Positions 1 through 64,000 of a stretch of 64,000 nucleotides of DNA are shown here, in pieces (within the stretch, counting starts at the first letter, position 1; every line of letters begins with the position of its first letter). The notes beneath the pieces are model-generated. The model made no database searches, had not been told where the DNA came from, and saw nothing but the letters and a program-made list of their open reading frames with translations. The position numbers and the translations under genes are program-made. This DNA is from Microcaldota archaeon (GTDB lineage: Archaea > Micrarchaeota > Micrarchaeia > Norongarragalinales > UBA97), in assembly GCA_016194335.1 (NCBI GenBank), contig JACQBR010000021.1, forward strand, positions 1-64,000, written 5' to 3'.

Positions 1-83
1 TCATTTCCTAGGAAATTTGAAGATAGAAGTCTAGCCAAACATATATTAATATGAATTTCTTATTATCTTATTGGTGATTTGAG

Positions 84-335
84 ATGGATGTGTTCATAAG
101 CAAAGTTACTTCCAGAGGTCAAGTTACAATCCCGCAGGAATTAAGGGAAGAAGAGGGAATTACTTCAGACGATTACGTAGCCATACGCAGAGTGGGTAAC
201 TACATCGTTCTCGGGAAGGCGGAATTGAGGCTTGACGAGATAACCGGGGCCTTTGAGAAAGAAGCTAAAACAAAAGGAATCAGCAAGAATGACCTTCTTG
301 AGGAACTGGAAAACGTCAGAAAGAGCAAGAAGTGA
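84..335 (+). CDS. SpoVT/AbrB-like antitoxin
   Basis: MDVFISKVTSRGQVTIPQELREEEGI is a typical AbrB/MazE-type swapped-hairpin N-terminus; overlaps a PIN gene by 4 nt. Confidence 0.85.
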   Translation: MDVFISKVTSRGQVTIPQELREEEGITSDDYVAIRRVGNYIVLGKAELRLDEITGAFEKEAKTKGISKNDLLEELENVRKSKK

Positions 336-748
336 GCTTAATGTTGCGGCTTTTCATCGATGCAAATACCCTAATTTCCGGCCTAGTATTTTCAGGACCC
401 GAACATGGGCTACTCAAGAAAGGAGCCTCGCGAAAGGTTGAACTAATTACTTCAGAAGATGTCATCGACGAAGTTGTCGAAGTAATTAACAGAAAATTTC
501 CTAGCAAGTCAGTTTATGCCCAAGAGTTCCTAAAGCTGACCGAAGTAAAAGTGATTAGGAAAAAAGAATACGAAACCAAGATAGGAGAACAAACAGTTCG
601 AGACCTCGAAGACCGCCACGTTCTTGCTGCAGCATTGGCTGCAAACTGCAAAATAATCGTAACTGGAGACGGCGACTTACTAGCTCTAGGCAACTACAAA
701 AAAATTCGAATAATTAGAACAACTCAAATATTGTCTGAAATCAACTGA
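332..748 (+). CDS. PIN-domain ribonuclease toxin
   Basis: LFIDANTLISGLVF...DRHVLAAALAANCKIIVTGDGDLL PIN motifs; operonic with AbrB protein. Confidence 0.85.
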   Translation: MSLMLRLFIDANTLISGLVFSGPEHGLLKKGASRKVELITSEDVIDEVVEVINRKFPSKSVYAQEFLKLTEVKVIRKKEYETKIGEQTVRDLEDRHVLAAALAANCKIIVTGDGDLLALGNYKKIRIIRTTQILSEIN

Positions 749-832
749 ATCACTGAACTCGTAGTCCTGACCTACACAAAAATCTGCATTATGGCCCCTA
801 CCGACCCTTCATTTCCTAGGAAATGACCTCAG

Positions 833-982
833 CTAGTCGCTTTTTATCGCGTGCTTGATTATTTCCAAGTTGCAGGAATGGTGAGTTGAACACCAACTTT
901 CGCACTGTTCAGCAGTAGACGCGTCTTTGTACGAGAGCTTGCACTCGTCACACTGCCAAACCGTTCCTTTCAAACTCACCAT
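833..982 (-). CDS. small Cys-rich (CxxC) protein, 49 aa, not in ORF track
   Basis: Reading the minus strand from ATG at 982: MVSLKGTVWQCDECKLSYKDASTAEQCESWCSTHHSCNLEIIKHAIKSD*. Confidence 0.6.
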   Translation of the reverse strand: MVSLKGTVWQCDECKLSYKDASTAEQCESWCSTHHSCNLEIIKHAIKSD

Positions 983-1010
983 ACTACAACCCTTTCCTCC
1001 CTGAAACTAT

Positions 1011-1403
1011 TTATCCTCCAGGTTTATTGCCTCCAAGAGGCGTTTGTTGTTTGAAACAGTCCTCATGAGTTTCCATCAGGTGTTGTATTTCCTCTTTCAG
1101 AACTCCTTTCAAACGAAAACCGACTATTGATCCAATGGGCTTTCCTTGGCAGAAAAGGATGAGAGTAGGCGTTCCCTGCACGCCGTATTCCGAAGCTAGT
1201 TTGTTGTTTTCATCACTTGTTAGGACATTAAGTTTGGCGAACTTAACCTTTCCGGAAAACTCTCCAGACAGCTCGTCGTAAATCGGTTCGAGTTTCTTGC
1301 ACCAGACGCAAGAATCATGCCAGAAATCAACTAGAACTGGCGTTTTGGAGTTGATTACCTCCGCTTTCCAACTTCCTACATCCACACTAACAGCACCAGA
1401 CAT
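1011..1403 (-). CDS. thioredoxin
   Basis: VLVDFWHDSCVWCKKLEPIYDEL (WCxxC-type site CVWC), GTPTLILF cis-Pro motif. Confidence 0.9.
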   Translation of the reverse strand: MSGAVSVDVGSWKAEVINSKTPVLVDFWHDSCVWCKKLEPIYDELSGEFSGKVKFAKLNVLTSDENNKLASEYGVQGTPTLILFCQGKPIGSIVGFRLKGVLKEEIQHLMETHEDCFKQQTPLGGNKPGG

Positions 1404-1426
1404 GATAACACCCCATTCAGGATATC

Positions 1427-1579
1427 TTACATCTTATGCGCTTTGGTAGCGTGCGCATCACGGTCCGATTTGCTTGCAAACGACATCCCGCAAGCTGAGC
1501 ACTTGAGTTCCTTTCCTTCCTCCTTTCCGAACATCATGTTGCACAACATGCAGTCATGCCCTTTCCCGTGTCCCATCAT
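1427..1579 (-). CDS. small zinc-finger-like protein, 50 aa, not in ORF track
   Basis: Minus strand: MMGHGKGHDCMLCNMMFGKEEGKELKCSACGMSFASKSDRDAHATKAHKM*; CxxC ... CxxC-x12-H-x4-H. Confidence 0.65.
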   Translation of the reverse strand: MMGHGKGHDCMLCNMMFGKEEGKELKCSACGMSFASKSDRDAHATKAHKM

Positions 1580-1605
1580 GTTTCATCACCTGTTGTTTTT
1601 ATCGT

Positions 1606-2097
1606 CTACTTGATTGGACAGGTTTTCAAACTTACCTCTCTTAGAGAGAAATGCAATGAAACGATTAGAATTACAATACTAGCAAGTTGTATTGCTAAAG
1701 CGAATTTTACAAGAGCAAGTGCAGGGGATGCCAGCCCCAGCCACACAAGCCAAATGGGCTGGCACACTGGACAGGCAGTGCCAAACGCGGCCAGTAGGCT
1801 ACCAGAAAGACCCGCTTTATTGGATGACTTTAACGATATTTGCCGCTTTGCGTTATGGATGAAGACTACTAGCAGCAGAGACGTTAGGAATGAGATAACT
1901 AGCACTAGAGATGCGCTTGTAAGGCTAACATCAGGATTAATCGAGAAAGGCGGGTTGATCACGAGAATATCGTTGAAAACCGCGTAAAAAAGTAAAACGA
2001 TGGCAAAGCCGACTAAAAACCCGGCAAGATATTTTTGCGAAGATAAAACTTCCTTTAATGCGCCGATGTCTTCTGCCACCATTTGAGAGATGTTCAT
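1606..2097 (-). CDS. multi-TM membrane protein with CPxC motif
   Basis: Several hydrophobic segments; FGTACPVCQPIW. Confidence 0.6.
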   Translation of the reverse strand: MNISQMVAEDIGALKEVLSSQKYLAGFLVGFAIVLLFYAVFNDILVINPPFSINPDVSLTSASLVLVISFLTSLLLVVFIHNAKRQISLKSSNKAGLSGSLLAAFGTACPVCQPIWLVWLGLASPALALVKFALAIQLASIVILIVSLHFSLREVSLKTCPIK

Positions 2098-2120
2098 TCG
2101 GGGTTCTCACCGGGAACTTT

Positions 2121-2574
2121 TCAACTTGCGACGAGCTTGCCTGGAGGAAGCACTCCTGCGGGGCAGTGGTACGCGTATGTCCCTGCAGCGGGAGTAAAAT
2201 CGGCTGTTACCGATTGTCCATTGTTGGAAACAAGGTTAACTGGCAATCTATCAATAATCAAAGTAGTGCCACAACCTGCGCTTGCATCGGCACTGAAACT
2301 CAAGTGAACCGGAACTCCAGCCTTTACGTCTATTACTTGCTTGTCATAGCCACTTTCAGAGGCTTTCAAACTCACTTGTTGCGCTTGAAGCGCTGCGGTG
2401 GCTTGAGCAAACCGAGGGATTTGATCCTTGAGCTTGAACAATTTGATTCGCTTGCTTAGGCGATGACCCAAAAATTTGCGGTGAGAAAAAGAATGCCGCA
2501 GCTATGACTACTATTGCCAGTCCTCCAAGTAAAATCGGTGAGGACAGGCCCCTAGATATACCGCGTTCAAACAT
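2121..2574 (-). pseudogene. membrane-anchored cupredoxin-like protein split by a frameshift
   Basis: ORF 2356-2574 gives N-terminal TM and linker; ORF 2121-2471 in another frame gives a cupredoxin-like domain ending GTYAYHCPAGVLPPGKLVAS. Confidence 0.6.
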
Positions 2575-2673
2575 TAAATTCCACCTCGATAAAGTAAAGC
2601 CCCTCGCCGTTGATAAGTAAGCTGTTTAATAATAAAAAATAGTTTTAATAACTACGCTCGGGATAAAGAAACT

Positions 2674-3339
2674 ATGACAAAAACTAGCATTATTTGCCCG
2701 GGTGGCGACAATTCAACTGCAATCTTTGCAGGGATAAAGGAAATGCCTACGGGAACCGTATTCATTCTGGCAACGGAATCCTCAGCTAAGGAGGCGTATA
2801 GCTCAAAATCGGAATTAGCTAAATTTAAAATCGAGGCAAAAATTATCTCAATCAAAGGAGACCTTTGGGAAAGCGTGTTCCGTGAAGTTGGCGAGCTTGC
2901 TGCAAACCACTCAAGCAACATAATGGTCAACGTGGGAGCCACTCGCGACTCTACCCTTCAATGCATCGTCACTTGCGCCGCCTTCGTCAACGGCATTCGG
3001 GCCTTCGGAGTAAGCCCTAAAGGCGAGTTGATGCTGCTGCCAGTCCTAAAGTTCTCGTACTACCGTTTCCTAACAGACAGGAAAATGCAATTGCTGCGAG
3101 TACTGGACAACCCGGAATGCTGCGCCTCTCTCAACGAATTAAGCAAGAAGACCGGCATGAGCCTTCCACTCGTATCCTATCACGTAAACGGAAACCGCAA
3201 TTCGGAAGGGCTAATCGGATTGGGATTGGCCGAAACTAGCGGCAAACGCAAAAACATATCCGTACAACTTTCGCCACTGGGAAAAATGCTGGTTCGCGGA
3301 TACGTCAAAATCCCAAAAGAAAAGAAAAATTCAAACTAG
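2674..3339 (+). CDS. CARF-like domain + winged-HTH transcriptional regulator (Csa3-like)
   Basis: Rossmann-like N-terminus with IMVNVGATRDSTLQCIVTCAAFVNG; C-terminal wHTH CCASLNELSKKTGMSLPLVSYHV. Confidence 0.65.
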   Translation: MTKTSIICPGGDNSTAIFAGIKEMPTGTVFILATESSAKEAYSSKSELAKFKIEAKIISIKGDLWESVFREVGELAANHSSNIMVNVGATRDSTLQCIVTCAAFVNGIRAFGVSPKGELMLLPVLKFSYYRFLTDRKMQLLRVLDNPECCASLNELSKKTGMSLPLVSYHVNGNRNSEGLIGLGLAETSGKRKNISVQLSPLGKMLVRGYVKIPKEKKNSN

Positions 3340-3513
3340 CTTCCCAATACTGCAAAATAATGCCTAATGTGGCATAAAAATGTCAGACCGTCCGTCAATC
3401 TTCACAGGCTTTCGGCCTCCGTGTGTTGCATGGTCATCACGAATTAATTTTGTGGGCGGAAGGGGTATATTGCTTTTCCGCGCAATGGTTTTTACCTTGG
3501 TGGCGGGCGTCCT

Positions 3514-4113
3514 ATGTCTTTGACTCCTTCGTCAATGAAACTCAAGCCGGACGACCCGGCTCCCGACTTCAGGGGCCTCAAGTGCGCCACTTGCGGCCAC
3601 GGGCATTCCCTTTCCGACTTCAATAACACCAAGGCGCTTCTGGTCATTTTCATGTGCAACCACTGTCCTTATGTGAGGGCAAAGGCCGAAACCATAACGG
3701 CATTGAACGAAAAATATTCCGGCAGGGGCGTTGAGATTGTCGGCATCAATTCCAACGACGCCGCCGGCTATCCGGAGGATGATTTTGAGGGGATGAGGCG
3801 CGAGGTGAAGTCGAGGGAGTACGAGTTCCATTATGTGGCGGACGAGAGCCAGGATGCCGCGAGGGCATACGGCGCGTCCTGCACGCCCGACCCGTTCCTC
3901 TTCGACTCCCAGAGGAAGCTCGCCTACCACGGGCGCTTCAACGACGCGCTCGAGCCGGGGACGCAGGCGAAGACGGCCGACATGGAGGATGCAATCGACG
4001 CCGTGCTTTCGGGCAGGAAGCCGCCCCACGAGTTTCTCGCCTCAATCGGCTGCTCGATCAAATGGAAGAAACAGCCTGAAGGCTTTTCACCCCGCCTACT
4101 TGCGAGAGGTTAA
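3514..4113 (+). CDS. thioredoxin-fold redoxin (AhpC/TSA-like)
   Basis: DDPAPDFRGLK..., MCNHCPYVRAKAETI; CTPDPFLFDSQRKLAYHGRFND. Confidence 0.85.
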   Translation: MSLTPSSMKLKPDDPAPDFRGLKCATCGHGHSLSDFNNTKALLVIFMCNHCPYVRAKAETITALNEKYSGRGVEIVGINSNDAAGYPEDDFEGMRREVKSREYEFHYVADESQDAARAYGASCTPDPFLFDSQRKLAYHGRFNDALEPGTQAKTADMEDAIDAVLSGRKPPHEFLASIGCSIKWKKQPEGFSPRLLARG

Positions 4114-4141
4114 AAACCCACTTTGCTTAACCCCTTTCAAA

Positions 4142-5074
4142 ATGGTTCTCGAATACCGCCTCGACCCCCTTTCCGGCCAGGTAATCATCATGGCCAACGA
4201 GCGCTCGGCGCGCCCGCTCATCCTGCGGGGGGAGAAGGTCACCTGCCCTTTTGACAAGGGAGTGGAGAGCCTCACGCCGCCGACGAAGCTCACCCTGCCG
4301 TCGAGGAAAAAATGGCAGGTGAGGGCATTTGACAACGCGTTTGCCTTCCTGAAGAAGAGGGGAAAGTTCCTGCCCAGAAAGCCCGACGCGCTTTTCTGGA
4401 ATTCGCCCGCCTACGGCGAGCACGAGGTCATCGTCGAGACTGACGAGCACGGCGCGCTTTTCCACGAGTTCTCCCAAGACCGCCTTATGCTCGTTTTCGA
4501 AGGCTACCGGCGCCGCTTCGAGGCGCTAAGCAGGGGCAAGTCGGCGAAATTCGTCTATCTCTTCAAGAACCACGGGATCAAGGCTGGCGCGTCAATCGAG
4601 CACGAGCATTCGCAGATCGTGTCCCTCCCGTTCATTCCAGACGAGGCGGCGAGGGAAATCGAGATTTCCAAGAAGGCGAGGGAGTGCGTCATCTGCATGC
4701 TCTTGGGGCGGGAGCGGCAGAACATCCTCTCGTCCAACGCTTCTTTCGACGCGTTCTGCCCGTCGTTCTCGCGCTTTCCTTTCGAAACGCGCATCGTCGC
4801 AAAGGAGCATGTCGCGGGCTTTGCCGACTTCTCCCCCGCAATGGCCTGCGACTTCATGTCGATCCTGCGGGAGTCAATCGCCCGCGTCTACACGCTTGTG
4901 AAGGACTACAACGTCGTCTTCCACAACTCGCCCAGGGGCGAGGACCTGCACTTCCACGCCAACATCTACCCCCGCACGAACGTCTGGGCGGGAATGGAAC
5001 TCGGAACTGGAGTGCTGGTGAACACCCGCACGGAAAAGGAGGCGATCAAGGCGCTGAGGAAGGCGATGGTGTGA
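4142..5074 (+). CDS. galT: galactose-1-phosphate uridylyltransferase-like (HIT superfamily)
   Basis: MVLEYRLDPLSGQVIIMANERSARP...CPFD...; FHNSPRGEDLHFHANIYPR; longer track ORF from 3833 overlaps the upstream gene, so internal ATG 4142 preferred. Confidence 0.8.
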   Translation: MVLEYRLDPLSGQVIIMANERSARPLILRGEKVTCPFDKGVESLTPPTKLTLPSRKKWQVRAFDNAFAFLKKRGKFLPRKPDALFWNSPAYGEHEVIVETDEHGALFHEFSQDRLMLVFEGYRRRFEALSRGKSAKFVYLFKNHGIKAGASIEHEHSQIVSLPFIPDEAAREIEISKKARECVICMLLGRERQNILSSNASFDAFCPSFSRFPFETRIVAKEHVAGFADFSPAMACDFMSILRESIARVYTLVKDYNVVFHNSPRGEDLHFHANIYPRTNVWAGMELGTGVLVNTRTEKEAIKALRKAMV

Positions 5075-5151
5075 CCGCTGCCCATTGAGCCGGATTGGCG
5101 GCTGGAATAGAAAAAGTAGTGGAAGGGACTTGCCGTCCCTCCCGCCCGGAT

Positions 5152-5436
5152 TTAAACCGTGCTTATCTTTCCGAACTTGCCCAGGGTGAGCTGGATCTTG
5201 TCCTGCCACGTGTTGACGTAGCCGTTTTCAATCTTCACCTTCGCGCCTTCGGAAACCTTGTCGATGTTCTCGTTCCAAAGCGCCAGCACGATGGTGCCCG
5301 TGTCGTCGCGCAGAGTCACGTCGGCAACGCGCAGCGTGCGGCCGTACTTGTTTATCTCGCGTGGCTCGCTTATCGAAGCGATTTCCGCTTCAAGGTCGAC
5401 ATTGCCGGTTCCGGGCTTGAGTTCGCTTATTTTCAT
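5152..5436 (-). CDS. OB-fold single-stranded nucleic-acid-binding protein (RPA/SSB-like)
   Basis: VADVTLRDDTGTIVLALWNENIDKVSEGAKVKIENGYVNTW. Confidence 0.85.
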   Translation of the reverse strand: MKISELKPGTGNVDLEAEIASISEPREINKYGRTLRVADVTLRDDTGTIVLALWNENIDKVSEGAKVKIENGYVNTWQDKIQLTLGKFGKISTV

Positions 5437-5619
5437 TCAGTTCACCTGTTGGCTATTTTGGTCTTTGGTAAGGATGTTGTCCGGAACAATAATTTAAAGA
5501 GGCGGGATTGGGCCGGGAAAGGCATTTGGACCTGCAGGAAGGGAGTGCCCGGAAAAACGGGGGGTTCGGCCAGAGGGGCAATAGGGACACGGGCAATTTT
5601 ATCGACGAGCTTTTCCGTC

Positions 5620-5797
5620 AACGCTTTTCGAGCGAGTCGAACGGAGCGAATATTTTCCGTAAACGCTTTTCGAGCGAGTCGAACGGAGCGAATATTTTCC
5701 GTAAACGCTTTTCGAGCGCGCCGAGGAGGCGAAGCCGACGAGCAAGCGAGGAAAAGGGTTTAGCGAGTGAAGAAAGGGTTGAGCGAAGAAAGGGCAT
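5620..5797. repeat. nested hairpin repeat cluster (three left arms, three right arms)
   Basis: AACGCTTTTC at 5620, 5662, 5704 (two identical 42-bp units 5620-5661 and 5662-5703); complementary right arms GAAAAGGGTT (ends 5760), GAAGAAAGGGTT (ends 5780), AGAAAGGGCAT (~5797). Confidence 0.85.
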
Positions 5798-5872
5798 GGT
5801 TAATCTCCCCCCAGGGTTTTCGAGCTTTCTCGACGAGCCTGCAGGCGAGGAGAAAAGCGAAGAAAGGGCTGT

Positions 5873-6937
5873 TTACTTGATGAAGCTGCCGAATGCGGCC
5901 GCCAAAAACCCGTGGGCTATGGTGAATGACCCGTACGCCACGCTCATGAATATCACGGCGTACTTCATCCCCCGAAGGGGGTTGCCACTCTGGATTTGGG
6001 CGAGGATGAGGGCCGCAAAGAGGGTGGTCATGAGTATGCAGGCGACGGAGAACCAGTAGATGTCCCGGGCGTTTATGGAGTCCGGGTTGCTCTTGAGCTT
6101 TCCCGCGCTCGCTGCGATGCCGATTCCCTGCCCCGCGAGGCCGCCTGACGGGCCTCCGCCCGCTTGCTGCGCGCTGCCGACGGCCTTCGCCTGCTTTTCG
6201 ACTATCTTCTCGTTGAGCTCGCTGTAGAAGACGGAGATGGAAAAGAGCAGGGGCGCGGCAATCACGCCGGCAAACACTATGAAAATGGCGTACATCATCG
6301 TGCTCGTGGTGATTTCCTTCTGCAGAAGTTGCGTCGCGCGGATGTCGGCCGAGACTTCCTCAAGCAGCTTGGACATCTCCCCGCCGAGGTGTATCCCCTC
6401 GACGATGAGCTTGAAGGCCCTTTCGAGCATTTGCGAACGGACGCGCCGGGCCATGCGCATCATCGTCTGCTCGACCTGCGCGCCTCCGAATGTGTCTGCG
6501 CTCATCCTCTTGATTTCGTCGGCAAGCGCGCCGAATTCCGGCCTTGCCGCGCTCCAGATGGCGTTTTCAGTGGTCATGCCGGCGCGGATGTTGGAGCTGA
6601 TGAGCTGCAGCGCGTCGGGAAGGACGGTTTCCACCTGGGACGCGCGGGAGTCGGCGGCGTTGGAGAGGATGAAGTAGAACAGCCCCGCTGCAATCACGAG
6701 GGTCCCAAACGTCACTCCAAAGAGCTGCAGCGGCTCTAGGTGGAAGGAGCTTCCCGCGATGAATGCGATCATGGCGAGAATGAGGGTGAGGAGGGTGGCG
6801 AATCCCAGGTAAGCCCGCGGGGAGATGACTTCCATCCCCCCCTGGACGAGCATGGTGTGCACGTAATCCAACGCCTTTCTGGGGTAGAGGCTTGCGACGG
6901 TTGAGAGCAGCTTGTTTTCGTATTCCATTTTTCCCAC
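5873..6937 (-). CDS. type II secretion F / TadC-like membrane protein (pilus/archaellum assembly)
   Basis: Hydrophobic segments, FKLIVEGIHLGGEMSKLLEEVSADIR. Confidence 0.8.
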   Translation of the reverse strand: MGKMEYENKLLSTVASLYPRKALDYVHTMLVQGGMEVISPRAYLGFATLLTLILAMIAFIAGSSFHLEPLQLFGVTFGTLVIAAGLFYFILSNAADSRASQVETVLPDALQLISSNIRAGMTTENAIWSAARPEFGALADEIKRMSADTFGGAQVEQTMMRMARRVRSQMLERAFKLIVEGIHLGGEMSKLLEEVSADIRATQLLQKEITTSTMMYAIFIVFAGVIAAPLLFSISVFYSELNEKIVEKQAKAVGSAQQAGGGPSGGLAGQGIGIAASAGKLKSNPDSINARDIYWFSVACILMTTLFAALILAQIQSGNPLRGMKYAVIFMSVAYGSFTIAHGFLAAAFGSFIK

Positions 6938-7834
6938 TCAGATTGCCGGCCGCCTTGACGCGACGAAGTTCATGAAGAAAAGCTGGAAGAGGAGGAGGAA
7001 AATCAGGATGCCCACCAGCAGGACTTTGGGTATGACGAAGTTGACGAAACTCCCGACCACGATAAGCATCGTGATGCCGAGGCTTGGAAGGATGACGGCC
7101 GCCATCATGTATATCATCGTCCAGGGCGAGAGCTCTTGGCCGTAGTTGCGTATTTGCTGGACTTTCAGCCGCATCATCTCGTCAATCTGCGTCTCGAGCA
7201 CCTTGGCAACGTCGCTTCCTACTTTGAGCGAGTTTGAAATCTGCCACAGCAACTTGCGGAAGTGGAGGGAGGGGTTGGTCATCGTCGCCTCGGTAATCAC
7301 GTCGATTTCCGGCACGCCGCTGTTGATCTTCTTCACCATCTTTCGGAATTCCTGGCTCACGCCCCCGTATTCGTCGCTCACGCTCGCCATGGCGTTGAAG
7401 AGGGGGACGCCGGACTTCACTTCTATGAGAAGCTGCCGCGTTGCGGGAATGAGGAAGGCATCCATCGCCCTTGCGCGGCGCCTTGCCACGATGCCGGGGT
7501 AGATGAGGATGGTAGTGAAGGTCACGATGGCGACTATTGCCGTGAGTGCCGCGACCACAGTGGCCACGCTCTGCCGGAAGATGAGGCCGAGCGCCGCGAG
7601 GAGGATTCCGACGAACGCAGCGTTGGCCAATCCCGCGGCAATCGCCAGCGACGCGTAGCGCGGCGCGGCCGTCTCGATTTCCGCCTGCAAAAGCGTCTCG
7701 CGCAATGTCGGGAAGAGTGCGGACGCCACTCCCCCGAGGTTCTCCAGCTTGCCCGCGATGTTCGAAACCAGCTTCGGTGGCAGGAACGAAAAGGGGATTT
7801 TGGGAATGCTTTTGGGATTTTTTTCCTTTGCCAT
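6938..7834 (-). CDS. type II secretion F / TadC-like membrane protein
   Basis: LLWQISNSLKVGSDVAKVLETQIDEMM; adjacent to second TadC and ATPase. Confidence 0.8.
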   Translation of the reverse strand: MAKEKNPKSIPKIPFSFLPPKLVSNIAGKLENLGGVASALFPTLRETLLQAEIETAAPRYASLAIAAGLANAAFVGILLAALGLIFRQSVATVVAALTAIVAIVTFTTILIYPGIVARRRARAMDAFLIPATRQLLIEVKSGVPLFNAMASVSDEYGGVSQEFRKMVKKINSGVPEIDVITEATMTNPSLHFRKLLWQISNSLKVGSDVAKVLETQIDEMMRLKVQQIRNYGQELSPWTMIYMMAAVILPSLGITMLIVVGSFVNFVIPKVLLVGILIFLLLFQLFFMNFVASRRPAI

Positions 7835-7933
7835 CTCGTAATTCGCCCTTCAAACAAAAGAACTTATGGCGCGACGGGCCCCCGTCCGCGCCCCGGGAAT
7901 TTTCTCCGCATTTCCCGTTTTCATCCCATCCCT

Positions 7934-9433
7934 TCAGGAAAGCAGTTCGATGAGCTTGTTCTCCCTCGCGGCGGTCGCCACTTCCCCGCTGTTCCTGTAA
8001 TACCACGCCACGACCTTGCCCACCTCGTCCACCTTGGTGAGCTTGCTTTTGAGCAGCGAGTCGATTATCATCTCCTTCTCGCGCAGGTCATCCTGGATTT
8101 CCTTCACGGTAAGCCCGGTGTGGCGGATGAGTTCCTCGGCAAGGCGGGCGTACTGGCCAGTCATCACGAGCACGTCCGAGCGGGGGTCCCACTTGTACAC
8201 GAGGTTCATGCTCACGCCGTCCTTGGTGGGGACGACCTCGGCGATTTCAAAAGTGCGCCTCACGCCGATGCGCCTCTGGCGGTACTGCACCACCACAAGC
8301 TGGAGTGCCTCGAGCTGGTTTTCTGGAAGGCCGATGGGCGGGGTGATGAGGCGGTTGCGCACCTGCGCGGCGTCATCGGCGTGGATGGTGGAGTAGACGC
8401 TGTGGCCCGTGTGCATCGCCTCGAAAAGCACTTCCGCCTCGCGCTGGCGGCGGATTTCGCCCACCACTATCCTGTCGGGGCGCATGCGCAGCGAGTTCAC
8501 CACGAGGTCGAGCATCTCAATCCCCCCCTTACCCTCGGGGTTGGGCTGCCGGGTGACCATGGGCGTCCAGTGCAGGAAGTCGGGAAGCTGGATTTCGCGC
8601 GTGTCTTCAATGGAGATTAGGCGCTGGTTTGGCGGGGTGAAGACGAGGACGGCGTTGAGGAAACTGGTTTTTCCGCTCGCAGTCCCACCGCCAACCAGCA
8701 TGCTCATTTCGTACTGCAGCGCCAGCCAGAAGAGTGCGGCGGCGTCGCGGTTGAGGGTGCCGTTGGCAATCATGCTCACTATCGTCCAGGGGTCCTTGGC
8801 GAATTTCCTGATGGTGATGCCGTTGCCCTTCGTGGAGATGGGGTAGAGCGTGGCGTTCACGCGGTTTCCCCCCGGGAGGTGCGCGTCCATCAGCGGTTCG
8901 AGTGAGGTAATCTGCCTTCCCACGCGCCTGCCGATGATGCTGGCGAAGTTGTGCACCTGCTCCTCGCTTGGGATGCGGATGTTGGTCTTGAGCCATCCGA
9001 ACTTGCGGTGGTAGACCCACACGGGCTCGGCTGCCGAGTTTATGACCACTTCCTCAAGCTGCTCGTCGGCAAGCAGCAGTTCAATCTCCCCAAGCCCGAG
9101 CATTTCCTGCGCCAGCCTTCCCACGAGGATGTTCTCCTCATCGCCGCTGATCCCGCTCAGCTCGTTCCTGATGATCTCGTGCGCCTTCCCTATGATGCGG
9201 CCCTTGACCCTCTCTGACTCGCGCGGGTCGAGAATCTCGCTTATCTTGAGGTTCGTGCCATCTATGATTTTTTCCTTGAGGTAGGAAAGCGCCACGCTGG
9301 TCGCGGCCTTTATCTTGGTGTGCATCAGCTCGTAGACGCCCACGTACTCGCCGTCCTTCTCCAGGATGGCTATCTCGGCCGGCACGCCCTCGCTTTCAAC
9401 CCTGTAGCTCGTGAGAATCTTCATCCAATCCAC
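7934..9433 (-). CDS. type II/IV secretion ATPase (TadA/GspE family)
   Basis: MLVGGGTASGKTSFLNAVL Walker A, RPDRIVVGEIRRQREAEVLFEAMHTGHSVYSTIHAD. Confidence 0.95.
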   Translation of the reverse strand: MDWMKILTSYRVESEGVPAEIAILEKDGEYVGVYELMHTKIKAATSVALSYLKEKIIDGTNLKISEILDPRESERVKGRIIGKAHEIIRNELSGISGDEENILVGRLAQEMLGLGEIELLLADEQLEEVVINSAAEPVWVYHRKFGWLKTNIRIPSEEQVHNFASIIGRRVGRQITSLEPLMDAHLPGGNRVNATLYPISTKGNGITIRKFAKDPWTIVSMIANGTLNRDAAALFWLALQYEMSMLVGGGTASGKTSFLNAVLVFTPPNQRLISIEDTREIQLPDFLHWTPMVTRQPNPEGKGGIEMLDLVVNSLRMRPDRIVVGEIRRQREAEVLFEAMHTGHSVYSTIHADDAAQVRNRLITPPIGLPENQLEALQLVVVQYRQRRIGVRRTFEIAEVVPTKDGVSMNLVYKWDPRSDVLVMTGQYARLAEELIRHTGLTVKEIQDDLREKEMIIDSLLKSKLTKVDEVGKVVAWYYRNSGEVATAARENKLIELLS

Positions 9434-9531
9434 ACCGCTCTGCCAATCATACGAATCTGGTTTTTTCCGTCGTTATTGCCGTTTTGGCGAATTCTCTTTT
9501 TTTCATTAATTTTTCTCCTCTTGCTAAAACC

Positions 9532-10365
9532 TCATTTCCGCCTTATTCTCGGAAGCGCTGCCGGCGATTGCCTTGTTTTGTCCGCCTCGCCGGGCTGTTG
9601 TGTTGCTTGTGTTTGGCGGGGGAGCGCCGAGGGCATTGCCGGAGGTGCGGGAGAGGGCGCAGAGAAGAGCTTGGGCAGTTCCAGCCTTGGAAGGGAAAGG
9701 GCTGGCTCGAGCTTGGCCGCGTTGGCCGGCTGTGCCGCGGGTTGCCGGGCCGGGGAGAACGAAACGGGGCGCACGGGCTTGGAAGCTTGGGAAAACCTCT
9801 TTTCAAGCCCCTCAATCTTCTGCTTGAACGCATAGAGCCTGTCGTAAAAGCGCGTTTCATTCTGGTGGATGCGGTCAAGCTCGAGGGAAAACGCCTTGAG
9901 CTGCTCGGTTGCCGAGGATACGGCGCGCTTTACTTCCGCCAGCTCGCTTGGCGAATATTCCTCTGCGGTTTCGAGCTGCTCAAGAAGTTTTTCGGCATCA
10001 GCCACGCGCCTCTGCATGTCTTTTTCAAAAAAGCGTATGATGCCTTCGGAAGCGGCGACCTCCATTCCCATTGCATTGGCCCGCTCGACAGTCTTGGCCG
10101 CCTTGAGGGCGTCCTTGGCTCCCTGTTCCTTCATCTCCTCGTCCTTGGCCGCCTGCGACTTGTCAGTAAGGACGACTCCCGTGAGGGCGTATTTCACTTC
10201 AATAAGCCCGCTCTCTTCCAGAAGCAGCGCGAGCTTTTCCACCTGCTGGGGCGTAATGCCGAGGGCGGAAGCCGCTTCCTTGGCGCCGACCTTGCGGTTG
10301 ATGCGGACGTAGTCCTCCAGGCGGTCGACCACGGTCTCGATGTCTTCCTTGATTACGATGGGCAT
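9532..10365 (-). CDS. wHTH + coiled-coil protein, first gene of pilus operon
   Basis: N-terminal wHTH-like segment (AKEAASALGITPQQVEKLALLLEESGLIEVKY), coiled coil, Pro/Ala-rich tail. Confidence 0.6.
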   Translation of the reverse strand: MPIVIKEDIETVVDRLEDYVRINRKVGAKEAASALGITPQQVEKLALLLEESGLIEVKYALTGVVLTDKSQAAKDEEMKEQGAKDALKAAKTVERANAMGMEVAASEGIIRFFEKDMQRRVADAEKLLEQLETAEEYSPSELAEVKRAVSSATEQLKAFSLELDRIHQNETRFYDRLYAFKQKIEGLEKRFSQASKPVRPVSFSPARQPAAQPANAAKLEPALSLPRLELPKLFSAPSPAPPAMPSALPRQTQATQQPGEADKTRQSPAALPRIRRK

Positions 10366-10612
10366 TCTTCGCTCAGACGCTCCGGTTCCACTGCCAGCCT
10401 AACTCGCTTCGGCGGGCGGGCACTGCACGTCCCACTTCCACCCAAAGCCGATATGAGAACTCAAGGGGGGCTATTAATCCTATTTGTGTTCGCGGCGCTT
10501 TCCCAAAAAAGCAGGGAACAATCCGGGACTACACGCTCGTCTCGTTCTTGCAAACGCTTTTAAATGATGATGGAGTAATTGCTGTTAAGTTTGTTGGGAG
10601 CGTGAAAACCAA

Positions 10613-11046
10613 TTGGCACCGGCATCTGGAAAAACCGTTTTTAACAACCACTCATCGAGCCGGGGGCAGTCCGCCCTGGAGTACTTGGTCACTTACGGCT
10701 GGGCCATTTTGGCAATCGTGATTATCGGTGCCGTGTTGTGGTATTTCGGCATTTTCAACCCGCAAACCTTCGTCGGCTCGAAAAGGTGCGTCGGGTTCGC
10801 GTCGTTTTCCTTTCCGTAGGCATGTTCATGGGCAACGGCACTTGGGCGCCCTGCGCCGGGAGTTATGTCGATCCCACGATGAATGTCACGTGCACGCTGG
10901 CCAGCTTTGCCCAGGGTTCTGGAGTCGTGGGCCCGTACGTTTCAGGCTCCCAGTTCGATCCCGTTACCGTCAAACTCAATTTCACCGACGCGCGCAGCGG
11001 CATTTCGCACACGGATGTCGGGAACGTCCAGGGGAAGATAGAGTAG
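10613..11046 (+). pseudogene. class III prepilin gene copy 1, internally deleted/frameshifted
   Basis: RGQSALEYLVTYGWAILAIVIIGAVLWYFGIF then stop at 10819; conserved C-terminal part continues in the frame of ORF 10738-11046 (...DPVTVKLNFTDARSGISHTDVGNVQGKIE). Confidence 0.75.
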
Positions 11047-11056
11047 TGCGCACACT

Positions 11057-11602
11057 TTGGTTTTCTTAAAAACAAAAAGCGAGGTTGATTTCGTGAAGAC
11101 ATCTGTTGGTTCGGCAATGCGTCTGCGCGGCCAGTCGGCCTTGGAGTATCTGGTCACTTACGGCTGGGCCATTTTGGCAATCGTGATTATCGGTGCCGTG
11201 TTGTGGTATTTCGGCATTTTCAACCCGCAAACCTTCGTCGGCTCGAAAAGGTGCGTCGGGTTCGCGTCGTTCACCTGCCAGGACTTTCAGGTGTCCAGCG
11301 CCACGGGCCAGCTCAGCATCGTTTTCAACAACCGCGTGGGAGGAAGGGTGACCGGCGTGGGGATGTACAACGGTTCGGCCCGCACTGGCCTTGGCAGCTG
11401 GTATGCCTGCAACCCGGCGTCCGTGGACGCAAACGGCAACACGACCTGCACGGTTTCAGGATTCATGAACGGGGCTAACGTCGCTCCGCCTTACCTGCCG
11501 GGCAACGTGTACGACCCCGTGACGGTGGCGCTGAACTACTCCGACCCCCGCAGCGGGATTTCGCACAACGACGCGGGAACAATCCAGGGCAAGTTCGAGT
11601 AA
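11057..11602 (+). CDS. class III signal peptide prepilin, intact copy 2
   Basis: LRGQSALEYLVTYGWAILAIVIIGAVLWYFGIFNPQ...; start may be ATG 11117. Confidence 0.85.
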   Translation: MVFLKTKSEVDFVKTSVGSAMRLRGQSALEYLVTYGWAILAIVIIGAVLWYFGIFNPQTFVGSKRCVGFASFTCQDFQVSSATGQLSIVFNNRVGGRVTGVGMYNGSARTGLGSWYACNPASVDANGNTTCTVSGFMNGANVAPPYLPGNVYDPVTVALNYSDPRSGISHNDAGTIQGKFE

Positions 11603-11796
11603 GGCCGTCCCTGGGCCCTTTTCTTTTTTTTATTTTTTCTTTTTCTTTCTTTTTTTCGTGCCGACTAATTTTTTCCAGACTTCCCCCCATTCGGCTTGTT
11701 TTCTTATTTGCCACGCAGGATTTCCAGCTTCAGCCAGCCGTTCTTCAAAAGCCAAGGCTGGCCATTACAATCATCCCTGTCGCCCGCTTGCCGCAA

Positions 11797-12693
11797 TTAT
11801 TTTCCAAGCAGGCTCTTGGCGAAAAACTCGCCCGAGCGGTAGGAGCTGCGCACGAACGGCCCGGCGGCGACATACCTGAAGCCCTCCTTGAGCGCGAGTT
11901 GGCGCAAGTATTCGAACTTCCCGGGCGGGACGTATTCCGCAACGGGAAGGTGCCTTGACGAGGGCCGGAGGTACTGCCCCAGGGTGAGAAAGTCGCAGCC
12001 AGCAGAGCGCAGGTCCTCGAATGCGACTGCCAGCTGGGCTTCGGTCTCCCCGAGCCCCAGCATGATTGACGATTTTGTGAATATCGCGGGGTCAAGCTCC
12101 TTCACGGCGGCCAGGACCGAAAGCGACTGGCCGTAATTCGCCCTCGGGTCGCGCACGCCCCCCTGCAATTCCCTCACGGTCTCGATGTTGTGCGCAATCA
12201 CGGCAGGCTTCGCTTCTGCGATTTTCGCTATCAGGTCCTTCCTCCCCCTAAAATCTGGAATGAGCACCTCGGCCAGCACGCCGGGCGCCTGCGAGCGCAG
12301 TTCGAGGATGCATTGGGCAAAGTGCCCCGCCCCCTGGTCGGGAAGGTCGTCGCGGTCAACCGAGGTGATCACGACGTAATCGAGGCCCCACTTTCTGACC
12401 GCAAGCGCCAGCTTTGCGGGCTCTTCGGAATCAAGCGCGTCCCCCCTGATGCCGTGGGGCACTGCGCAGAAGCGGCAGCCCCGGGTGCAGGTGTTGCCCA
12501 ACACCAGAAACGTTGCCGTGCCCCCGCTCCAGCATTCCGAAATGTTGGGGCAGTGGGCGCTTTGGCACACGGTGTGAAGCCCGAGGGACTTCACAGTGGC
12601 CTTCACATCGGCAAACCCCTGAGTGGGAGGCTTGATTCGCAGCCATTCGGGCTTGGGCAATTCGGCCCGCTCGACTTGCAGCTGGATTGGCAT
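11797..12693 (-). CDS. lipA: lipoyl synthase
   Basis: TRGCRFCAVPHG radical-SAM CxxxCxxC and second Cys cluster CQSAHCPNISEC. Confidence 0.97.
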   Translation of the reverse strand: MPIQLQVERAELPKPEWLRIKPPTQGFADVKATVKSLGLHTVCQSAHCPNISECWSGGTATFLVLGNTCTRGCRFCAVPHGIRGDALDSEEPAKLALAVRKWGLDYVVITSVDRDDLPDQGAGHFAQCILELRSQAPGVLAEVLIPDFRGRKDLIAKIAEAKPAVIAHNIETVRELQGGVRDPRANYGQSLSVLAAVKELDPAIFTKSSIMLGLGETEAQLAVAFEDLRSAGCDFLTLGQYLRPSSRHLPVAEYVPPGKFEYLRQLALKEGFRYVAAGPFVRSSYRSGEFFAKSLLGK

Positions 12694-12817
12694 GAGGAAA
12701 GGATGGGCTTGAATTGATTTAAACCCCCATCCGCGGGTGGCGCGATTCTCGGCAATGGACGAATCCGCCGCTTTTCGGGTGGTTGATTAATTAAAGGAGA
12801 AATGCAAAGAACGGCCT

Positions 12818-14038
12818 ATGGACATTTACGAACAGTCGGCGAGAATGCATCTTGAAAAGAAGGGAAAGCTGGAAGTGAGGCCAAAAGTCCCCCTCGCAAC
12901 CAGGCAGGACCTCAGCCTTGCCTACACCCCCGGGGTGGCCGAGCCGTCGCGAAGGATTGCGGAGGACAAGCCGCTTGTTTTCGACTACACTATCAAGGGG
13001 AATTGCGTTGCGGTGGTTTCGGACGGTTCGGCAGTGCTGGGGCTGGGCAACATCGGGGCCGACGCGGCCATTCCCGTGATGGAAGGCAAGGCGGCGCTCT
13101 TCAAGGAATTTGCGGGAATCGACGCGTTTCCCATCTGCATAAGGTCGCAGGACGCGGAGGAAATAATTTCTGTTGTGAAAAACATCGAGCCCGTCTTCGG
13201 CGGGATCAACCTCGAGGACATTGCCGCCCCCCGGTGCTTTGAGGTGGAGGCGGCATTGCAGGACATAGGAATCCCCGTTATGCACGACGACCAGCACGGC
13301 ACGGCAATCGTGGTGCTTGCCGCGGTGATGAATGCCGCGAAGGTGGTGGGCAAGCGGATGGACAAACTGAGCGTGGTGATAAGCGGCTCGGGAGCGGCAG
13401 GAACTGCCGTTTCAAAAATGCTCCTCTGCAACGGGATGCGCCCCAACGTTTGCACGCCGGTTCGGGACGTGCGCGTGGCCGACACTGGGGGAATACTCCA
13501 TTCGGGGAGGGAAGGGCTCAACCCCGCAAAGGAAGCGCTTGCGCAAATCACCAACAGGCACGGGAAGGAAGGGACGCTTGCCGACGCGATGAGGGGGGCG
13601 GACGTCTTCATAGGCCTCAGCGCGGCAAACATCGTTTCCAAGGAGATGGTGGCAAGCATGGCGCCCGGCGCTATGGTATTTGCCATGGCCAACCCCACTC
13701 CCGAAATTTCCTACGAAGACGCCAAGGCCGCAGGAGCGGCCGTCGTGGGGACGGGAAGGAGCGACTTTCCAAACCAGATTAACAACGTGCTTGCGTTTCC
13801 CGGCGTCTTCCGGGGGGCGCTCGACGCGAAGGCCACGAGGATAACGGACGGGATGAAACTCGCCGCTGCCTACGCCCTCGCCGGCTGCGTCACGCCCACC
13901 GCCGAGGCGGTGCTTCCCAGCCCGCTTGACCGGAGCGTGGTGCCCAAAGTTGCCGATGCCGTGCGGCTCAAGGCGATTGGGGAGGGAGTGGTGCGGAAGC
14001 AGTGGAAAGGGCGGATTAATAATTTCATTCGCCGCTAA
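12818..14038 (+). CDS. NAD(P)-dependent malic enzyme
   Basis: LAYTPGVAEPSRRI, VSDGSAVLGLGNIGADAAIPVMEGKAALFKEFAGIDAFPIC. Confidence 0.95.
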   Translation: MDIYEQSARMHLEKKGKLEVRPKVPLATRQDLSLAYTPGVAEPSRRIAEDKPLVFDYTIKGNCVAVVSDGSAVLGLGNIGADAAIPVMEGKAALFKEFAGIDAFPICIRSQDAEEIISVVKNIEPVFGGINLEDIAAPRCFEVEAALQDIGIPVMHDDQHGTAIVVLAAVMNAAKVVGKRMDKLSVVISGSGAAGTAVSKMLLCNGMRPNVCTPVRDVRVADTGGILHSGREGLNPAKEALAQITNRHGKEGTLADAMRGADVFIGLSAANIVSKEMVASMAPGAMVFAMANPTPEISYEDAKAAGAAVVGTGRSDFPNQINNVLAFPGVFRGALDAKATRITDGMKLAAAYALAGCVTPTAEAVLPSPLDRSVVPKVADAVRLKAIGEGVVRKQWKGRINNFIRR

Positions 14039-14079
14039 CATTATTCCCATAGCTTTAGGCGAATTGTTGGTTTTCCCAA

Positions 14080-15051
14080 ATGGCTAAAGAAGACATTTAC
14101 GACTTTCTCATAATCGGCGCGGGCTGCACGGGCTACGCCGCCGCAATGTACGCCGGCAGGTTCAACCTCCGCACCCTGGTGGTGGGCGAGACTGGAGGCG
14201 GGACGATCATCCTCACCGACACCGTCGAGAACTACCCGGGTTTTAGGAAGCTCACGGGCCTGGAGTTGGTCGAGAAGCTCGAGGAGCACGCAAAGGATTA
14301 TCCCAGCGTCTCTTTCGAAAGCGACAAGGTGGTTGATGCACGGGAGAACGGCAGCATTTTTGAAGTGAAAACCCTCGGGGGGAGAATCTTCAAGTCAAAA
14401 ACCATCCTCATCGCAACCGGAACCGAATGGAGGAAGCTCGGCGTGCCGGGGGAGAATGAATATTCCTCAAAAGGCGTGCATTACTGCGCGCTTTGCGACG
14501 GGGCTCTTTACAAGGACAAGATTCTCGGCGTGGTCGGCGGGAGCGACTCTGCGGCAAAGGAAGCCCTGCTCCTGACGCAATGGGCGAAAAAAGTCTACAT
14601 CTTCTACCGCGGGGAGAAAATCCATCCCGAACCCGTGAACGCCACGCGCGTTTCCCAAAACCCAAAGATTGAAGTCGTCAACCTCACCAACGTGAAGGAA
14701 ATCAAGGGCGGGAAGTTCGTGAACAGGGTGATTCTCGACCGGCCGTACAACGGCTCGGAAGAATTTCCCCTCGACGGCCTTTTTGTCGAAATCGGCCACA
14801 ATCCCCTCTCGGAATTGGCAGTCAAGCTCGGCGTGAAGGTTGACGAGAGGAAGGAGATAATCATCGACCGCGAATCCCGGACGAACGTAAAGGGCGTTTA
14901 CGCCGCCGGGGACGTGGTGAACACGGCTTTCAAGCAGGCGATTACCGGCGTTGCCGAAGGCGTCCACGCGGCGTACGGCGCCTACCAATACGTGACCAAC
15001 GAGTCAGCGGCGGCTGCGGGCGGCGAAGATGGCGGGAAAAAGGGCACATAG
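14080..15051 (+). CDS. trxB: thioredoxin reductase
   Basis: IIGAGCTGYAAAMYAGR FAD motif, YCALCDGALYKDK CxxC, GVYAAGDVV. Confidence 0.93.
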   Translation: MAKEDIYDFLIIGAGCTGYAAAMYAGRFNLRTLVVGETGGGTIILTDTVENYPGFRKLTGLELVEKLEEHAKDYPSVSFESDKVVDARENGSIFEVKTLGGRIFKSKTILIATGTEWRKLGVPGENEYSSKGVHYCALCDGALYKDKILGVVGGSDSAAKEALLLTQWAKKVYIFYRGEKIHPEPVNATRVSQNPKIEVVNLTNVKEIKGGKFVNRVILDRPYNGSEEFPLDGLFVEIGHNPLSELAVKLGVKVDERKEIIIDRESRTNVKGVYAAGDVVNTAFKQAITGVAEGVHAAYGAYQYVTNESAAAAGGEDGGKKGT

Positions 15052-15114
15052 CCGTTTTGCTGGACCTGCACCCCCTGCTTTTTGTTTGCCCGTTTTAACT
15101 TACAGCATGATTAC

Positions 15115-15203
15115 AGCAAAACAGGAAAGTCTTGCGAAAATGCAATTCCTGTTTTGCTACTAGCGGACTCGGCAAATCACCTGCACAACTTTCCGAGTCC
15201 GCT
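15115..15203. repeat. twin-hairpin element copy A
   Basis: AGCAAAACAGGAA(15115-15127)/TTCCTGTTTTGCT(15146-15158) and AGCGGACTCGG(15162-15172)/CCGAGTCCGCT(15193-15203). Confidence 0.9.
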
Positions 15204-15300
15204 ATAACTTGCAGTCATGCGCCCGAATGCCTGCAGGCTTGTGCCTCGCGGAATGCCAAAAGAAAAACCCTGCATTGGCCGTAAAACAAGCTGGAAGTGG

Positions 15301-16074
15301 TCAATAGGTCTTCGTAAAGTAAGCGTCAAGGAAAGCGCGCATGAACTTCAGGTCGAGGCCGATTAGGTTTTCCTTCTTTCCCAATCTCCGGGCCTCAAAA
15401 GGGTCGATTATGAAGTGCGCCCTGTCGGGAAAGGATATTTTTTTGTCAATTTCCTTAATCTCGGGGTTTTTCTCCGCTTCGCGCTCCAAATCTTCAATAA
15501 TCGTGATCGCATGTTCCAGGCGTTCTCGGTTATGCGGGTTCGGCTCAGTCCCGGGTTTGATATATCCCGCATTTCCCAAGCCAGTTTGTTCAATGGTCCT
15601 TACGACCCTGGCAACGGAAGTTCCGTACTTTTCAGTTGACAAGCGGGCGAGTAAGCTCAACTGTTCCATAGTGAGTTTTCCTGCCGGAAAGAGCCCGGCA
15701 ACATGGGTGATAGCCTCGCCATTGGCGCTGCTAAAGGCGGACTTCACCTGCTTGCCGTTCCCCCAACCGCTATGGAGTTGGTGAATCAGGTTGAAAAACC
15801 TGTTGCGCTCCTCGAAGCTCTCCGGCATTTTTCCCCCAAGGAGCTTTTCTCTAAGGCTTTCAAGCTCCCCGTCAATTCTCCCTTTTTGAATGGCGTTCAC
15901 TCCATAGTTAACGCCAATCGCGCCAGCGGCAAGCGCAGCCGCAGTTCCAATTATAAAATCTCTTCTTGAAATCCGCGGCCCGCCCGGCTTAGTTTTTCTT
16001 GGGCCCGGTCTCTTGCCCTGTCCGCCCGGCTTTAGGGACATTTTTCCTACATCGAAAGGCTCCATGTTTGTCAC
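15301..16074 (-). CDS. hypothetical protein with Tat-like signal
   Basis: RRDFIIGTAAALAAGAIGVNYG near N-terminus. Confidence 0.6.
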   Translation of the reverse strand: MTNMEPFDVGKMSLKPGGQGKRPGPRKTKPGGPRISRRDFIIGTAAALAAGAIGVNYGVNAIQKGRIDGELESLREKLLGGKMPESFEERNRFFNLIHQLHSGWGNGKQVKSAFSSANGEAITHVAGLFPAGKLTMEQLSLLARLSTEKYGTSVARVVRTIEQTGLGNAGYIKPGTEPNPHNRERLEHAITIIEDLEREAEKNPEIKEIDKKISFPDRAHFIIDPFEARRLGKKENLIGLDLKFMRAFLDAYFTKTY

Positions 16075-16170
16075 CAGACCCAGCTTAGCGCGAGGAGTAT
16101 TTTAAAATGATGTCCTGCCCTTTTGCCTCGGAATTCATTGTGAGTTACGCGCGTTGGCCGCCCGCCTTCC

Positions 16171-16785
16171 CTAGCCTTGCGCCGCCGTGAACAGCCCTTC
16201 GGCGAATTTCCAATTCACTACATTCCACCACGCCTTGAGGTAGTCTGCGCGCCTGTTCATGTAGCGGAGGTAATACGAATGTTCCCACACGTCGTTTCCA
16301 AGAATCACTTTCTTCCCTTCCGAAACCGGCGAGTCCTGGTTGGGGGTTGAACAAATTTCAAGCGCGCCCCTGTCCTCAACGAGCCAACCCCATCCCGAAC
16401 CAAACCTTCCCAAGGCGGCCGCGGTGAATTGTTCCTTGAACTTTTCAAACCCGCCGAACTTCTCATTGATTGCGCCGGCAAGCTCGCCCGAAGGCTCCCC
16501 TCCCGCGCCGGGCGCCATCATCTTCCAGAAGAGAGAGTGGTTGTAGTGGCCCCCGCCGTGGTTGCGCACTGCCGTGCGGATGCCGTCAGGGACGGCGTCG
16601 AGCTTTTTGAGCAGTTCTTCCACTGCCATCGACTCGAACTGCGTTCCCGCAACCGCCTTGTTGAGGTTGTCAATGTACGCCTGGTGGTGTTTGGAGTGGT
16701 GGATCGTCATCGTCATCTCGTCGATGTAGGGATCGAGCGCGTTGTAGGCGTATTGCAATTTCGGCAGTTCAAAAACCATTTTCAT
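16171..16785 (-). CDS. sodA: Fe/Mn superoxide dismutase
   Basis: [41 protein letters not shown] ... [19 protein letters not shown]; start taken as MKMVFELP. Confidence 0.95.
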
Positions 16786-16813
16786 CCCCCCTTCCCAAAA
16801 CATCCGTTCAATC

Positions 16814-16908
16814 TATAGCAAACCAAGAAAGTCTTGCGGCAAGCTTATCTCGGTTTGCAACTAGCGGATTGCAATGTGGCAGTCGCATTACTTTTGCAAT
16901 CCGCTATA
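16814..16908. repeat. twin-hairpin element copy B
   Basis: GCAAACC(16818-16824)/GGTTTGC(16852-16858); AGCGGATTGCAA(16863-16874)/TTGCAATCCGCT(16894-16905). Confidence 0.9.
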
Positions 16909-16917
16909 ATGCAAAAG

Positions 16918-17529
16918 TCATTCGACGTTGAAACTCTCCCCGCACCCGCAGGCTGACTTGGCGTTGGGGTTGCGCATGACAAACCCGCTTCCCTGCAGGG
17001 CCTCGCGGTAGTCAATCACCGTTCCGGCAAGGAGCTTCTCGGCGGACTTGGCGTAAAAGACGGTAAGCCCGTGGGTTTCAAACGAGGCGTCCTGCCCGCC
17101 GGGAGCCTGCTCGAAATCCATCTGGTACGAATAGCCCGCGCATCCTCCGGCAACCGCCTCCACCCGCAGGCCGTACCCTTCCTTCCCCTCCGTTTTCATT
17201 ATCTTCTTGACCTGTTCCGCGGCGCTTGCAGTCAGTTCGACAGCATTCGAAGAGGAGGGGTTTTCTTCCCGCCATTGGCCGATTTTGGAATTGGCTTCCG
17301 CAATCATTTGCGAAAATACGTCATTGGGCATCCCGTGGCCCAGCGAGCCCTGTTCTATGGTTTCGTACGGCGAGACGCGGCACCCTACGCAGTGCAGGCC
17401 GTACTTGAGGAAAATGGGGGCTACCTCCGGGTGGCGGGCGACGATTTCGCCGATGAGCATGTCCCCCCTTATTTGTTCGGAAGATTGGGAAACAGTTTGC
17501 GAGACGGATTCGGAAGCCATACTCCCCAC
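16918..17529 (-). CDS. DUF1858-like domain fused to HesB/IscA A-type Fe-S carrier
   Basis: LIGEIVARHPEVAPIFLKYGLHCVGC followed by ELTASAAEQVKKIMKTEG...AGGCAGYSYQMDF...SACGCGESF. Confidence 0.85.
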   Translation of the reverse strand: MGSMASESVSQTVSQSSEQIRGDMLIGEIVARHPEVAPIFLKYGLHCVGCRVSPYETIEQGSLGHGMPNDVFSQMIAEANSKIGQWREENPSSSNAVELTASAAEQVKKIMKTEGKEGYGLRVEAVAGGCAGYSYQMDFEQAPGGQDASFETHGLTVFYAKSAEKLLAGTVIDYREALQGSGFVMRNPNAKSACGCGESFNVE

Positions 17530-17732
17530 TCCATAACTATGTTATAATCTAAGCCGTCCGCTGGTATAAAACACTTTGGCACTCAAACAACCCAAATGAA
17601 TCCCAGCCTTCGGGCGTGAGGTTGCGTTGCAGCCTTCGGCAGCGGGATTCGCTTTTTCGTTTTTTGCCCAAATCGTCACATTATTATTCGCAAGGACGCC
17701 TACTAGCAATGACGGAGGGTGTTGGGAAAAAG

Positions 17733-18188
17733 ATGCTTTATCTCGCAAGCGACCACGCGGCATTCGGGCTCAAGGGGGAGTTGGAAAAGGAGCTTGACGC
17801 CATGGGCGTGAAGTACGATGACCTCGGCGTGCATGGCGGTGGGAGGAAAGCTGATTATCCCGAGTTCGTGGGCAAGGCCGCTTCGAAAGTCAGCGCAAAC
17901 CCCAAGAGTGACAGGGCGATTGTGATGTGCGGGACGGGGATGGGCGCCTGCATCGCGGCAAACAAATATCCCCACGTGCGGGCCGCGCTCATCTACAACG
18001 ACGGCACCGCCGCGCTCGCGCGAGAGCACAACGACGCCAACATCGCCTGCTTCGGCGGCAGGGAGCAGGATGGAAGGGACGTGAAACGCTGGGTGAGGAT
18101 ATTTCTCCAAACGCCATTTTCAGGCGACGAGCGCCACGTGAGAAGGATTGCGCAAATCGAGGAGAGCGAACGGAACGCAAGGCGGTAA
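17733..18188 (+). CDS. rpiB: ribose-5-phosphate isomerase B
   Basis: MLYLASDHAAFGLKGELEKEL...DLGVHGGGRKADYPEF...MCGTGMGACIAANK. Confidence 0.92.
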   Translation: MLYLASDHAAFGLKGELEKELDAMGVKYDDLGVHGGGRKADYPEFVGKAASKVSANPKSDRAIVMCGTGMGACIAANKYPHVRAALIYNDGTAALAREHNDANIACFGGREQDGRDVKRWVRIFLQTPFSGDERHVRRIAQIEESERNARR

Positions 18189-18263
18189 GAACAGGAAGCC
18201 GACACGCCACAGAGGGCGGAAGGAACTCAGAGCGGAAAACAAGAATAGCCGGGGTCCCCCCTG

Positions 18264-19265
18264 ATGCAGGCAAAAAATTCAAGTCCGAAAATCCTCTTTA
18301 TCGGCAGCCTCGTCGCCGACGTAATCGCATTGATGCACGACCCCAAGAAGATGGAAATCGAGGAGGGCGACCGCACCGAGAGGCTCGTGTGCATCGCGTT
18401 TGCCTCCAAGACTGAATTGGGCGGGCTGACGCTCAAGCCCGGGGGGAGTGCGGCAAACTCCGCAATTGCCGCCCACAAGCTCGGCGCAAAAAGCGCCCTC
18501 GTCAGCGCCGTCGGCAACGACCTGTTCGGGAAAATGCTCGTGGGAAACCTGCGTGGCCACGGGATTGACGCGGCCGGCGTTGAGGTGAAGGCCGGGGAGA
18601 AGAGCGGGATGAGCATCGTGCTGCTAAGCGCAGGGGAGAAGAGCGTCCTCAATTTCCCCGGGGCGGTGGGGAAACTCTCTGCCAAAAACGTAAATCGAAA
18701 AATGATTTCGAAAAATGACGCAATCGTCCTCACGTCCCTTGCGACGAAATCGAGCTTCTCGCTATTCCTCAAGGCAATCGGGCTGGCCAAAAAGCTCGGT
18801 CGGAAAATAATTTTCGCCCCGTCAATATCGATGCTGCGCGACCGCAGGAAAGAGCTTTCAGCAATGCACGGGCATTTCGACGCCTGCGTGATGAACCGCG
18901 AGGAGGCCGAGTTCTATTCCGGGAGGAGGGGGGCGGGGAACGCAATCAGGCACATTCCCGGAAAAGTGCGCGTGGTCACAGACGCCTCGAACGGCTCGTA
19001 CCTCTACGAAGGTGGGAGAATCTTCCACATTTCCGTCCCCCAAACCCCCGTGCGCGACACCACGGGCGCGGGAGACACCTTCACGGGCGCCTTTACCCGC
19101 GAGCTTCTCACCAGCGGCAACCCCCGCCACGCCCTGCGCACCGGCACTGCCGCGGCGGCAATCAAGCTGCGCCACGTCGGCGCGCACCTCACGCACGGGC
19201 TGGCCGACGTGAGGAAATTCGAGAGGAAGCACGCGAAGGAACTGGCCGTGCGTGAAATGGGCTGA
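18264..19265 (+). CDS. PfkB-family carbohydrate kinase
   Basis: LKPGGSAANSAIAAHKLGAKSALVSAVGND...TTGAGDTFTGAFTREL. Confidence 0.9.
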   Translation: MQAKNSSPKILFIGSLVADVIALMHDPKKMEIEEGDRTERLVCIAFASKTELGGLTLKPGGSAANSAIAAHKLGAKSALVSAVGNDLFGKMLVGNLRGHGIDAAGVEVKAGEKSGMSIVLLSAGEKSVLNFPGAVGKLSAKNVNRKMISKNDAIVLTSLATKSSFSLFLKAIGLAKKLGRKIIFAPSISMLRDRRKELSAMHGHFDACVMNREEAEFYSGRRGAGNAIRHIPGKVRVVTDASNGSYLYEGGRIFHISVPQTPVRDTTGAGDTFTGAFTRELLTSGNPRHALRTGTAAAAIKLRHVGAHLTHGLADVRKFERKHAKELAVREMG

Positions 19266-19297
19266 CGGATTGAAGTTCAATTCCTGCGGTCTGAGCC

Positions 19298-19923
19298 ATG
19301 ATTGAGCACCCGCTCACCAATGAACTGATGACAAGAGGATTTGCCCACCTCACGCCTAGGAACTACGGCCCTTCAGTGACGCGGCGAGAGAACTCTCATG
19401 GAAACAATCTCTACCTTGACGTAAGAAGTTTCAAGGGTTACCCCGACCCGGGGCCTTACGTTCATTATGATGAATTCAAGGGAACTATGCTTCTAAGCAC
19501 GAGGCCCGAGCACCTAAAGATACTTGCGGATTTAGGCTGCGGCACAATGGGGGCGAGGATGTCGAGGTCTACCTCAGACCGCTTCAGACAGTCAGTATGC
19601 ACTATAAATCTACGCATTTTCCAGCCTTCAATGAGAAACTAAGGGGAAGGGAATACATCTTCCCTCTGCCGCAGGAATTCCAGTCCCGTTCCATCAATGC
19701 AGTGCTGCAGAAGAAAGGCGCTGCGGCAACCGTCCTGCTTCGTCCTTCCCAACCGCAGCGGCCTGAACGCGACTCGCTTCTACGCCCTGCAGCGGCCTCT
19801 TCAACAAATGCAAGGCAGTTGCTTAGGCCTTCGGAAGAGGTGCAGGTTGGGCCATCGCAAACGCGCTGGCAGAAAATTAAGGAAAGAGCGGCACGGCTGA
19901 ATCCGTTCAAGAAAAGAAGATAA
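19298..19923 (+). pseudogene. uncharacterised protein split by a frameshift near ~19540
   Basis: ORF 19298-19642 continues as FRLRHNGGEDVEVYLRPLQTVSMHYKSTHFPAF... in the frame of ORF 19597-19923. Confidence 0.5.
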
Positions 19924-19956
19924 GCTCCTATTGAAAATGCTATTACAACGAGCTTC

Positions 19957-20373
19957 TCACTGGCACGCGTGGTGGGCGCGCTTTAGTTCGATGCAGCTGT
20001 TGGTCTCAAGCAGCTGCTTGACCTGCACAACCTTCTCCTGCGGGAAGTTGAGTTCGCAGAGCACTTCGCGGGCCTTTGTAGCGCAGGAGGTGCACCGGGC
20101 GTACATCAGCGTGCGCTCCTCCAGTTTTGCGCCGAGCACCACCGTGTTGTCGCCCCTGCCCAATTCGTGGAGATAGGCCACCGCGACGAGTATGTCCCGC
20201 TTTCCGCCCTCCATCGTGACGAGGCGCTTCATGTTCTTCACCACGGAAATGGTGTGTTCAAAATCAGTCTTGGGAAGCTCGTGCGAAACCCGGGCCTTCA
20301 GCCTCTCCTCGAATGCGTCGAAGTCGAATGACTTCGCAAGCATTTGCTGGACTCTCAGCTCTTGGGGGAGCAT
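19957..20373 (-). CDS. divergent HD-domain-like protein
   Basis: DFEHTISVVKNMKRLVTMEGGKRDILVAVAYLHELGRGD. Confidence 0.55.
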   Translation of the reverse strand: MLPQELRVQQMLAKSFDFDAFEERLKARVSHELPKTDFEHTISVVKNMKRLVTMEGGKRDILVAVAYLHELGRGDNTVVLGAKLEERTLMYARCTSCATKAREVLCELNFPQEKVVQVKQLLETNSCIELKRAHHACQ

Positions 20374-20569
20374 TTTTTTCCTCGCAGATATTTCGTGAAG
20401 TTAACTTAAATACCTTGCGTTGGGAGATTGCCGAAAAATGAAAAAACGCAATTTTCCCGAAGCGTTTGCTGCGAATGGTAATAAGGCAGCGCCGCCAATA
20501 TAGCTAAAGTATCTTGGATGCGGCGTCCGCAGACTTCAATCGAGCCGCTCTTGCGACTCAGTTTCCGTC

Positions 20570-20626
20570 AACGCTTTCAAGCGAGTCGAACGGAGCGAAG
20601 CGGAGTGAGCGAGCGCAGAAAGGGTT
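20570..20626. repeat. hairpin repeat, un-nested copy
   Basis: AACGCTTTCAAGCGAGTCGAACGGAGCGAAGCGGAGTGAGCGAGCGCAGAAAGGGTT; ends complementary. Confidence 0.8.
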
Positions 20627-20643
20627 GTTCGGAGGAGATTTTT

Positions 20644-21813
20644 TTGGCAGTTGAATTCGAGCTGCGGGGCGAAGGGCTGGTAGTGGCGAACCTCCTTTCA
20701 GTGCAGGCCATTGACAAGGGATTTTTCGGAAGCGAGTACGAAGGGAGGAAAACCCAGCTTTCGCTCATGCCCGAAGAGGGCCTCTACCTCATGGATGTGC
20801 GGGGGGCGGTGTGCAGGAGGCAGAGCGACGGGCACGAATTGTCGTTCAACACCGTAGCCTCGAAGTTCCAGGGGAAGAAATTCCTCGCAAGGTATTACTG
20901 CTACCGCGACTGGCGCGACCGCGGCATCATAGCGCGGCCGATGTCCGAGGCTCACGGGAATTACGGCCGCTCGCCCGTGCTGAAATACCCCTCGCAGGAT
21001 TACGCCCCGCCCAAGGTGCGTTCCAAGGGCCTCTACTTCTACGACGACCTGATGAGCGTGATTGACGACAACGCGGCGGGCGAGGCGCTTTACGAAAACG
21101 GCTGGTACGGCCAGTACGGGACCTACAAGGCCAAAAAGCACGGCCAGTACCTCAAGCTCGACGCGTACGAATCCCTTTTCCTGATGAAGCACTCAGGCTA
21201 CGCGCTCAACATCAAGGAAGAACGCCTCATCAAGGAAGCGAAGATGCGCCGTGCCGACTTCCTCGCGCTTTACGACGTGTACGAGGATTGGAGGCTGCGC
21301 GGCTTTGTCCTCAAGACGGGATTCAAGTTCGGCACCCACTTCCGCCTCTACTTCCCCGGCGCCAACCCCAACCTCGCCAACGACGAGTGGATGCACTCCA
21401 AGCACGTCATCCACGTCTTCCCCCGCGAGAGCAAGATGCTCATTTCAGAATGGGCTCGGGCCATCCGCGTTGCCCACGGGGTGAAAAAAACTTTCATCCT
21501 CGCAATTCCCGGAATCAAGAAACCCGAGGACGCGGGGGTGGAGCTTGACTTCCTCCTCTACCACCGCAAGAAGGAGGGGATTGAAAACCCGCGCCACGAC
21601 AAACCGAAATTCGTCATGCTCGCGCTTTCCGAAGAGGAGGAAATCGGCGGGGCCGAGCTTGCGGGCGCGATAGAGCAGGCCAAGCAATTGGGGCTCGACC
21701 TCATCCTCTCAATCTGCGACCGCGAGACCAGCGTCACGCACTACCGCGTCAAGCGCATCGAACTGCCGAAAAGCAAGTACGAATACTACGAGATAGAATG
21801 GGTGCAGCCGTGA
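20644..21813 (+). CDS. endA: tRNA-splicing endonuclease, apparent three-unit (epsilon-2) architecture
   Basis: Two N-domain-like repeats (..LYLMDVRGAV..RYYCYRDWRDRGII / ..LFLMKHSGYAL..ALYDVYEDWRLRGFVLKTGFKFGTHFRLY), catalytic C-domain HSKHVIHV...GVKKTFILAI, then a further C-domain-like unit; TTG start after GGAGG RBS. Confidence 0.85.
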   Translation: MAVEFELRGEGLVVANLLSVQAIDKGFFGSEYEGRKTQLSLMPEEGLYLMDVRGAVCRRQSDGHELSFNTVASKFQGKKFLARYYCYRDWRDRGIIARPMSEAHGNYGRSPVLKYPSQDYAPPKVRSKGLYFYDDLMSVIDDNAAGEALYENGWYGQYGTYKAKKHGQYLKLDAYESLFLMKHSGYALNIKEERLIKEAKMRRADFLALYDVYEDWRLRGFVLKTGFKFGTHFRLYFPGANPNLANDEWMHSKHVIHVFPRESKMLISEWARAIRVAHGVKKTFILAIPGIKKPEDAGVELDFLLYHRKKEGIENPRHDKPKFVMLALSEEEEIGGAELAGAIEQAKQLGLDLILSICDRETSVTHYRVKRIELPKSKYEYYEIEWVQP

Positions 21814-21881
21814 GAAAGTTTGGAATGAATATTGGACATCCTCTTACGAGGGTTCTGAAGCAGGTTGGTTTTTGGTAACAT

Positions 21882-22481
21882 GAAGAGATCATCGCAAAAC
21901 TGCTTCACAATATCGACGACCAAGCAGGCAAGGGCAGGCTTCAACTTGGCAAAACAACGCTTGCCAGCTCGGAACAATGGCAGGTTAGTTTGTTGAATCA
22001 GTTCCTGCAGGCGCATCTGAAGGAGCCAGAATTTTGGGGTAGCGGTGATCTTCAGCGTCCAGTTCGACAGCAATACGCGATCGTGACTCATACGAAAGGG
22101 AATGCAAAGGCTTGCCTCATAGATAAGTTTGCAGCCCAGAAGCGTGTCTATTTCGATGAGCTGGGCCCCGAGTTCGAACCACTGGCCGCAAAGTTTGCCT
22201 ATGAACTCCCCCCAAACCGAGTTAACGAGTTCATTAAAGAACTTACAATGCCCGGAAGCCCCCTGCTTCGTGTGGCTCATGCGCCTCGGGAAGGCTCGGA
22301 TTTTCTGTTGAGGCCTGGGGAAAAGCAATAGCAGCAATCCATCCACAGACCCCCCGGGCAGTTGAGGAAACTCCCGAAGAGATTGAAGCGCAGAGGGGAA
22401 AAAAGCGCGACAAGCTCAATGAACTTGGGCGCAGGGCGGCCGATGCCTTCAGGAAATTCATCCCGCGCCGCAAGCATTAGT
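21882..22481 (+). pseudogene. uncharacterised, apparently frameshifted ORF
   Basis: ORF 21990-22331 extends upstream without a good start; a Lys/Arg-rich C-terminus (EETPEEIEAQRGKKRDKLNELGRRAADAFRKFIPRRKH*) lies in another frame. Confidence 0.35.
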
Positions 22482-22506
22482 TTCATAAATTTATAAGTAT
22501 GTATTT

Positions 22507-22779
22507 TTGCTGGTGATTGAATTGAAGACGCTGGCGATTTCGGAGGATACGCACCGGCAGCTCGTTGAGCTCAAGGCGGAACTGGGCTGCTCGTCGGTAG
22601 ATGAAGTAGAACGGACGCTGATTGTTGAATTCAAGAAGCATAAGCTCCGGGAGGCGAGCGCGGCATTCAGGAGCGAGCTTGGAAAAAGCGGCCTTACCTT
22701 CAGGCAGTTCCTGAAACGGTCGGAAAAAACGAGGGTGGAAATAGCGGATGAATACCGGAGCAGGCAGGGTAGTAATTGA
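22507..22779 (+). CDS. putative antitoxin
   Basis: Small protein overlapping the start of a PIN gene; start uncertain (TTG/GTG). Confidence 0.6.
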   Translation: MLVIELKTLAISEDTHRQLVELKAELGCSSVDEVERTLIVEFKKHKLREASAAFRSELGKSGLTFRQFLKRSEKTRVEIADEYRSRQGSN

Positions 22780-23143
22780 CACTAATATCTATTACCAAGC
22801 GTTCTACAACCACCAATCAAGGCAGATGCTGCTCCTCGACGCAGCTGCCCAAGAGAAGGTGGAACTCTACTCTCCAGAACTCGTGAGGGAGGAGGCGTTG
22901 CGCACTTTTTCAAAGGCGGGTTTCGCAAATTGTGAGCGGCTCGTAGAAGAACTGCCCGCAACATGGGTGCCTTTTGAGCTCTACTCCACATTCATGGCCG
23001 AGGCTTCCACGCTCATCCGGCACAAACCCGATGCGCACGTGGTTGCGTGTGCCCTGTTCCTCAACTGCGGCATCCTCTCGGCAAACACGCGGCATTTTGA
23101 CACCAAGCGCTTGCGCCAGCCGAGTACGAACAACAGGTTTTAA
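22748..23143 (+). CDS. PIN-domain protein (VapC-like toxin)
   Basis: VVIDTNIYYQAFYN...DAHVVACALFLNCGILSANTRHF. Confidence 0.75.
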   Translation: MNTGAGRVVIDTNIYYQAFYNHQSRQMLLLDAAAQEKVELYSPELVREEALRTFSKAGFANCERLVEELPATWVPFELYSTFMAEASTLIRHKPDAHVVACALFLNCGILSANTRHFDTKRLRQPSTNNRF

Positions 23144-23152
23144 TGGAAGAAC

Positions 23153-23515
23153 TTGCTTAACTGGTTGTCCGAAAAAAGGGGTTCACTCCACCACGGCGAG
23201 ATTAAGGCCGCCACTTCCCTTCTGACATGGGACGAAACCGCCTGGATCGCCCGAAAGTCTGCTGGCACGGGGGCAGCTGGAACGGTGGGCAGGGCGTTTT
23301 TGGACCTCCCCGAACTTGCCAGACTTCCAGTCTCGCAGAGCGTGGTTGAGCGGGCGCAGCAAATAATGGCAGAAAAAGGCCTCGACCCCCGCGATGCCAT
23401 CCACGCGGCCACAGCACTGCTTGCCAATTGCACGGCAATCGTATCGGAGGACCCGGATTTAGAGAGAGTAAAGGAAATAAAACGGATCAGCATAGGCAAG
23501 GCAGCCGGGCTTTAG
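23153..23515 (+). pseudogene. PIN-domain remnant lacking the N-terminal catalytic Asp
   Basis: C-terminal PIN features (LDPRDAIHAATALLANCTAIVSEDPDLERVKEIKRI); no N-terminal DTN. Confidence 0.6.
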
Positions 23516-23609
23516 GCGCGCTTAGCCGTTTTTATTCCTTGCCTATTAAAAGCTGTCTAAAGCTTTGTTCCGTTTGAAGTGCAAAGTAAAGGGAGTTGTC
23601 AAGCAGCCA

Positions 23610-25172
23610 ATGTTCTGGGCAGATTCGATTGCGAAGGAAGCGCCGCTTTCCAACGGCGCGAAGAAGCACGTGGTGGGCGACGGCAAGACACCGTCGGGCC
23701 GCATTCACGTGGGCAGCCTGCGGGGCGTGGTGACCCACGACGCGATTTACCGCGCGCTTCTCGACGCGGGCAAGGAAGCTGAATTCGTCTACCGCTTTGA
23801 CGATTACGACGCGCTTGACGCGGTGCCCGCCTATCTCCCGCCCGAATATTGCGAGCATTTGGGCAAGCCGCTTAGCGAAATCCCTTCCCCCGAGCCGGGC
23901 TTCCGCTCTTACGGGGCGTTTTTCGCCCTGGAATTCCAATCCGCGTTCGAGAAGCTCGGCTGCCACCCGAGGGTGGAGTGGGCAAGCGAGGACTACAAGG
24001 GCGGGAAGATGAATGCCGTCCTCAAGGAGGCGATGGAGAAGGCGGAAATCATCCGCGAGATTAACGCGAGGGTGAGCGCGGCGAAAAAGGCGGACGGCTG
24101 GCTTCCCATCCACGCGGTTTGCGAAAAGTGCGGCCGCATCTCAACAACGCAGTCCCGGAATTTTGACGGCGAAACCGTGGAATACGCCTGCACGTCTGCG
24201 CGTTACGTCAAGGGCTGCGGCCACGCGGGCAGGCGCTCGCCATTCAACGGCGGGGCGAAGCTCACGTGGAAGGCTCATTGGGCGGCGCAGTTCAAGGTTT
24301 ACGGAATCACGATTGAAGGCGAGGGCAAGGACCTCGCTACCGTCGGGGGGGCGAGGGACGCGACGAACGAAATTTGTAGGAAGGTCTTCAATTACGAGCC
24401 GCCTTACGACTTGCCCTACGAGTTTTTCCTTGTTGGCGGGAAGAAGATGAGCACTTCGAAGGGCACGGGAATGAGCGCGAGGGAAATCGCGGAATTCCTC
24501 TCCCCCGAAGTCCTGCGTTTCCTGCTTGCGCGCTACAAGCCGCGCACCGCGATCAACTTCAGCCCCGAGGGCGAGACCGTGCCGAAGCTTTACGACGATT
24601 TCGACTCTTTTGCCGAAGCGCATTTCAGGCGCAGGGAGCCCCGCGACCCCGACGAGCCGCGCATCTACGAACTGAGTTCGGTGAGGCACGCCAAGCCCGG
24701 CGATTTCCTCAAGCCGCCGTTCCCTCTTGTCGCGTACCTCATCCAGGTGCCCCACATCGACGTGGTGAAGGTGTTCAACGACCGAAAGGGAACGCCCCTC
24801 ACGCTTGAGGAGCTTGCGTGCCTGCAGGAGCGCGTGCGGGTTGCGAGATTGTGGCTTGAGAAATTTGCGGGCGAGGAGTTCAAGTTCAGGCTCATCGAGC
24901 ACGCGGAGGCAATCAAGAAATTCCATTCGCTCCCCGCCGGGGCGCAGAGGGCGCTGCACGAATTTTCCGAGTTCTTCGCCCAAACCAATGACGAAGCCGC
25001 GCAGGCGAACAAGATCCGCGAAGTGTGCGAAAAGCACGGGATTTCGGTGCAGGACTTCTACAAGGCCGCCTACGCAATCACGATCGGGAAGGAAAAGGGC
25101 CCCAAGCTCCTCCCGTTCATTTCAAGCCTCGAGCGGCCTTTCGTCGTGCAGAGGTTCATGGGGGTCGTGTAG
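23610..25172 (+). CDS. lysS: class I lysyl-tRNA synthetase
   Basis: HVVGDGKTPSGRIHVGSLRGVVTHDAIYRAL; KKMSTSKGTGM. Confidence 0.95.
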   Translation: MFWADSIAKEAPLSNGAKKHVVGDGKTPSGRIHVGSLRGVVTHDAIYRALLDAGKEAEFVYRFDDYDALDAVPAYLPPEYCEHLGKPLSEIPSPEPGFRSYGAFFALEFQSAFEKLGCHPRVEWASEDYKGGKMNAVLKEAMEKAEIIREINARVSAAKKADGWLPIHAVCEKCGRISTTQSRNFDGETVEYACTSARYVKGCGHAGRRSPFNGGAKLTWKAHWAAQFKVYGITIEGEGKDLATVGGARDATNEICRKVFNYEPPYDLPYEFFLVGGKKMSTSKGTGMSAREIAEFLSPEVLRFLLARYKPRTAINFSPEGETVPKLYDDFDSFAEAHFRRREPRDPDEPRIYELSSVRHAKPGDFLKPPFPLVAYLIQVPHIDVVKVFNDRKGTPLTLEELACLQERVRVARLWLEKFAGEEFKFRLIEHAEAIKKFHSLPAGAQRALHEFSEFFAQTNDEAAQANKIREVCEKHGISVQDFYKAAYAITIGKEKGPKLLPFISSLERPFVVQRFMGVV

Positions 25173-25201
25173 ATCTTGGTGATCGAATGCATCAGAAAAT
25201 T

Positions 25202-25540
25202 ATGGAGACGCGCATTATCAAGACAAACTTGAAGGCTACGGAACAGAACCAACCCCATTTTCCTCCTCAAGTGCACGCTTTCGCCGCCCACCTTGCAGAC
25301 CGGCTTCCCGAAGAGATCTACCCCCAGGGATTCTGCAATGCGGCCGGATGGGCTCTCTCCGATGTGAAGAAAGGCAAAAGCAGCATGTCACAAACTTCCC
25401 TGCCTAAAGAACTGGAAGGCCTTTCCAAAGAGAAGGTTGCCGAAATTGAAAGCCATCTCGTTCAATTGGCGCGCGCGGCTGGAGATGAGGATATAACAGC
25501 TGCGATGCGAGCTGCGCTTGGGAGAAAGCCCGGCAACTAA
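25202..25540 (+). CDS. hypothetical protein
   Basis: ORF of 112 aa; no family recognised. Confidence 0.4.
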   Translation: METRIIKTNLKATEQNQPHFPPQVHAFAAHLADRLPEEIYPQGFCNAAGWALSDVKKGKSSMSQTSLPKELEGLSKEKVAEIESHLVQLARAAGDEDITAAMRAALGRKPGN

Positions 25541-25614
25541 AACACCCCCGCCCAAGTTGGAGATATATAACTCTTTTCGGGCCCAATTGAATTCAAGGAG
25601 CTATTGCCGAACAT

Positions 25615-26835
25615 ATGCCTCAAGCAGAAGTTAACATCATGACCGCGGGCCACGTGGACCACGGTAAGACGAGTTTGGTGACTTTCCTCACCGGCCACAA
25701 CACCGACACGCACTCGGAGGAGGTCAAGCGCGGCATCACCATAAAGCTGGGCTATGCCGACGCTTGGATTTACAAGTGCCCCCAGTGCAAGCCCCCGCAC
25801 GATTTCTCGATGAAGAAGGTGTGCCCCAACTGCGGGAAGGAAACGCAGGCGGCAAGGCACGTGAGCTTCGTCGACGCGCCGGGCCACGAGACGCTGATGG
25901 CGACCGTGGTGGCCGCGAGTTCCATAGTGGACGGCGCGCTTTTCGTCATTGCGGCAAACGAGGAGTGCCCCCAGCCCCAGACGCTTGAGCATCTGATGGT
26001 TCTCGAGGCAGCTGGCATCAAGAACGTGATTGTCGCGCAGACCAAAGTCGACATCGTGGAGAAGGCAAAGGCGGTTGAGAACCACAGGCAGATCCGCGAG
26101 ATGCTAAAGGGCACTGCGTATGAAAACGCCCCCATCATTCCCGTAAGCTCAATAACTGGGGCGAACCTCGATGCGCTTTGCGGCGCAATCCAGCAGGACG
26201 TCGCAACCCCCGTGCGCGACGAGGGTGCCAATCCCGTGATGTTCATCGCCCGGAGTTTCGACGTGAACCTTCCCGGAACGCGGCCTCAGAAAATAGTGGG
26301 CGGCGTGGTTGGCGGCTCGATAGTGCGCGGCGTGCTGCGCGAGGGGGAGGAGGTGGAAATCCTTCCCGGAATGCTTCACGTCCACAAGGAAAAGGAATCC
26401 TACAAGCCTCTGAAGACGAGAATCGCAAGCCTCAACGCCGGGGGCGCGGTGAAGGAAGCGAGGCCAGGCGGGCTTGTCGGCATCGGCACGCTTCTGGACC
26501 CGGCGCTCACGCGCGCGGATGCCCTCGTCGGGAACTTCCTGGGCAGGCCGGGAACGCTTCCTCCCGTGGTGAACGAGCTTGCGCTTGAAATCACCGCCGT
26601 CAAGCGGCAGATTACGAAGTTTCCCGAGGGATTCGCACAGGCCGAGCCGCTTGTTTTGGGAATCGGCACCGCAACCACAATCGGGTTCGTGCAGGGCAAG
26701 GCCAAAGGCAAGGGCAAGAAGGCAATTGCCCTAAAGCTGAAGAAGCCCGTGTGCGCCAACCCGGGTGACATGATGGCAGTTTTGCGCCGCTCGTCGAACA
26801 GGTGGCACCTCTACGGGACTGGAAAGATAGTGTAG
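25615..26835 (+). CDS. translation initiation factor aIF2 gamma
   Basis: NIMTAGHVDHGKTSLVTFLTG..., CPNCGKETQAARHVSFVDAPGHETLMATV. Confidence 0.96.
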   Translation: MPQAEVNIMTAGHVDHGKTSLVTFLTGHNTDTHSEEVKRGITIKLGYADAWIYKCPQCKPPHDFSMKKVCPNCGKETQAARHVSFVDAPGHETLMATVVAASSIVDGALFVIAANEECPQPQTLEHLMVLEAAGIKNVIVAQTKVDIVEKAKAVENHRQIREMLKGTAYENAPIIPVSSITGANLDALCGAIQQDVATPVRDEGANPVMFIARSFDVNLPGTRPQKIVGGVVGGSIVRGVLREGEEVEILPGMLHVHKEKESYKPLKTRIASLNAGGAVKEARPGGLVGIGTLLDPALTRADALVGNFLGRPGTLPPVVNELALEITAVKRQITKFPEGFAQAEPLVLGIGTATTIGFVQGKAKGKGKKAIALKLKKPVCANPGDMMAVLRRSSNRWHLYGTGKIV

Positions 26836-27031
26836 GGAGCGGAAATTCCGCGGCATCAGATAGGCGATTTATTGACGGCAGTTGAGATTTTCCACTTCCC
26901 TTATTTACTTGCAGCGTCTCTTTCCGTTCGCCGATTTTTTCCGCCTTTCGCAGTGTGCGCGCGTGGGGGGCTTGGGCCGGCCGCGCCAAACCGTTATAAG
27001 CGAACATGTGCATATCCGTATTGGTGATAGG

Positions 27032-27217
27032 ATGAAGGTTCGCACAACGCTCATGCTTGACGATTCCGTCGTCCGCAAGCTGCAGTCGGAAACGGACAAC
27101 ATGAGCGCATTTGTAAACATCGCGCTGCGCCGTGCGCTTTTCGGCGAGAAGAAATCGATGTTCGGGGCGTTCAAGGGGCGCGTGGGCGGCAAGGACAAGA
27201 TAGAGGATGATGATTGA
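27032..27217 (+). CDS. RHH/VapB-like antitoxin
   Basis: MKVRTTLMLDDSVVRKLQSETDNMSAFVNIALRRALF; 4-nt overlap with PIN gene. Confidence 0.75.
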   Translation: MKVRTTLMLDDSVVRKLQSETDNMSAFVNIALRRALFGEKKSMFGAFKGRVGGKDKIEDDD

Positions 27218-27585
27218 TGGAATTCGTCCTCGACTCGCACGCCTGGCTTGAGTATTTCGCAGGCAACCAAAAATACCGGGATTACATAGAGGGGCCGGAG
27301 GTCCTGCCGTTCACCGTTTCGATAACCCTCACCGAGGTTATCCGCTCGCTTTTGCGCAAGAGCAAAACTGCGAGGGAAATCGAAGCGGCGGTAGGTTTCA
27401 TATCAAGCAAGAGCATCATCCTGCCGGTAGAGAAGGAAAACGCCGTTGCGGCAGGTTTCATTGCGGAGAAGGAAGGCCTGCACTTCTCGGATGCGCTCAT
27501 ATATTCGTTTGCAAATCCGGAACGGAAGGTTGTCACCGGCGATCCCCACTTCAGGAAGTTGCCAAACGCGGAGTTCGTGGCCTAA
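27214..27585 (+). CDS. vapC: VapC-like PIN-domain toxin
   Basis: FVLDSHAWLEYFAG...LHFSDALIYSFA...VVTGDPHF. Confidence 0.88.
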   Translation: MMEFVLDSHAWLEYFAGNQKYRDYIEGPEVLPFTVSITLTEVIRSLLRKSKTAREIEAAVGFISSKSIILPVEKENAVAAGFIAEKEGLHFSDALIYSFANPERKVVTGDPHFRKLPNAEFVA

Positions 27586-27618
27586 AAACCGAGCTCTGCG
27601 CATTCAATGCTTCAAACA

Positions 27619-28320
27619 TCATAATGGACTATTATTGCCGTTCCCGTTCGTCAGCTTCTTCTGCCCTTCGTGGTGGGATTGGATGAGCTTGAGCAGGCTG
27701 GAGAAATTATCCTCAACCCCCTTTCCCGTGCCGTCCATGTCGAGCACGACCCCTTGCGTCTTGTAGTAGTCGAGGACGGGAGCGGTCTCGTGCATGTAGA
27801 CGTTGAGCCGCGTGCGCACTGCGTGCTCGTCCTCGTCGCTTCTTTTGTAAAGCGGCCCGCCGCAATTGTCGCAGAAACCCTCGCGCCTGGGCGGGGCGTA
27901 TTCCGTGTTGTAGATCGCGTGGCACTTCCTGCACGTGTAGCGCTTGGAGATTCGGTCTACAATCTCGCTATTGTTTACCCTTATGTTCGCCACGAAATCC
28001 ACCTTCCAGTGGTGCTCGGAAAGAAACTCGTCAAACGCCCTGGCCTGCGGCACGGTGCGGGGGAAGCCGTCGAGGACGAAGCCCTTCGCGCAGTCGCCGC
28101 GCTTGAACCGCTCCTTCACTAGCGCGACGGCAATGTCGTCGGAGACGAGGTGGCCGCGTGCCATCAGTTCGGCTACGGCCAGGCCGAGGGGCGACTGGCG
28201 CTCTACCTCGTCGCGGATGATTTCGCCCGTGGACACGTGGGGGATGCCATACTTGGCCGAAAGCAGGTTGGCGTAAGTGCCCTTCCCAACCCCGGGCGCG
28301 CCGAATAGGACTAGCCGCAT
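27619..28320 (-). CDS. adk: adenylate kinase with Cys lid
   Basis: MRLVLFGAPGVGKGTYANLLS, GFVLDGFPRTVPQA, CRKCHAIYN...CDNCGGPLY. Confidence 0.96.
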   Translation of the reverse strand: MRLVLFGAPGVGKGTYANLLSAKYGIPHVSTGEIIRDEVERQSPLGLAVAELMARGHLVSDDIAVALVKERFKRGDCAKGFVLDGFPRTVPQARAFDEFLSEHHWKVDFVANIRVNNSEIVDRISKRYTCRKCHAIYNTEYAPPRREGFCDNCGGPLYKRSDEDEHAVRTRLNVYMHETAPVLDYYKTQGVVLDMDGTGKGVEDNFSSLLKLIQSHHEGQKKLTNGNGNNSPL

Positions 28321-28432
28321 GAAAGCTCGTTCCGCTCCTTGACTTGAAATCCTATTAACCCGGAATATGCTTTTAAAACCCCATTCGGATGTGCAAGAGT
28401 TATTTAGAAGCTCGCGCCATTAACTTACAAAT

Positions 28433-28512
28433 GCAGGCGCTTTTTGAAGGCGAATCCGGAATGGAACGCACTGCAGGCGCTAATCGAAGGTGAATTGAAA
28501 ATGGAACGCACC
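28433..28512 (+). repeat. degenerate 40-bp tandem duplication over the ndk start
   Basis: GCAGGCGC...ATGGAACGCAC at 28433-28472 and 28473-28512 (31/40 identical by eye). Confidence 0.7.
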
Positions 28513-28962
28513 CTGGTATTTCTCAAGCCCGACTGCCTCCAGCGAGAGCTGGTGGGCGAGGTGATAGGCCGCATCGAGCGCAAAGGGCTCAAGATCGTCG
28601 GGATGAAGATGATGAGGCCTTCAAAGGAGTTTTTCCGCACGCACTACGGCCACCTCGCCGGCAAGCCGTTCTACCCCCGCATCGAGGCGTTCATGGCAAG
28701 CGCGCCGGTAATCGCAATTGCGGTGGAGGGCTTCAACGCGGTTGAGGACATGCGCAAACTCGCGGGCGTGACCAAGGCGTACGAGGCCGAGGCCGGAACA
28801 ATCCGGGGAGACTTGGCGAATTCAATCCAGTGCAACGCCATCCACGCATCCGACAGCAAGGAAACCGCGGAGAAGGAACTCGGCCGCTTCTTCAAGAAGG
28901 ACGAGCTCGTCGAGTGGAGGCAGAACAACTACGACTTCCTCTACAGCGGGGAGGAAAAGTAG
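28501..28962 (+). CDS. ndk: nucleoside diphosphate kinase
   Basis: MERTLVFLKPDCLQRELVGEVIGRIE; IQCNAIHASDSKETAEKEL (NxxHxSDS). Confidence 0.95.
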   Translation: MERTLVFLKPDCLQRELVGEVIGRIERKGLKIVGMKMMRPSKEFFRTHYGHLAGKPFYPRIEAFMASAPVIAIAVEGFNAVEDMRKLAGVTKAYEAEAGTIRGDLANSIQCNAIHASDSKETAEKELGRFFKKDELVEWRQNNYDFLYSGEEK

Positions 28963-28970
28963 AGAATAAG

Positions 28971-29157
28971 CGGGCCCGGTGGGATTTCCGGCAAATGGCC
29001 TGTTCTGCTGTTATGCGGGTTTGAACCTTGCGCAGCTTTTGGTGAAGCTTTTCAAGGAGCGGACGAACGAAGTGAGGAGCACCGCAGAAAAGGTTCTTCG
29101 GACCCACGACACCCTGGTTAAAAGCCAGGCGCTCTGGCCAAGCTGAGCTACGGGCCC
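28971..29157 (-). tRNA. tRNA-Lys(UUU) with a ~112-nt T-loop intron
   Basis: GGGCCCG TA GCTC-AGCTTGGCCA-GAGC G CCTGG-CTTTTAA-CCAGG GTGTC GTGGG-TCCGAA | intron 29097..28986 (or 29096..28985) | AT-CCCAC CGGGCCC G; mature 75 nt. Confidence 0.92.
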
Positions 29158-29221
29158 ACTTGAGTAAATTTTGGCTCCAAACGCTTATTTAAGTAATCTT
29201 CAGGGGCTAAAGTTGATTCCT

Positions 29222-29599
29222 ATGAGACGCGTGATTCTTGACGCCAATTTCATGCTCCTGCCGCTTGAGCGCAAGGTGGATGTCTATTCCAAGCTCGAGG
29301 ATTTCCTTGACGACCGGGTGGGGCTTTTCGCCCCAAAGGCGGTTTTTGACGAGTTGCGGGGAATGGCCGGGAGGGGCAACAAGGAAGCGCGCGTTGCGAA
29401 GGCGTGCCTTCAGCTTGCCCAAATGAGGGGCGTGGGGGAGATTGCTTCAATGAACAAAAAGCCGGATGATGCGATAATGGAAATCGCGCAAAAAACGGAC
29501 GTGGTGTGCACGGTTGACGCTGCCCTTGCGGCGAGGCTGAAGGGCAAGGGCGTGAGGACGGTTGCGGTGAAGGCAAACGGCAACCTCGCGAGCAGGTAG
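29222..29599 (+). CDS. PIN-domain protein (FCF1/UTP23-like nuclease)
   Basis: VILDANFMLLPLERKVDVYSKLEDFL...KKPDDAIMEIAQKTDVVCTVDAALAARLKGKGV. Confidence 0.8.
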   Translation: MRRVILDANFMLLPLERKVDVYSKLEDFLDDRVGLFAPKAVFDELRGMAGRGNKEARVAKACLQLAQMRGVGEIASMNKKPDDAIMEIAQKTDVVCTVDAALAARLKGKGVRTVAVKANGNLASR

Positions 29600-29885
29600 G
29601 GAAAGCAGCACTCGTGTTTTTCTGGATGTATAATAGCTAAACGCAAAAATAATTGGACTTTCTTCAACGTGGCTGGCGAGTTTACACCTACGCAGTGCAT
29701 CCGGTCGGCGGCAAGTAAAAGTTCGGAAATTAATGCGTTCCGCTATAAGTTTAGGTTGCAGAGCTTGAATTGACGACTGAAGAACTGCAACGAAATAGGA
29801 GAAATTATGAGGGAAAGCGGGCTCACCTAAAGCTTTTTATGCGGCAGTTCGTTTATGCTTGCGTAATTTTTGGGGTGCAGCTCTT

Positions 29886-30461
29886 TTGAAGGCAGGGAAA
29901 AGGAAGGCGGCGATAGTTGCCAAGTCAGCCAAGGGCATCGACTATTCCTTTTCCGGCCCAATTCCATACATCCCCACGCTGGTGGGCGCGGTTGCGGCGT
30001 ACGCGTGGTTCGGCTTCACCACCTCGTGGACATCCGCATTCTGGCTCTTCATCCAGTTCGTCTCCATCATGATGACGGTGGGCTGCGCGGTGTTCATCGG
30101 CCTGCAATATTGGAACAGGAAGGCGTGGGAAGAGGTTTACCGCAAGGGCACGAGGTGGTACGAGCTTCCCGACACGCCGATTACCCGCGCGCTCCTGCTC
30201 TTCACCCTCTTTGCAATCGTGTGGATTTTCACCACTCTCTCCCAGCCTCCGCTCAACGTGATTTTTGCCGGCAAGATTACCAAAGGCGTGTTCACCCTCC
30301 TCGGCGTTTACCTCGTGGGAATCGGCTTCGCGTCCATACTCACCGCAGCGCTGCGCCTCTTCCTTCCGGCAAGCTTAGTAAACGACAGGCGCGTCCAGCG
30401 CATCATCACCGCCCTAATCATGGCAATCCTAATTGTCGGCGCCGGGCTGGTGAAAGTGTAG
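29886..30461 (+). CDS. integral membrane protein
   Basis: Multiple hydrophobic helices; start codon uncertain. Confidence 0.6.
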   Translation: MKAGKRKAAIVAKSAKGIDYSFSGPIPYIPTLVGAVAAYAWFGFTTSWTSAFWLFIQFVSIMMTVGCAVFIGLQYWNRKAWEEVYRKGTRWYELPDTPITRALLLFTLFAIVWIFTTLSQPPLNVIFAGKITKGVFTLLGVYLVGIGFASILTAALRLFLPASLVNDRRVQRIITALIMAILIVGAGLVKV

Positions 30462-30502
30462 GCGTGGGAAATTAAATTCGTTTCCCTCCAAATTCTCTAT
30501 CA

Positions 30503-31150
30503 ATGCTCGTTCTTTTCGACCTTGACGGCACGCTTCTCGATTCCCTGGAGGCGTGGCTGCGGGGCTACCGGTCCATCATTCCCGGCGGCGTGAACCTCAG
30601 TGACAGGAAAATCATCGACGATTTTTTCGTCCACGACGACGGGAACTTCCGCCACTACGGAATCAGCGACATTGCTGCGTTCTACGAGTCGCTTGACGAC
30701 GCGGTATTCCGCCACGCCGACCTCATAACCGCGTTCGGGCACGTGCAGGCGACGATGGGGCGGCTCAAGTGCGCAGGTCACAGGCTTGGAGTGCTTACCG
30801 CAAGGAGAAAGGCGATTGCCAAACGGCATTGCCCCAAGTGGCTTCTTGAGGAGTGCGAGGTTTTCATCGACCGCGAGGACGCCGCGGCCAAGCCCGCGCC
30901 CGACGGGATTCTCAAGGCGTGCGGAATGACGGGGGTGAAAATCGCCGACGCGGTTTTCGTTGGCGACCATCCTATTGATTTTCAGGCCGCGCGGGCAGCG
31001 GGCGTCCCGTTCATCTTTTTCATGCAGCCCGATGGGAAATTCCGCAGGAACTTCAACCCGCAGGGCGTGCGCTCGTTCGGGAATTTTGCCGAACTGCCTG
31101 GGATTATTGAGGAGATTGCCTCAACGCCAATGGGGAAAAAGCGGGAATAA
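30503..31150 (+). CDS. HAD-superfamily hydrolase (phosphatase-like)
   Basis: MLVLFDLDGTLLDSLEAW...DAVFVGDHPIDFQAARAAGV. Confidence 0.9.
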   Translation: MLVLFDLDGTLLDSLEAWLRGYRSIIPGGVNLSDRKIIDDFFVHDDGNFRHYGISDIAAFYESLDDAVFRHADLITAFGHVQATMGRLKCAGHRLGVLTARRKAIAKRHCPKWLLEECEVFIDREDAAAKPAPDGILKACGMTGVKIADAVFVGDHPIDFQAARAAGVPFIFFMQPDGKFRRNFNPQGVRSFGNFAELPGIIEEIASTPMGKKRE

Positions 31151-31226
31151 CTTGCAGGGGCGAGAGGGGAAAAAAGAATCACGCGCCGGGAAAAAACCCG
31201 GAGATTCTCCCAATGGGCAAAGGGAA

Positions 31227-31292
31227 GGAAAACCTCAACGTGCGATAGCAGGAAGAAATGGAAAACCTCAACGCGCGATAGCAGAAAGAAAA
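31227..31292. repeat. two-unit 33-bp tandem repeat
   Basis: GGAAAACCTCAACGYGCGATAGCAGRAAGAAA repeated with period 33. Confidence 0.7.
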
Positions 31293-31294
31293 TC

Positions 31295-31951
31295 TCACGC
31301 TGCGGATGCCATCGCTTCCGCCTCGGCAGCGGCCTGCAGCCGCGCTTTGGTGAGCTTGAGGGCGAAGAAACGCTCGCTTTCCAGGCGGTTGAGGCTGTCC
31401 TGGATGAAGCGCACGATTTCTCGCAGGGAAGGCTGGACGTTGTACTCCAGGGCGTTCACGCGCCTGTTGGTCTTCTCGATTTCCCTCAGCAGGCGCTTTA
31501 TGGCCGTTTCGGTTTCCGCAAGCTGCACCGAGAGGTTGAGTGAATTCTCAAACGCCTCGACTGCGGCGTCGAACTGCGCGCTCGAGCCGAGGACCGAATA
31601 CCCCCGGTCGAGAAGGTTGCGCCGCACGTCGGTGGCCTCAATCTGCGGGATTTTAACGCCCATTATGTTCTTCGCTTCCACCCTGATTTCAGGGATTTTC
31701 GTTGCCGAAAGGGCGCTTGACTCCACGAATAGGTCGCCGTGGATGCTGCGCGCGATTGCGAGCTTTTTCTGCGCGTCAACCACCGCCGTGTTCAGCTGCT
31801 GTCGCAGGTCCTTGGCCTTCTTCACCGCGTTGAAAAATTCGAGCACCAGGGCGTCGCGCTTCTGCTTTAGGAGCTTGTGGCCCTTCTCGGCCATTGAAAG
31901 CTTCTGCCTGGTGTTGAGCAGCTCCATTCGTGTGGGCGAAACCTCGGGCAT
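31295..31951 (-). CDS. atpD: A/V-type ATP synthase subunit D
   Basis: EVSPTRMELLNTRQKLSMAEKGHKLLKQKRDALVLEF. Confidence 0.95.
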   Translation of the reverse strand: MPEVSPTRMELLNTRQKLSMAEKGHKLLKQKRDALVLEFFNAVKKAKDLRQQLNTAVVDAQKKLAIARSIHGDLFVESSALSATKIPEIRVEAKNIMGVKIPQIEATDVRRNLLDRGYSVLGSSAQFDAAVEAFENSLNLSVQLAETETAIKRLLREIEKTNRRVNALEYNVQPSLREIVRFIQDSLNRLESERFFALKLTKARLQAAAEAEAMASAA

Positions 31952-31983
31952 TTTTCATTCACAACCTTGCGGGGGGTGGGTGA

Positions 31984-33582
31984 TTATTTCCTCTTTCTCG
32001 TTATCTTCGTGCGGGCCGCGATTTTCTTCCCCGGATGTTTCTGCCCTGCTTGCGTCTTGCGCCCTGCAGTCTTGTCCGATTCCCATGAATGTTTTTCGGT
32101 CCCGTGTTGGGCGTGGCCGGAGCTTTCGTGCTCCTTCCTCCCGTGCTTTGCGTGGAGCGTTTCGTCAGCGGTTTTTCTCTTGTGCACGTAATTGCCCTGG
32201 CGGTATTTCATTCCGTACTTCTCAAGGTGCTCCGGCTTCACGCGCTTGAGCTCTCCCTCTGGAATGGACGCGAGCAATTCCCATCCGAGCTCGAGAGAGT
32301 CCTCGATGTCCCTGTTCTCATAACGGCCTTGCGTGACGAACTTCTGCTCGAAAGCGTTTGCAAACGCGAGGAACTTGCGGTCCCTCTCGCTCAATGCTTC
32401 CTCGCCCACGACTGCGACAAGCGAGCGGAGGTCGCGGCCTTCGGCGTAAGAGGCGTACAATTGGCTGCTCACGCCCCCGTGGTCCTCCCGCGTGCGCTCG
32501 GCCCCGATCCCGAGGTTCATCAGGCGCGAGAGCGAGGGGAGCGCGTCAACGGGCGGGTAGATGCCCTTGCGGTGCAATTCGCGCGAAAGCACAATCTGCC
32601 CTTCGGTGATGTAACCCGTGAGGTCGGGAATGGGGTGGGTGATGTCGTCATCCGGCATTGTCAGGATGGGAAGTTGCGTCACGGTCCCCTTCTTCCCGTG
32701 GATGCCGCCTGCGCGCTCGTAGATGTTGGCCAGGTCGGTGTAGAGGTAGCCGGGATACCCGCGCCGCCCCGGGACTTCCTGCCTTGCGGCCGCCAGTTCG
32801 CGGAGGCTGTCGGCGTAGTTGGTCATGTCGGTAAGGATGACGAGCACCTGCATGTCCCTTTCAAAAGCGAGGTATTCCGCCGCCGTAAGCGCGAGGCGGG
32901 GCGTGATCATCCTTTCAATCGAAGGGTCGTTGGCAAGGTTGAGGAACAGCACCGCCCTTTCAAGCGCGCCGGTCTTCTCGAAATCCTGCATGAAGAACGA
33001 CGCCTCGGCGTGCGTGATTCCCATTGCGCCGAAGACCACGACGAAATCCTCCTTGCCCCCGCCGCCCTTGCCGGCCACGCTTGCCTGCCTCGCAATCTGC
33101 ACCGCAAGTTCGTTGTGGGGCAATCCGCTTCCGGAAAAGAGGGGGAGCTTCTGCCCGCGCACGAGGGTGTTGAGCGCGTCGATGGTGGAAATGCCAGTCT
33201 GGATGAAGTCGCGGGGCTCCGCGCGGGCGACGGGGTTGATTGCGCTTCCGTTGATGTCAAGCTTCTCCTCCGCAATGAGCGCGGGGCCCTTGTCGATGGG
33301 GACGCCGGCGCCTGAAAAGACGCGGCCGAGCATCTCGTCGCTCACCGGAAGCCGCAGCGACTCGCCGGTAAAGCGCACGCGCGTTTCCTTCGTGTCAAGC
33401 CCCGTAGTGGGGCCGAAGACCTGCACGGCGGCCATTCCCGCGCTCGTCTCGAGAACCTGCCCCTGGCGCTTCTCGCCGTTGGGCGCGATTACCTGCACCA
33501 GCTCGTTGTACGCCGCGTCCTGCACGCCCTCGACGTAGATGATGGGGCCGAAAATTTCCTTGACAGTCTGGAATTCCTTCAT
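31984..33582 (-). CDS. atpB: A/V-type ATP synthase subunit B with basic C-terminal tail
   Basis: [18 protein letters not shown]...[18 protein letters not shown]...[29 protein letters not shown]. Confidence 0.96.
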
Positions 33583-33612
33583 TTTTTCATCACCGTAAGG
33601 TTTTTCTAAATC

Positions 33613-34173
33613 CTATTCATCCGTCAGATTGATTGCCCGGGGCTGTTCAATGCCTTCGATATTGAGCATCATTTTTCTTATGAACTCCGAATCCATGTTT
33701 TCGTTCAACGCTCCCATGAAGGCAACCTGCAAATTCTTGATCTTCCGCCTGGCCGTAACCCTCCACCCGAACGGAAGCAATGCCTTCCGCATTCCCGCGT
33801 TCAGGACCGGCCTGTTTGCAACGGACATTCCCTTTTCGTGGGCGACTTTCATCGAATGTGCAACCATCGTCGTGAAAATCCCCCTCCCTTGGTGTCCTTC
33901 GCTTACTCTGGCCCGCTTGAGGGGGAATTCCAGAGCAACTCCTTTTTTAGAAGGCTTGGCAGTCATCTCGCTGAGCACCAATCCGCTTTGCGGGTCGAAC
34001 GCCGCTATCTTGTAGCGAAACTCCCCTTCATTCCCGTTCTCATCGAGCGCTTCTGCGATTGCCAACCGCGCTTTTTTGTGCGTAAGGCCGTAAGCCAGAT
34101 TGACTCTCCCATAGCCTTTGAAGCTCTCCCTCGCGTTGTCGGCTATTTTCTCGTGGTTGAACATGGATTCCAT
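33613..34173 (-). CDS. GNAT-like protein inserted in ATP synthase operon
   Basis: ARVSEGHQGRGIFTTMVAHSMKVAHEKGMSVAN resembles GNAT motif A (QxxGxG/A). Confidence 0.6.
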   Translation of the reverse strand: MESMFNHEKIADNARESFKGYGRVNLAYGLTHKKARLAIAEALDENGNEGEFRYKIAAFDPQSGLVLSEMTAKPSKKGVALEFPLKRARVSEGHQGRGIFTTMVAHSMKVAHEKGMSVANRPVLNAGMRKALLPFGWRVTARRKIKNLQVAFMGALNENMDSEFIRKMMLNIEGIEQPRAINLTDE

Positions 34174-34182
34174 GCCTGAAGT

Positions 34183-35928
34183 TCACTTCGCAAATTCGCC
34201 GTCGAGCTCGTGGATGATTGCCCTGCACTTCCCCTCAACGTCCTTATCAACCGTGCGCTTGAGCACGGCAATCTTTTGCCGGGAGGGCGATTCGAGGATT
34301 TTTGCAAGCGGGACTTCAAGGGCGAGGGCGGAATTTGCCTTGGAGTGGAAGTGCAGGACGGTCTTGAGCATCCAGTACTGCTTGCGCAGGGTGCTGTACG
34401 CGTCAACCTCGTCGTAGCTGTTCTGCTGCAGGAAGTCCTCGCGGATCATTTTCGTGGCCTCGAGCACGAGCCGCTCCTTGTCGGGAAGCGCGTCCGGGCC
34501 GATGAGCTGGACGATGTTCTGCAGCTCCGCTTCCTTTTGCAGAAGCGCCATCGCCTGCCCGCGCAGTTCGTAAAATTCGGGGGAGACGTTCTTCTCGTAC
34601 CACTCGCGCAGCTCGCCGAGATAGAGGGAATAGCTCTTGAGCCAGTTTATTGCAGGGTAGTGCCTGCGTCTCGAGAGTGCCGAATCGAGGGCCCAGAACA
34701 CTTTCGTCACGCGGAGGGTGGATTGCGAAACGGGTTCGGAGAGGTCGCCTCCGGGAGGCGAGACGGCGCCGACTACCGTGACGCTTCCGCTGCGGTTGTG
34801 GCTCCCGCTTCCAAGGCACCACACCCTTCCCGCGCGCTCGTAGAACTCCGCGAGCTTCTTGCCCAAATACGCGGGATATCCTTCCTCGCCGGGCATTTCC
34901 TCCATGCGGCCGGAAATTTCCCGCATTGCCTCGGCCCACCTGCTCGTGGAGTCGGCCATCACCGCGACGTCGTAGCCCATGTCGCGGAAGTACTCCGCAA
35001 TGGTGATGCCGGTGTAGATGCTCGCCTCGCGCGCGGCGACGGGCATGTTGGAAGTGTTTGCAATCAACACCGTGCGCTGCATCAGCGGCTTTCCGGTCTT
35101 GGGGTCGACCAGCCTGGGGAAGGTTTCAAGAACCTCGGTCATCTCATTCCCGCGTTCTCCGCAACCGACGTAGACTACCATTTCGGTGTCGGAATATTTC
35201 GCCAAGTCCGTCTGGTTGACCGTTTTTCCGCTGCCGAAAGGCCCGGGGATTGCCGCGGCGCCTCCTTTCGCGAGTGGGAAGAACGTGTCCATTATGCGCT
35301 TGCCCGTGACAAGCGGGGGTTCGAAGTGCTTCTTTTCCCTCACGGGCCGGGGGAGGCGCACGGGCCACTTCTGCATCAACGTGACTTCCTTGCCCCCGAT
35401 TTTGCAGATGGCGTGGGTGATGGTGAATTTCCCGGACTGGATCCCCTCGACCTTGCCCTTCACGCCTGCGGGCGCCATTATCCTGTGCTCGATGTTGAAT
35501 TCCTGCACGGTTCCAAGCACGTCCCCGGTCTCGGCGTGCGAGCCGTTCTTCACCGAGGGATTGAACTGCCATTTTGCCTTCCTGTCAAGCGACGGCACCT
35601 GCACTCCCCGTGCGATGAAATCCCCGCTCTCCTCGCGGATTGCGGCCAAGGGGCGCTGGATCCCGTCGAAAACTCCGGAAAGCAATCCCGGGCCCAACTC
35701 CACCGAAAGGGGCGCGCCCGTCCCCTCGACCTTTTCGCCGGGCCGCAGGCCGCTGGTGTCCTCGTATACCTGTATGCTCGCGCGCTCTCCCTTGAGGGCG
35801 ATGATTTCCCCCAAAAGCTGCATCTCCCCCACTTTGACAAGCTCGTTGATTTGCGACCCGCGCATGCCCGTTGCCTGCACGACGGGACCCGAGATTCTCG
35901 AAAGGACGCCTTGAACCATCATTTCCAC
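34183..35928 (-). CDS. atpA: A/V-type ATP synthase catalytic subunit A
   Basis: [46 protein letters not shown]. Confidence 0.97.
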
Positions 35929-35973
35929 GCTCCTGTTTTGAAAACCGAAATTCCCTTCACGAACATCAATTCC

Positions 35974-36288
35974 TCACTTCAGCTCCACTCCGATTGCCTT
36001 CTTCACCATCGCGGCAAGCGACTCGCTCTGGCTTGAGGTGTCGCGCTTGCCCGGCACTTCAATCACCACGGGCTTTGCAACGTCCCTAATGAGCCTGCGC
36101 GTCTTGGGGCTCAGCGTGCGCATCGCCTCCTGCGTGAGGACCATTATCCCGACGTCGTTGCGCCTTAGCACGGACTGCACCGCCTGCTCCGCCTCTTCGG
36201 AAGTGGAGACGGAATGCGCCTCGGCCACTCCCGCAAGCCGGAATCCCAGCGCGGAGTCGGAATCGCCCACGAAAATTATCTTGTCCAC
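35974..36288 (-). CDS. atpF: A/V-type ATP synthase subunit F
   Basis: FVGDSDSALGFRLAGV...VGIMVLTQEAM; position in operon. Confidence 0.92.
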   Translation of the reverse strand: MDKIIFVGDSDSALGFRLAGVAEAHSVSTSEEAEQAVQSVLRRNDVGIMVLTQEAMRTLSPKTRRLIRDVAKPVVIEVPGKRDTSSQSESLAAMVKKAIGVELK

Positions 36289-36332
36289 ATGAATCCCCGT
36301 TTGCCCAGGTATTTGCCGTTCTTGTCAGGCAA

Positions 36333-37382
36333 TCAATATGCCGCGAGCACCGTCTTTTTCACGTCGTCGCGCACGTCAAACTGCGTGGCGTACGCGATTT
36401 TGCGCAGGGAATGCACTTCCTCCTGCTTGAGGTGGAGGTACGCCACGACCGCCCCGAGCGAGAGGACGCTTACCGACGCGGTGCTTCTGGCGTCGGAGAG
36501 GAATGCCTTTTCGAACTCCACCTCGATTTGGGAAAGCGGGCCGTTGCCGTCGAGGGCGGCATACGCGGTTTCGGAAAATTGCACGTGGCGCAGCCAGGCG
36601 AACGCCTGCAAAGCCGCCCGTTGCGTCTTGGCCCCCAGCATCTCGGCGATTACCGCGCGGCTCGCGCCCGTCACGAGGTGGTGCCTTATCCTCTCGTGGG
36701 GGACGCCAGTGCGCCTCATCCGCAGTATCATCATCGCGTTTGCGAAATCAATGCGGTAGAGGAGGAACTTGCGGGTGAACGGGTCGCGCTGGCCCCTGGC
36801 GAGTTTCGCAAGCGAGCGGTAGTACGTCTCGTCAAGGGCTGAAAGCAAAGGCCTCACGTCCTGCGTCCTTGAGAATTCAGACGCGGCTTTGCAAACCCCC
36901 GGATGCCCGCGGTACGCCGCCTGGACTGTCGAAACGGCTTCCTTGAGCGTCTGCGCGCCGACCAGCTTTTGGCAAAGCGACTTCGAACCGCCGCCTACGG
37001 GAAGCAAGTCTCCCGTGGAAACTGGTTTGCCAAGCGCCTTGGCGGCAAGGACCTTCTTGATGTTGTTCACTTCCCACTGGCGAAGTATCGCGTGCAGCGC
37101 CGGCTTGGCCCCGTCAGGCACGATTGCCTCCACTTTCTCGAGCTTGCGCGCAAGGTCGTCATCAAGGGCCGCCTTCACCAGCTCCAGGCCCGAGTGCCTC
37201 GTGCTTTCCGAAACGAACGAGGGCTTGTACTCGCTCTCCTCGAGCAGTTCGATGAACTGGGTGAGGGAACCCACTTCAGCCAAATCGCGCATCCTGTCGC
37301 GGTCGAAGAGCTTGCTCTTCGCGGCCTTCACGCGGGCGTTTGCATATGCGAATGACAAGTCGGCCATTTGGGTTGAGCGCAC
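36333..37382 (-). CDS. atpC: A/V-type ATP synthase subunit C
   Basis: SFAYANARVKAAKSKLFDRDRMRDLAEVGSLTQFIELLEES. Confidence 0.9.
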   Translation of the reverse strand: MRSTQMADLSFAYANARVKAAKSKLFDRDRMRDLAEVGSLTQFIELLEESEYKPSFVSESTRHSGLELVKAALDDDLARKLEKVEAIVPDGAKPALHAILRQWEVNNIKKVLAAKALGKPVSTGDLLPVGGGSKSLCQKLVGAQTLKEAVSTVQAAYRGHPGVCKAASEFSRTQDVRPLLSALDETYYRSLAKLARGQRDPFTRKFLLYRIDFANAMMILRMRRTGVPHERIRHHLVTGASRAVIAEMLGAKTQRAALQAFAWLRHVQFSETAYAALDGNGPLSQIEVEFEKAFLSDARSTASVSVLSLGAVVAYLHLKQEEVHSLRKIAYATQFDVRDDVKKTVLAAY

Positions 37383-37426
37383 CTGAAGTCCCTATTTCAT
37401 CACTGGTCTTTTGTTCGGACGAATCC

Positions 37427-38110
37427 TCACTTTTGAGTCTTGTTTCTCCCTTTTTTCGAATGACCCCTTAGAATCGGTTTTCTCCCCTTGGGTTTTTCCT
37501 GCGCATTCCCGGCGTGCGCCCTGCGCGCCTTTCCCTTCGTGCCGAATATTTCCCCGTGCGCCTTGGCCCGCAGCCTGTCGGCCTGCTCCTCGGCAATGGC
37601 CTCGAAAGTGTTGTCCGCGCGCACCAGCCCGTCTGCCGACTCGGCAATCGCACCGCCGATGCAGTCGATGCTTCCGGCCACGCGGGCGATTTTCTGCCCC
37701 AACGCCTCGTCCTGCCTGCGGCAGTAAAGCACGGCGCCAGGCCCCACTTCCTTCACCGCCTTTTTGGCAAGCGCCGCGAATGCCTTGGCGTACCTCCCGC
37801 TTTCGGAGGGCTTCCCCGAGCTTGCGATTTCCCTGAGGCTCTCCAGCAGGGAGTCCATGCTCCTCTGCACCACCGCGTCGCGGGCGGATGCGATTATCTT
37901 CCTCGCGCGAAGCCTCGCGCCCGAAACCATCCTGAACTGTTCCTTGGAGGTTTCCTGCGCTTCGCCAAGCGCGCGGGCCACTATGGCCTTCGCTTCCGCC
38001 TCGGCCTTGCTTTCTTCCTCGCGCGCCGTTGATCTTGCTTGCGCTATTATTTGCGCCGCCTGCTTTTCCGAGTCTTCCCTTATGTCTTCACGAAGCTTCT
38101 CAAGGCCCAC
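37427..38110 (-). CDS. atpE: A/V-type ATP synthase subunit E
   Basis: Long N-terminal charged helix then VGPGAVLYCRRQDE...IGGAIAESADGLVRADNTFEA. Confidence 0.88.
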   Translation of the reverse strand: MGLEKLREDIREDSEKQAAQIIAQARSTAREEESKAEAEAKAIVARALGEAQETSKEQFRMVSGARLRARKIIASARDAVVQRSMDSLLESLREIASSGKPSESGRYAKAFAALAKKAVKEVGPGAVLYCRRQDEALGQKIARVAGSIDCIGGAIAESADGLVRADNTFEAIAEEQADRLRAKAHGEIFGTKGKARRAHAGNAQEKPKGRKPILRGHSKKGRNKTQK

Positions 38111-38222
38111 CTGATTCAGTCCTCCAGCAAAAGCAAATTTCCCGGATTATCCTCAATTCCCGTTGCCGCACTTTTTTTTGCCCCCGTTGGGAAATAATTT
38201 GGGAGGGGGAAAGTTTCCCCTC

Positions 38223-38462
38223 TCACTTCACCGCGCTTGAAAGGCCGGAGATTATGAGGTAAGCCACGACGAAGCCGAGGATTACCATTGTTTCGGGCAG
38301 TGCGAGGTAGAGCAAAACCTGCCCTTCCTTCCCGTCCTTTTCCGCAAGCAGCCCCATTGCCGCAGCGCCGATGTTCCCCTGCGCGATTGCGGTGCCAAGC
38401 GCCCCGCCTGCAATCGCAAGGCCGGCGCCAACCGCCACCAAACCGTTTCCGAGTTCAACCAT
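38223..38462 (-). CDS. atpK: A/V-type ATP synthase rotor subunit K (c)
   Basis: GAGLAIAGGALGTAIAQGNIGAAAMG...LALPETMVILGFVVAYLII. Confidence 0.95.
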   Translation of the reverse strand: MVELGNGLVAVGAGLAIAGGALGTAIAQGNIGAAAMGLLAEKDGKEGQVLLYLALPETMVILGFVVAYLIISGLSSAVK

Positions 38463-38545
38463 ATTCTTCAGTTCACCTCTGACATCAAAATCTATCCGCA
38501 GTCATTTTTTCTTTCTCAATAAAAAACTTTCTCAATAAAAAAATT

Positions 38546-40462
38546 TCAATCATCCTCCCTAAGTGGCGTGAACGGCAGGCCCCCTCCCCGGTAGAATTTG
38601 GAGAAGAACTCCACGTAATGCAGCCTCAGCGCCTGCACGCCCGATTCGAAAAGCCCCAGGACCAGCGCGAGAGCGTGGCCGAGGAGGAGGAACACCGCGA
38701 AGAGGACCAGCCCGAACAGGGAGGCGAGTATCGCGAGGGGGTCGGCGCCGTGGGCAATTGAATACATCAGCGCCCCGAAGCTTTTCTGGACTGGAATCGT
38801 GTTGATGATTTGCGCGAGAATCACCCCGCTGAGGCCGAGCGCCATGACGCGGAGGTAGGAGAGCGTGTTGGCAATCAGGCCGGGAATCTCGACAATGGCG
38901 GCAATGCCCTCGAGGAGATAAAGCCAAATGGCCCCCCCTGCCAGTAGGATGAGGAATGCGGATTGGGGCGCGAAGGAAAACATTGCCGGAAGGACGATTG
39001 AGCCGACAGTGGCAATCAGGCCTGCAAACACTGCGAGCCACGCGGCCTTGGCGTATGCGTGCTTGCGGTGGCCGTGCATGGCATTGGTCACCGCGCCTAT
39101 GAGGAGGCCGAGGGTGATGTGCGCGATTGCAAAAATCAGGACGATGCCTATGAGGAGGGGCACGCCCTCGCCGCTGCGGTGGATAAGCGGGTGCAGCTGC
39201 AGCCCCAGCATTTCCTCCCCGCCGAAAAACTCGCCGAATATCAATCCGAACATCACGGTGGAAATGCCGGAAAGCAGCAGCATGCCCGAAAGGTCCTTGG
39301 CAAACCCGTTCTTCACTTTCGAGCGGAGGGCAAGCGCCATGAGGACGGCGAGAATGCCGTAGCCGACGTCGCCAAGTATCATTCCGAAGAAAAGCGGGAA
39401 TGTAACCGCAATCACCAGCGTCGGGTCGATGTCCCCAGAGTGGGGGAGGGAGAAGAACTGCACCATGAATTCAAAACGCCTGATTCCAGGGGGGTTGTTC
39501 AGCTTTACCGGAGGCTCCTCCGCCGATGCAATCCGCTCCATCACGGCGCGCTGGTGCGCCTTTGAGGCAATCTCGGCCGAAAGGCGGCTGAAATTCCTTT
39601 CGGGAACCCAGCCTTCAATCACTTCAAGGTAATCCGACTGGGAAAAACGGTTGGGAAGCTCCGCCTTTTTCGCGTGGCCCTCCAGATGCGCGCGCAGTTC
39701 GGCAATCTCCGACGCGGATTGCCTTGTGAATTCGGCGATTTTCTTCCTCGCGCCTTTTTCCCTCACTTCAGCCGCGCGCACCTGCCGCCCCACCTCGGCG
39801 ATTTCCTCCAAGAATGAAGGCAATTGGGACTGGGGGATGGGAATGGGCCTGCACATCTTGGAAATGCGCTCGTCCACCTGCGGGGCCTTGCGGGCGTCAA
39901 GGAGCATGAGGGCAAAAGTCCCCTTGCCCGAGGTTCCGGAAGGGAATGCGACCTCCCCGTCGCCGCCCACTGCCTTGAGCAATTGTCCCTTGGGGACGAG
40001 CAATTCGCAATAGCGCGCGGCAAGCGAGGGGGGGAGCGAGGAGAGCGTTTTGGGAGGCGTTTTGAGGTGTGCGAACGGCTCGAGGCCGCGTCTTCGCTCA
40101 AGAAGTGAGGTGCGTTCGGTCGCGGCGGACGACATTTCCTGCTGTGCGGCCGCGACTATCCCGTCGAACCGTTCCTCGACCTTTTTTGCGCGTCCAAGAA
40201 GCGAATGCAGGGGCAGGAGCTCCTTGGGCTGCCTTGCCTGCGCGCCGAGGCCGAGGGTCTTTTCAAAACTGCGCAGGCGGATTAGTGAAGTTGAAATGCC
40301 CTCGAATTCCGCAAGCGGGACGCCGGGCTCGCCTTCCCTGGCGCGGGTGACCTGGATGGCTCCGAATTCGTAAAGCGCGTCAATCGCCTGCGTGACATCC
40401 CTGCGGGCGGTTACGATGCGCACCTTCACCATCGGCTCTGCGGAAAGGACCATTTTTTCCAA
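38546..40462 (-). CDS. atpI: A/V-type ATP synthase subunit I (a)
   Basis: FPLFFGMILGDVGYGIL...SYLRVMALGLSG...GHALALVLGLFESGVQALRLHYVEFFSKFYRGGG. Confidence 0.95.
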   Translation of the reverse strand: MEKMVLSAEPMVKVRIVTARRDVTQAIDALYEFGAIQVTRAREGEPGVPLAEFEGISTSLIRLRSFEKTLGLGAQARQPKELLPLHSLLGRAKKVEERFDGIVAAAQQEMSSAATERTSLLERRRGLEPFAHLKTPPKTLSSLPPSLAARYCELLVPKGQLLKAVGGDGEVAFPSGTSGKGTFALMLLDARKAPQVDERISKMCRPIPIPQSQLPSFLEEIAEVGRQVRAAEVREKGARKKIAEFTRQSASEIAELRAHLEGHAKKAELPNRFSQSDYLEVIEGWVPERNFSRLSAEIASKAHQRAVMERIASAEEPPVKLNNPPGIRRFEFMVQFFSLPHSGDIDPTLVIAVTFPLFFGMILGDVGYGILAVLMALALRSKVKNGFAKDLSGMLLLSGISTVMFGLIFGEFFGGEEMLGLQLHPLIHRSGEGVPLLIGIVLIFAIAHITLGLLIGAVTNAMHGHRKHAYAKAAWLAVFAGLIATVGSIVLPAMFSFAPQSAFLILLAGGAIWLYLLEGIAAIVEIPGLIANTLSYLRVMALGLSGVILAQIINTIPVQKSFGALMYSIAHGADPLAILASLFGLVLFAVFLLLGHALALVLGLFESGVQALRLHYVEFFSKFYRGGGLPFTPLREDD

Positions 40463-40467
40463 CCGTT

Positions 40468-40839
40468 TTACTTCGATGCAATCAACAGGAGGTAATCGGC
40501 AAGTGCGCCGCCTGCATTCCTGGCCTTCTTCTCGTGGGCGGAGCGGAGTTTTGACGCGTGGGATTCCGCCTCGGCAATCACCTTGCCCGCCTGGCCGTGC
40601 GCCTCCTTCTCCGCCTTCGCGATGACTTCCCCCTTGAGCTTGCGAGCCTGCTCCCGGCCGTCCTCGAGGATTTTCTGCGCCTCTGCGTGGCCGCCGGAAA
40701 CGATTTTTCCCGCCTCTTCCGCCGCGGCCGCGATGCGTTTTGCCGCCGCCTGCTCGTCGTGGCGCAATTGCGCGAGGCTGCCGCTTATCGCCTCCTCTCC
40801 CGAATTGCCGTTAGTGCCGCCAGTATCCACAAGTTCCAC
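40468..40839 (-). CDS. A-type ATP synthase subunit H-like
   Basis: Small coiled-coil protein at the operon start. Confidence 0.75.
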   Translation of the reverse strand: MELVDTGGTNGNSGEEAISGSLAQLRHDEQAAAKRIAAAAEEAGKIVSGGHAEAQKILEDGREQARKLKGEVIAKAEKEAHGQAGKVIAEAESHASKLRSAHEKKARNAGGALADYLLLIASK

Positions 40840-41005
40840 CGCTCAAAAGCGAAAAACCGCCCATCGGGTGGGCGCCTACAAGTAGGTTATGCGCCATTCT
40901 CTTAAAAGACATTACGCCAGTCTCCCGGAGAAAATGCAGGTATATACAATAAGGATTAGGGAGGAGGCTTGGGCAAAACCCAATAATCATCTTTTGACGA
41001 TCAGT

Positions 41006-41134
41006 CTATAGGAAACCAAGAAAGTCTTGCGGCAATCTTATAGCAAATCGCATTAATTCCGGAACTTTAGAAGTGCGATTTGCAACTGGCGGATTGCAAT
41101 GTGGCATTCGCATTACTTTTGCAATCCGCTATAG
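41006..41134. repeat. twin-hairpin element copy C with an extra stem-1 remnant
   Basis: GCAAATCGCA(41043-41052)/TGCGATTTGC(41074-41083); GCGGATTGCAA(41089-41099)/TTGCAATCCGC(41119-41129); preceded by ctataggaaaccaagaaagtcttgcggcaatctta like copy B. Confidence 0.88.
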
Positions 41135-41165
41135 TTCAGGTTCGACGGTTTTGGGGGAGTTGCAC

Positions 41166-41870
41166 ATGGCACACAAGCCAAGGATGGAGTTTGACGTTGG
41201 GGAAATAATTTCAGGCATGGCTAATGGCAACGCGCGGTACCGCGACAAGGTCAATGCCGCCGCCCCTGGTTTTTTCGCATCAAGGGCGCGAGGGCAGACG
41301 CCGCACACTGCGGTCGTGGAATGCGCCGACTCGTGGGTGAGCCTTCCGGCAATCACCAGGACGCCGATGGGAAGAGTTTTCACCATTGCCAAGAATGCGG
41401 GAAACATCGTCGACCCTCTCGATGCGGGGACGGTGGCGAACGCAGCCTACGCGCTTGGGCATCTTCCCAGCGTAAACCTTATTGTCGTTAACGGGCACCG
41501 CGATTGCGGCGGGATAAAGGGCCTCGACGCGTTGGGGACGGGCAAGGTCGAGCCCGAAATCGAAAGGCACCTGCGGCGCGCGTTTCCCGCCCTGCGGTTT
41601 GTGGACCGGCAGATAAGGGACGGGAAATTGCCGGCGGAGGGGCGCCACAATGCCATTGTAGAGGCCAATGTCCTGCTTGGGGAGGAGATGCTCGGCCGCA
41701 TCCGCGCCGTGCGCGAGGCGATTGGACACGGCTTTGTGGCCGTCCGGGGAACGGTTTACGACCCGCACACGGGCATCCTGCACCTGGGCTTTCCCACGCT
41801 TGAAGAGCACGGCCTTGTTGGGGAGGGGCGGGAGTTCATGAGAAAAGTTTCAGGCGCCAATAGAGCCTGA
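41166..41870 (+). CDS. beta-carbonic-anhydrase-like protein
   Basis: ECADSWVSL (CxDSx), RVFTIAKNAGN, NGHRDCGGI (HxxC). Confidence 0.8.
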   Translation: MAHKPRMEFDVGEIISGMANGNARYRDKVNAAAPGFFASRARGQTPHTAVVECADSWVSLPAITRTPMGRVFTIAKNAGNIVDPLDAGTVANAAYALGHLPSVNLIVVNGHRDCGGIKGLDALGTGKVEPEIERHLRRAFPALRFVDRQIRDGKLPAEGRHNAIVEANVLLGEEMLGRIRAVREAIGHGFVAVRGTVYDPHTGILHLGFPTLEEHGLVGEGREFMRKVSGANRA

Positions 41871-41981
41871 TTCCGGCCCGGGCCCCCTTTGCCCTCACAT
41901 ATTAAATACCGTTTTCCCTCCACATTTCATACTGCTTGCGCGTTTTTGCAGGCAAAAAACTTGGTGGTGGGAAATTAGGCT

Positions 41982-43958
41982 ATGGCATCTCTAATGCAAC
42001 TCTTCTACTTGGCTTCAGGCGTGGGGGCGCTCGTGCTCCTTTACGCGGCATACTTGGCTTACAGCGTCCTTAAGCTGCCTGCGGGCTCCTCAAAAGCGCA
42101 GGAAATTTCAGCCGCAATCCAGGAGGGCGCGTCGGCATATCTCAGGCGCCAGTACGCCACCCTCGTTCCCGTCGTCGTCGTAATCGCCATTGCCATCGGC
42201 TTTCTGGTGAGCAGGAGAAGCGCAGTCTCATTCGTTGGCGGCGTGGTGGCAAGTGCGCTTGCGGGCTACATAGGCATGATGGTGAGCGTGCGGACCAACG
42301 CGCGGACCGCCCACGCCGCAGAGGAGGGGCTTGCGCCTGCGCTGAATTCCGCCGTCAGGGGAGGCGCGGTTACGGGGCTGGCGCTCGTGGGGCTTGGGCT
42401 TCTGGGAATCGGGATTGACTACGCCCTTTTTGCAGACGTCAATGCGCTTATAGGATTCGGGTTCGGCGCCTCGCTCATTTCCCTTTTCGCAAGGGTCGGG
42501 GGCGGGATTTACACCAAGGCGGCCGACGTGGGCGCCGACCTTGTCGGTAAGGTCGAGAAGGGCATTCCCGAGGACGACCCGCGCAACCCTGCGGTCATTG
42601 CCGACAACGTGGGTGACAACGTGGGCGACTGCGCCGGGATGGCTGCGGACCTTTTTGAATCCTACGTCGTTACCATAATCGCCGCGATGCTCCTTGGCAG
42701 CGCCCTTGCCGCGCAGGAATACATAGCGTACCCAATCATGATTGCGATTGCCGGCGCGGTTGCAAGCGTTTTCGGCGTCAACTTCATCCGCGTTGGAAGT
42801 TCGCATAAGATAATGAGGGCGCTTTACAAGGGCGTGTTCGCAACCGCCGCCTTTGCCATCGTCGCGTTGTGGGCCCTCCCGCTGGCCCCCGGCCTCTTTT
42901 ACGCGGCCCTCGCCGGCGTGCTCCTCACCCTCGCGATGTTCTTCATCACCGAATACTACACCGCCAAGGAATACGGGCCCGTGCAGGAAGTGGCAAGCGC
43001 CGCGAGGACCGGCGCCGGGACCAACCTCATCTCCGGCCTTGCCGTGGGGATGCAGAGCACCGCGCTCCCCGTGGCTGCTGTGGTTGTGGCAACAGCGCTT
43101 TCATTCTCGTTCGCCGGGCTTTACGGGATTGCAATTGCCGCGGCGGCAATGCTTTCACTCACGGGCATCGTCATCACGCTTGACGCGTACGGCCCGATTA
43201 CCGACAACGCCGGAGGCATTGCGGAAATGAGCGGCGCCCCCGAACGCGTGAGGAAGGTGACGGACGCGCTTGACTCAGTGGGCAACACCACCAAGGCGAC
43301 CACGAAGGGATTCGCAATCGCGGGCGCGGCGCTCAGCGCCCTCGCGCTTTTTGCCGCGTTTGCCGAGGCGGTGCATCTTGACAACATCAACCTGCTTCAC
43401 CCGGCCGTTGTAATCGGACTCTTTCTCGGCGGGCTTTTGCCATTCCTCTTCTCGTCATTCCTGATGAAGGCGGTGGGGAAGGCGGCGTTTGAAATCGTGG
43501 AGGAAGTGCGCAGGCAGTTCCGCGAGATAAAGGGAATCATGTCGCGCAAGGCAAAGCCCGATTACGCAAAGGCGGTGGACATCTCCACGCGCGCCGCGCT
43601 TAGGGAATTGATGGTGCCAGCGGGCATGGCGGTAATCACGCCCATCGCGGTCGGCATCGTGCTCGGCCCCGCGGCGCTCGGAGGCCTTCTTGCCGGCGCA
43701 ATCGTGAGCGGCTTTCTCCTTGCGCTTTTCATGGCCACTTCCGGGGCGGCGTGGGACAACGCCAAGAAATACATAGAGGACGGCAACTACGGCGGCAAGG
43801 GAAGCGACGCGCACAAGGCGGCGGTCATCGGGGACACGGTAGGAGACCCTATGAAAGACACTTGCGGCCCGTCGCTCAACGCACTCATCAAGGTGCTCAA
43901 CACCGTCTCGCTAGTGTTCGCGGGGGTGTTCCTGGCATATGCGATTGGAGTTTTGTAG
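41982..43958 (+). CDS. hppA: membrane-bound proton-translocating pyrophosphatase
   Basis: DVGADLVGKVEKGIPEDDPRNPAVIADNVGDNVGDCAGMAADLFESY; GNTTKATTKGFAI. Confidence 0.96.
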   Translation: MASLMQLFYLASGVGALVLLYAAYLAYSVLKLPAGSSKAQEISAAIQEGASAYLRRQYATLVPVVVVIAIAIGFLVSRRSAVSFVGGVVASALAGYIGMMVSVRTNARTAHAAEEGLAPALNSAVRGGAVTGLALVGLGLLGIGIDYALFADVNALIGFGFGASLISLFARVGGGIYTKAADVGADLVGKVEKGIPEDDPRNPAVIADNVGDNVGDCAGMAADLFESYVVTIIAAMLLGSALAAQEYIAYPIMIAIAGAVASVFGVNFIRVGSSHKIMRALYKGVFATAAFAIVALWALPLAPGLFYAALAGVLLTLAMFFITEYYTAKEYGPVQEVASAARTGAGTNLISGLAVGMQSTALPVAAVVVATALSFSFAGLYGIAIAAAAMLSLTGIVITLDAYGPITDNAGGIAEMSGAPERVRKVTDALDSVGNTTKATTKGFAIAGAALSALALFAAFAEAVHLDNINLLHPAVVIGLFLGGLLPFLFSSFLMKAVGKAAFEIVEEVRRQFREIKGIMSRKAKPDYAKAVDISTRAALRELMVPAGMAVITPIAVGIVLGPAALGGLLAGAIVSGFLLALFMATSGAAWDNAKKYIEDGNYGGKGSDAHKAAVIGDTVGDPMKDTCGPSLNALIKVLNTVSLVFAGVFLAYAIGVL

Positions 43959-43972
43959 AGTGAAAACGGCCA

Positions 43973-44560
43973 ATGCCTTCCGACACCGCTCGTAATGCGT
44001 TTAATGCAGAAAAAGGAGAGTTGAACATCCACAGCGTTGCGCTTGAATTCCTTGATGATCTTACAGACAATGACATATCGCGAGTGGAAGCCCAGATTGG
44101 AATACAGAAGATTTGCATCTTGGGAAACCACGAAAATTTTGGCAGCGAAATGGAGGAGATCGCAAGCCGACTGTGCGAAGAGAATTACCCCGCAACCGTC
44201 ATAAAAGTTATACCGGATAGCAAGTTTCTGACTGATTTCCAAAAAGAAGTTTCAGTGATGAGGAAGGCTTCCGTCATTCTCGTCATAGACACAGACAAGG
44301 GTGGTGCAGTGAGTGAAAGCACGTTCCTAATCCAGAACAGGGACATGGTCGAAAAGGCCATTTTGTTAGTTTCGGACGGCATACCCCAAGAAACGCTCTA
44401 TGGGCTCAAACGACACTACCTTTACTACCCGTTCAAAGTGATTTACTCCGGCAAGAATGTCATAGAACTGGCTGTGATGGCGGTTAAACAGCAAAGCCAC
44501 AGGCTGGCCCTCTATAAGGTATTTTCAACTTCGCAAGTTCATAACCCGGTTCCCACTTAA
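43973..44560 (+). CDS. Rossmannoid protein, possible NDT/TIR-like nucleotide-binding fold
   Basis: KICILGNHENFGSEMEEIASRL...MRKASVILVIDTDKGGAVSESTFL...KAILLVSDG. Confidence 0.4.
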   Translation: MPSDTARNAFNAEKGELNIHSVALEFLDDLTDNDISRVEAQIGIQKICILGNHENFGSEMEEIASRLCEENYPATVIKVIPDSKFLTDFQKEVSVMRKASVILVIDTDKGGAVSESTFLIQNRDMVEKAILLVSDGIPQETLYGLKRHYLYYPFKVIYSGKNVIELAVMAVKQQSHRLALYKVFSTSQVHNPVPT

Positions 44561-44608
44561 CGTATAAATAGCCGCCAAAACATCAAATAGACACTGGAGG
44601 TAGGTGAG

Positions 44609-44890
44609 ATGGAGGATGCCCTGTCATTTTTTCAGAATCTCAACGCGCTGAAAGTAATGCTTATCCTGTATCGCGACAACCCCAATGTTCCCTTTGAGAA
44701 ATTGAGGGGGGAGATGGGCATCAGTGAAAACCAGCTCTCCGACACTCTCGGGAAACTCATAACCGCAGAGTTGATCCACGTGAGAGAAGTGGACGGAATC
44801 CCACTGTTCACGTTGAGCAGAGAGGCGAGAATGAGTCTCAACAGGCTTGGTGCGAGGGACAAACTCCAAGTGACAGTCGCTCCCGTTTGA
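44609..44890 (+). CDS. winged-HTH protein
   Basis: LKVMLILYRDNPNVPFEKLRGEMGISENQLSDTLGKLITAELIHVREVDGIPLFTLS. Confidence 0.7.
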   Translation: MEDALSFFQNLNALKVMLILYRDNPNVPFEKLRGEMGISENQLSDTLGKLITAELIHVREVDGIPLFTLSREARMSLNRLGARDKLQVTVAPV

Positions 44891-46015
44891 TTACCCGCCG
44901 CCTATCACTCCCTTGAGCCGCAGTAGTTCCTTAGCCAGAGTGTCGTAAAGCAAGTCCAGAAACTTTTCCGCCTCCGCCCTCTCGACGCCGGCGAGGTCGA
45001 GGAAAAACAAGTCCAGTTTCCTGCGGGGCGCGAACTTCGTTTGGAACTGCTCAAGCAGCGAAGGAAACTCAACTGAAGAAAGCTCCTTTTCGAGCGCGTC
45101 TAGCCCTTTTGCGCCAATCGCTTCGAGCTTGGGATAGGGCATGCTCAGAAATACGTATTTGCCTAACTCAACAAAACCGCCCCTTGTCTCCTTGCGATCC
45201 CGCAGGACGTGGTAGAATGAGACGCTCGTGTTCAGCCACAGCGTCGTAAGTTTGACATGAGATTGCGGAGTGGTGAAAACCCAAGAGCCACCGGGGCCGG
45301 CAAAACAATTTTCTGCACAACGCGCGGCCATCAACGAAGTGTTGGGGGCGGTAATATCTCCCCGGTAGAATGCGAAGACTCGCGCGCTGTTTCTCAAAAC
45401 AAACTTTTCCCAATCGCCGTCGCGAATTGCCCTTTTGATTGTAGCCTGCCGCTCGGCATCGGCAAGGGCGCTTGCCTTGAGAAACTCGTCAAAATCGTCA
45501 AACTTTCGGACAATAAGGTAATCCCGAGGCTCGCCAATCTCAAGTTTGTTCTGGCCGGGGAAGCGTCTGAATTGCTGCACCGCGCAATTGCGGGGAATCT
45601 TGAATTCCTGTTGGTTAAAGCGATGTTTTACCTTGATGGACCGAGCCGATTCTGATTCGACGAGCCACACGTCGTGGTCCTTAAATGCCTTTGGGGCATC
45701 TTTGCGTGCAAGGAGGCTCAATGCGTAATACCCTTTTTCCTCAACACCGCGGGGGTTTTCGGAGATGCGCCATTTTCCTTCCTGCTCCGCATCGGCAAGC
45801 TTGCAGAATGCCTTGCATCGCCGGAAGTATTCTTTCATCCGCGCCTCAATCTTCACGAGTTGCGGCGAGTGGAGCACTACGTTCTTGTATAGCGCACGCT
45901 CGTCCCCGCTGTAGTTCACCTGGTTGTCCATCCTGATGTAGAAGTCCTGTTTGTACTCGCCGTCGCCTTCGAAATTGTCGTCGTACTTCTGGATGGCGGT
46001 CGCAATCTGCCGGGC
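44891..46015 (-). pseudogene. C-terminal remnant of an N6-DNA methylase / type IIG-like target-recognition region
   Basis: Open frame ARQIATAIQKYDDNFEGDGEYKQDFYIRMDNQVNYSGDERALYKN...; similarity to Eco57I/TaqI-like C-termini judged by eye; N-terminal half absent. Confidence 0.5.
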
Positions 46016-46017
46016 TT

Positions 46018-46524
46018 TTGTTCATCGTGCGCGGAGTCCTGCGCAAGACCGCGCGTTTTCTTGAAGCCGGATTCGCTTTCCGAATCACTCCCGCAAGCGT
46101 CAACGCGATTCTTTCCCGCGCGTCAAAAGCTGCTGAAAGCGAATACGAAGCATTGAGGCAAAAAATTCGCGTAGCGCGAATCGTTTACGCCGATGAAACA
46201 AGCATCTCGGTACTCGGCCAGAAATGGTGGGTCTGGGTTTTCCGAACCGATACGGACATATTTCTCGTGATTCGGCACGACCGGGGAAGACCAGTCTTAT
46301 CGGAAGTTCTTGGAGCTGACTTCAAGGGAATCGTCGTGTGCGATTGCTGGCGGGCGTACGATTTCCTGTCCAGCGCCAGCATCCAGCGGTGCTGGGCGCA
46401 CTTGCTCCGCCAGTCCGCAGAGCTAGCTGACGAGGAGAAAGGAACCACGGCAGGCAGGCACTTTCACAAGAAACTTGACGTCACCAAAGAACTCAGCCGA
46501 GTGCTAACCGCCAACCTCTGCTAG
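46018..46524 (+). mobile_element. IS66-family transposase fragment
   Basis: RIVYADETSISVLGQKWWVWVFRTDTDIFLVIRHDRGRPVLSEVLGADFKGIVVCDCWRAYDFL...CWAHLLRQ; truncated. Confidence 0.8.
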
Positions 46525-46624
46525 GCGGCTAAACAAATACAAATACCTCAACAAGCTCCGCGAGGAAGACCCCGCCTGCTACGGCCAATTCCCAACCGAC
46601 ATCCGCGCGAGCGCGCTTGACGAC

Positions 46625-46852
46625 TTGGACAACCCGCACGGAATCAGGCTGCTTGACCTCAACGACCTGGCTAACTCCCTCATGCTTGAGCAGACGAGCA
46701 AAGGCGTGGGGGCGATGCTGGCTCTGCCCGGTTCGATGGAAAACGCATTAAGCAAGGCCCTCCAGCCGTTTTATTCCCTTACGACCCTGCCGGATGCGAT
46801 AAACAGGCTGTCCCAAAAAATCGGCCAGCTGCCCTCCGCCAAGAAAGATTGA
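46625..46852 (+). pseudogene. C-terminal remnant of an unknown ORF
   Basis: Short open frame after the transposase fragment; no start context. Confidence 0.3.
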
Positions 46853-46983
46853 TTTTCAAATTTGCGGGGAGAAATTTGGCCAAATCTTCCCAAACTATTA
46901 TAAGCATCGTGGCGGCTTTCTAATACCCGTTATCCCCCTTAGTGGGCAGTGCTAATTCCAAAAAAAAAAACGCGAGTGGTGCA

Positions 46984-47505
46984 ATGTATTACTTTTCGAA
47001 GTTCGTTGAAAGCGTCCGCATCCCCCCGAATGCGTTCGGGAAGAAATTGAATTCCGCGGCGCTTGACATCCTGCGCGAGCAGTACGAACGGACGGTCGCG
47101 CGCGAGCACGGCGTGATAGTGAGCCTGCACGACGCGAAAATCGCGGGCAACGGGAGGATCATTCCCGGCGACGGCGCGGCGTATTTCGACGTGGAGTTTT
47201 CCGCAATGGTCTTCACCCCAGAAATCAACGAGATAGTCATAGGGGAAGTGAGCGAAATCGTGGACTTCGGCGCATTCGTGCGGCTCGGCCCCATCGACGG
47301 CCTCGTGCACGTCTCGCAGGTGGCCGACGACTTCTTCACCATGGACAAGAAGAAGGGAGTGCTCGTGGGGAAGAAGAGCAAGCAGGTGATCAAGAAGGGC
47401 GACGTTGTCAAGGCCAAGATCACCACCGTGAGCTTCAAGGACAACATTCCCAATTCCAAAATCGCCCTCACCATGAGGCCATCAGGCCTCGGCAAGGAAA
47501 AATGA
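46984..47505 (+). CDS. rpo7: RNA polymerase subunit Rpo7 (E')
   Basis: MYYFSKFVESVRIPPNAFGKKL...GEVSEIVDFGAFVRLGPIDGLVHVSQVADDF (S1 domain). Confidence 0.96.
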   Translation: MYYFSKFVESVRIPPNAFGKKLNSAALDILREQYERTVAREHGVIVSLHDAKIAGNGRIIPGDGAAYFDVEFSAMVFTPEINEIVIGEVSEIVDFGAFVRLGPIDGLVHVSQVADDFFTMDKKKGVLVGKKSKQVIKKGDVVKAKITTVSFKDNIPNSKIALTMRPSGLGKEK

Positions 47506-47517
47506 GCTGATTGTCAT

Positions 47518-47703
47518 ATGGCTGAAAAGGCGTGCAGGCGCTGCAGGCTCATAGTAAACGGCGACGTCTGCCCGTTGTGCAAGGACAGCGAGCTGACAAA
47601 GTCGTTCGAGGGCTACATTCTCGTGGTCAACCCGGAAGGGAGCGAGGTTGCCAATGCAATCGGGGCCCTCACGCCGGGCAAGTACGCCCTGAAGATAAAG
47701 TAA
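47518..47703 (+). CDS. spt4: Spt4 / RNAP subunit E''
   Basis: CRRCRLIVNGDVCPLCKDSELTKSFEGYILVVNPEGSEVANAIG. Confidence 0.95.
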   Translation: MAEKACRRCRLIVNGDVCPLCKDSELTKSFEGYILVVNPEGSEVANAIGALTPGKYALKIK

Positions 47704-47753
47704 GGGGCCCCCCGAAAAAGGAATCGAACCGAAAGGAGAAGCTGAAAACCAAA

Positions 47754-48050
47754 ATGGAACTCACGATAGAATCCAAGAGCGAGAACAAGCTGTTTGGCCG
47801 CACTGAAGTCGCCGGCAGGGTTGAGACGCAAGGCGCGACGGTTGCCCGCCCCGCGCTACGCGAGGCAATCGGCAGGAAGCTCGGCGTGAATGCCGACGCG
47901 GTTCACGTGCGCATCATCGAGCCGTCGTACGGGTCGCACGCGAACAAGTTCGTCGCCGAGGTTTATTCCTCCAAGGAAGGGCTGGAGAAGGCGGTGGGGC
48001 CCAAGAGGCGCATGCGCGAGACGAAGAAGGCAAAGCCCGGCGCCGCGTAA
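47754..48050 (+). CDS. rps24e: ribosomal protein S24e
   Basis: MELTIESKSENKLFGRTEV...SSKEGLEKAVGPKRRMRE; operon context. Confidence 0.92.
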   Translation: MELTIESKSENKLFGRTEVAGRVETQGATVARPALREAIGRKLGVNADAVHVRIIEPSYGSHANKFVAEVYSSKEGLEKAVGPKRRMRETKKAKPGAA

Positions 48051-48086
48051 AGGGACTGAAATTTTTTCAAGAGGCGAAATTCTCCA

Positions 48087-48233
48087 ATGGCTGAAAAGAA
48101 GAAGGAAAAATCAATCAAGGCTTACTCGAAAAAGCCCCAGTGCCCCAAGTGCGGCCCCGGCCACTCGCTTGCCGAGCACGCCGCGCCCAAGCGCAGGCAC
48201 TGCGGGAAATGCGGATACACCGAAATGCTTTGA
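48087..48233 (+). CDS. rps27ae: ribosomal protein S27ae, not in ORF track
   Basis: [48 protein letters not shown]. Confidence 0.93.
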
Positions 48234-48356
48234 GCAATTTTTTTCCCCAATTTGGCTAAAGCAAGCTGGCAGTCAGTTGCTCCCGGTTCTTATTCCGGTT
48301 CCTCCCTTCCCGGGTTAGTTGTTCTTGAGTTTTTCTTGGATTCCGTCCCTTTTCAG

Positions 48357-48851
48357 TCAGTTGCCCTTGAGCCTTATTTTCAATCCCTTCTTCCTGAGTT
48401 CGTCGATTTTTTTGTGGAATGACGGGTTGCTCCTGCCCAGCGGCTTTTTGGATTCTGTCCTGATGGAAAGCCTGCCTTCCAGCGGGTCTATCGAAAGCCG
48501 GTACGACATATTTTCGGTAGTTTTTTCTTCTTCGAAGCGCCGCAGGCTTTGGGAATCCCGAACCGACAGTGACGAACGAAGTTTTTTCACATAGCCGTTC
48601 CATCGGCCATAACTCCCGACGAGGTGGGCCGCCGAGCTTGACGGCCTGTAAAGTGAAGTTACCGCCGCCTCAACTATCCTATCCAGCCTTTCAGGGTCGT
48701 CCCGTTGTTCGGCAATCGGGGCGAACCTGCAGGCAACTTCGACAAAGCCTACCTTGCCGTCCATCCCGTACTCGCCGCGGATGTCGGTGAAGAGGCCTTC
48801 CGCGTTCTTTGCCATTTCATGCAGGCGCATTATGGCCGTGAGCCTTTCCAT
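48357..48851 (-). CDS. hypothetical protein
   Basis: MERLTAIMRLHEMAKNAEGLFTDIRGEYG...; no family recognised. Confidence 0.5.
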   Translation of the reverse strand: MERLTAIMRLHEMAKNAEGLFTDIRGEYGMDGKVGFVEVACRFAPIAEQRDDPERLDRIVEAAVTSLYRPSSSAAHLVGSYGRWNGYVKKLRSSLSVRDSQSLRRFEEEKTTENMSYRLSIDPLEGRLSIRTESKKPLGRSNPSFHKKIDELRKKGLKIRLKGN

Positions 48852-49053
48852 CGTGTTTACCTTTCGCCGAGTTAAGCTCCGAGAGGCTTTCCCGCCCGGG
48901 CCTGCCGGGATCGCGTTCCCCTTTTGAAATCTTCTCAACTTGCCCTTATAAAAACCACTTTCACCCAAAGGATTCCGCCGGCCCTGCTGTTTTTCAATTG
49001 GACCGGCAACATCCTGCAGAAGATAAATGCACGGAAACGGAATGAGTCGGCTG

Positions 49054-52000
49054 ATGGCACTTAAGGATTTCACGCAGTATAATGCGCGCGAGTTGGAGGC
49101 GGAAGTTCTTTCCTACTGGGAGGAACGCAAGATTCCCGCAAAGCTCGCGTCTAAGCGCGAGGGGAAAAAGCGGTTTTTCCTCCTTGACGGCCCGCCGTAC
49201 ATCAACGCCGACCCGCACGTGGGGCACGTGAAGACCACGGCGTGCAAGGACATCTGGTCGCGCTTGAAGTACATGCAGGGATACAATTCCGTCTTCCAGG
49301 CGGGGTTCGACTGCCACGGGCTTCCCGTCGAGGTGATGGTGGAGAAGGAGCTGGGAATCACCAGCAAGCGCCAGATTTACGAAATGGGCATCGGGAAGTT
49401 CGACGCGGCGTGCCTTGCGAAAATCCTCAACAACGAGAAGACCTGGATGGCATACTACCGCCTTCTCGGCTCGTGGCGGGCGTATTTCGAGCCTTACTTC
49501 ACCTACAAGCCCTACTACATAGAAAGCGCGTGGTGGACTTTCCGCCAGCTTTACGAAAGCGGTTTTGTCGTGCAGGGAATGCGCAGCACGCACTGGTGCC
49601 CGCACTGCGAAACCGCGCTCTCGGGGTACGAGGTGAGCGACTCGTACGCGATGAAAAGCGACCCGAGCGTCTTCATCAAGTTCCGGCTCAAGCGCGGCAA
49701 GGAGGCCGCGGGAAATGGTGATGGCAGGGCGGTGAATGGAGGCGGGGAGGGGAGGCGCAACGAGTTTTTCCTCGTGTGGACCACCACGCCCTGGACGCTG
49801 GCCGCAAACGTCGCGCTCGCAGTGGCCCCGAGGGAGACTTACGTGCGCTTCCGGGCGAATTCCAAGCGCGGCCAGGAGTATTTCATCATGGCCGAAAAGC
49901 TCCTCACCAGGCAGTTGAAGGAGAACCTCGGCCTCACCGAAGTTTCAATCGTGGAGAAGCTGAAGGGAAGCGACCTGGCTGGCGTTGAGTACGAACCCGT
50001 AATCGAGTGCGAGGCGCAGAAGGAGCTTGACGGAAACCACAAGGCAAGGCGGGTGTGCCTGAGCATTCCGGTGATGACGAAAAAGAAATACCGCAAGCAC
50101 GTGAAGGTCGAGGAGACTGCGGCCGCCGGCGCAACGGCAACGCCGGGAAGGCTGCAGAAAAAAGGCAATGACGGCAGGAATGATTCGCAAAATAATCCGG
50201 CAGGCGGGGAAGGAAATCAAGGCAACCTAAATCCCCAGGAAGGGACGGCAATCCGGGATTCCTCGATTCCAACCATTCCCAACCAGCCTCCCGACCAGAG
50301 CGAGTTCGAGGAGTTCGTCACGATGAACGAGGGCACTGGAATCGTGCACTGCGCGCCCGGCCACGGCGCGACCGACTACCTTTTCGGAAAGCACTACGGC
50401 CTCCCTTCCGTCTCCCCGGTGAACGAGCAGGGGAAATACACCGGCGAGGTGGGCAGGTGGGAAGGGAAATTCGTCAAGGGCGGCCTCGAGCAGGAAATAA
50501 TCGACTATCTTGACCAGGGTGGGAAACTCGCGTTCGCGACAAAAATCACCCACTCCTACCCACTGTGCTGGAGGTGCAAGACCCCGCTTCTCTTCCGGAT
50601 GAGCGAGCAGATTTACCTCACGATTGAGCCGATCAAGGAGAAGATGCTCCGCGCGAACGAGAGCGTGAAGTGGATGCCCGGCTTCGGCGAGGAGGCGTTC
50701 GGCAACTGGGTGGCTGGCGCTTCGGACTGGTGCATCTCGCAACAGAGGTTCTGGGGAATTCCCATTCCCCTTTGGAACTGCGGCGGGTGCGGGGCAAAGA
50801 GGGTGATTGCAAGCGCGGAAGAACTGGCGCAAGCCTCACTGGGCCGCGTGGACGCCGCGTTGCTTACCGACCTGCACCGCCACACCGTCGACGCAATCAG
50901 GATAAAGTGCCTCGCGTGCGGCGGGGAGATGGCGCGCATTCCCGACATCTTCAACGTGTGGGTCGATTCCGGAATCGCGCCGTGGGCGTCCTTGGGCTAT
51001 CCGTACAGGAACAAGCAGTTTTTCCTCAGCGCCTTTCCCGTCGATTTGGTTGACGAAAGCCAGGACCAGGTGCGCGGGTGGTTCTACGCACTGATGTTTC
51101 TGGGAATGGCCGTGTTCAACACCTCGCCCTACACCGCAGTGGGAATGATGGGGTGGGTCACCGACGAGAAGGGCGAGAAGATGAGCAAGAGCCTCGGCAA
51201 CGTGGTGCCCGCCATGGCCGCGCTTGACAAGCTCGGCGCGGACGCGCTGCGGCTCTACTTCTGCTGGGACACCGCGCCTTGGGACGTGCAGAAATTCTCC
51301 TTCACCAACGCGGCTGAAGTCACGCGCTCCCTCAACATCCTCTTCAACGCCTACGCGTTCTACGCCACCTACTCCCCGTCGCAGGCCGCGGCGAGGCAGA
51401 TTGCCCCCGACGACGACGCGCTCACGGTGGAGGACAAGTGGCTCCTTTCGCGCCTGCACTCCACCACGGAAGAATGCACCATGCGCATCAGCAAGTTCGA
51501 GTTCCACCACGTTGGCAGGTCGATTGTGGATTTTATCACCAAAGACTTTTCGCGCTGGTACATCAAACTCGTGCGCGACAGGATGGCCGCCCACGCCCGC
51601 CATTCCGACAGGGCAATCTGCGCGGCCGTAATCCGCCACACCCTGCTCGAGTGCTGCAAGCTGCTCGCGCCCATCACGCCATTCATCAGCGAGTATCTCT
51701 TCCTCAAGCTGCAGGGGCCGAAGGGCGGCGAGAGCGTGCATTTCGAAAGCTACCCGCCGGCCAAAGCCGCGTTTATCGACAAGGAATTGGAGGGGAACAT
51801 GGCCGTCGCGGTTGCAGTGACCGAGGCGGCAGGCGCATTGCGCCAGGAGGGGCAGGTGAAGCTGCGCTGGCCGCTTAGGGAACTGGTCGTCACGGGCGAC
51901 AGGAGGCTCAAGAACATGCTTGCCGATTTCCTCCATCTCCTGCGAAGCCAGAACAACGTGCTCGTCGCGAGGTACGGCGAGGACTCCCCTTCGGGCCCGG

Positions 52001-53031
52001 CATTTAAGAGCAAGGTCATCACGGTCGGCGAGGGCGAGGGGGAGATGAAGGTGACGGTGCACCTCGACACGGCAATCACGCCCGAACTGAAGAAGCTCGC
52101 GATGCTGCGCGAGGTGAGCCGCGCCATCCAGGCGTCGCGCAAGCAGAACGGGTTTGTCGTCAAAGACCGCATCAGGGTCACGCTCTACTCGGCAGGCGAG
52201 GACTGGCAGGACTTTTTCGCCAAGAACACCTCTGAACTGGGGCAGGAGACCGGCGCGTCAAGCGCTTTCGTAGCCGGGAAGGAAGACGACCTCAAGGGCG
52301 ATTATTCCTGCGAGGTCAACGTGCCCGAACTCGGCCGAGTTCTCGTGAAGTATTCCAAGGTGCAGGCAACGCGGGAGGAGCTCGAGCGGATGGCGAGGGA
52401 AGAGGCGGAAGAGGCCGCGAAGATGAGGGAAGAGGAGGCAAGGCGCGCCGAGGCGGCCAAACGCGGGGAATCTGGAAGGCAGCAGGGAGCAAACCAAAAT
52501 CCGCCGGCTGACATTAAGGATGCCAATATTGCGGCTGCAGCTGCAGGCAAGGATTCGCCCCAAAAACAGGGCCGGGCGCCAGGCGTCCAATCGGATGGGG
52601 ATTCAATTTCGAATCAACCTTCGGGCACCCAAGCGCCTTCTGCGGTTTCAGCGCCCCAATCACAGAGTGTCACAATAGGTGACGACGAAAGTTGGGAGAA
52701 GTTGCAGGAGGAAGCGGGCGTCAGCAGCGAATCGGAAACCCAAAGCGAAGGCGGGCGCGAGGGCCCAAACGCCCAGGCCGATTCAGGGAAGGCCCAATCC
52801 GAATCTCCCAATGCCCTGACTGAATCCCCAATCGTCCAATCGGAATCGTCAAACGCACCGGCCGAAACTCCAGGCGCCCAATCGCAATCCCCAAGCGCCC
52901 CGGCCGAATCTCCAAACGCCAAACATGAAACCCAAATCCAGCCCGTGCAAAATTCCGGGCCCGGTTCAAGCTCCAAAAACCAGAATCAACAGCGCCCTGC
53001 CCGGACGCCTGACGACGAGCTGGGCGAGTAA
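49054..53031 (+). CDS. ileS: isoleucyl-tRNA synthetase with low-complexity insert and long disordered C-terminal tail
   Basis: LLDGPPYINADPHVGHVKTTACKDIWSR...GFDCHGLPVEVMVEKELG...DEKGEKMSKSLGNVV; start between 49027 and 49054 uncertain. Confidence 0.96.
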   Translation: MALKDFTQYNARELEAEVLSYWEERKIPAKLASKREGKKRFFLLDGPPYINADPHVGHVKTTACKDIWSRLKYMQGYNSVFQAGFDCHGLPVEVMVEKELGITSKRQIYEMGIGKFDAACLAKILNNEKTWMAYYRLLGSWRAYFEPYFTYKPYYIESAWWTFRQLYESGFVVQGMRSTHWCPHCETALSGYEVSDSYAMKSDPSVFIKFRLKRGKEAAGNGDGRAVNGGGEGRRNEFFLVWTTTPWTLAANVALAVAPRETYVRFRANSKRGQEYFIMAEKLLTRQLKENLGLTEVSIVEKLKGSDLAGVEYEPVIECEAQKELDGNHKARRVCLSIPVMTKKKYRKHVKVEETAAAGATATPGRLQKKGNDGRNDSQNNPAGGEGNQGNLNPQEGTAIRDSSIPTIPNQPPDQSEFEEFVTMNEGTGIVHCAPGHGATDYLFGKHYGLPSVSPVNEQGKYTGEVGRWEGKFVKGGLEQEIIDYLDQGGKLAFATKITHSYPLCWRCKTPLLFRMSEQIYLTIEPIKEKMLRANESVKWMPGFGEEAFGNWVAGASDWCISQQRFWGIPIPLWNCGGCGAKRVIASAEELAQASLGRVDAALLTDLHRHTVDAIRIKCLACGGEMARIPDIFNVWVDSGIAPWASLGYPYRNKQFFLSAFPVDLVDESQDQVRGWFYALMFLGMAVFNTSPYTAVGMMGWVTDEKGEKMSKSLGNVVPAMAALDKLGADALRLYFCWDTAPWDVQKFSFTNAAEVTRSLNILFNAYAFYATYSPSQAAARQIAPDDDALTVEDKWLLSRLHSTTEECTMRISKFEFHHVGRSIVDFITKDFSRWYIKLVRDRMAAHARHSDRAICAAVIRHTLLECCKLLAPITPFISEYLFLKLQGPKGGESVHFESYPPAKAAFIDKELEGNMAVAVAVTEAAGALRQEGQVKLRWPLRELVVTGDRRLKNMLADFLHLLRSQNNVLVARYGEDSPSGPAFKSKVITVGEGEGEMKVTVHLDTAITPELKKLAMLREVSRAIQASRKQNGFVVKDRIRVTLYSAGEDWQDFFAKNTSELGQETGASSAFVAGKEDDLKGDYSCEVNVPELGRVLVKYSKVQATREELERMAREEAEEAAKMREEEARRAEAAKRGESGRQQGANQNPPADIKDANIAAAAAGKDSPQKQGRAPGVQSDGDSISNQPSGTQAPSAVSAPQSQSVTIGDDESWEKLQEEAGVSSESETQSEGGREGPNAQADSGKAQSESPNALTESPIVQSESSNAPAETPGAQSQSPSAPAESPNAKHETQIQPVQNSGPGSSSKNQNQQRPARTPDDELGE

Positions 53032-53080
53032 GATGCGCCTTGCCCGCCTGCCGCCTTCCTTTGGGGTGCCGGGGGTAAAG

Positions 53081-54001
53081 TCATTTTTCAGGCTTGTTTC
53101 GTGCCAATATCTTCTCCATGTGCTCTTCAAGTTCCCGGACGAACTCGTTCAAGTGACCGGGATCCGGACGGTTGACGAACACGGGGTCTTGCGTGATTTC
53201 GGCAGCTAGCTGCGCCAGATGCCCGTGGAGGTCTTGGGTGTTTTTTTCGTACTCTCTTTTGTACGCGGGTATTTTCATGGCACTCGCGAGCTTTGCTTTC
53301 ACGGCCTTTTCCGGGGCCGCATGGGCCAAAGGCATTTCCCCGGCGATCACCAACAAGTCCGCCAGGTCGCGGGACCGGTTTGGTTGCACGCGCCGAGTCA
53401 AGATTGCCCTTATTTTTTCGCAAGCAATCTCCTGCAAAGAGTAACACAACGCAATTGGCGGCGAAAAATAGTCCAGCGATATTTGGCCGAACATGGCGTT
53501 AAGCTCACGCTGCTGCGCCAATGTGGCGGCGGACATGATTGGCTTTTCCACCGGTGGAAATTCCAGTGTTTCGTCGAAAGAGACGGTCATCTTCAGTTTG
53601 CTCCGCCTGCCCCCGGCTTGGGGAGTCAACAGGAAGTAGCTCATAATGCCGCCGCTGTGGGTGCCGGCTATTCCAGTCTTTACCTTATCGTGAAAATCCC
53701 ACTCCAGCCCCAGTTCCTCCATTACCCGTTCTACTACCATTACCCTGAATTGGCGTTCCTTGATTCTCCGTTCGCTTGCCCAAGTGAAGTCAAGGTCTTC
53801 GCTAAACCGGTAGAAACCGAAGTACGCCTTTACAAGGCAGGTTCCGCCCTTGAAAGCCAAGCACGAACATTCCGGCAAGGCGTAAATTTCCCTAAGGGCA
53901 AAAGTAAGCCAAATGTCTTTTTCAACTAGTGACACGGGATTCCCGCCCACAGCCGAGAGGCTTTCGGCAAACCGCCTCACTCTAATCGGGTCGTACTTCA
54001 T
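53081..54001 (-). CDS. AbiEii/AbiGii-type nucleotidyltransferase toxin
   Basis: LAFKGGTCLVKAYFGFYRFSEDLDFTW. Confidence 0.9.
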   Translation of the reverse strand: MKYDPIRVRRFAESLSAVGGNPVSLVEKDIWLTFALREIYALPECSCLAFKGGTCLVKAYFGFYRFSEDLDFTWASERRIKERQFRVMVVERVMEELGLEWDFHDKVKTGIAGTHSGGIMSYFLLTPQAGGRRSKLKMTVSFDETLEFPPVEKPIMSAATLAQQRELNAMFGQISLDYFSPPIALCYSLQEIACEKIRAILTRRVQPNRSRDLADLLVIAGEMPLAHAAPEKAVKAKLASAMKIPAYKREYEKNTQDLHGHLAQLAAEITQDPVFVNRPDPGHLNEFVRELEEHMEKILARNKPEK

Positions 54002-54678
54002 TTTCTCAATCTTTCAAACGCTTCCTTCATAAGCACCGCGTACCACTTGGGATACTTGCCTGCCAGCGAAATCAACTGCCTTAGCAGCTTATCCCTATCC
54101 CTGGTTTTCGAGTAAACTTCTGGCAGAATGACGCGGGAATAACCGCCCGCCTTGCTTCTGGCGTTAAAATACGCGTAATCCGCAAGCGTCCTAGCAGGCT
54201 CGCTGAAACGCTTTGCCCCCTCCTTTCGCACCAACTTGTTGAAAGGCACTCCGGAAAGCCGCTTGAACTCGAAGACAAGCCCTCCAAAAGCCGTGCGGTA
54301 ACGCTTGACGCGTTTCTTGGCAATAACCGTAAGAGTACTCAAATGCTGCTGCTCCGAAAGCCCCGCAAGCTCCAACGCAGCAGCCAAGCCAAAATACCAG
54401 TTGTCCTTCAGCTTCAAATTGCACGCCTTAGCAACAACGTCGAGAGCGTCTTCTTGGATTGTGTTCAACTGCCGCTCTTCGGGGCTCCTGACGTAATAAA
54501 CTCCCTTGAAGAGCACCGGTTCAAGCACCCCGGCCCGGCTAAGCCCCGCCAAAGCAGTCTTAAAATCAACCCCCAACAATTTGCAGGCGTCCTTTATTTC
54601 ATCAGTGGAAACTACCTTGCCCGAGCGCAGGATAAGGACGCTATACACCTTGCCCGCCTTGCTGGACTGAAACGCCAT
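53998..54678 (-). CDS. AbiEi-type antitoxin / wHTH regulator
   Basis: Upstream and 4-nt overlapping AbiEii; N-terminal wHTH, ...GVLEPVLFKGVYYVRSPEE... Confidence 0.75.
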   Translation of the reverse strand: MAFQSSKAGKVYSVLILRSGKVVSTDEIKDACKLLGVDFKTALAGLSRAGVLEPVLFKGVYYVRSPEERQLNTIQEDALDVVAKACNLKLKDNWYFGLAAALELAGLSEQQHLSTLTVIAKKRVKRYRTAFGGLVFEFKRLSGVPFNKLVRKEGAKRFSEPARTLADYAYFNARSKAGGYSRVILPEVYSKTRDRDKLLRQLISLAGKYPKWYAVLMKEAFERLRK

Positions 54679-54892
54679 AATGCCACCAGGCTAACGCCTG
54701 CGCGTGAATCAAGTGAATTAAACTATAATATAGTTGAACAAATGACGCTATATTAACCTTTTCCCGTCGCCCGCGCAGGTTCGTGGAAAGGAACCCGAGC
54801 CTCCACCCCAATGGGAGGCGCGGGAGATTTTCGGGAGCAAATCACGCGCTTTACGCGCACAACATCGTTCCGGGAAGTTGAGTTTGCGGCCC

Positions 54893-55615
54893 TCAGTTTT
54901 TTCCCAACGCCATTATCTTCTGGCAGAGCGCGTCGATGCCGGTCCGCTCAATCGCGCTCACCCGGAGGATTTTCCCTTCCCCGCTTGTGTTCAGCGGGAT
55001 GTTTGCGCCGAATTCGAACAAAGTCCGTCGTGGAGCCTGCTTGGCAAGCAAGTCGCATTTGTTGAGGACCGGGACGACGGGAATGCCGGAAAGTTTCTTC
55101 AGCCTCCGGCCGCACTCGATGAGAAAGCCCTCGCCCGCGGAAAGAGAGCTGCTTCCGAAAACCAAGATGCACGCGTCGGCAAAGTTGCCAAGAAGAGGCG
55201 CGTTGCCCTCCAGAAGGAAGAACTCCATCCCGCCCCGGAAGTCAAGGAGGGCCACGCGCGGCTCGATGCGCGCCAATTCCCCCCTGAAGACCGAGTCGGC
55301 CGAGGCGTTGCGCAGAATCCTCTGCAATGCGGTTTCCTCGCCCTCCCCCCCGCGCAGCTCGCGCCTGATGCTATAGAACGAGCGGATGTCAAGGCCGGGG
55401 GCGTATTTCGCCCTCCTGCACGCCGCGTCCATGTTTACTATAGTGCAGGAAACGCCGCGCTTGGCAAAATGGCCCGAAAGCGAAAAGCACAGGCTGCTCT
55501 TGCCCACGCCCTGCGACCCGACGACTGCAAGCCTCAAAGCACTCCACCCTACCATCCGGTTTGCGGGAACTTGAGGAATAGGACATTTCACCAAACGGAA
55601 AAACGGTGAAACCAC
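54893..55615 (-). CDS. GPN-loop-like P-loop GTPase
   Basis: LAVVGSQGVGKSSLCFSLSGHFAKRGVSCTIVNMDAACRRAKYAPGLDIRSFYSI...LNKCDLL. Confidence 0.7.
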   Translation of the reverse strand: MVSPFFRLVKCPIPQVPANRMVGWSALRLAVVGSQGVGKSSLCFSLSGHFAKRGVSCTIVNMDAACRRAKYAPGLDIRSFYSIRRELRGGEGEETALQRILRNASADSVFRGELARIEPRVALLDFRGGMEFFLLEGNAPLLGNFADACILVFGSSSLSAGEGFLIECGRRLKKLSGIPVVPVLNKCDLLAKQAPRRTLFEFGANIPLNTSGEGKILRVSAIERTGIDALCQKIMALGKN

Positions 55616-55754
55616 CCTCCCCGCCCAACTCCGGCAAGCTTAATCAACTGCAACAAAATGTTTTTATACCATCCAAGAGTAGCCATACTGGATGTCCCGT
55701 TCTATAACTGATTGTTGCGAGGCGATTTGATTGACTTCCAAACTAGGTGCAGCC

Positions 55755-58007
55755 ATGTCCGCTAAGACTCAACACAATAAGGCGCAACACAATCCGAGAA
55801 TCTTCACGCTCGCGTTTCTCCTCCTCGCCTCGTTTTCGCTCTTCGCGTCGGCAGGCCTCAACCTCAACGTCACCCTCACCGAGCCGGCCAACGCCGCAAA
55901 CTCCAGCGCTGGTGGCTTCACTTTCACGTTCGTCCCCACGATACAGAACGACACTGGAATCGACGCGACCAACTTCTCAAACGCGTCGATTTGGGTTGCG
56001 AACACCAGCGCCCTGGCGGCTGGCGTCCCCGGCGTCAACTGGGCCCTCAACCAGACCGTCAACGCGACGCAAGCATTGAGAAACGCCACTGCATATTCCA
56101 TCACGGTAAGCGGGCTTTCCCAAGGCAATTATGTTTGGAGCGCGAACGTTTCCACCAACTACTCCGGCACGGGCGGCGCGTCCAACTTCTCCCTTACGGG
56201 CACCAATCTCGTCAGCGTGTTCAACCGCACGTTCAATATAGACAACACCGCGCCCAATTCTCCGGCATCCGTGTCGATATCGAGTGGTGCGAACGTGTCT
56301 AACGGGAGCATTTCGTACACTCCGAGTGATGCTGTAACTGGGGTTGCGAATTCGACGGTTTGGGTGTTTAACAACAGTGGGAATGCGAATAACGCCAGTT
56401 ACGCGACTAATGCGTTCAGCAATGGGACTGCGGTTCAGGCGGTGTTTAGCAACCTGCTGGTCAACGGGGTCAAGTACAATTACACGTTCCAGACTTGCGA
56501 CTCTGCGGGCAACTGTGCGAATGTGACTCCGACGACGAATGTGCTTTATGACAACGCAACGCCTAACTACCTCACGGTTGCCGGGCCCGTAAGCAATGGC
56601 AATGTCACCAACGGGTCGGTAACCTTCACGCCTGGCGACGCTGTGAGCGGAGTCTCTAACGTGACGGTCTGGGCGTTTAACAACAGCCGCAACGCGGCCA
56701 ACCGGAGCGTGTTGTTCGCAAACTTCGTCAACGGCTCGTCGGTGACAGTGAGCATCAACAACCTCCTCACAACCGGAGTCACGTACAATTACACGTTCCA
56801 ACTGTGCGACTCTGCAAATAACTGCGCCAACTTCACCTCGGTTACGAATGTCACTTACGACAATGTGACTCCCGCCTACTTCGTTTCGACAATTCCTGCC
56901 AACAACAGCAACCAGTCTGCCAAGTCCCTCAACGTGAGCTTCACCCCAGGGGACGACAGGACGGGAATTGCCAACACCACCGTTTGGGTGGTTAACGTCA
57001 ACGGCACTTACTTGGCGAGCGTCACAAACACCACCGTGGTTAACGGAACGCTTCTGGTGACTGGATTCGCCAGCGTGCTTCCCGCGGGGACTTACAACGT
57101 AACCACGCAGGAGTGCGACTACGCCAACAACTGCGCAAACTTCAGCGGCGTGTTCGTCACCGTCGACTACACCCCCCCCGCGCTGGCATTCGGGAACTAC
57201 ACGCCCGCCTCGGGAGTCAAGCTCGACAACCAAACCCTCTTCATCAACATCTCGGTTAGCGACGCGAGGTTCCCGACCGGAGGCAACATCACCCTCTCGA
57301 TGAACGGCGTGAACCTCTCAAGCCAGTTCAGCAACTATCCCTACGGCAGCGTCTTCTGGAACTCCACCCAAACCATCTCGTTCTGCGACGTGGCGACCTA
57401 CGTGATATACGTCTACGATTCGGCGGGCAACCTCAACGCAACCGCATCGAGCACTGCAACCGGCCCCGGAAGCTGCGGCAGCGGCACCAACTCCGGCAGC
57501 GGCGGCGGAAGTTCCGGAGGGGGAAGCGTTTACACGCCGGTGGCAACGGCCACTCCGACTCCGGCTGCAAGCGCGACTCCCGCCCCATCGGGAACTCCAA
57601 GCGCAACGGAGACGCCCGCGGCAACTGCAACCCCGACTCCCGCACCAACAGTTCAGGCAACCCCAACCGCAACGCCCTCGCCCCGGCAGGTGGCCGCAGT
57701 GCAGGGCACGATTGGGGAGTTGCGCGCGACCGCTGCGGCTTCCAACCCCGAAGTGAGGCAATACCTCGACGCTGCCCAGAGGCTGTTGGCAAGCGGCAAC
57801 TTGGCAAGGGCGCAGGCGTACGTCAAGCTGGCCCAGCAGGCCGCAGGAAAAACTACGGCCGTGGCAAGCGCGTCGGCAACCGCGGTGGCGGCGCCGGCAA
57901 GGAAGGCGGCAGGGCTTGACTTCACCACCGTTGCCTTCGTGGCGCTGCTGGCGGTAGGTGCCATCGCCCTCTACTGGAACTTCGCAGGCCGCGGTAAGAA
58001 AAAGTAG
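55755..58007 (+). CDS. secreted/surface protein with Ig-like repeats and C-terminal membrane anchor
   Basis: Signal peptide; repeated ..FTPGDAVSGVSNVTVWAFNNS...YNYTFQLCDSANNCAN..; Ser/Thr/Pro spacer; C-terminal TM + RGKKK. Confidence 0.85.
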   Translation: MSAKTQHNKAQHNPRIFTLAFLLLASFSLFASAGLNLNVTLTEPANAANSSAGGFTFTFVPTIQNDTGIDATNFSNASIWVANTSALAAGVPGVNWALNQTVNATQALRNATAYSITVSGLSQGNYVWSANVSTNYSGTGGASNFSLTGTNLVSVFNRTFNIDNTAPNSPASVSISSGANVSNGSISYTPSDAVTGVANSTVWVFNNSGNANNASYATNAFSNGTAVQAVFSNLLVNGVKYNYTFQTCDSAGNCANVTPTTNVLYDNATPNYLTVAGPVSNGNVTNGSVTFTPGDAVSGVSNVTVWAFNNSRNAANRSVLFANFVNGSSVTVSINNLLTTGVTYNYTFQLCDSANNCANFTSVTNVTYDNVTPAYFVSTIPANNSNQSAKSLNVSFTPGDDRTGIANTTVWVVNVNGTYLASVTNTTVVNGTLLVTGFASVLPAGTYNVTTQECDYANNCANFSGVFVTVDYTPPALAFGNYTPASGVKLDNQTLFINISVSDARFPTGGNITLSMNGVNLSSQFSNYPYGSVFWNSTQTISFCDVATYVIYVYDSAGNLNATASSTATGPGSCGSGTNSGSGGGSSGGGSVYTPVATATPTPAASATPAPSGTPSATETPAATATPTPAPTVQATPTATPSPRQVAAVQGTIGELRATAAASNPEVRQYLDAAQRLLASGNLARAQAYVKLAQQAAGKTTAVASASATAVAAPARKAAGLDFTTVAFVALLAVGAIALYWNFAGRGKKK

Positions 58008-58017
58008 GAAAGCCGAT

Positions 58018-58046
58018 GGGGGGTTAAACCCCCAATTCCTTTTTTT
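58018..58046 (+). terminator. hairpin plus T-tract terminator
   Basis: GGGGGTTAAACCCCC AATTCC TTTTTTT after stop of upstream gene. Confidence 0.7.
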
Positions 58047-58359
58047 ATTCTTTCTTGTTTTAAGTTTTTTTTGTTTATTCTTCCCGCTATCTGCCCCCTT
58101 GATTTTTTCTTCCCAAATCCATGGGTGATTAAAGCACGCCGAACCATTGGTTTCAGGTTATTACGTCTTTGTGAAATGGGGGTTTTTATCCCGAAAACAT
58201 CTTGGGGCCGGCCGGGCGCATCGCAATCTTTTTATATTATGCCCAAGTAATAGAATCGGTCGCCTGATGCATAGGTATCCCCGCCGTGCCGTTGGTTCAT
58301 TTGCCCAGCTTGGGGCTTTCCCCGCGGGCAAGGCGGCAGTCGGTTCGTTTCTCTAAATC

Positions 58360-61300
58360 GTGAAGGTGGTTTGCAAGATGGATTTCGCCGGGGACGCCAA
58401 GCTGTTTTCGGTTTTCTTGCCAGTGTTCATCATTGCATCCGCCTTGCCCATGGCTGCCGCTTACGCCTCCGTATATCTAAACGGGCCCGTCGACACGCTG
58501 AACACCACCAACCACTCGATATTCTTCAATTTCACGATAGTGAACTTCACCGGCGCTTCGGGTAATTCCACCACCAGCGCAAGCGTGTGGATTGCCAATG
58601 TGTCCAACCTTCCGGCAGGCGTGGCCGGCATCACCTGGGGAAGCAACCAGACGGCCAACAGCACGATACTGAGCAACGGCACTCCCGCAATCATAATCGT
58701 CAACGGCCTCTCCGACGGCACTTACAGGTGGAACGTCAATGGCTCCCTCACCGACTCGAGCAACTTCTCCTATTTTGGGGCAATAATGATCAACCGCACG
58801 TTCACCATCGATTCCACAGGGCCCAGCCTCAACGAGGCCGACCTGCTCAACACCACCGCCATGCTGCAGCAATACGGCATGCCCGACAACAACGTGACTT
58901 TCCCGCAGCCCATGGGCCGACACATGGCAAAGCCCATCAAGAACATGACTTACTTCAGGCTCAAGGCGTCCGACAGCATGGTCGGGGTTTATAGCGTGCA
59001 GATTCAGAACGCCACTGCCGCAAACGGAAATCCCGGCGCGTGGGTGTCGGCCAGCTTCGATTCGGGGAGCGTCTTCAACGGCAACTGGAACGTCGCGCTC
59101 AACCTCACCAACGCCTCGGACGGATTCACGACCTTCCAGGTGAATGTCACGAACTTCGCCGGCAACTCGACGATATCCTACCTCACGGGCCACGGTCCCG
59201 GAGTTACGGAGTATTACCTCGACCAGAGCAGGTTCGGCCTGCCTGCGGGGGGTTTTGCCGAATACTTCATCAACAACTGGCCCATGGTGCAGGGCAGGGT
59301 GATTGACCAGAGGACGGGAAGCGCGCTTACCAACTCCTCGCCCTCGCAGTACAACGTTACTGTTTACGCCAAGCGCGAGGGCTTCGGCCAGCAGGGAACC
59401 ACCTCGTTCCAGCAGCAGTATCCCGTTGACGCCAACGGCGAGTTCCAAATCACTCTCAACGAGTCCAACGCCCTTCCCGTCCAAGGCGGGGGCGGCGGGG
59501 GGTTCGGCGGCGGGCCTTCGATGTATCGGTATTACGCCCTGGTAGTCGGGCCCAACGGCAACACCAGCCTCGCAAGCGCATTGACGATGCCCCAGCCCAT
59601 CGGGTTCATGGCACAGCCGGGAAGGCCGTTCACGCAGAAGAACCTCTATGTCACGCCAGCGGAGACGGTGACAGTCCGGGCGGTGAACGCAACCGGCAAC
59701 TGCACATCGTTCTACGGAATGGCGATGGACACGGCATCGGGAGTGCAGATGCGCTTCATAGACAACGCAAGCACCAACGACGGCAACTGCGTGAGCTCGA
59801 GCACCGCGTGGTACGACATCATAGTGCCCGCAAACAAGAACTTCACCATCACCATGATGAACCCGCCTTTCAACGGCAAGCCCTTCCCGCCGCGCTCAAT
59901 CGCATTCACAACGCAAAACATTAACGACGCGGACACGACGGACTTCAACGGCTCGAAGGTGAACTTCACCATCAACACCACGTTCACGATCGTGACGGTG
60001 AATGGGAGCATGTTCATCAACAACGGCACCCCCGCCTCGCCCGCAGCCTCAAACTTTTCCTGCTCCAACAGCAGCGCGGGCAACATCGACGCAAACTGCG
60101 TGAACTTCACCAAGTTCGAGGCGTACATGAGCTTCAGCGGGTTCATCCCGCCGATGTCGCCCGAGGCCTCGGCCAACTCAACGCAATTGGCGAACGTGAA
60201 CGGCACCAACGGCATCCGCTACGGCACGGGCAACTTCTCGTTCTCCGCCCCCAGCGGAGTGACTTACACCATCTTCGCATATGCGGAAAGCAACGGCACT
60301 TACTTCATGGGCGTGACGCAAGTCACGCCATCGGCGGCCGTGACCACCAACTTCACCCTCTACCGCCTCGCAGGTTTGTACCCGCGCGGCTCCAACATGC
60401 AGGCAGGCGATGACGGCGGTTCCGGGCAGAATGGCGAGGGAGATTACAAGGGCGGCTCGGCAGGGGGCTTCAACACGAGCATGACGACCATCCGCATAGT
60501 CAACGAGAACTTCTCCCTCCTCTCCGACACTTCCGACCCGAACAAGAACCAGAACGGCGGGGGCGACGTGGAAATAGAGTTGGAGACGAACTACAGCGGC
60601 GTTTTCGTAAGGCGGCAGAACCGCGCGCAATCGTCCACGAGCGTCAACGTCCCGCTCCTGCAGGGCCAGCAGGCAAAGATTCGCGTCTATGCCATGCAGT
60701 ATATCCCGATGGAAAGGACCCTTAGCGCCGCTCTCATCAACGCCAACGAAACGATAAACGTCACTCTCAAGAAGCCCGAGATGAGGCCGCCGAGGCGCGG
60801 CGGGGTGGAGAACGACACCCTCCTCTCTTCGGTGAAAATCGAATTCCTCACCAGCAACTCCACGTGCAACACGCCAAACTACCCCGCAAGTTGCAGGATG
60901 GATTTCCTCAAGCAGGAAGGCGACAACGCGTCGAAATTCCAGTCCGACAAGCAGATGATTTCCGGAGTGGTCAACATCGTCATCACCGACACCTCCACCA
61001 ACACCACCACGATGCTCGTGGGGATGGACCTTTCCTCCACATCCATGCCGAACATGGAGATGGACAGCGCGCCGTCGGAAAGCCGCGACTCCGGAAGCAA
61101 CAAGCTGCAGACGCGCAGGGTGGGAAGCTTCCTGCCTTCCGGCATGGTTTCGGCAATCTGGGTGGCCAACGGGCTGAACACCACCACTGTCAACGACAGC
61201 GCGGCGGTGGGGAACCTCAGCAACATCACGATGAGCATCCCCTACCTCTACGACGACGACGGGAACCTGGTGTGGAACGCCTCGATGAACTCAACTGCGC

Positions 61301-62034
61301 AAATTCCCAACAACTACCAGGATTACGTCACCTCGTACAGCGGCCAGGCGGCCAACGCGTCCAACCTCACGGGCATCAACTGCTGGATGAACTTCAATAC
61401 GACAAACCTCTGCTGGATAGACAACTCCTCAAGCCACCGCGCGTGGCTTAAAGTCCCGCACTTCTCAAGCGTCGGGGTGCAGGTGGCCGCGCCCACGAGC
61501 ACCAGCAGCTCTTCGTCGAGTTCAAGCAGTTCCTCAAGCAGCTCGTCCTCCAACACGGGAGGCAGCAGCGGGAGCGTCTACACCACCATCACGCCCACCA
61601 CCGCGCCCGTTGCGGCGCCAACCACGGCGGCGACGCCAGTCCCGACGGTGACCGCAACGCCGGAACCCACGCCGGCATCACAACCCACGGCAACCGCGAC
61701 TCCCCAGCAGCTAAGCGCCGCGCGGACGCAGCTTGGCGAGCTCCGCTCAAGCGCCGCGGCATCAGACCCGGAGGTCAAGCAATACCTCGACGCGGCGGAG
61801 AGGCTCCTCTCAGGCGGCAATTTCGCAAGGGCGCGGGCGTACCTCGAACTTGCAAGGCAGGCGGCAGAAAAGAGGCAGAGGACCTCGGCAGCCGCCGTCG
61901 CAACCGCCGTTGCGAAACCCGCGGCGACGCGCGCTGGCGGGTTCGACGCGACGACGGTAGTGGCAATAGCCGTGGCGATCCTTCTCGCCATCGCCCTCTA
62001 CTGGAACTTCTCGGCAAGGAAAAAGAAGAAGTAG
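58360..62034 (+). CDS. large secreted/surface protein with C-terminal membrane anchor
   Basis: Hydrophobic N-terminus, many NxS/T sequons, poly-Ser and TP-rich spacer, C-terminal TM + KKKK. Confidence 0.85.
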   Translation: MKVVCKMDFAGDAKLFSVFLPVFIIASALPMAAAYASVYLNGPVDTLNTTNHSIFFNFTIVNFTGASGNSTTSASVWIANVSNLPAGVAGITWGSNQTANSTILSNGTPAIIIVNGLSDGTYRWNVNGSLTDSSNFSYFGAIMINRTFTIDSTGPSLNEADLLNTTAMLQQYGMPDNNVTFPQPMGRHMAKPIKNMTYFRLKASDSMVGVYSVQIQNATAANGNPGAWVSASFDSGSVFNGNWNVALNLTNASDGFTTFQVNVTNFAGNSTISYLTGHGPGVTEYYLDQSRFGLPAGGFAEYFINNWPMVQGRVIDQRTGSALTNSSPSQYNVTVYAKREGFGQQGTTSFQQQYPVDANGEFQITLNESNALPVQGGGGGGFGGGPSMYRYYALVVGPNGNTSLASALTMPQPIGFMAQPGRPFTQKNLYVTPAETVTVRAVNATGNCTSFYGMAMDTASGVQMRFIDNASTNDGNCVSSSTAWYDIIVPANKNFTITMMNPPFNGKPFPPRSIAFTTQNINDADTTDFNGSKVNFTINTTFTIVTVNGSMFINNGTPASPAASNFSCSNSSAGNIDANCVNFTKFEAYMSFSGFIPPMSPEASANSTQLANVNGTNGIRYGTGNFSFSAPSGVTYTIFAYAESNGTYFMGVTQVTPSAAVTTNFTLYRLAGLYPRGSNMQAGDDGGSGQNGEGDYKGGSAGGFNTSMTTIRIVNENFSLLSDTSDPNKNQNGGGDVEIELETNYSGVFVRRQNRAQSSTSVNVPLLQGQQAKIRVYAMQYIPMERTLSAALINANETINVTLKKPEMRPPRRGGVENDTLLSSVKIEFLTSNSTCNTPNYPASCRMDFLKQEGDNASKFQSDKQMISGVVNIVITDTSTNTTTMLVGMDLSSTSMPNMEMDSAPSESRDSGSNKLQTRRVGSFLPSGMVSAIWVANGLNTTTVNDSAAVGNLSNITMSIPYLYDDDGNLVWNASMNSTAQIPNNYQDYVTSYSGQAANASNLTGINCWMNFNTTNLCWIDNSSSHRAWLKVPHFSSVGVQVAAPTSTSSSSSSSSSSSSSSSSNTGGSSGSVYTTITPTTAPVAAPTTAATPVPTVTATPEPTPASQPTATATPQQLSAARTQLGELRSSAAASDPEVKQYLDAAERLLSGGNFARARAYLELARQAAEKRQRTSAAAVATAVAKPAATRAGGFDATTVVAIAVAILLAIALYWNFSARKKKK

Positions 62035-62046
62035 AAAAGGGCAATC

Positions 62047-62077
62047 GGGGGTTAAACCCCCTTAATTTCCTTTTTTT
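62047..62077 (+). terminator. hairpin plus T-tract terminator
   Basis: GGGGGTTAAACCCCC TTAATTTCC TTTTTTT. Confidence 0.7.
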
Positions 62078-62304
62078 GTTTTTTTGAACTTCCAACTCCG
62101 GCTTCTTTTTGCAGCACGTTATTTTTCTCGAATGCCCAGCTTCAGGCATTTTTTTATCCCGGCTCGTTGTCTTGCCGCCCATTGTCCCACGGCGCATCGC
62201 ATACCTTTTCCCCTATTTTCGATTTTTTTCCCAGCCTTTTTCTTTCTGTTGTCCATGTCATTTTTCCGCTTGCCGTCCCGTTTTTATTCCTCCCCGCGTT
62301 TAAG

Positions 62305-62400
62305 GCTATAGCGGATTGCATAAATAATGAAACATTGCCAGCAATCCGCTAGTTGCAAATCGCACTTCTAAAGATCCAGAATTAATGCGATTTGCTATAA
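62305..62400. repeat. twin-hairpin element copy D, inverse orientation
   Basis: AGCGGATTGC(62310-62319)/GCAATCCGCT(62341-62350); GCAAATCGCA(62355-62364)/TGCGATTTGC(62386-62395); CTATAGC...GCTATAA ends. Confidence 0.9.
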
Positions 62401-62415
62401 TCGGGGGATACGCCT

Positions 62416-62982
62416 ATGGAAAATCGTGTTTCAAGGGGGCAGCTGCTCCCCGCTCTGGCTGAAATCAGGGACACGTTCGCCCGCCGCAACATCCCCGGCC
62501 TCAAGGCAGTGGGCGCGTCGCTTGGCGAGAAGGCGTTCCTTTCCGGCGATTCGGCGCTGGTGGACTGCGCCGCGGTTGCCTACTCCCTCGCGAAGTTTCT
62601 CGAGAAGGGCTACATCGTGAAAAGCGCCGGGTGGGGGAAGTTCGAGTCCAGGGCCCGCAATTCCATCGAGCGGGGGATTAAGGCGGCCGGGGAAGGCGAC
62701 GATGCGAAGGCCGGCGCGCTGCTTTCCGAATTGGCCGACGACATCGAGGGAATATCCGCCACCTTGGGAAGGTTCGAGGTCAGCGTGGTTGCCAAGGCGA
62801 GGGTGAAGATTGCCGCAGACGTCTACGCACACGGCGCTTCGCTTGACACGGCGGCCCAGCTCACCCGTGCGGACCGCCGCCTCCTGCAGGACTACGTCGG
62901 CTCGACGAGAATGGCGGATTCCTTCGCCCAGTCCATGCCGGTGAGAAAACGGCTTGCCGCGGTTGAAAGAATATTCGCCTGA
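62416..62982 (+). CDS. hypothetical helical protein
   Basis: 188-aa ORF, ATG start, mostly helical composition. Confidence 0.6.
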   Translation: MENRVSRGQLLPALAEIRDTFARRNIPGLKAVGASLGEKAFLSGDSALVDCAAVAYSLAKFLEKGYIVKSAGWGKFESRARNSIERGIKAAGEGDDAKAGALLSELADDIEGISATLGRFEVSVVAKARVKIAADVYAHGASLDTAAQLTRADRRLLQDYVGSTRMADSFAQSMPVRKRLAAVERIFA

Positions 62983-63008
62983 ACGATTTATGCCGGTGAT
63001 TTGCAAAA

Positions 63009-63686
63009 ATGCCGCCAATACTTTGCGACTCGTCCTCCCTCATAAGCCTGAGCATGTCGTGCAACGCGGGGGCAATAGGGTTTTTGCATTCGCAGTCCCC
63101 GCGGGTGCGGTTTGCAATCACCCCCAAGGTGATGGGGGAGATAGTGGAGAGGCCCATCCAGATACGCCGGTTCGAATACTCCGCAATAAGGCTCAACCAA
63201 CTTGTTGCTGAAAAAAAGTTGGCCGTGCTCAACCCGCCGGCCCTTGCCAAAACCGCCGCTCAACTCGAGTCCATTGCCAATGACTGCTTCACCGCCGGGA
63301 AGATGCCGCTTGCAATCCTCCAGGCGGGCGAGCTTGAAATCCTCGCGGCCGCGATGCTCTCTGGTAGCAGCGCCGTGGTTGTGGACGAGAAGACCACGCG
63401 CCTCCTTTGTGAGAATCCCGGGGCCCTGCGCGAGAGGCTCTCGCAGGAGTACGAGGCCGGCGTTGGGATGGACGATGCGCTGGTGGGCGAATTCCAGTCA
63501 AAGACGCGGGGGATTTCGTTCATCCGCTCGTGCGAGCTCCTCTGCATCGCTGCGAAAAAGGGGTTTTTCTCAAAATACGGAAAGCTGCAGAACGAGGCGT
63601 TCCACTCCGCCCTCTACTCCCTCAAGGCCGCGGGCTGTTCGCTCACCGACGGGGAGCTGCGCGAATACGAGGCGATACGGGTATAG
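63009..63686 (+). CDS. PIN-like domain protein
   Basis: PPILCDSSSLISLSM...GELEILAAAMLSGSSAVVVDEKTTRLLCE. Confidence 0.65.
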   Translation: MPPILCDSSSLISLSMSCNAGAIGFLHSQSPRVRFAITPKVMGEIVERPIQIRRFEYSAIRLNQLVAEKKLAVLNPPALAKTAAQLESIANDCFTAGKMPLAILQAGELEILAAAMLSGSSAVVVDEKTTRLLCENPGALRERLSQEYEAGVGMDDALVGEFQSKTRGISFIRSCELLCIAAKKGFFSKYGKLQNEAFHSALYSLKAAGCSLTDGELREYEAIRV

Positions 63687-63707
63687 AAGAAGACGCCGCT
63701 TTCCGCC

Positions 63708-63825
63708 AGCGCTTTCGAGCGAGTCGAAAGGAGCGAATATTTCCCGTAAACGCTTTTCGAGCGCGTCGAGGAGGCGAAGCCGACGAGCAAGCGAGGAAAA
63801 GGGTTTAGCGAGCGAAGAAAGGGCT
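63708..63825. repeat. nested hairpin repeat cluster (two left, two right arms)
   Basis: Outer AGCGCTTTC(63708)/GAAAGGGCT(63825); inner AACGCTTTTC...GAAAAGGGTT 63749-63805, 56/57 identical to 5704-5760. Confidence 0.85.
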
Positions 63826-63828
63826 GAG

Positions 63829-64000
63829 TGGACCCGCCGGGATTTTCAAAACATTTTCCGTCCAGCTTTCGAAGCGTGCGCCGCTTTTGGTGAAGCTTTT
63901 CAAGCACCGCAGAACGCGAGCATAAGAAAGCGAGAGCTTCGAGGAGCGCAGAAAAGGTTCATTGAACCCGGTATTTCCAACTTGCGAAGCTGGCGTCTTG
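63829..64000 (-). tRNA. tRNA-Ala(CGC), 5' part beyond window edge, with ~118-nt T-loop intron
   Basis: ...CCAGC-TTCGCAA-GTTGG AAATA CCGGG-TTCAA | intron 63961..63844 | AT-CCCGG CGGGTCC A; U70 in the acceptor 3' strand is compatible with the G3:U70 Ala identity pair. Confidence 0.82.

Follow-up and report, generated by a model that had tools for sequence, protein, structure and literature searches.

A dispersed repeat in the T-loop intron of a tRNA-Lys(UUU) gene from Micrarchaeota

The tRNA-Lys(UUU) gene described here lies on the minus strand (29157-28971) of a 64,000-nt stretch of micrarchaeal DNA, referred to below as the window, and carries a 112-nt intron in its T-loop at position 59/60. 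The presence of this intron is confirmed, and its origin from a dispersed repeat is strongly supported. We put the probability that this is a functional, obligatorily spliced gene whose intron came from insertion of the repeat at roughly 0.88, and we infer that splicing takes place. In the primary transcript, the T-stem would form the outer helix of a BHB motif and T-loop bases 54-57 would pair with the intron's final bases; the epsilon2 splicing endonuclease EndA, encoded 8 kb away, would cut both bulges at 59/60, and RtcB would join the exons. The intron itself probably came from a small, structured repeat without coding capacity that inserted here; the repeat remains scattered through the genome, preferentially in tRNA T-loops and D-loops. 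By the same process, different lineage-specific repeats have probably filled T-loops across Micrarchaeota.

Read on the minus strand from 29157, the gene runs GGGCCCG-TA-GCTC-AGCTTGGCCA-GAGC-G-CCTGG-CTTTTAA-CCAGG-GTGTC-GTGGG-TCCGAA, followed by the 112 nt and then by T-CCCAC-CGGGCCC-G. Exon 1 (29097..29157, 61 nt) comprises positions 1-59 with the anticodon TTT, the intron occupies 28985..29096, and exon 2 (28971..28984, 14 nt) contributes position 60, the 3' strands of the T-stem and acceptor stem, and G73. The acceptor stem GGGCCCG/CGGGCCC is paired at 7/7 positions, the T-stem GTGGG/CCCAC at 5/5 and the central helix TCCG/CGGA at 4/4. The 5' strand of this helix (29099..29102) corresponds to tRNA positions 54-57 and its 3' strand (28987..28990) is intronic; a 3-nt bulge flanks it on each side, AAG (29096..29098) and AAT (28984..28986). 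BHB motifs are cut between the second and third bulge bases, a rule that predicts cuts at 29097/29096 and 28985/28984 and gives the exon and intron lengths above. Rfam aligned exon 1 as a tRNA (RF00005, 34.3 bits). ARAGORN found no tRNA in the unspliced window and a perfect tRNA-Lys(ttt) in the joined exons, i.e. removal of the intron exactly restores the mature tRNA. The tRNA identity, the T-loop location, the intron length and the BHB layout had all been proposed in the initial annotation, and each of them holds, as do the coordinates given there.

In a predicted RNA fold of the locus, the acceptor stem, D-arm, anticodon arm and T-stem all formed, as did the 4-bp helix and, at its 3' side, the 3-nt bulge. 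At the 5' side the prediction was a 2x2 internal loop and, beyond it, an inner helix of 3 bp, which bears out the weak inner pairing remarked on earlier. A directly adjacent inner helix (strict hBHBh') is absent from the predicted fold; because the 5' side folds as an internal loop, the motif is predicted to be a relaxed BHB, not a strict one. A closing helix GAACCTT/AAGGTTC, suggested in the initial annotation, is present in the sequence but is not used by the predicted fold. Broad-specificity enzymes accept relaxed BHB forms (PMC4033280), and the orthologous intron in genome G027 has a textbook strict BHB fold with the inner helix GAGGG/CCCTC. Fold energy alone was dropped as evidence for the locus, with z only -1.4 to -1.7. 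At the gathering threshold, Rfam returned only tRNA and no intron family across the window, and the idea that the intron harbours a group I intron, or another RNA known to Rfam, was rejected for want of a match.

The pairing of exon bases 54-57 with the 3' end of the intron at this gene can be compared across many introns. In 29 distinct T-arm/intron ends, 98.5% of cells are paired, versus 79.6% in shuffles and at most 64% with slid partners; position 57 and its partner form A-U in 16 and G-C in 9. All of 34 hand-tabulated introns hold at least 3/4 pairs, with four Watson-Crick pairs in 23, and base 57 changes together with its partner (A-T in 20, G-C in 10; Fisher P=2.5e-7, or P=8e-4 without the paralogues of genome G058). 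Position 55 likewise changes with its partner: C55 in the window is matched by an intronic G (TCCG/CGGA), as it is in a tRNA-Arg of the same genome. Sequence covariation thus shows the exon-intron helix 54-57 to be real.

What would splice such a gene? The window encodes an epsilon2 three-unit tRNA splicing endonuclease, EndA (20518..21813, plus strand, 431 aa), about 8 kb from the tRNA-Lys(UUU) locus. It matches 4fz2 with E=9.5e-124, query residues 50-431 aligning near full length to chain residues 10-387 and preserving the three-unit architecture. The catalytic residues (Y236, H251, K282) and the ARMAN-specific-loop (ASL) residues (Y160, K161) named for ARMAN-2 EndA in PMC12397907 are all conserved. 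The enzyme is like the ARMAN-2 epsilon2 endonuclease (4fz2/9w2k) both in its full-length homology and in its catalytic and ASL residues; it differs in its putative substrate, here a T-loop intron. The ARMAN-type context proposed for the intron at the outset also holds. Epsilon2-type EndA cleaves non-canonical introns (PMC4033280). RtcB is encoded elsewhere in the same genome.

The core of the intron (29031..29095, minus strand), AACCTTTTCTGCG...CTTGAAAAGCTTCACCAAAAGCTGCG when read from 29095 to 29031, gave 12 BLAST matches in the host genome (G000; 1.18 Mb, 28 contigs, about 85% complete). Six of these 12 copies lie within tRNA genes (binomial P=2e-10); the others are found in the RNase P RNA gene (1), directly 3' of tRNAs (3) and between genes (2). 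Combining searches with selected stretches, our census of tRNAs and repeats places the repeat in T-loop introns of tRNA-Lys(UUU), tRNA-Ala(CGC) and tRNA-Arg(CCG, contig C9), and in D-loop introns of tRNA-Arg(CCG), of the tRNAs at C17:40689 and C10:15616 (the latter a tRNA-Leu), and of a class II tRNA (called Ser) at C17:54813. Outside tRNA genes, it occurs within the RNase P RNA gene at C21:6320-6399 (RF00373, E=2e-19), 3 nt past tRNA-Pro (C11), as a tandem pair past a His-like tRNA (C24), and in intergenic copies at C24:3608 and C11:72783. Three copies (C11:36755, C11:72783, C10:15616) have further hairpins nested at one common point. Different tRNAs of this genome carry highly similar introns, those of tRNA-Lys and tRNA-Arg being 94% identical over 69 nt. 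The tRNA-Ala(CGC) gene reaches into the window on the minus strand: its exon 1 (63961-64018 of contig C23) lies partly inside the window, at 63961..64000, its repeat-bearing 118-nt T-loop intron (59/60) at 63843..63960 and its exon 2 at 63829..63842, and ARAGORN identifies the spliced form as tRNA-Ala(cgc). Because the copies are near-identical, recent spread is implied, and the repeat probably moves. A search for the core in 39 relatives, 4 of them of the same family, returned no substantial match and one 31-nt partial match.

Other Micrarchaeota have repeats of their own. Joint searches with T-loop introns or tRNA-flanking segments from eight other genomes as queries revealed a dispersed element specific to each of the 8/8 genomes, with 7 to 33 matches per genome. 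The most extreme case is G058, where 20/20 distinct loci of the element are T-loops at 59/60 of different tRNAs (by anticodon Lys, Gly, Asn, Glu, Ala, Arg, Leu, Gln, Tyr and others), about half of the expected tRNA set. The 5' halves of these introns are up to 98% identical; the T-stems and the pairing with base 57 are host-specific. In the scan that chose the junctions, 54-57 pairing was scored weakly; since T-stem and acceptor pairing fix the junction, any bias should be small. A target-site duplication, suggested by TTCGAA at both ends of some of these introns, was rejected for most, because hosts with TTCA have its complement TGAA at the 3' end and not a direct repeat. G009 has its element both in T-loop introns and as arrays between genes.

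Several relatives carry what may be footprints of insertion. In G017, G024 and G059, an intact tRNA-Lys is followed 65-109 nt downstream by a second copy of its 3' end (16 nt, 0-1 mismatch), and the element is located between the two; the tRNA-Lys of G020 has a similar but less exact duplication. Other tRNAs of G017, G020 and G059 have the element flanked by a duplicate of each tRNA's own 3' end, and one tRNA of G059 carries a tandem array of element and 3'-end units. These duplications suggest that T-loop introns arose from insertion with 3'-end duplication, or from recombination; order and mechanism are our reading of the loci, and no locus was seen midway between the duplication stage and the intron stage. 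The likeliest route of gain would begin at the DNA level, with an insertion at the tRNA and duplication of the tRNA 3' end; decay of the proximal end could then make splicing to the distal copy obligatory. The direction would then have run from insertion to intron. Extended to a general scheme, in which short non-coding mobile repeats of Micrarchaeota insert at tRNAs, duplicate the 3' end and, once the proximal end has decayed, leave an obligatory T-loop intron for epsilon2 EndA to remove, this proposal is tentative and, on balance, doubtful.

Could the introns have spread without a dedicated mobile element? Two tRNA genes could recombine, or one could convert another, via the T-loop/B-box (GGTTCRA...AATCC), and such an exchange would draw on a target sequence common to all tRNAs. 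It also suits G006, where the T-loop intron of a tRNA-Ala recurs in identical form, together with the tRNA-Ala 3' exon, downstream of tRNA-Lys; since this copy carries another tRNA's 3' exon, recombination fits it as well as insertion does. The first 48-49 nt of the same segment also begin a T-loop intron of tRNA-Leu. However, intron 3' ends are fitted to base 57 of each host (A-U or G-C) and the T-stems are host-specific, and the copies in D-loops, the RNase P RNA and intergenic regions lack that T-loop/B-box target. Spread by recombination is possible but falls somewhat short of probable. The absence of an RVT_1 domain from five genomes searched speaks in its favour and led us to reject a reverse transcriptase as the mover. 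A Y1 transposase/RAYT was rejected as well: the repeat modules do not flank it, and its five matches are confined to the host genome among five genomes tested, the other intron-rich ones having none. LAGLIDADG domains are present in 5/5 genomes tested. The Y1 matches themselves lie on contigs C24, C21, C26, C13 and C7, and those of C24, C26 and C13 are at the edge of their contigs, which suggests that an IS200/RAYT-like element is active.

Our preferred reading, an intron gained from a repeat, finds further support in the orthologous genes. Within the same family, tRNA-Lys(UUU) is intronless in G001, G003 and G004, and the tRNA-Lys of G002 has an anticodon-loop intron only. Elsewhere, at least 10 other Micrarchaeota have T-loop introns in their tRNA-Lys, at 59/60 in G009, G013, G016, G027, G029, G043, G046, G051 and G058 and at 56/57 in G033, G045 and G047; they range from tens of nt up to 173 nt and vary in sequence between genomes. 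An intron in this gene is not a matter of chance, since family orthologues are intronless and at least 10 other Micrarchaeota have T-loop introns there. The 56/57 introns of G033, G047 and G045 (L164, L169, L177) all end GCCCAA|AAATCCC, and their intronic GCCC pairs with exon GGGT, replacing its T-stem partner.

The occurrence of such introns in several families of the class would also be expected of an ordinary, vertically inherited archaeal intron whose likeness to the repeat reflects hairpin elements independently recruited into introns, and the element does sit outside tRNA introns too, as its copies within RNase P RNA and downstream of tRNA-Pro show. Inheritance of this kind is improbable: same-family orthologues lack the intron, four same-family genomes lack the repeat, and in G058 the introns of different tRNAs are up to 98% identical in their 5' halves and share the exact 59/60 site. 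A dead gene, inactivated by the repeat and backed up by an intact copy in the 15% that the assembly lacks, is very hard to credit even though the assembly is incomplete and the repeat also occupies non-tRNA places, as the exon stems are all perfectly paired, compensatory change keeps the exon-intron helix across genomes, the same arrangement recurs in tRNA-Lys of at least 10 others and the genome encodes an EndA suited to such introns. An intact second tRNA-Lys(UUU), which the initial annotation had named as counter-evidence, was sought through the anticodon loops CTTTTAA or CTCTTAA; the about 85%-complete genome gave 1 match, at 29157-28971, and no second Lys(UUU).

We would like to place the inserted repeat in the context of other systems that gain introns. 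Eukaryotic introners, likewise repeats, give rise to numerous introns at a time, and the micrarchaeal elements resemble them in this respect; unlike introners, they reside in tRNA genes and their splicing would be a putative BHB reaction carried out by a protein endonuclease, and homology is not claimed. Closer to home, 59/60 and 56/57 introns of archaeal tRNAs are already listed (PMC4090602), so that the single tRNA-Lys gene is a further case of known 59/60 introns. It shares with the non-canonical introns of Crenarchaeota, Nanoarchaeota and ARMAN (PMC4090602, PMC4033280) the position, the BHB or relaxed BHB and a broad-specificity EndA in the same genome, and differs from them in that the intron core is a repeat also found outside tRNA genes. 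For Thermoproteales, transposition of tRNA introns was inferred from near-identical introns in different isoacceptors by a mechanism termed unknown (2010, MBE 27:2233, as cited in PMC4090602 and PMC4033280). As far as those citing accounts go, the Micrarchaeota share such introns and differ in their epsilon2 EndA, in the dominance of the T-loop in G058, in having copies between genes, 3' of tRNAs and within RNase P RNA, and in the duplication of the tRNA 3' end at some insertions. Integration of a mobile element at a tRNA had also been proposed to be connected with tRNA fragments and the gain of introns in Caldiarchaeum, whose tRNA-Thr is disrupted by a 1.8-kb recombinase element (PMC3293823); in contrast, the elements described here are short, non-coding and present at many tRNAs in many genomes. 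What is new is the repeat family inside and outside introns, together with the 3'-end duplications, and no description of such a repeat/intron system for Micrarchaeota was found in the open-licence literature.

If the general scheme of insertion, 3'-end duplication and decay is true, archaea would have a counterpart of eukaryotic introners that is spliced by a protein, and the gain of archaeal tRNA introns would have a concrete route. Since a dispersed repeat, copies of it outside introns, intronless genes in the same family and duplication-bearing loci in relatives can all be set beside this intron, intron gain is testable by strain comparison. There is also a practical side: standard tRNA finders overlook many tRNAs in these genomes (ARAGORN reported no tRNA in any of 19 G058 loci), and overlooked tRNAs can pass for missing tRNAs or low completeness.

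A few further features of the locus and the genome deserve mention. The eIF2gamma of the host genome is nearest to that of the MAG DeMMO2_14, followed by named Micrarchaeota. Around the tRNA-Lys locus lie genes for a class I lysyl-tRNA synthetase, eIF2gamma, NDK and adenylate kinase, and a PIN-like gene. The synthetase (LysRS-1; 23565..25172, plus strand; PF01921, E=7.5e-91), encoded about 4 kb from the tRNA gene, is presumably the user of this tRNA. At 29101, C55 replaces the near-universal U55, the pseudouridine site; it is no artefact of the intron, because intronless relatives carry it too (G028, G026 and G001; loci L004, L005 and L009 are among the relatives with C55). The tRNA-Lys(CUU) gene, from C18:59425 onwards, has a T-loop intron of its own, which the direct repeat TCCGAAA bounds and whose central helix is weaker, as well as an anticodon-stem intron. 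Of the three introns in the tRNA-Arg(CCG) on C9 (about 5500-5830), two hold the repeat, one in the D-loop and one in the T-loop. There is also a second hairpin repeat, CCCTTTTCTTTCTTT...AAAGAAAGAAAAGCCCTTGGGGAAAAGAAAGAA, which occupies a D-loop intron and lies on the 3' side of several tRNAs (L129, L125, L131; window ~63700-63830).
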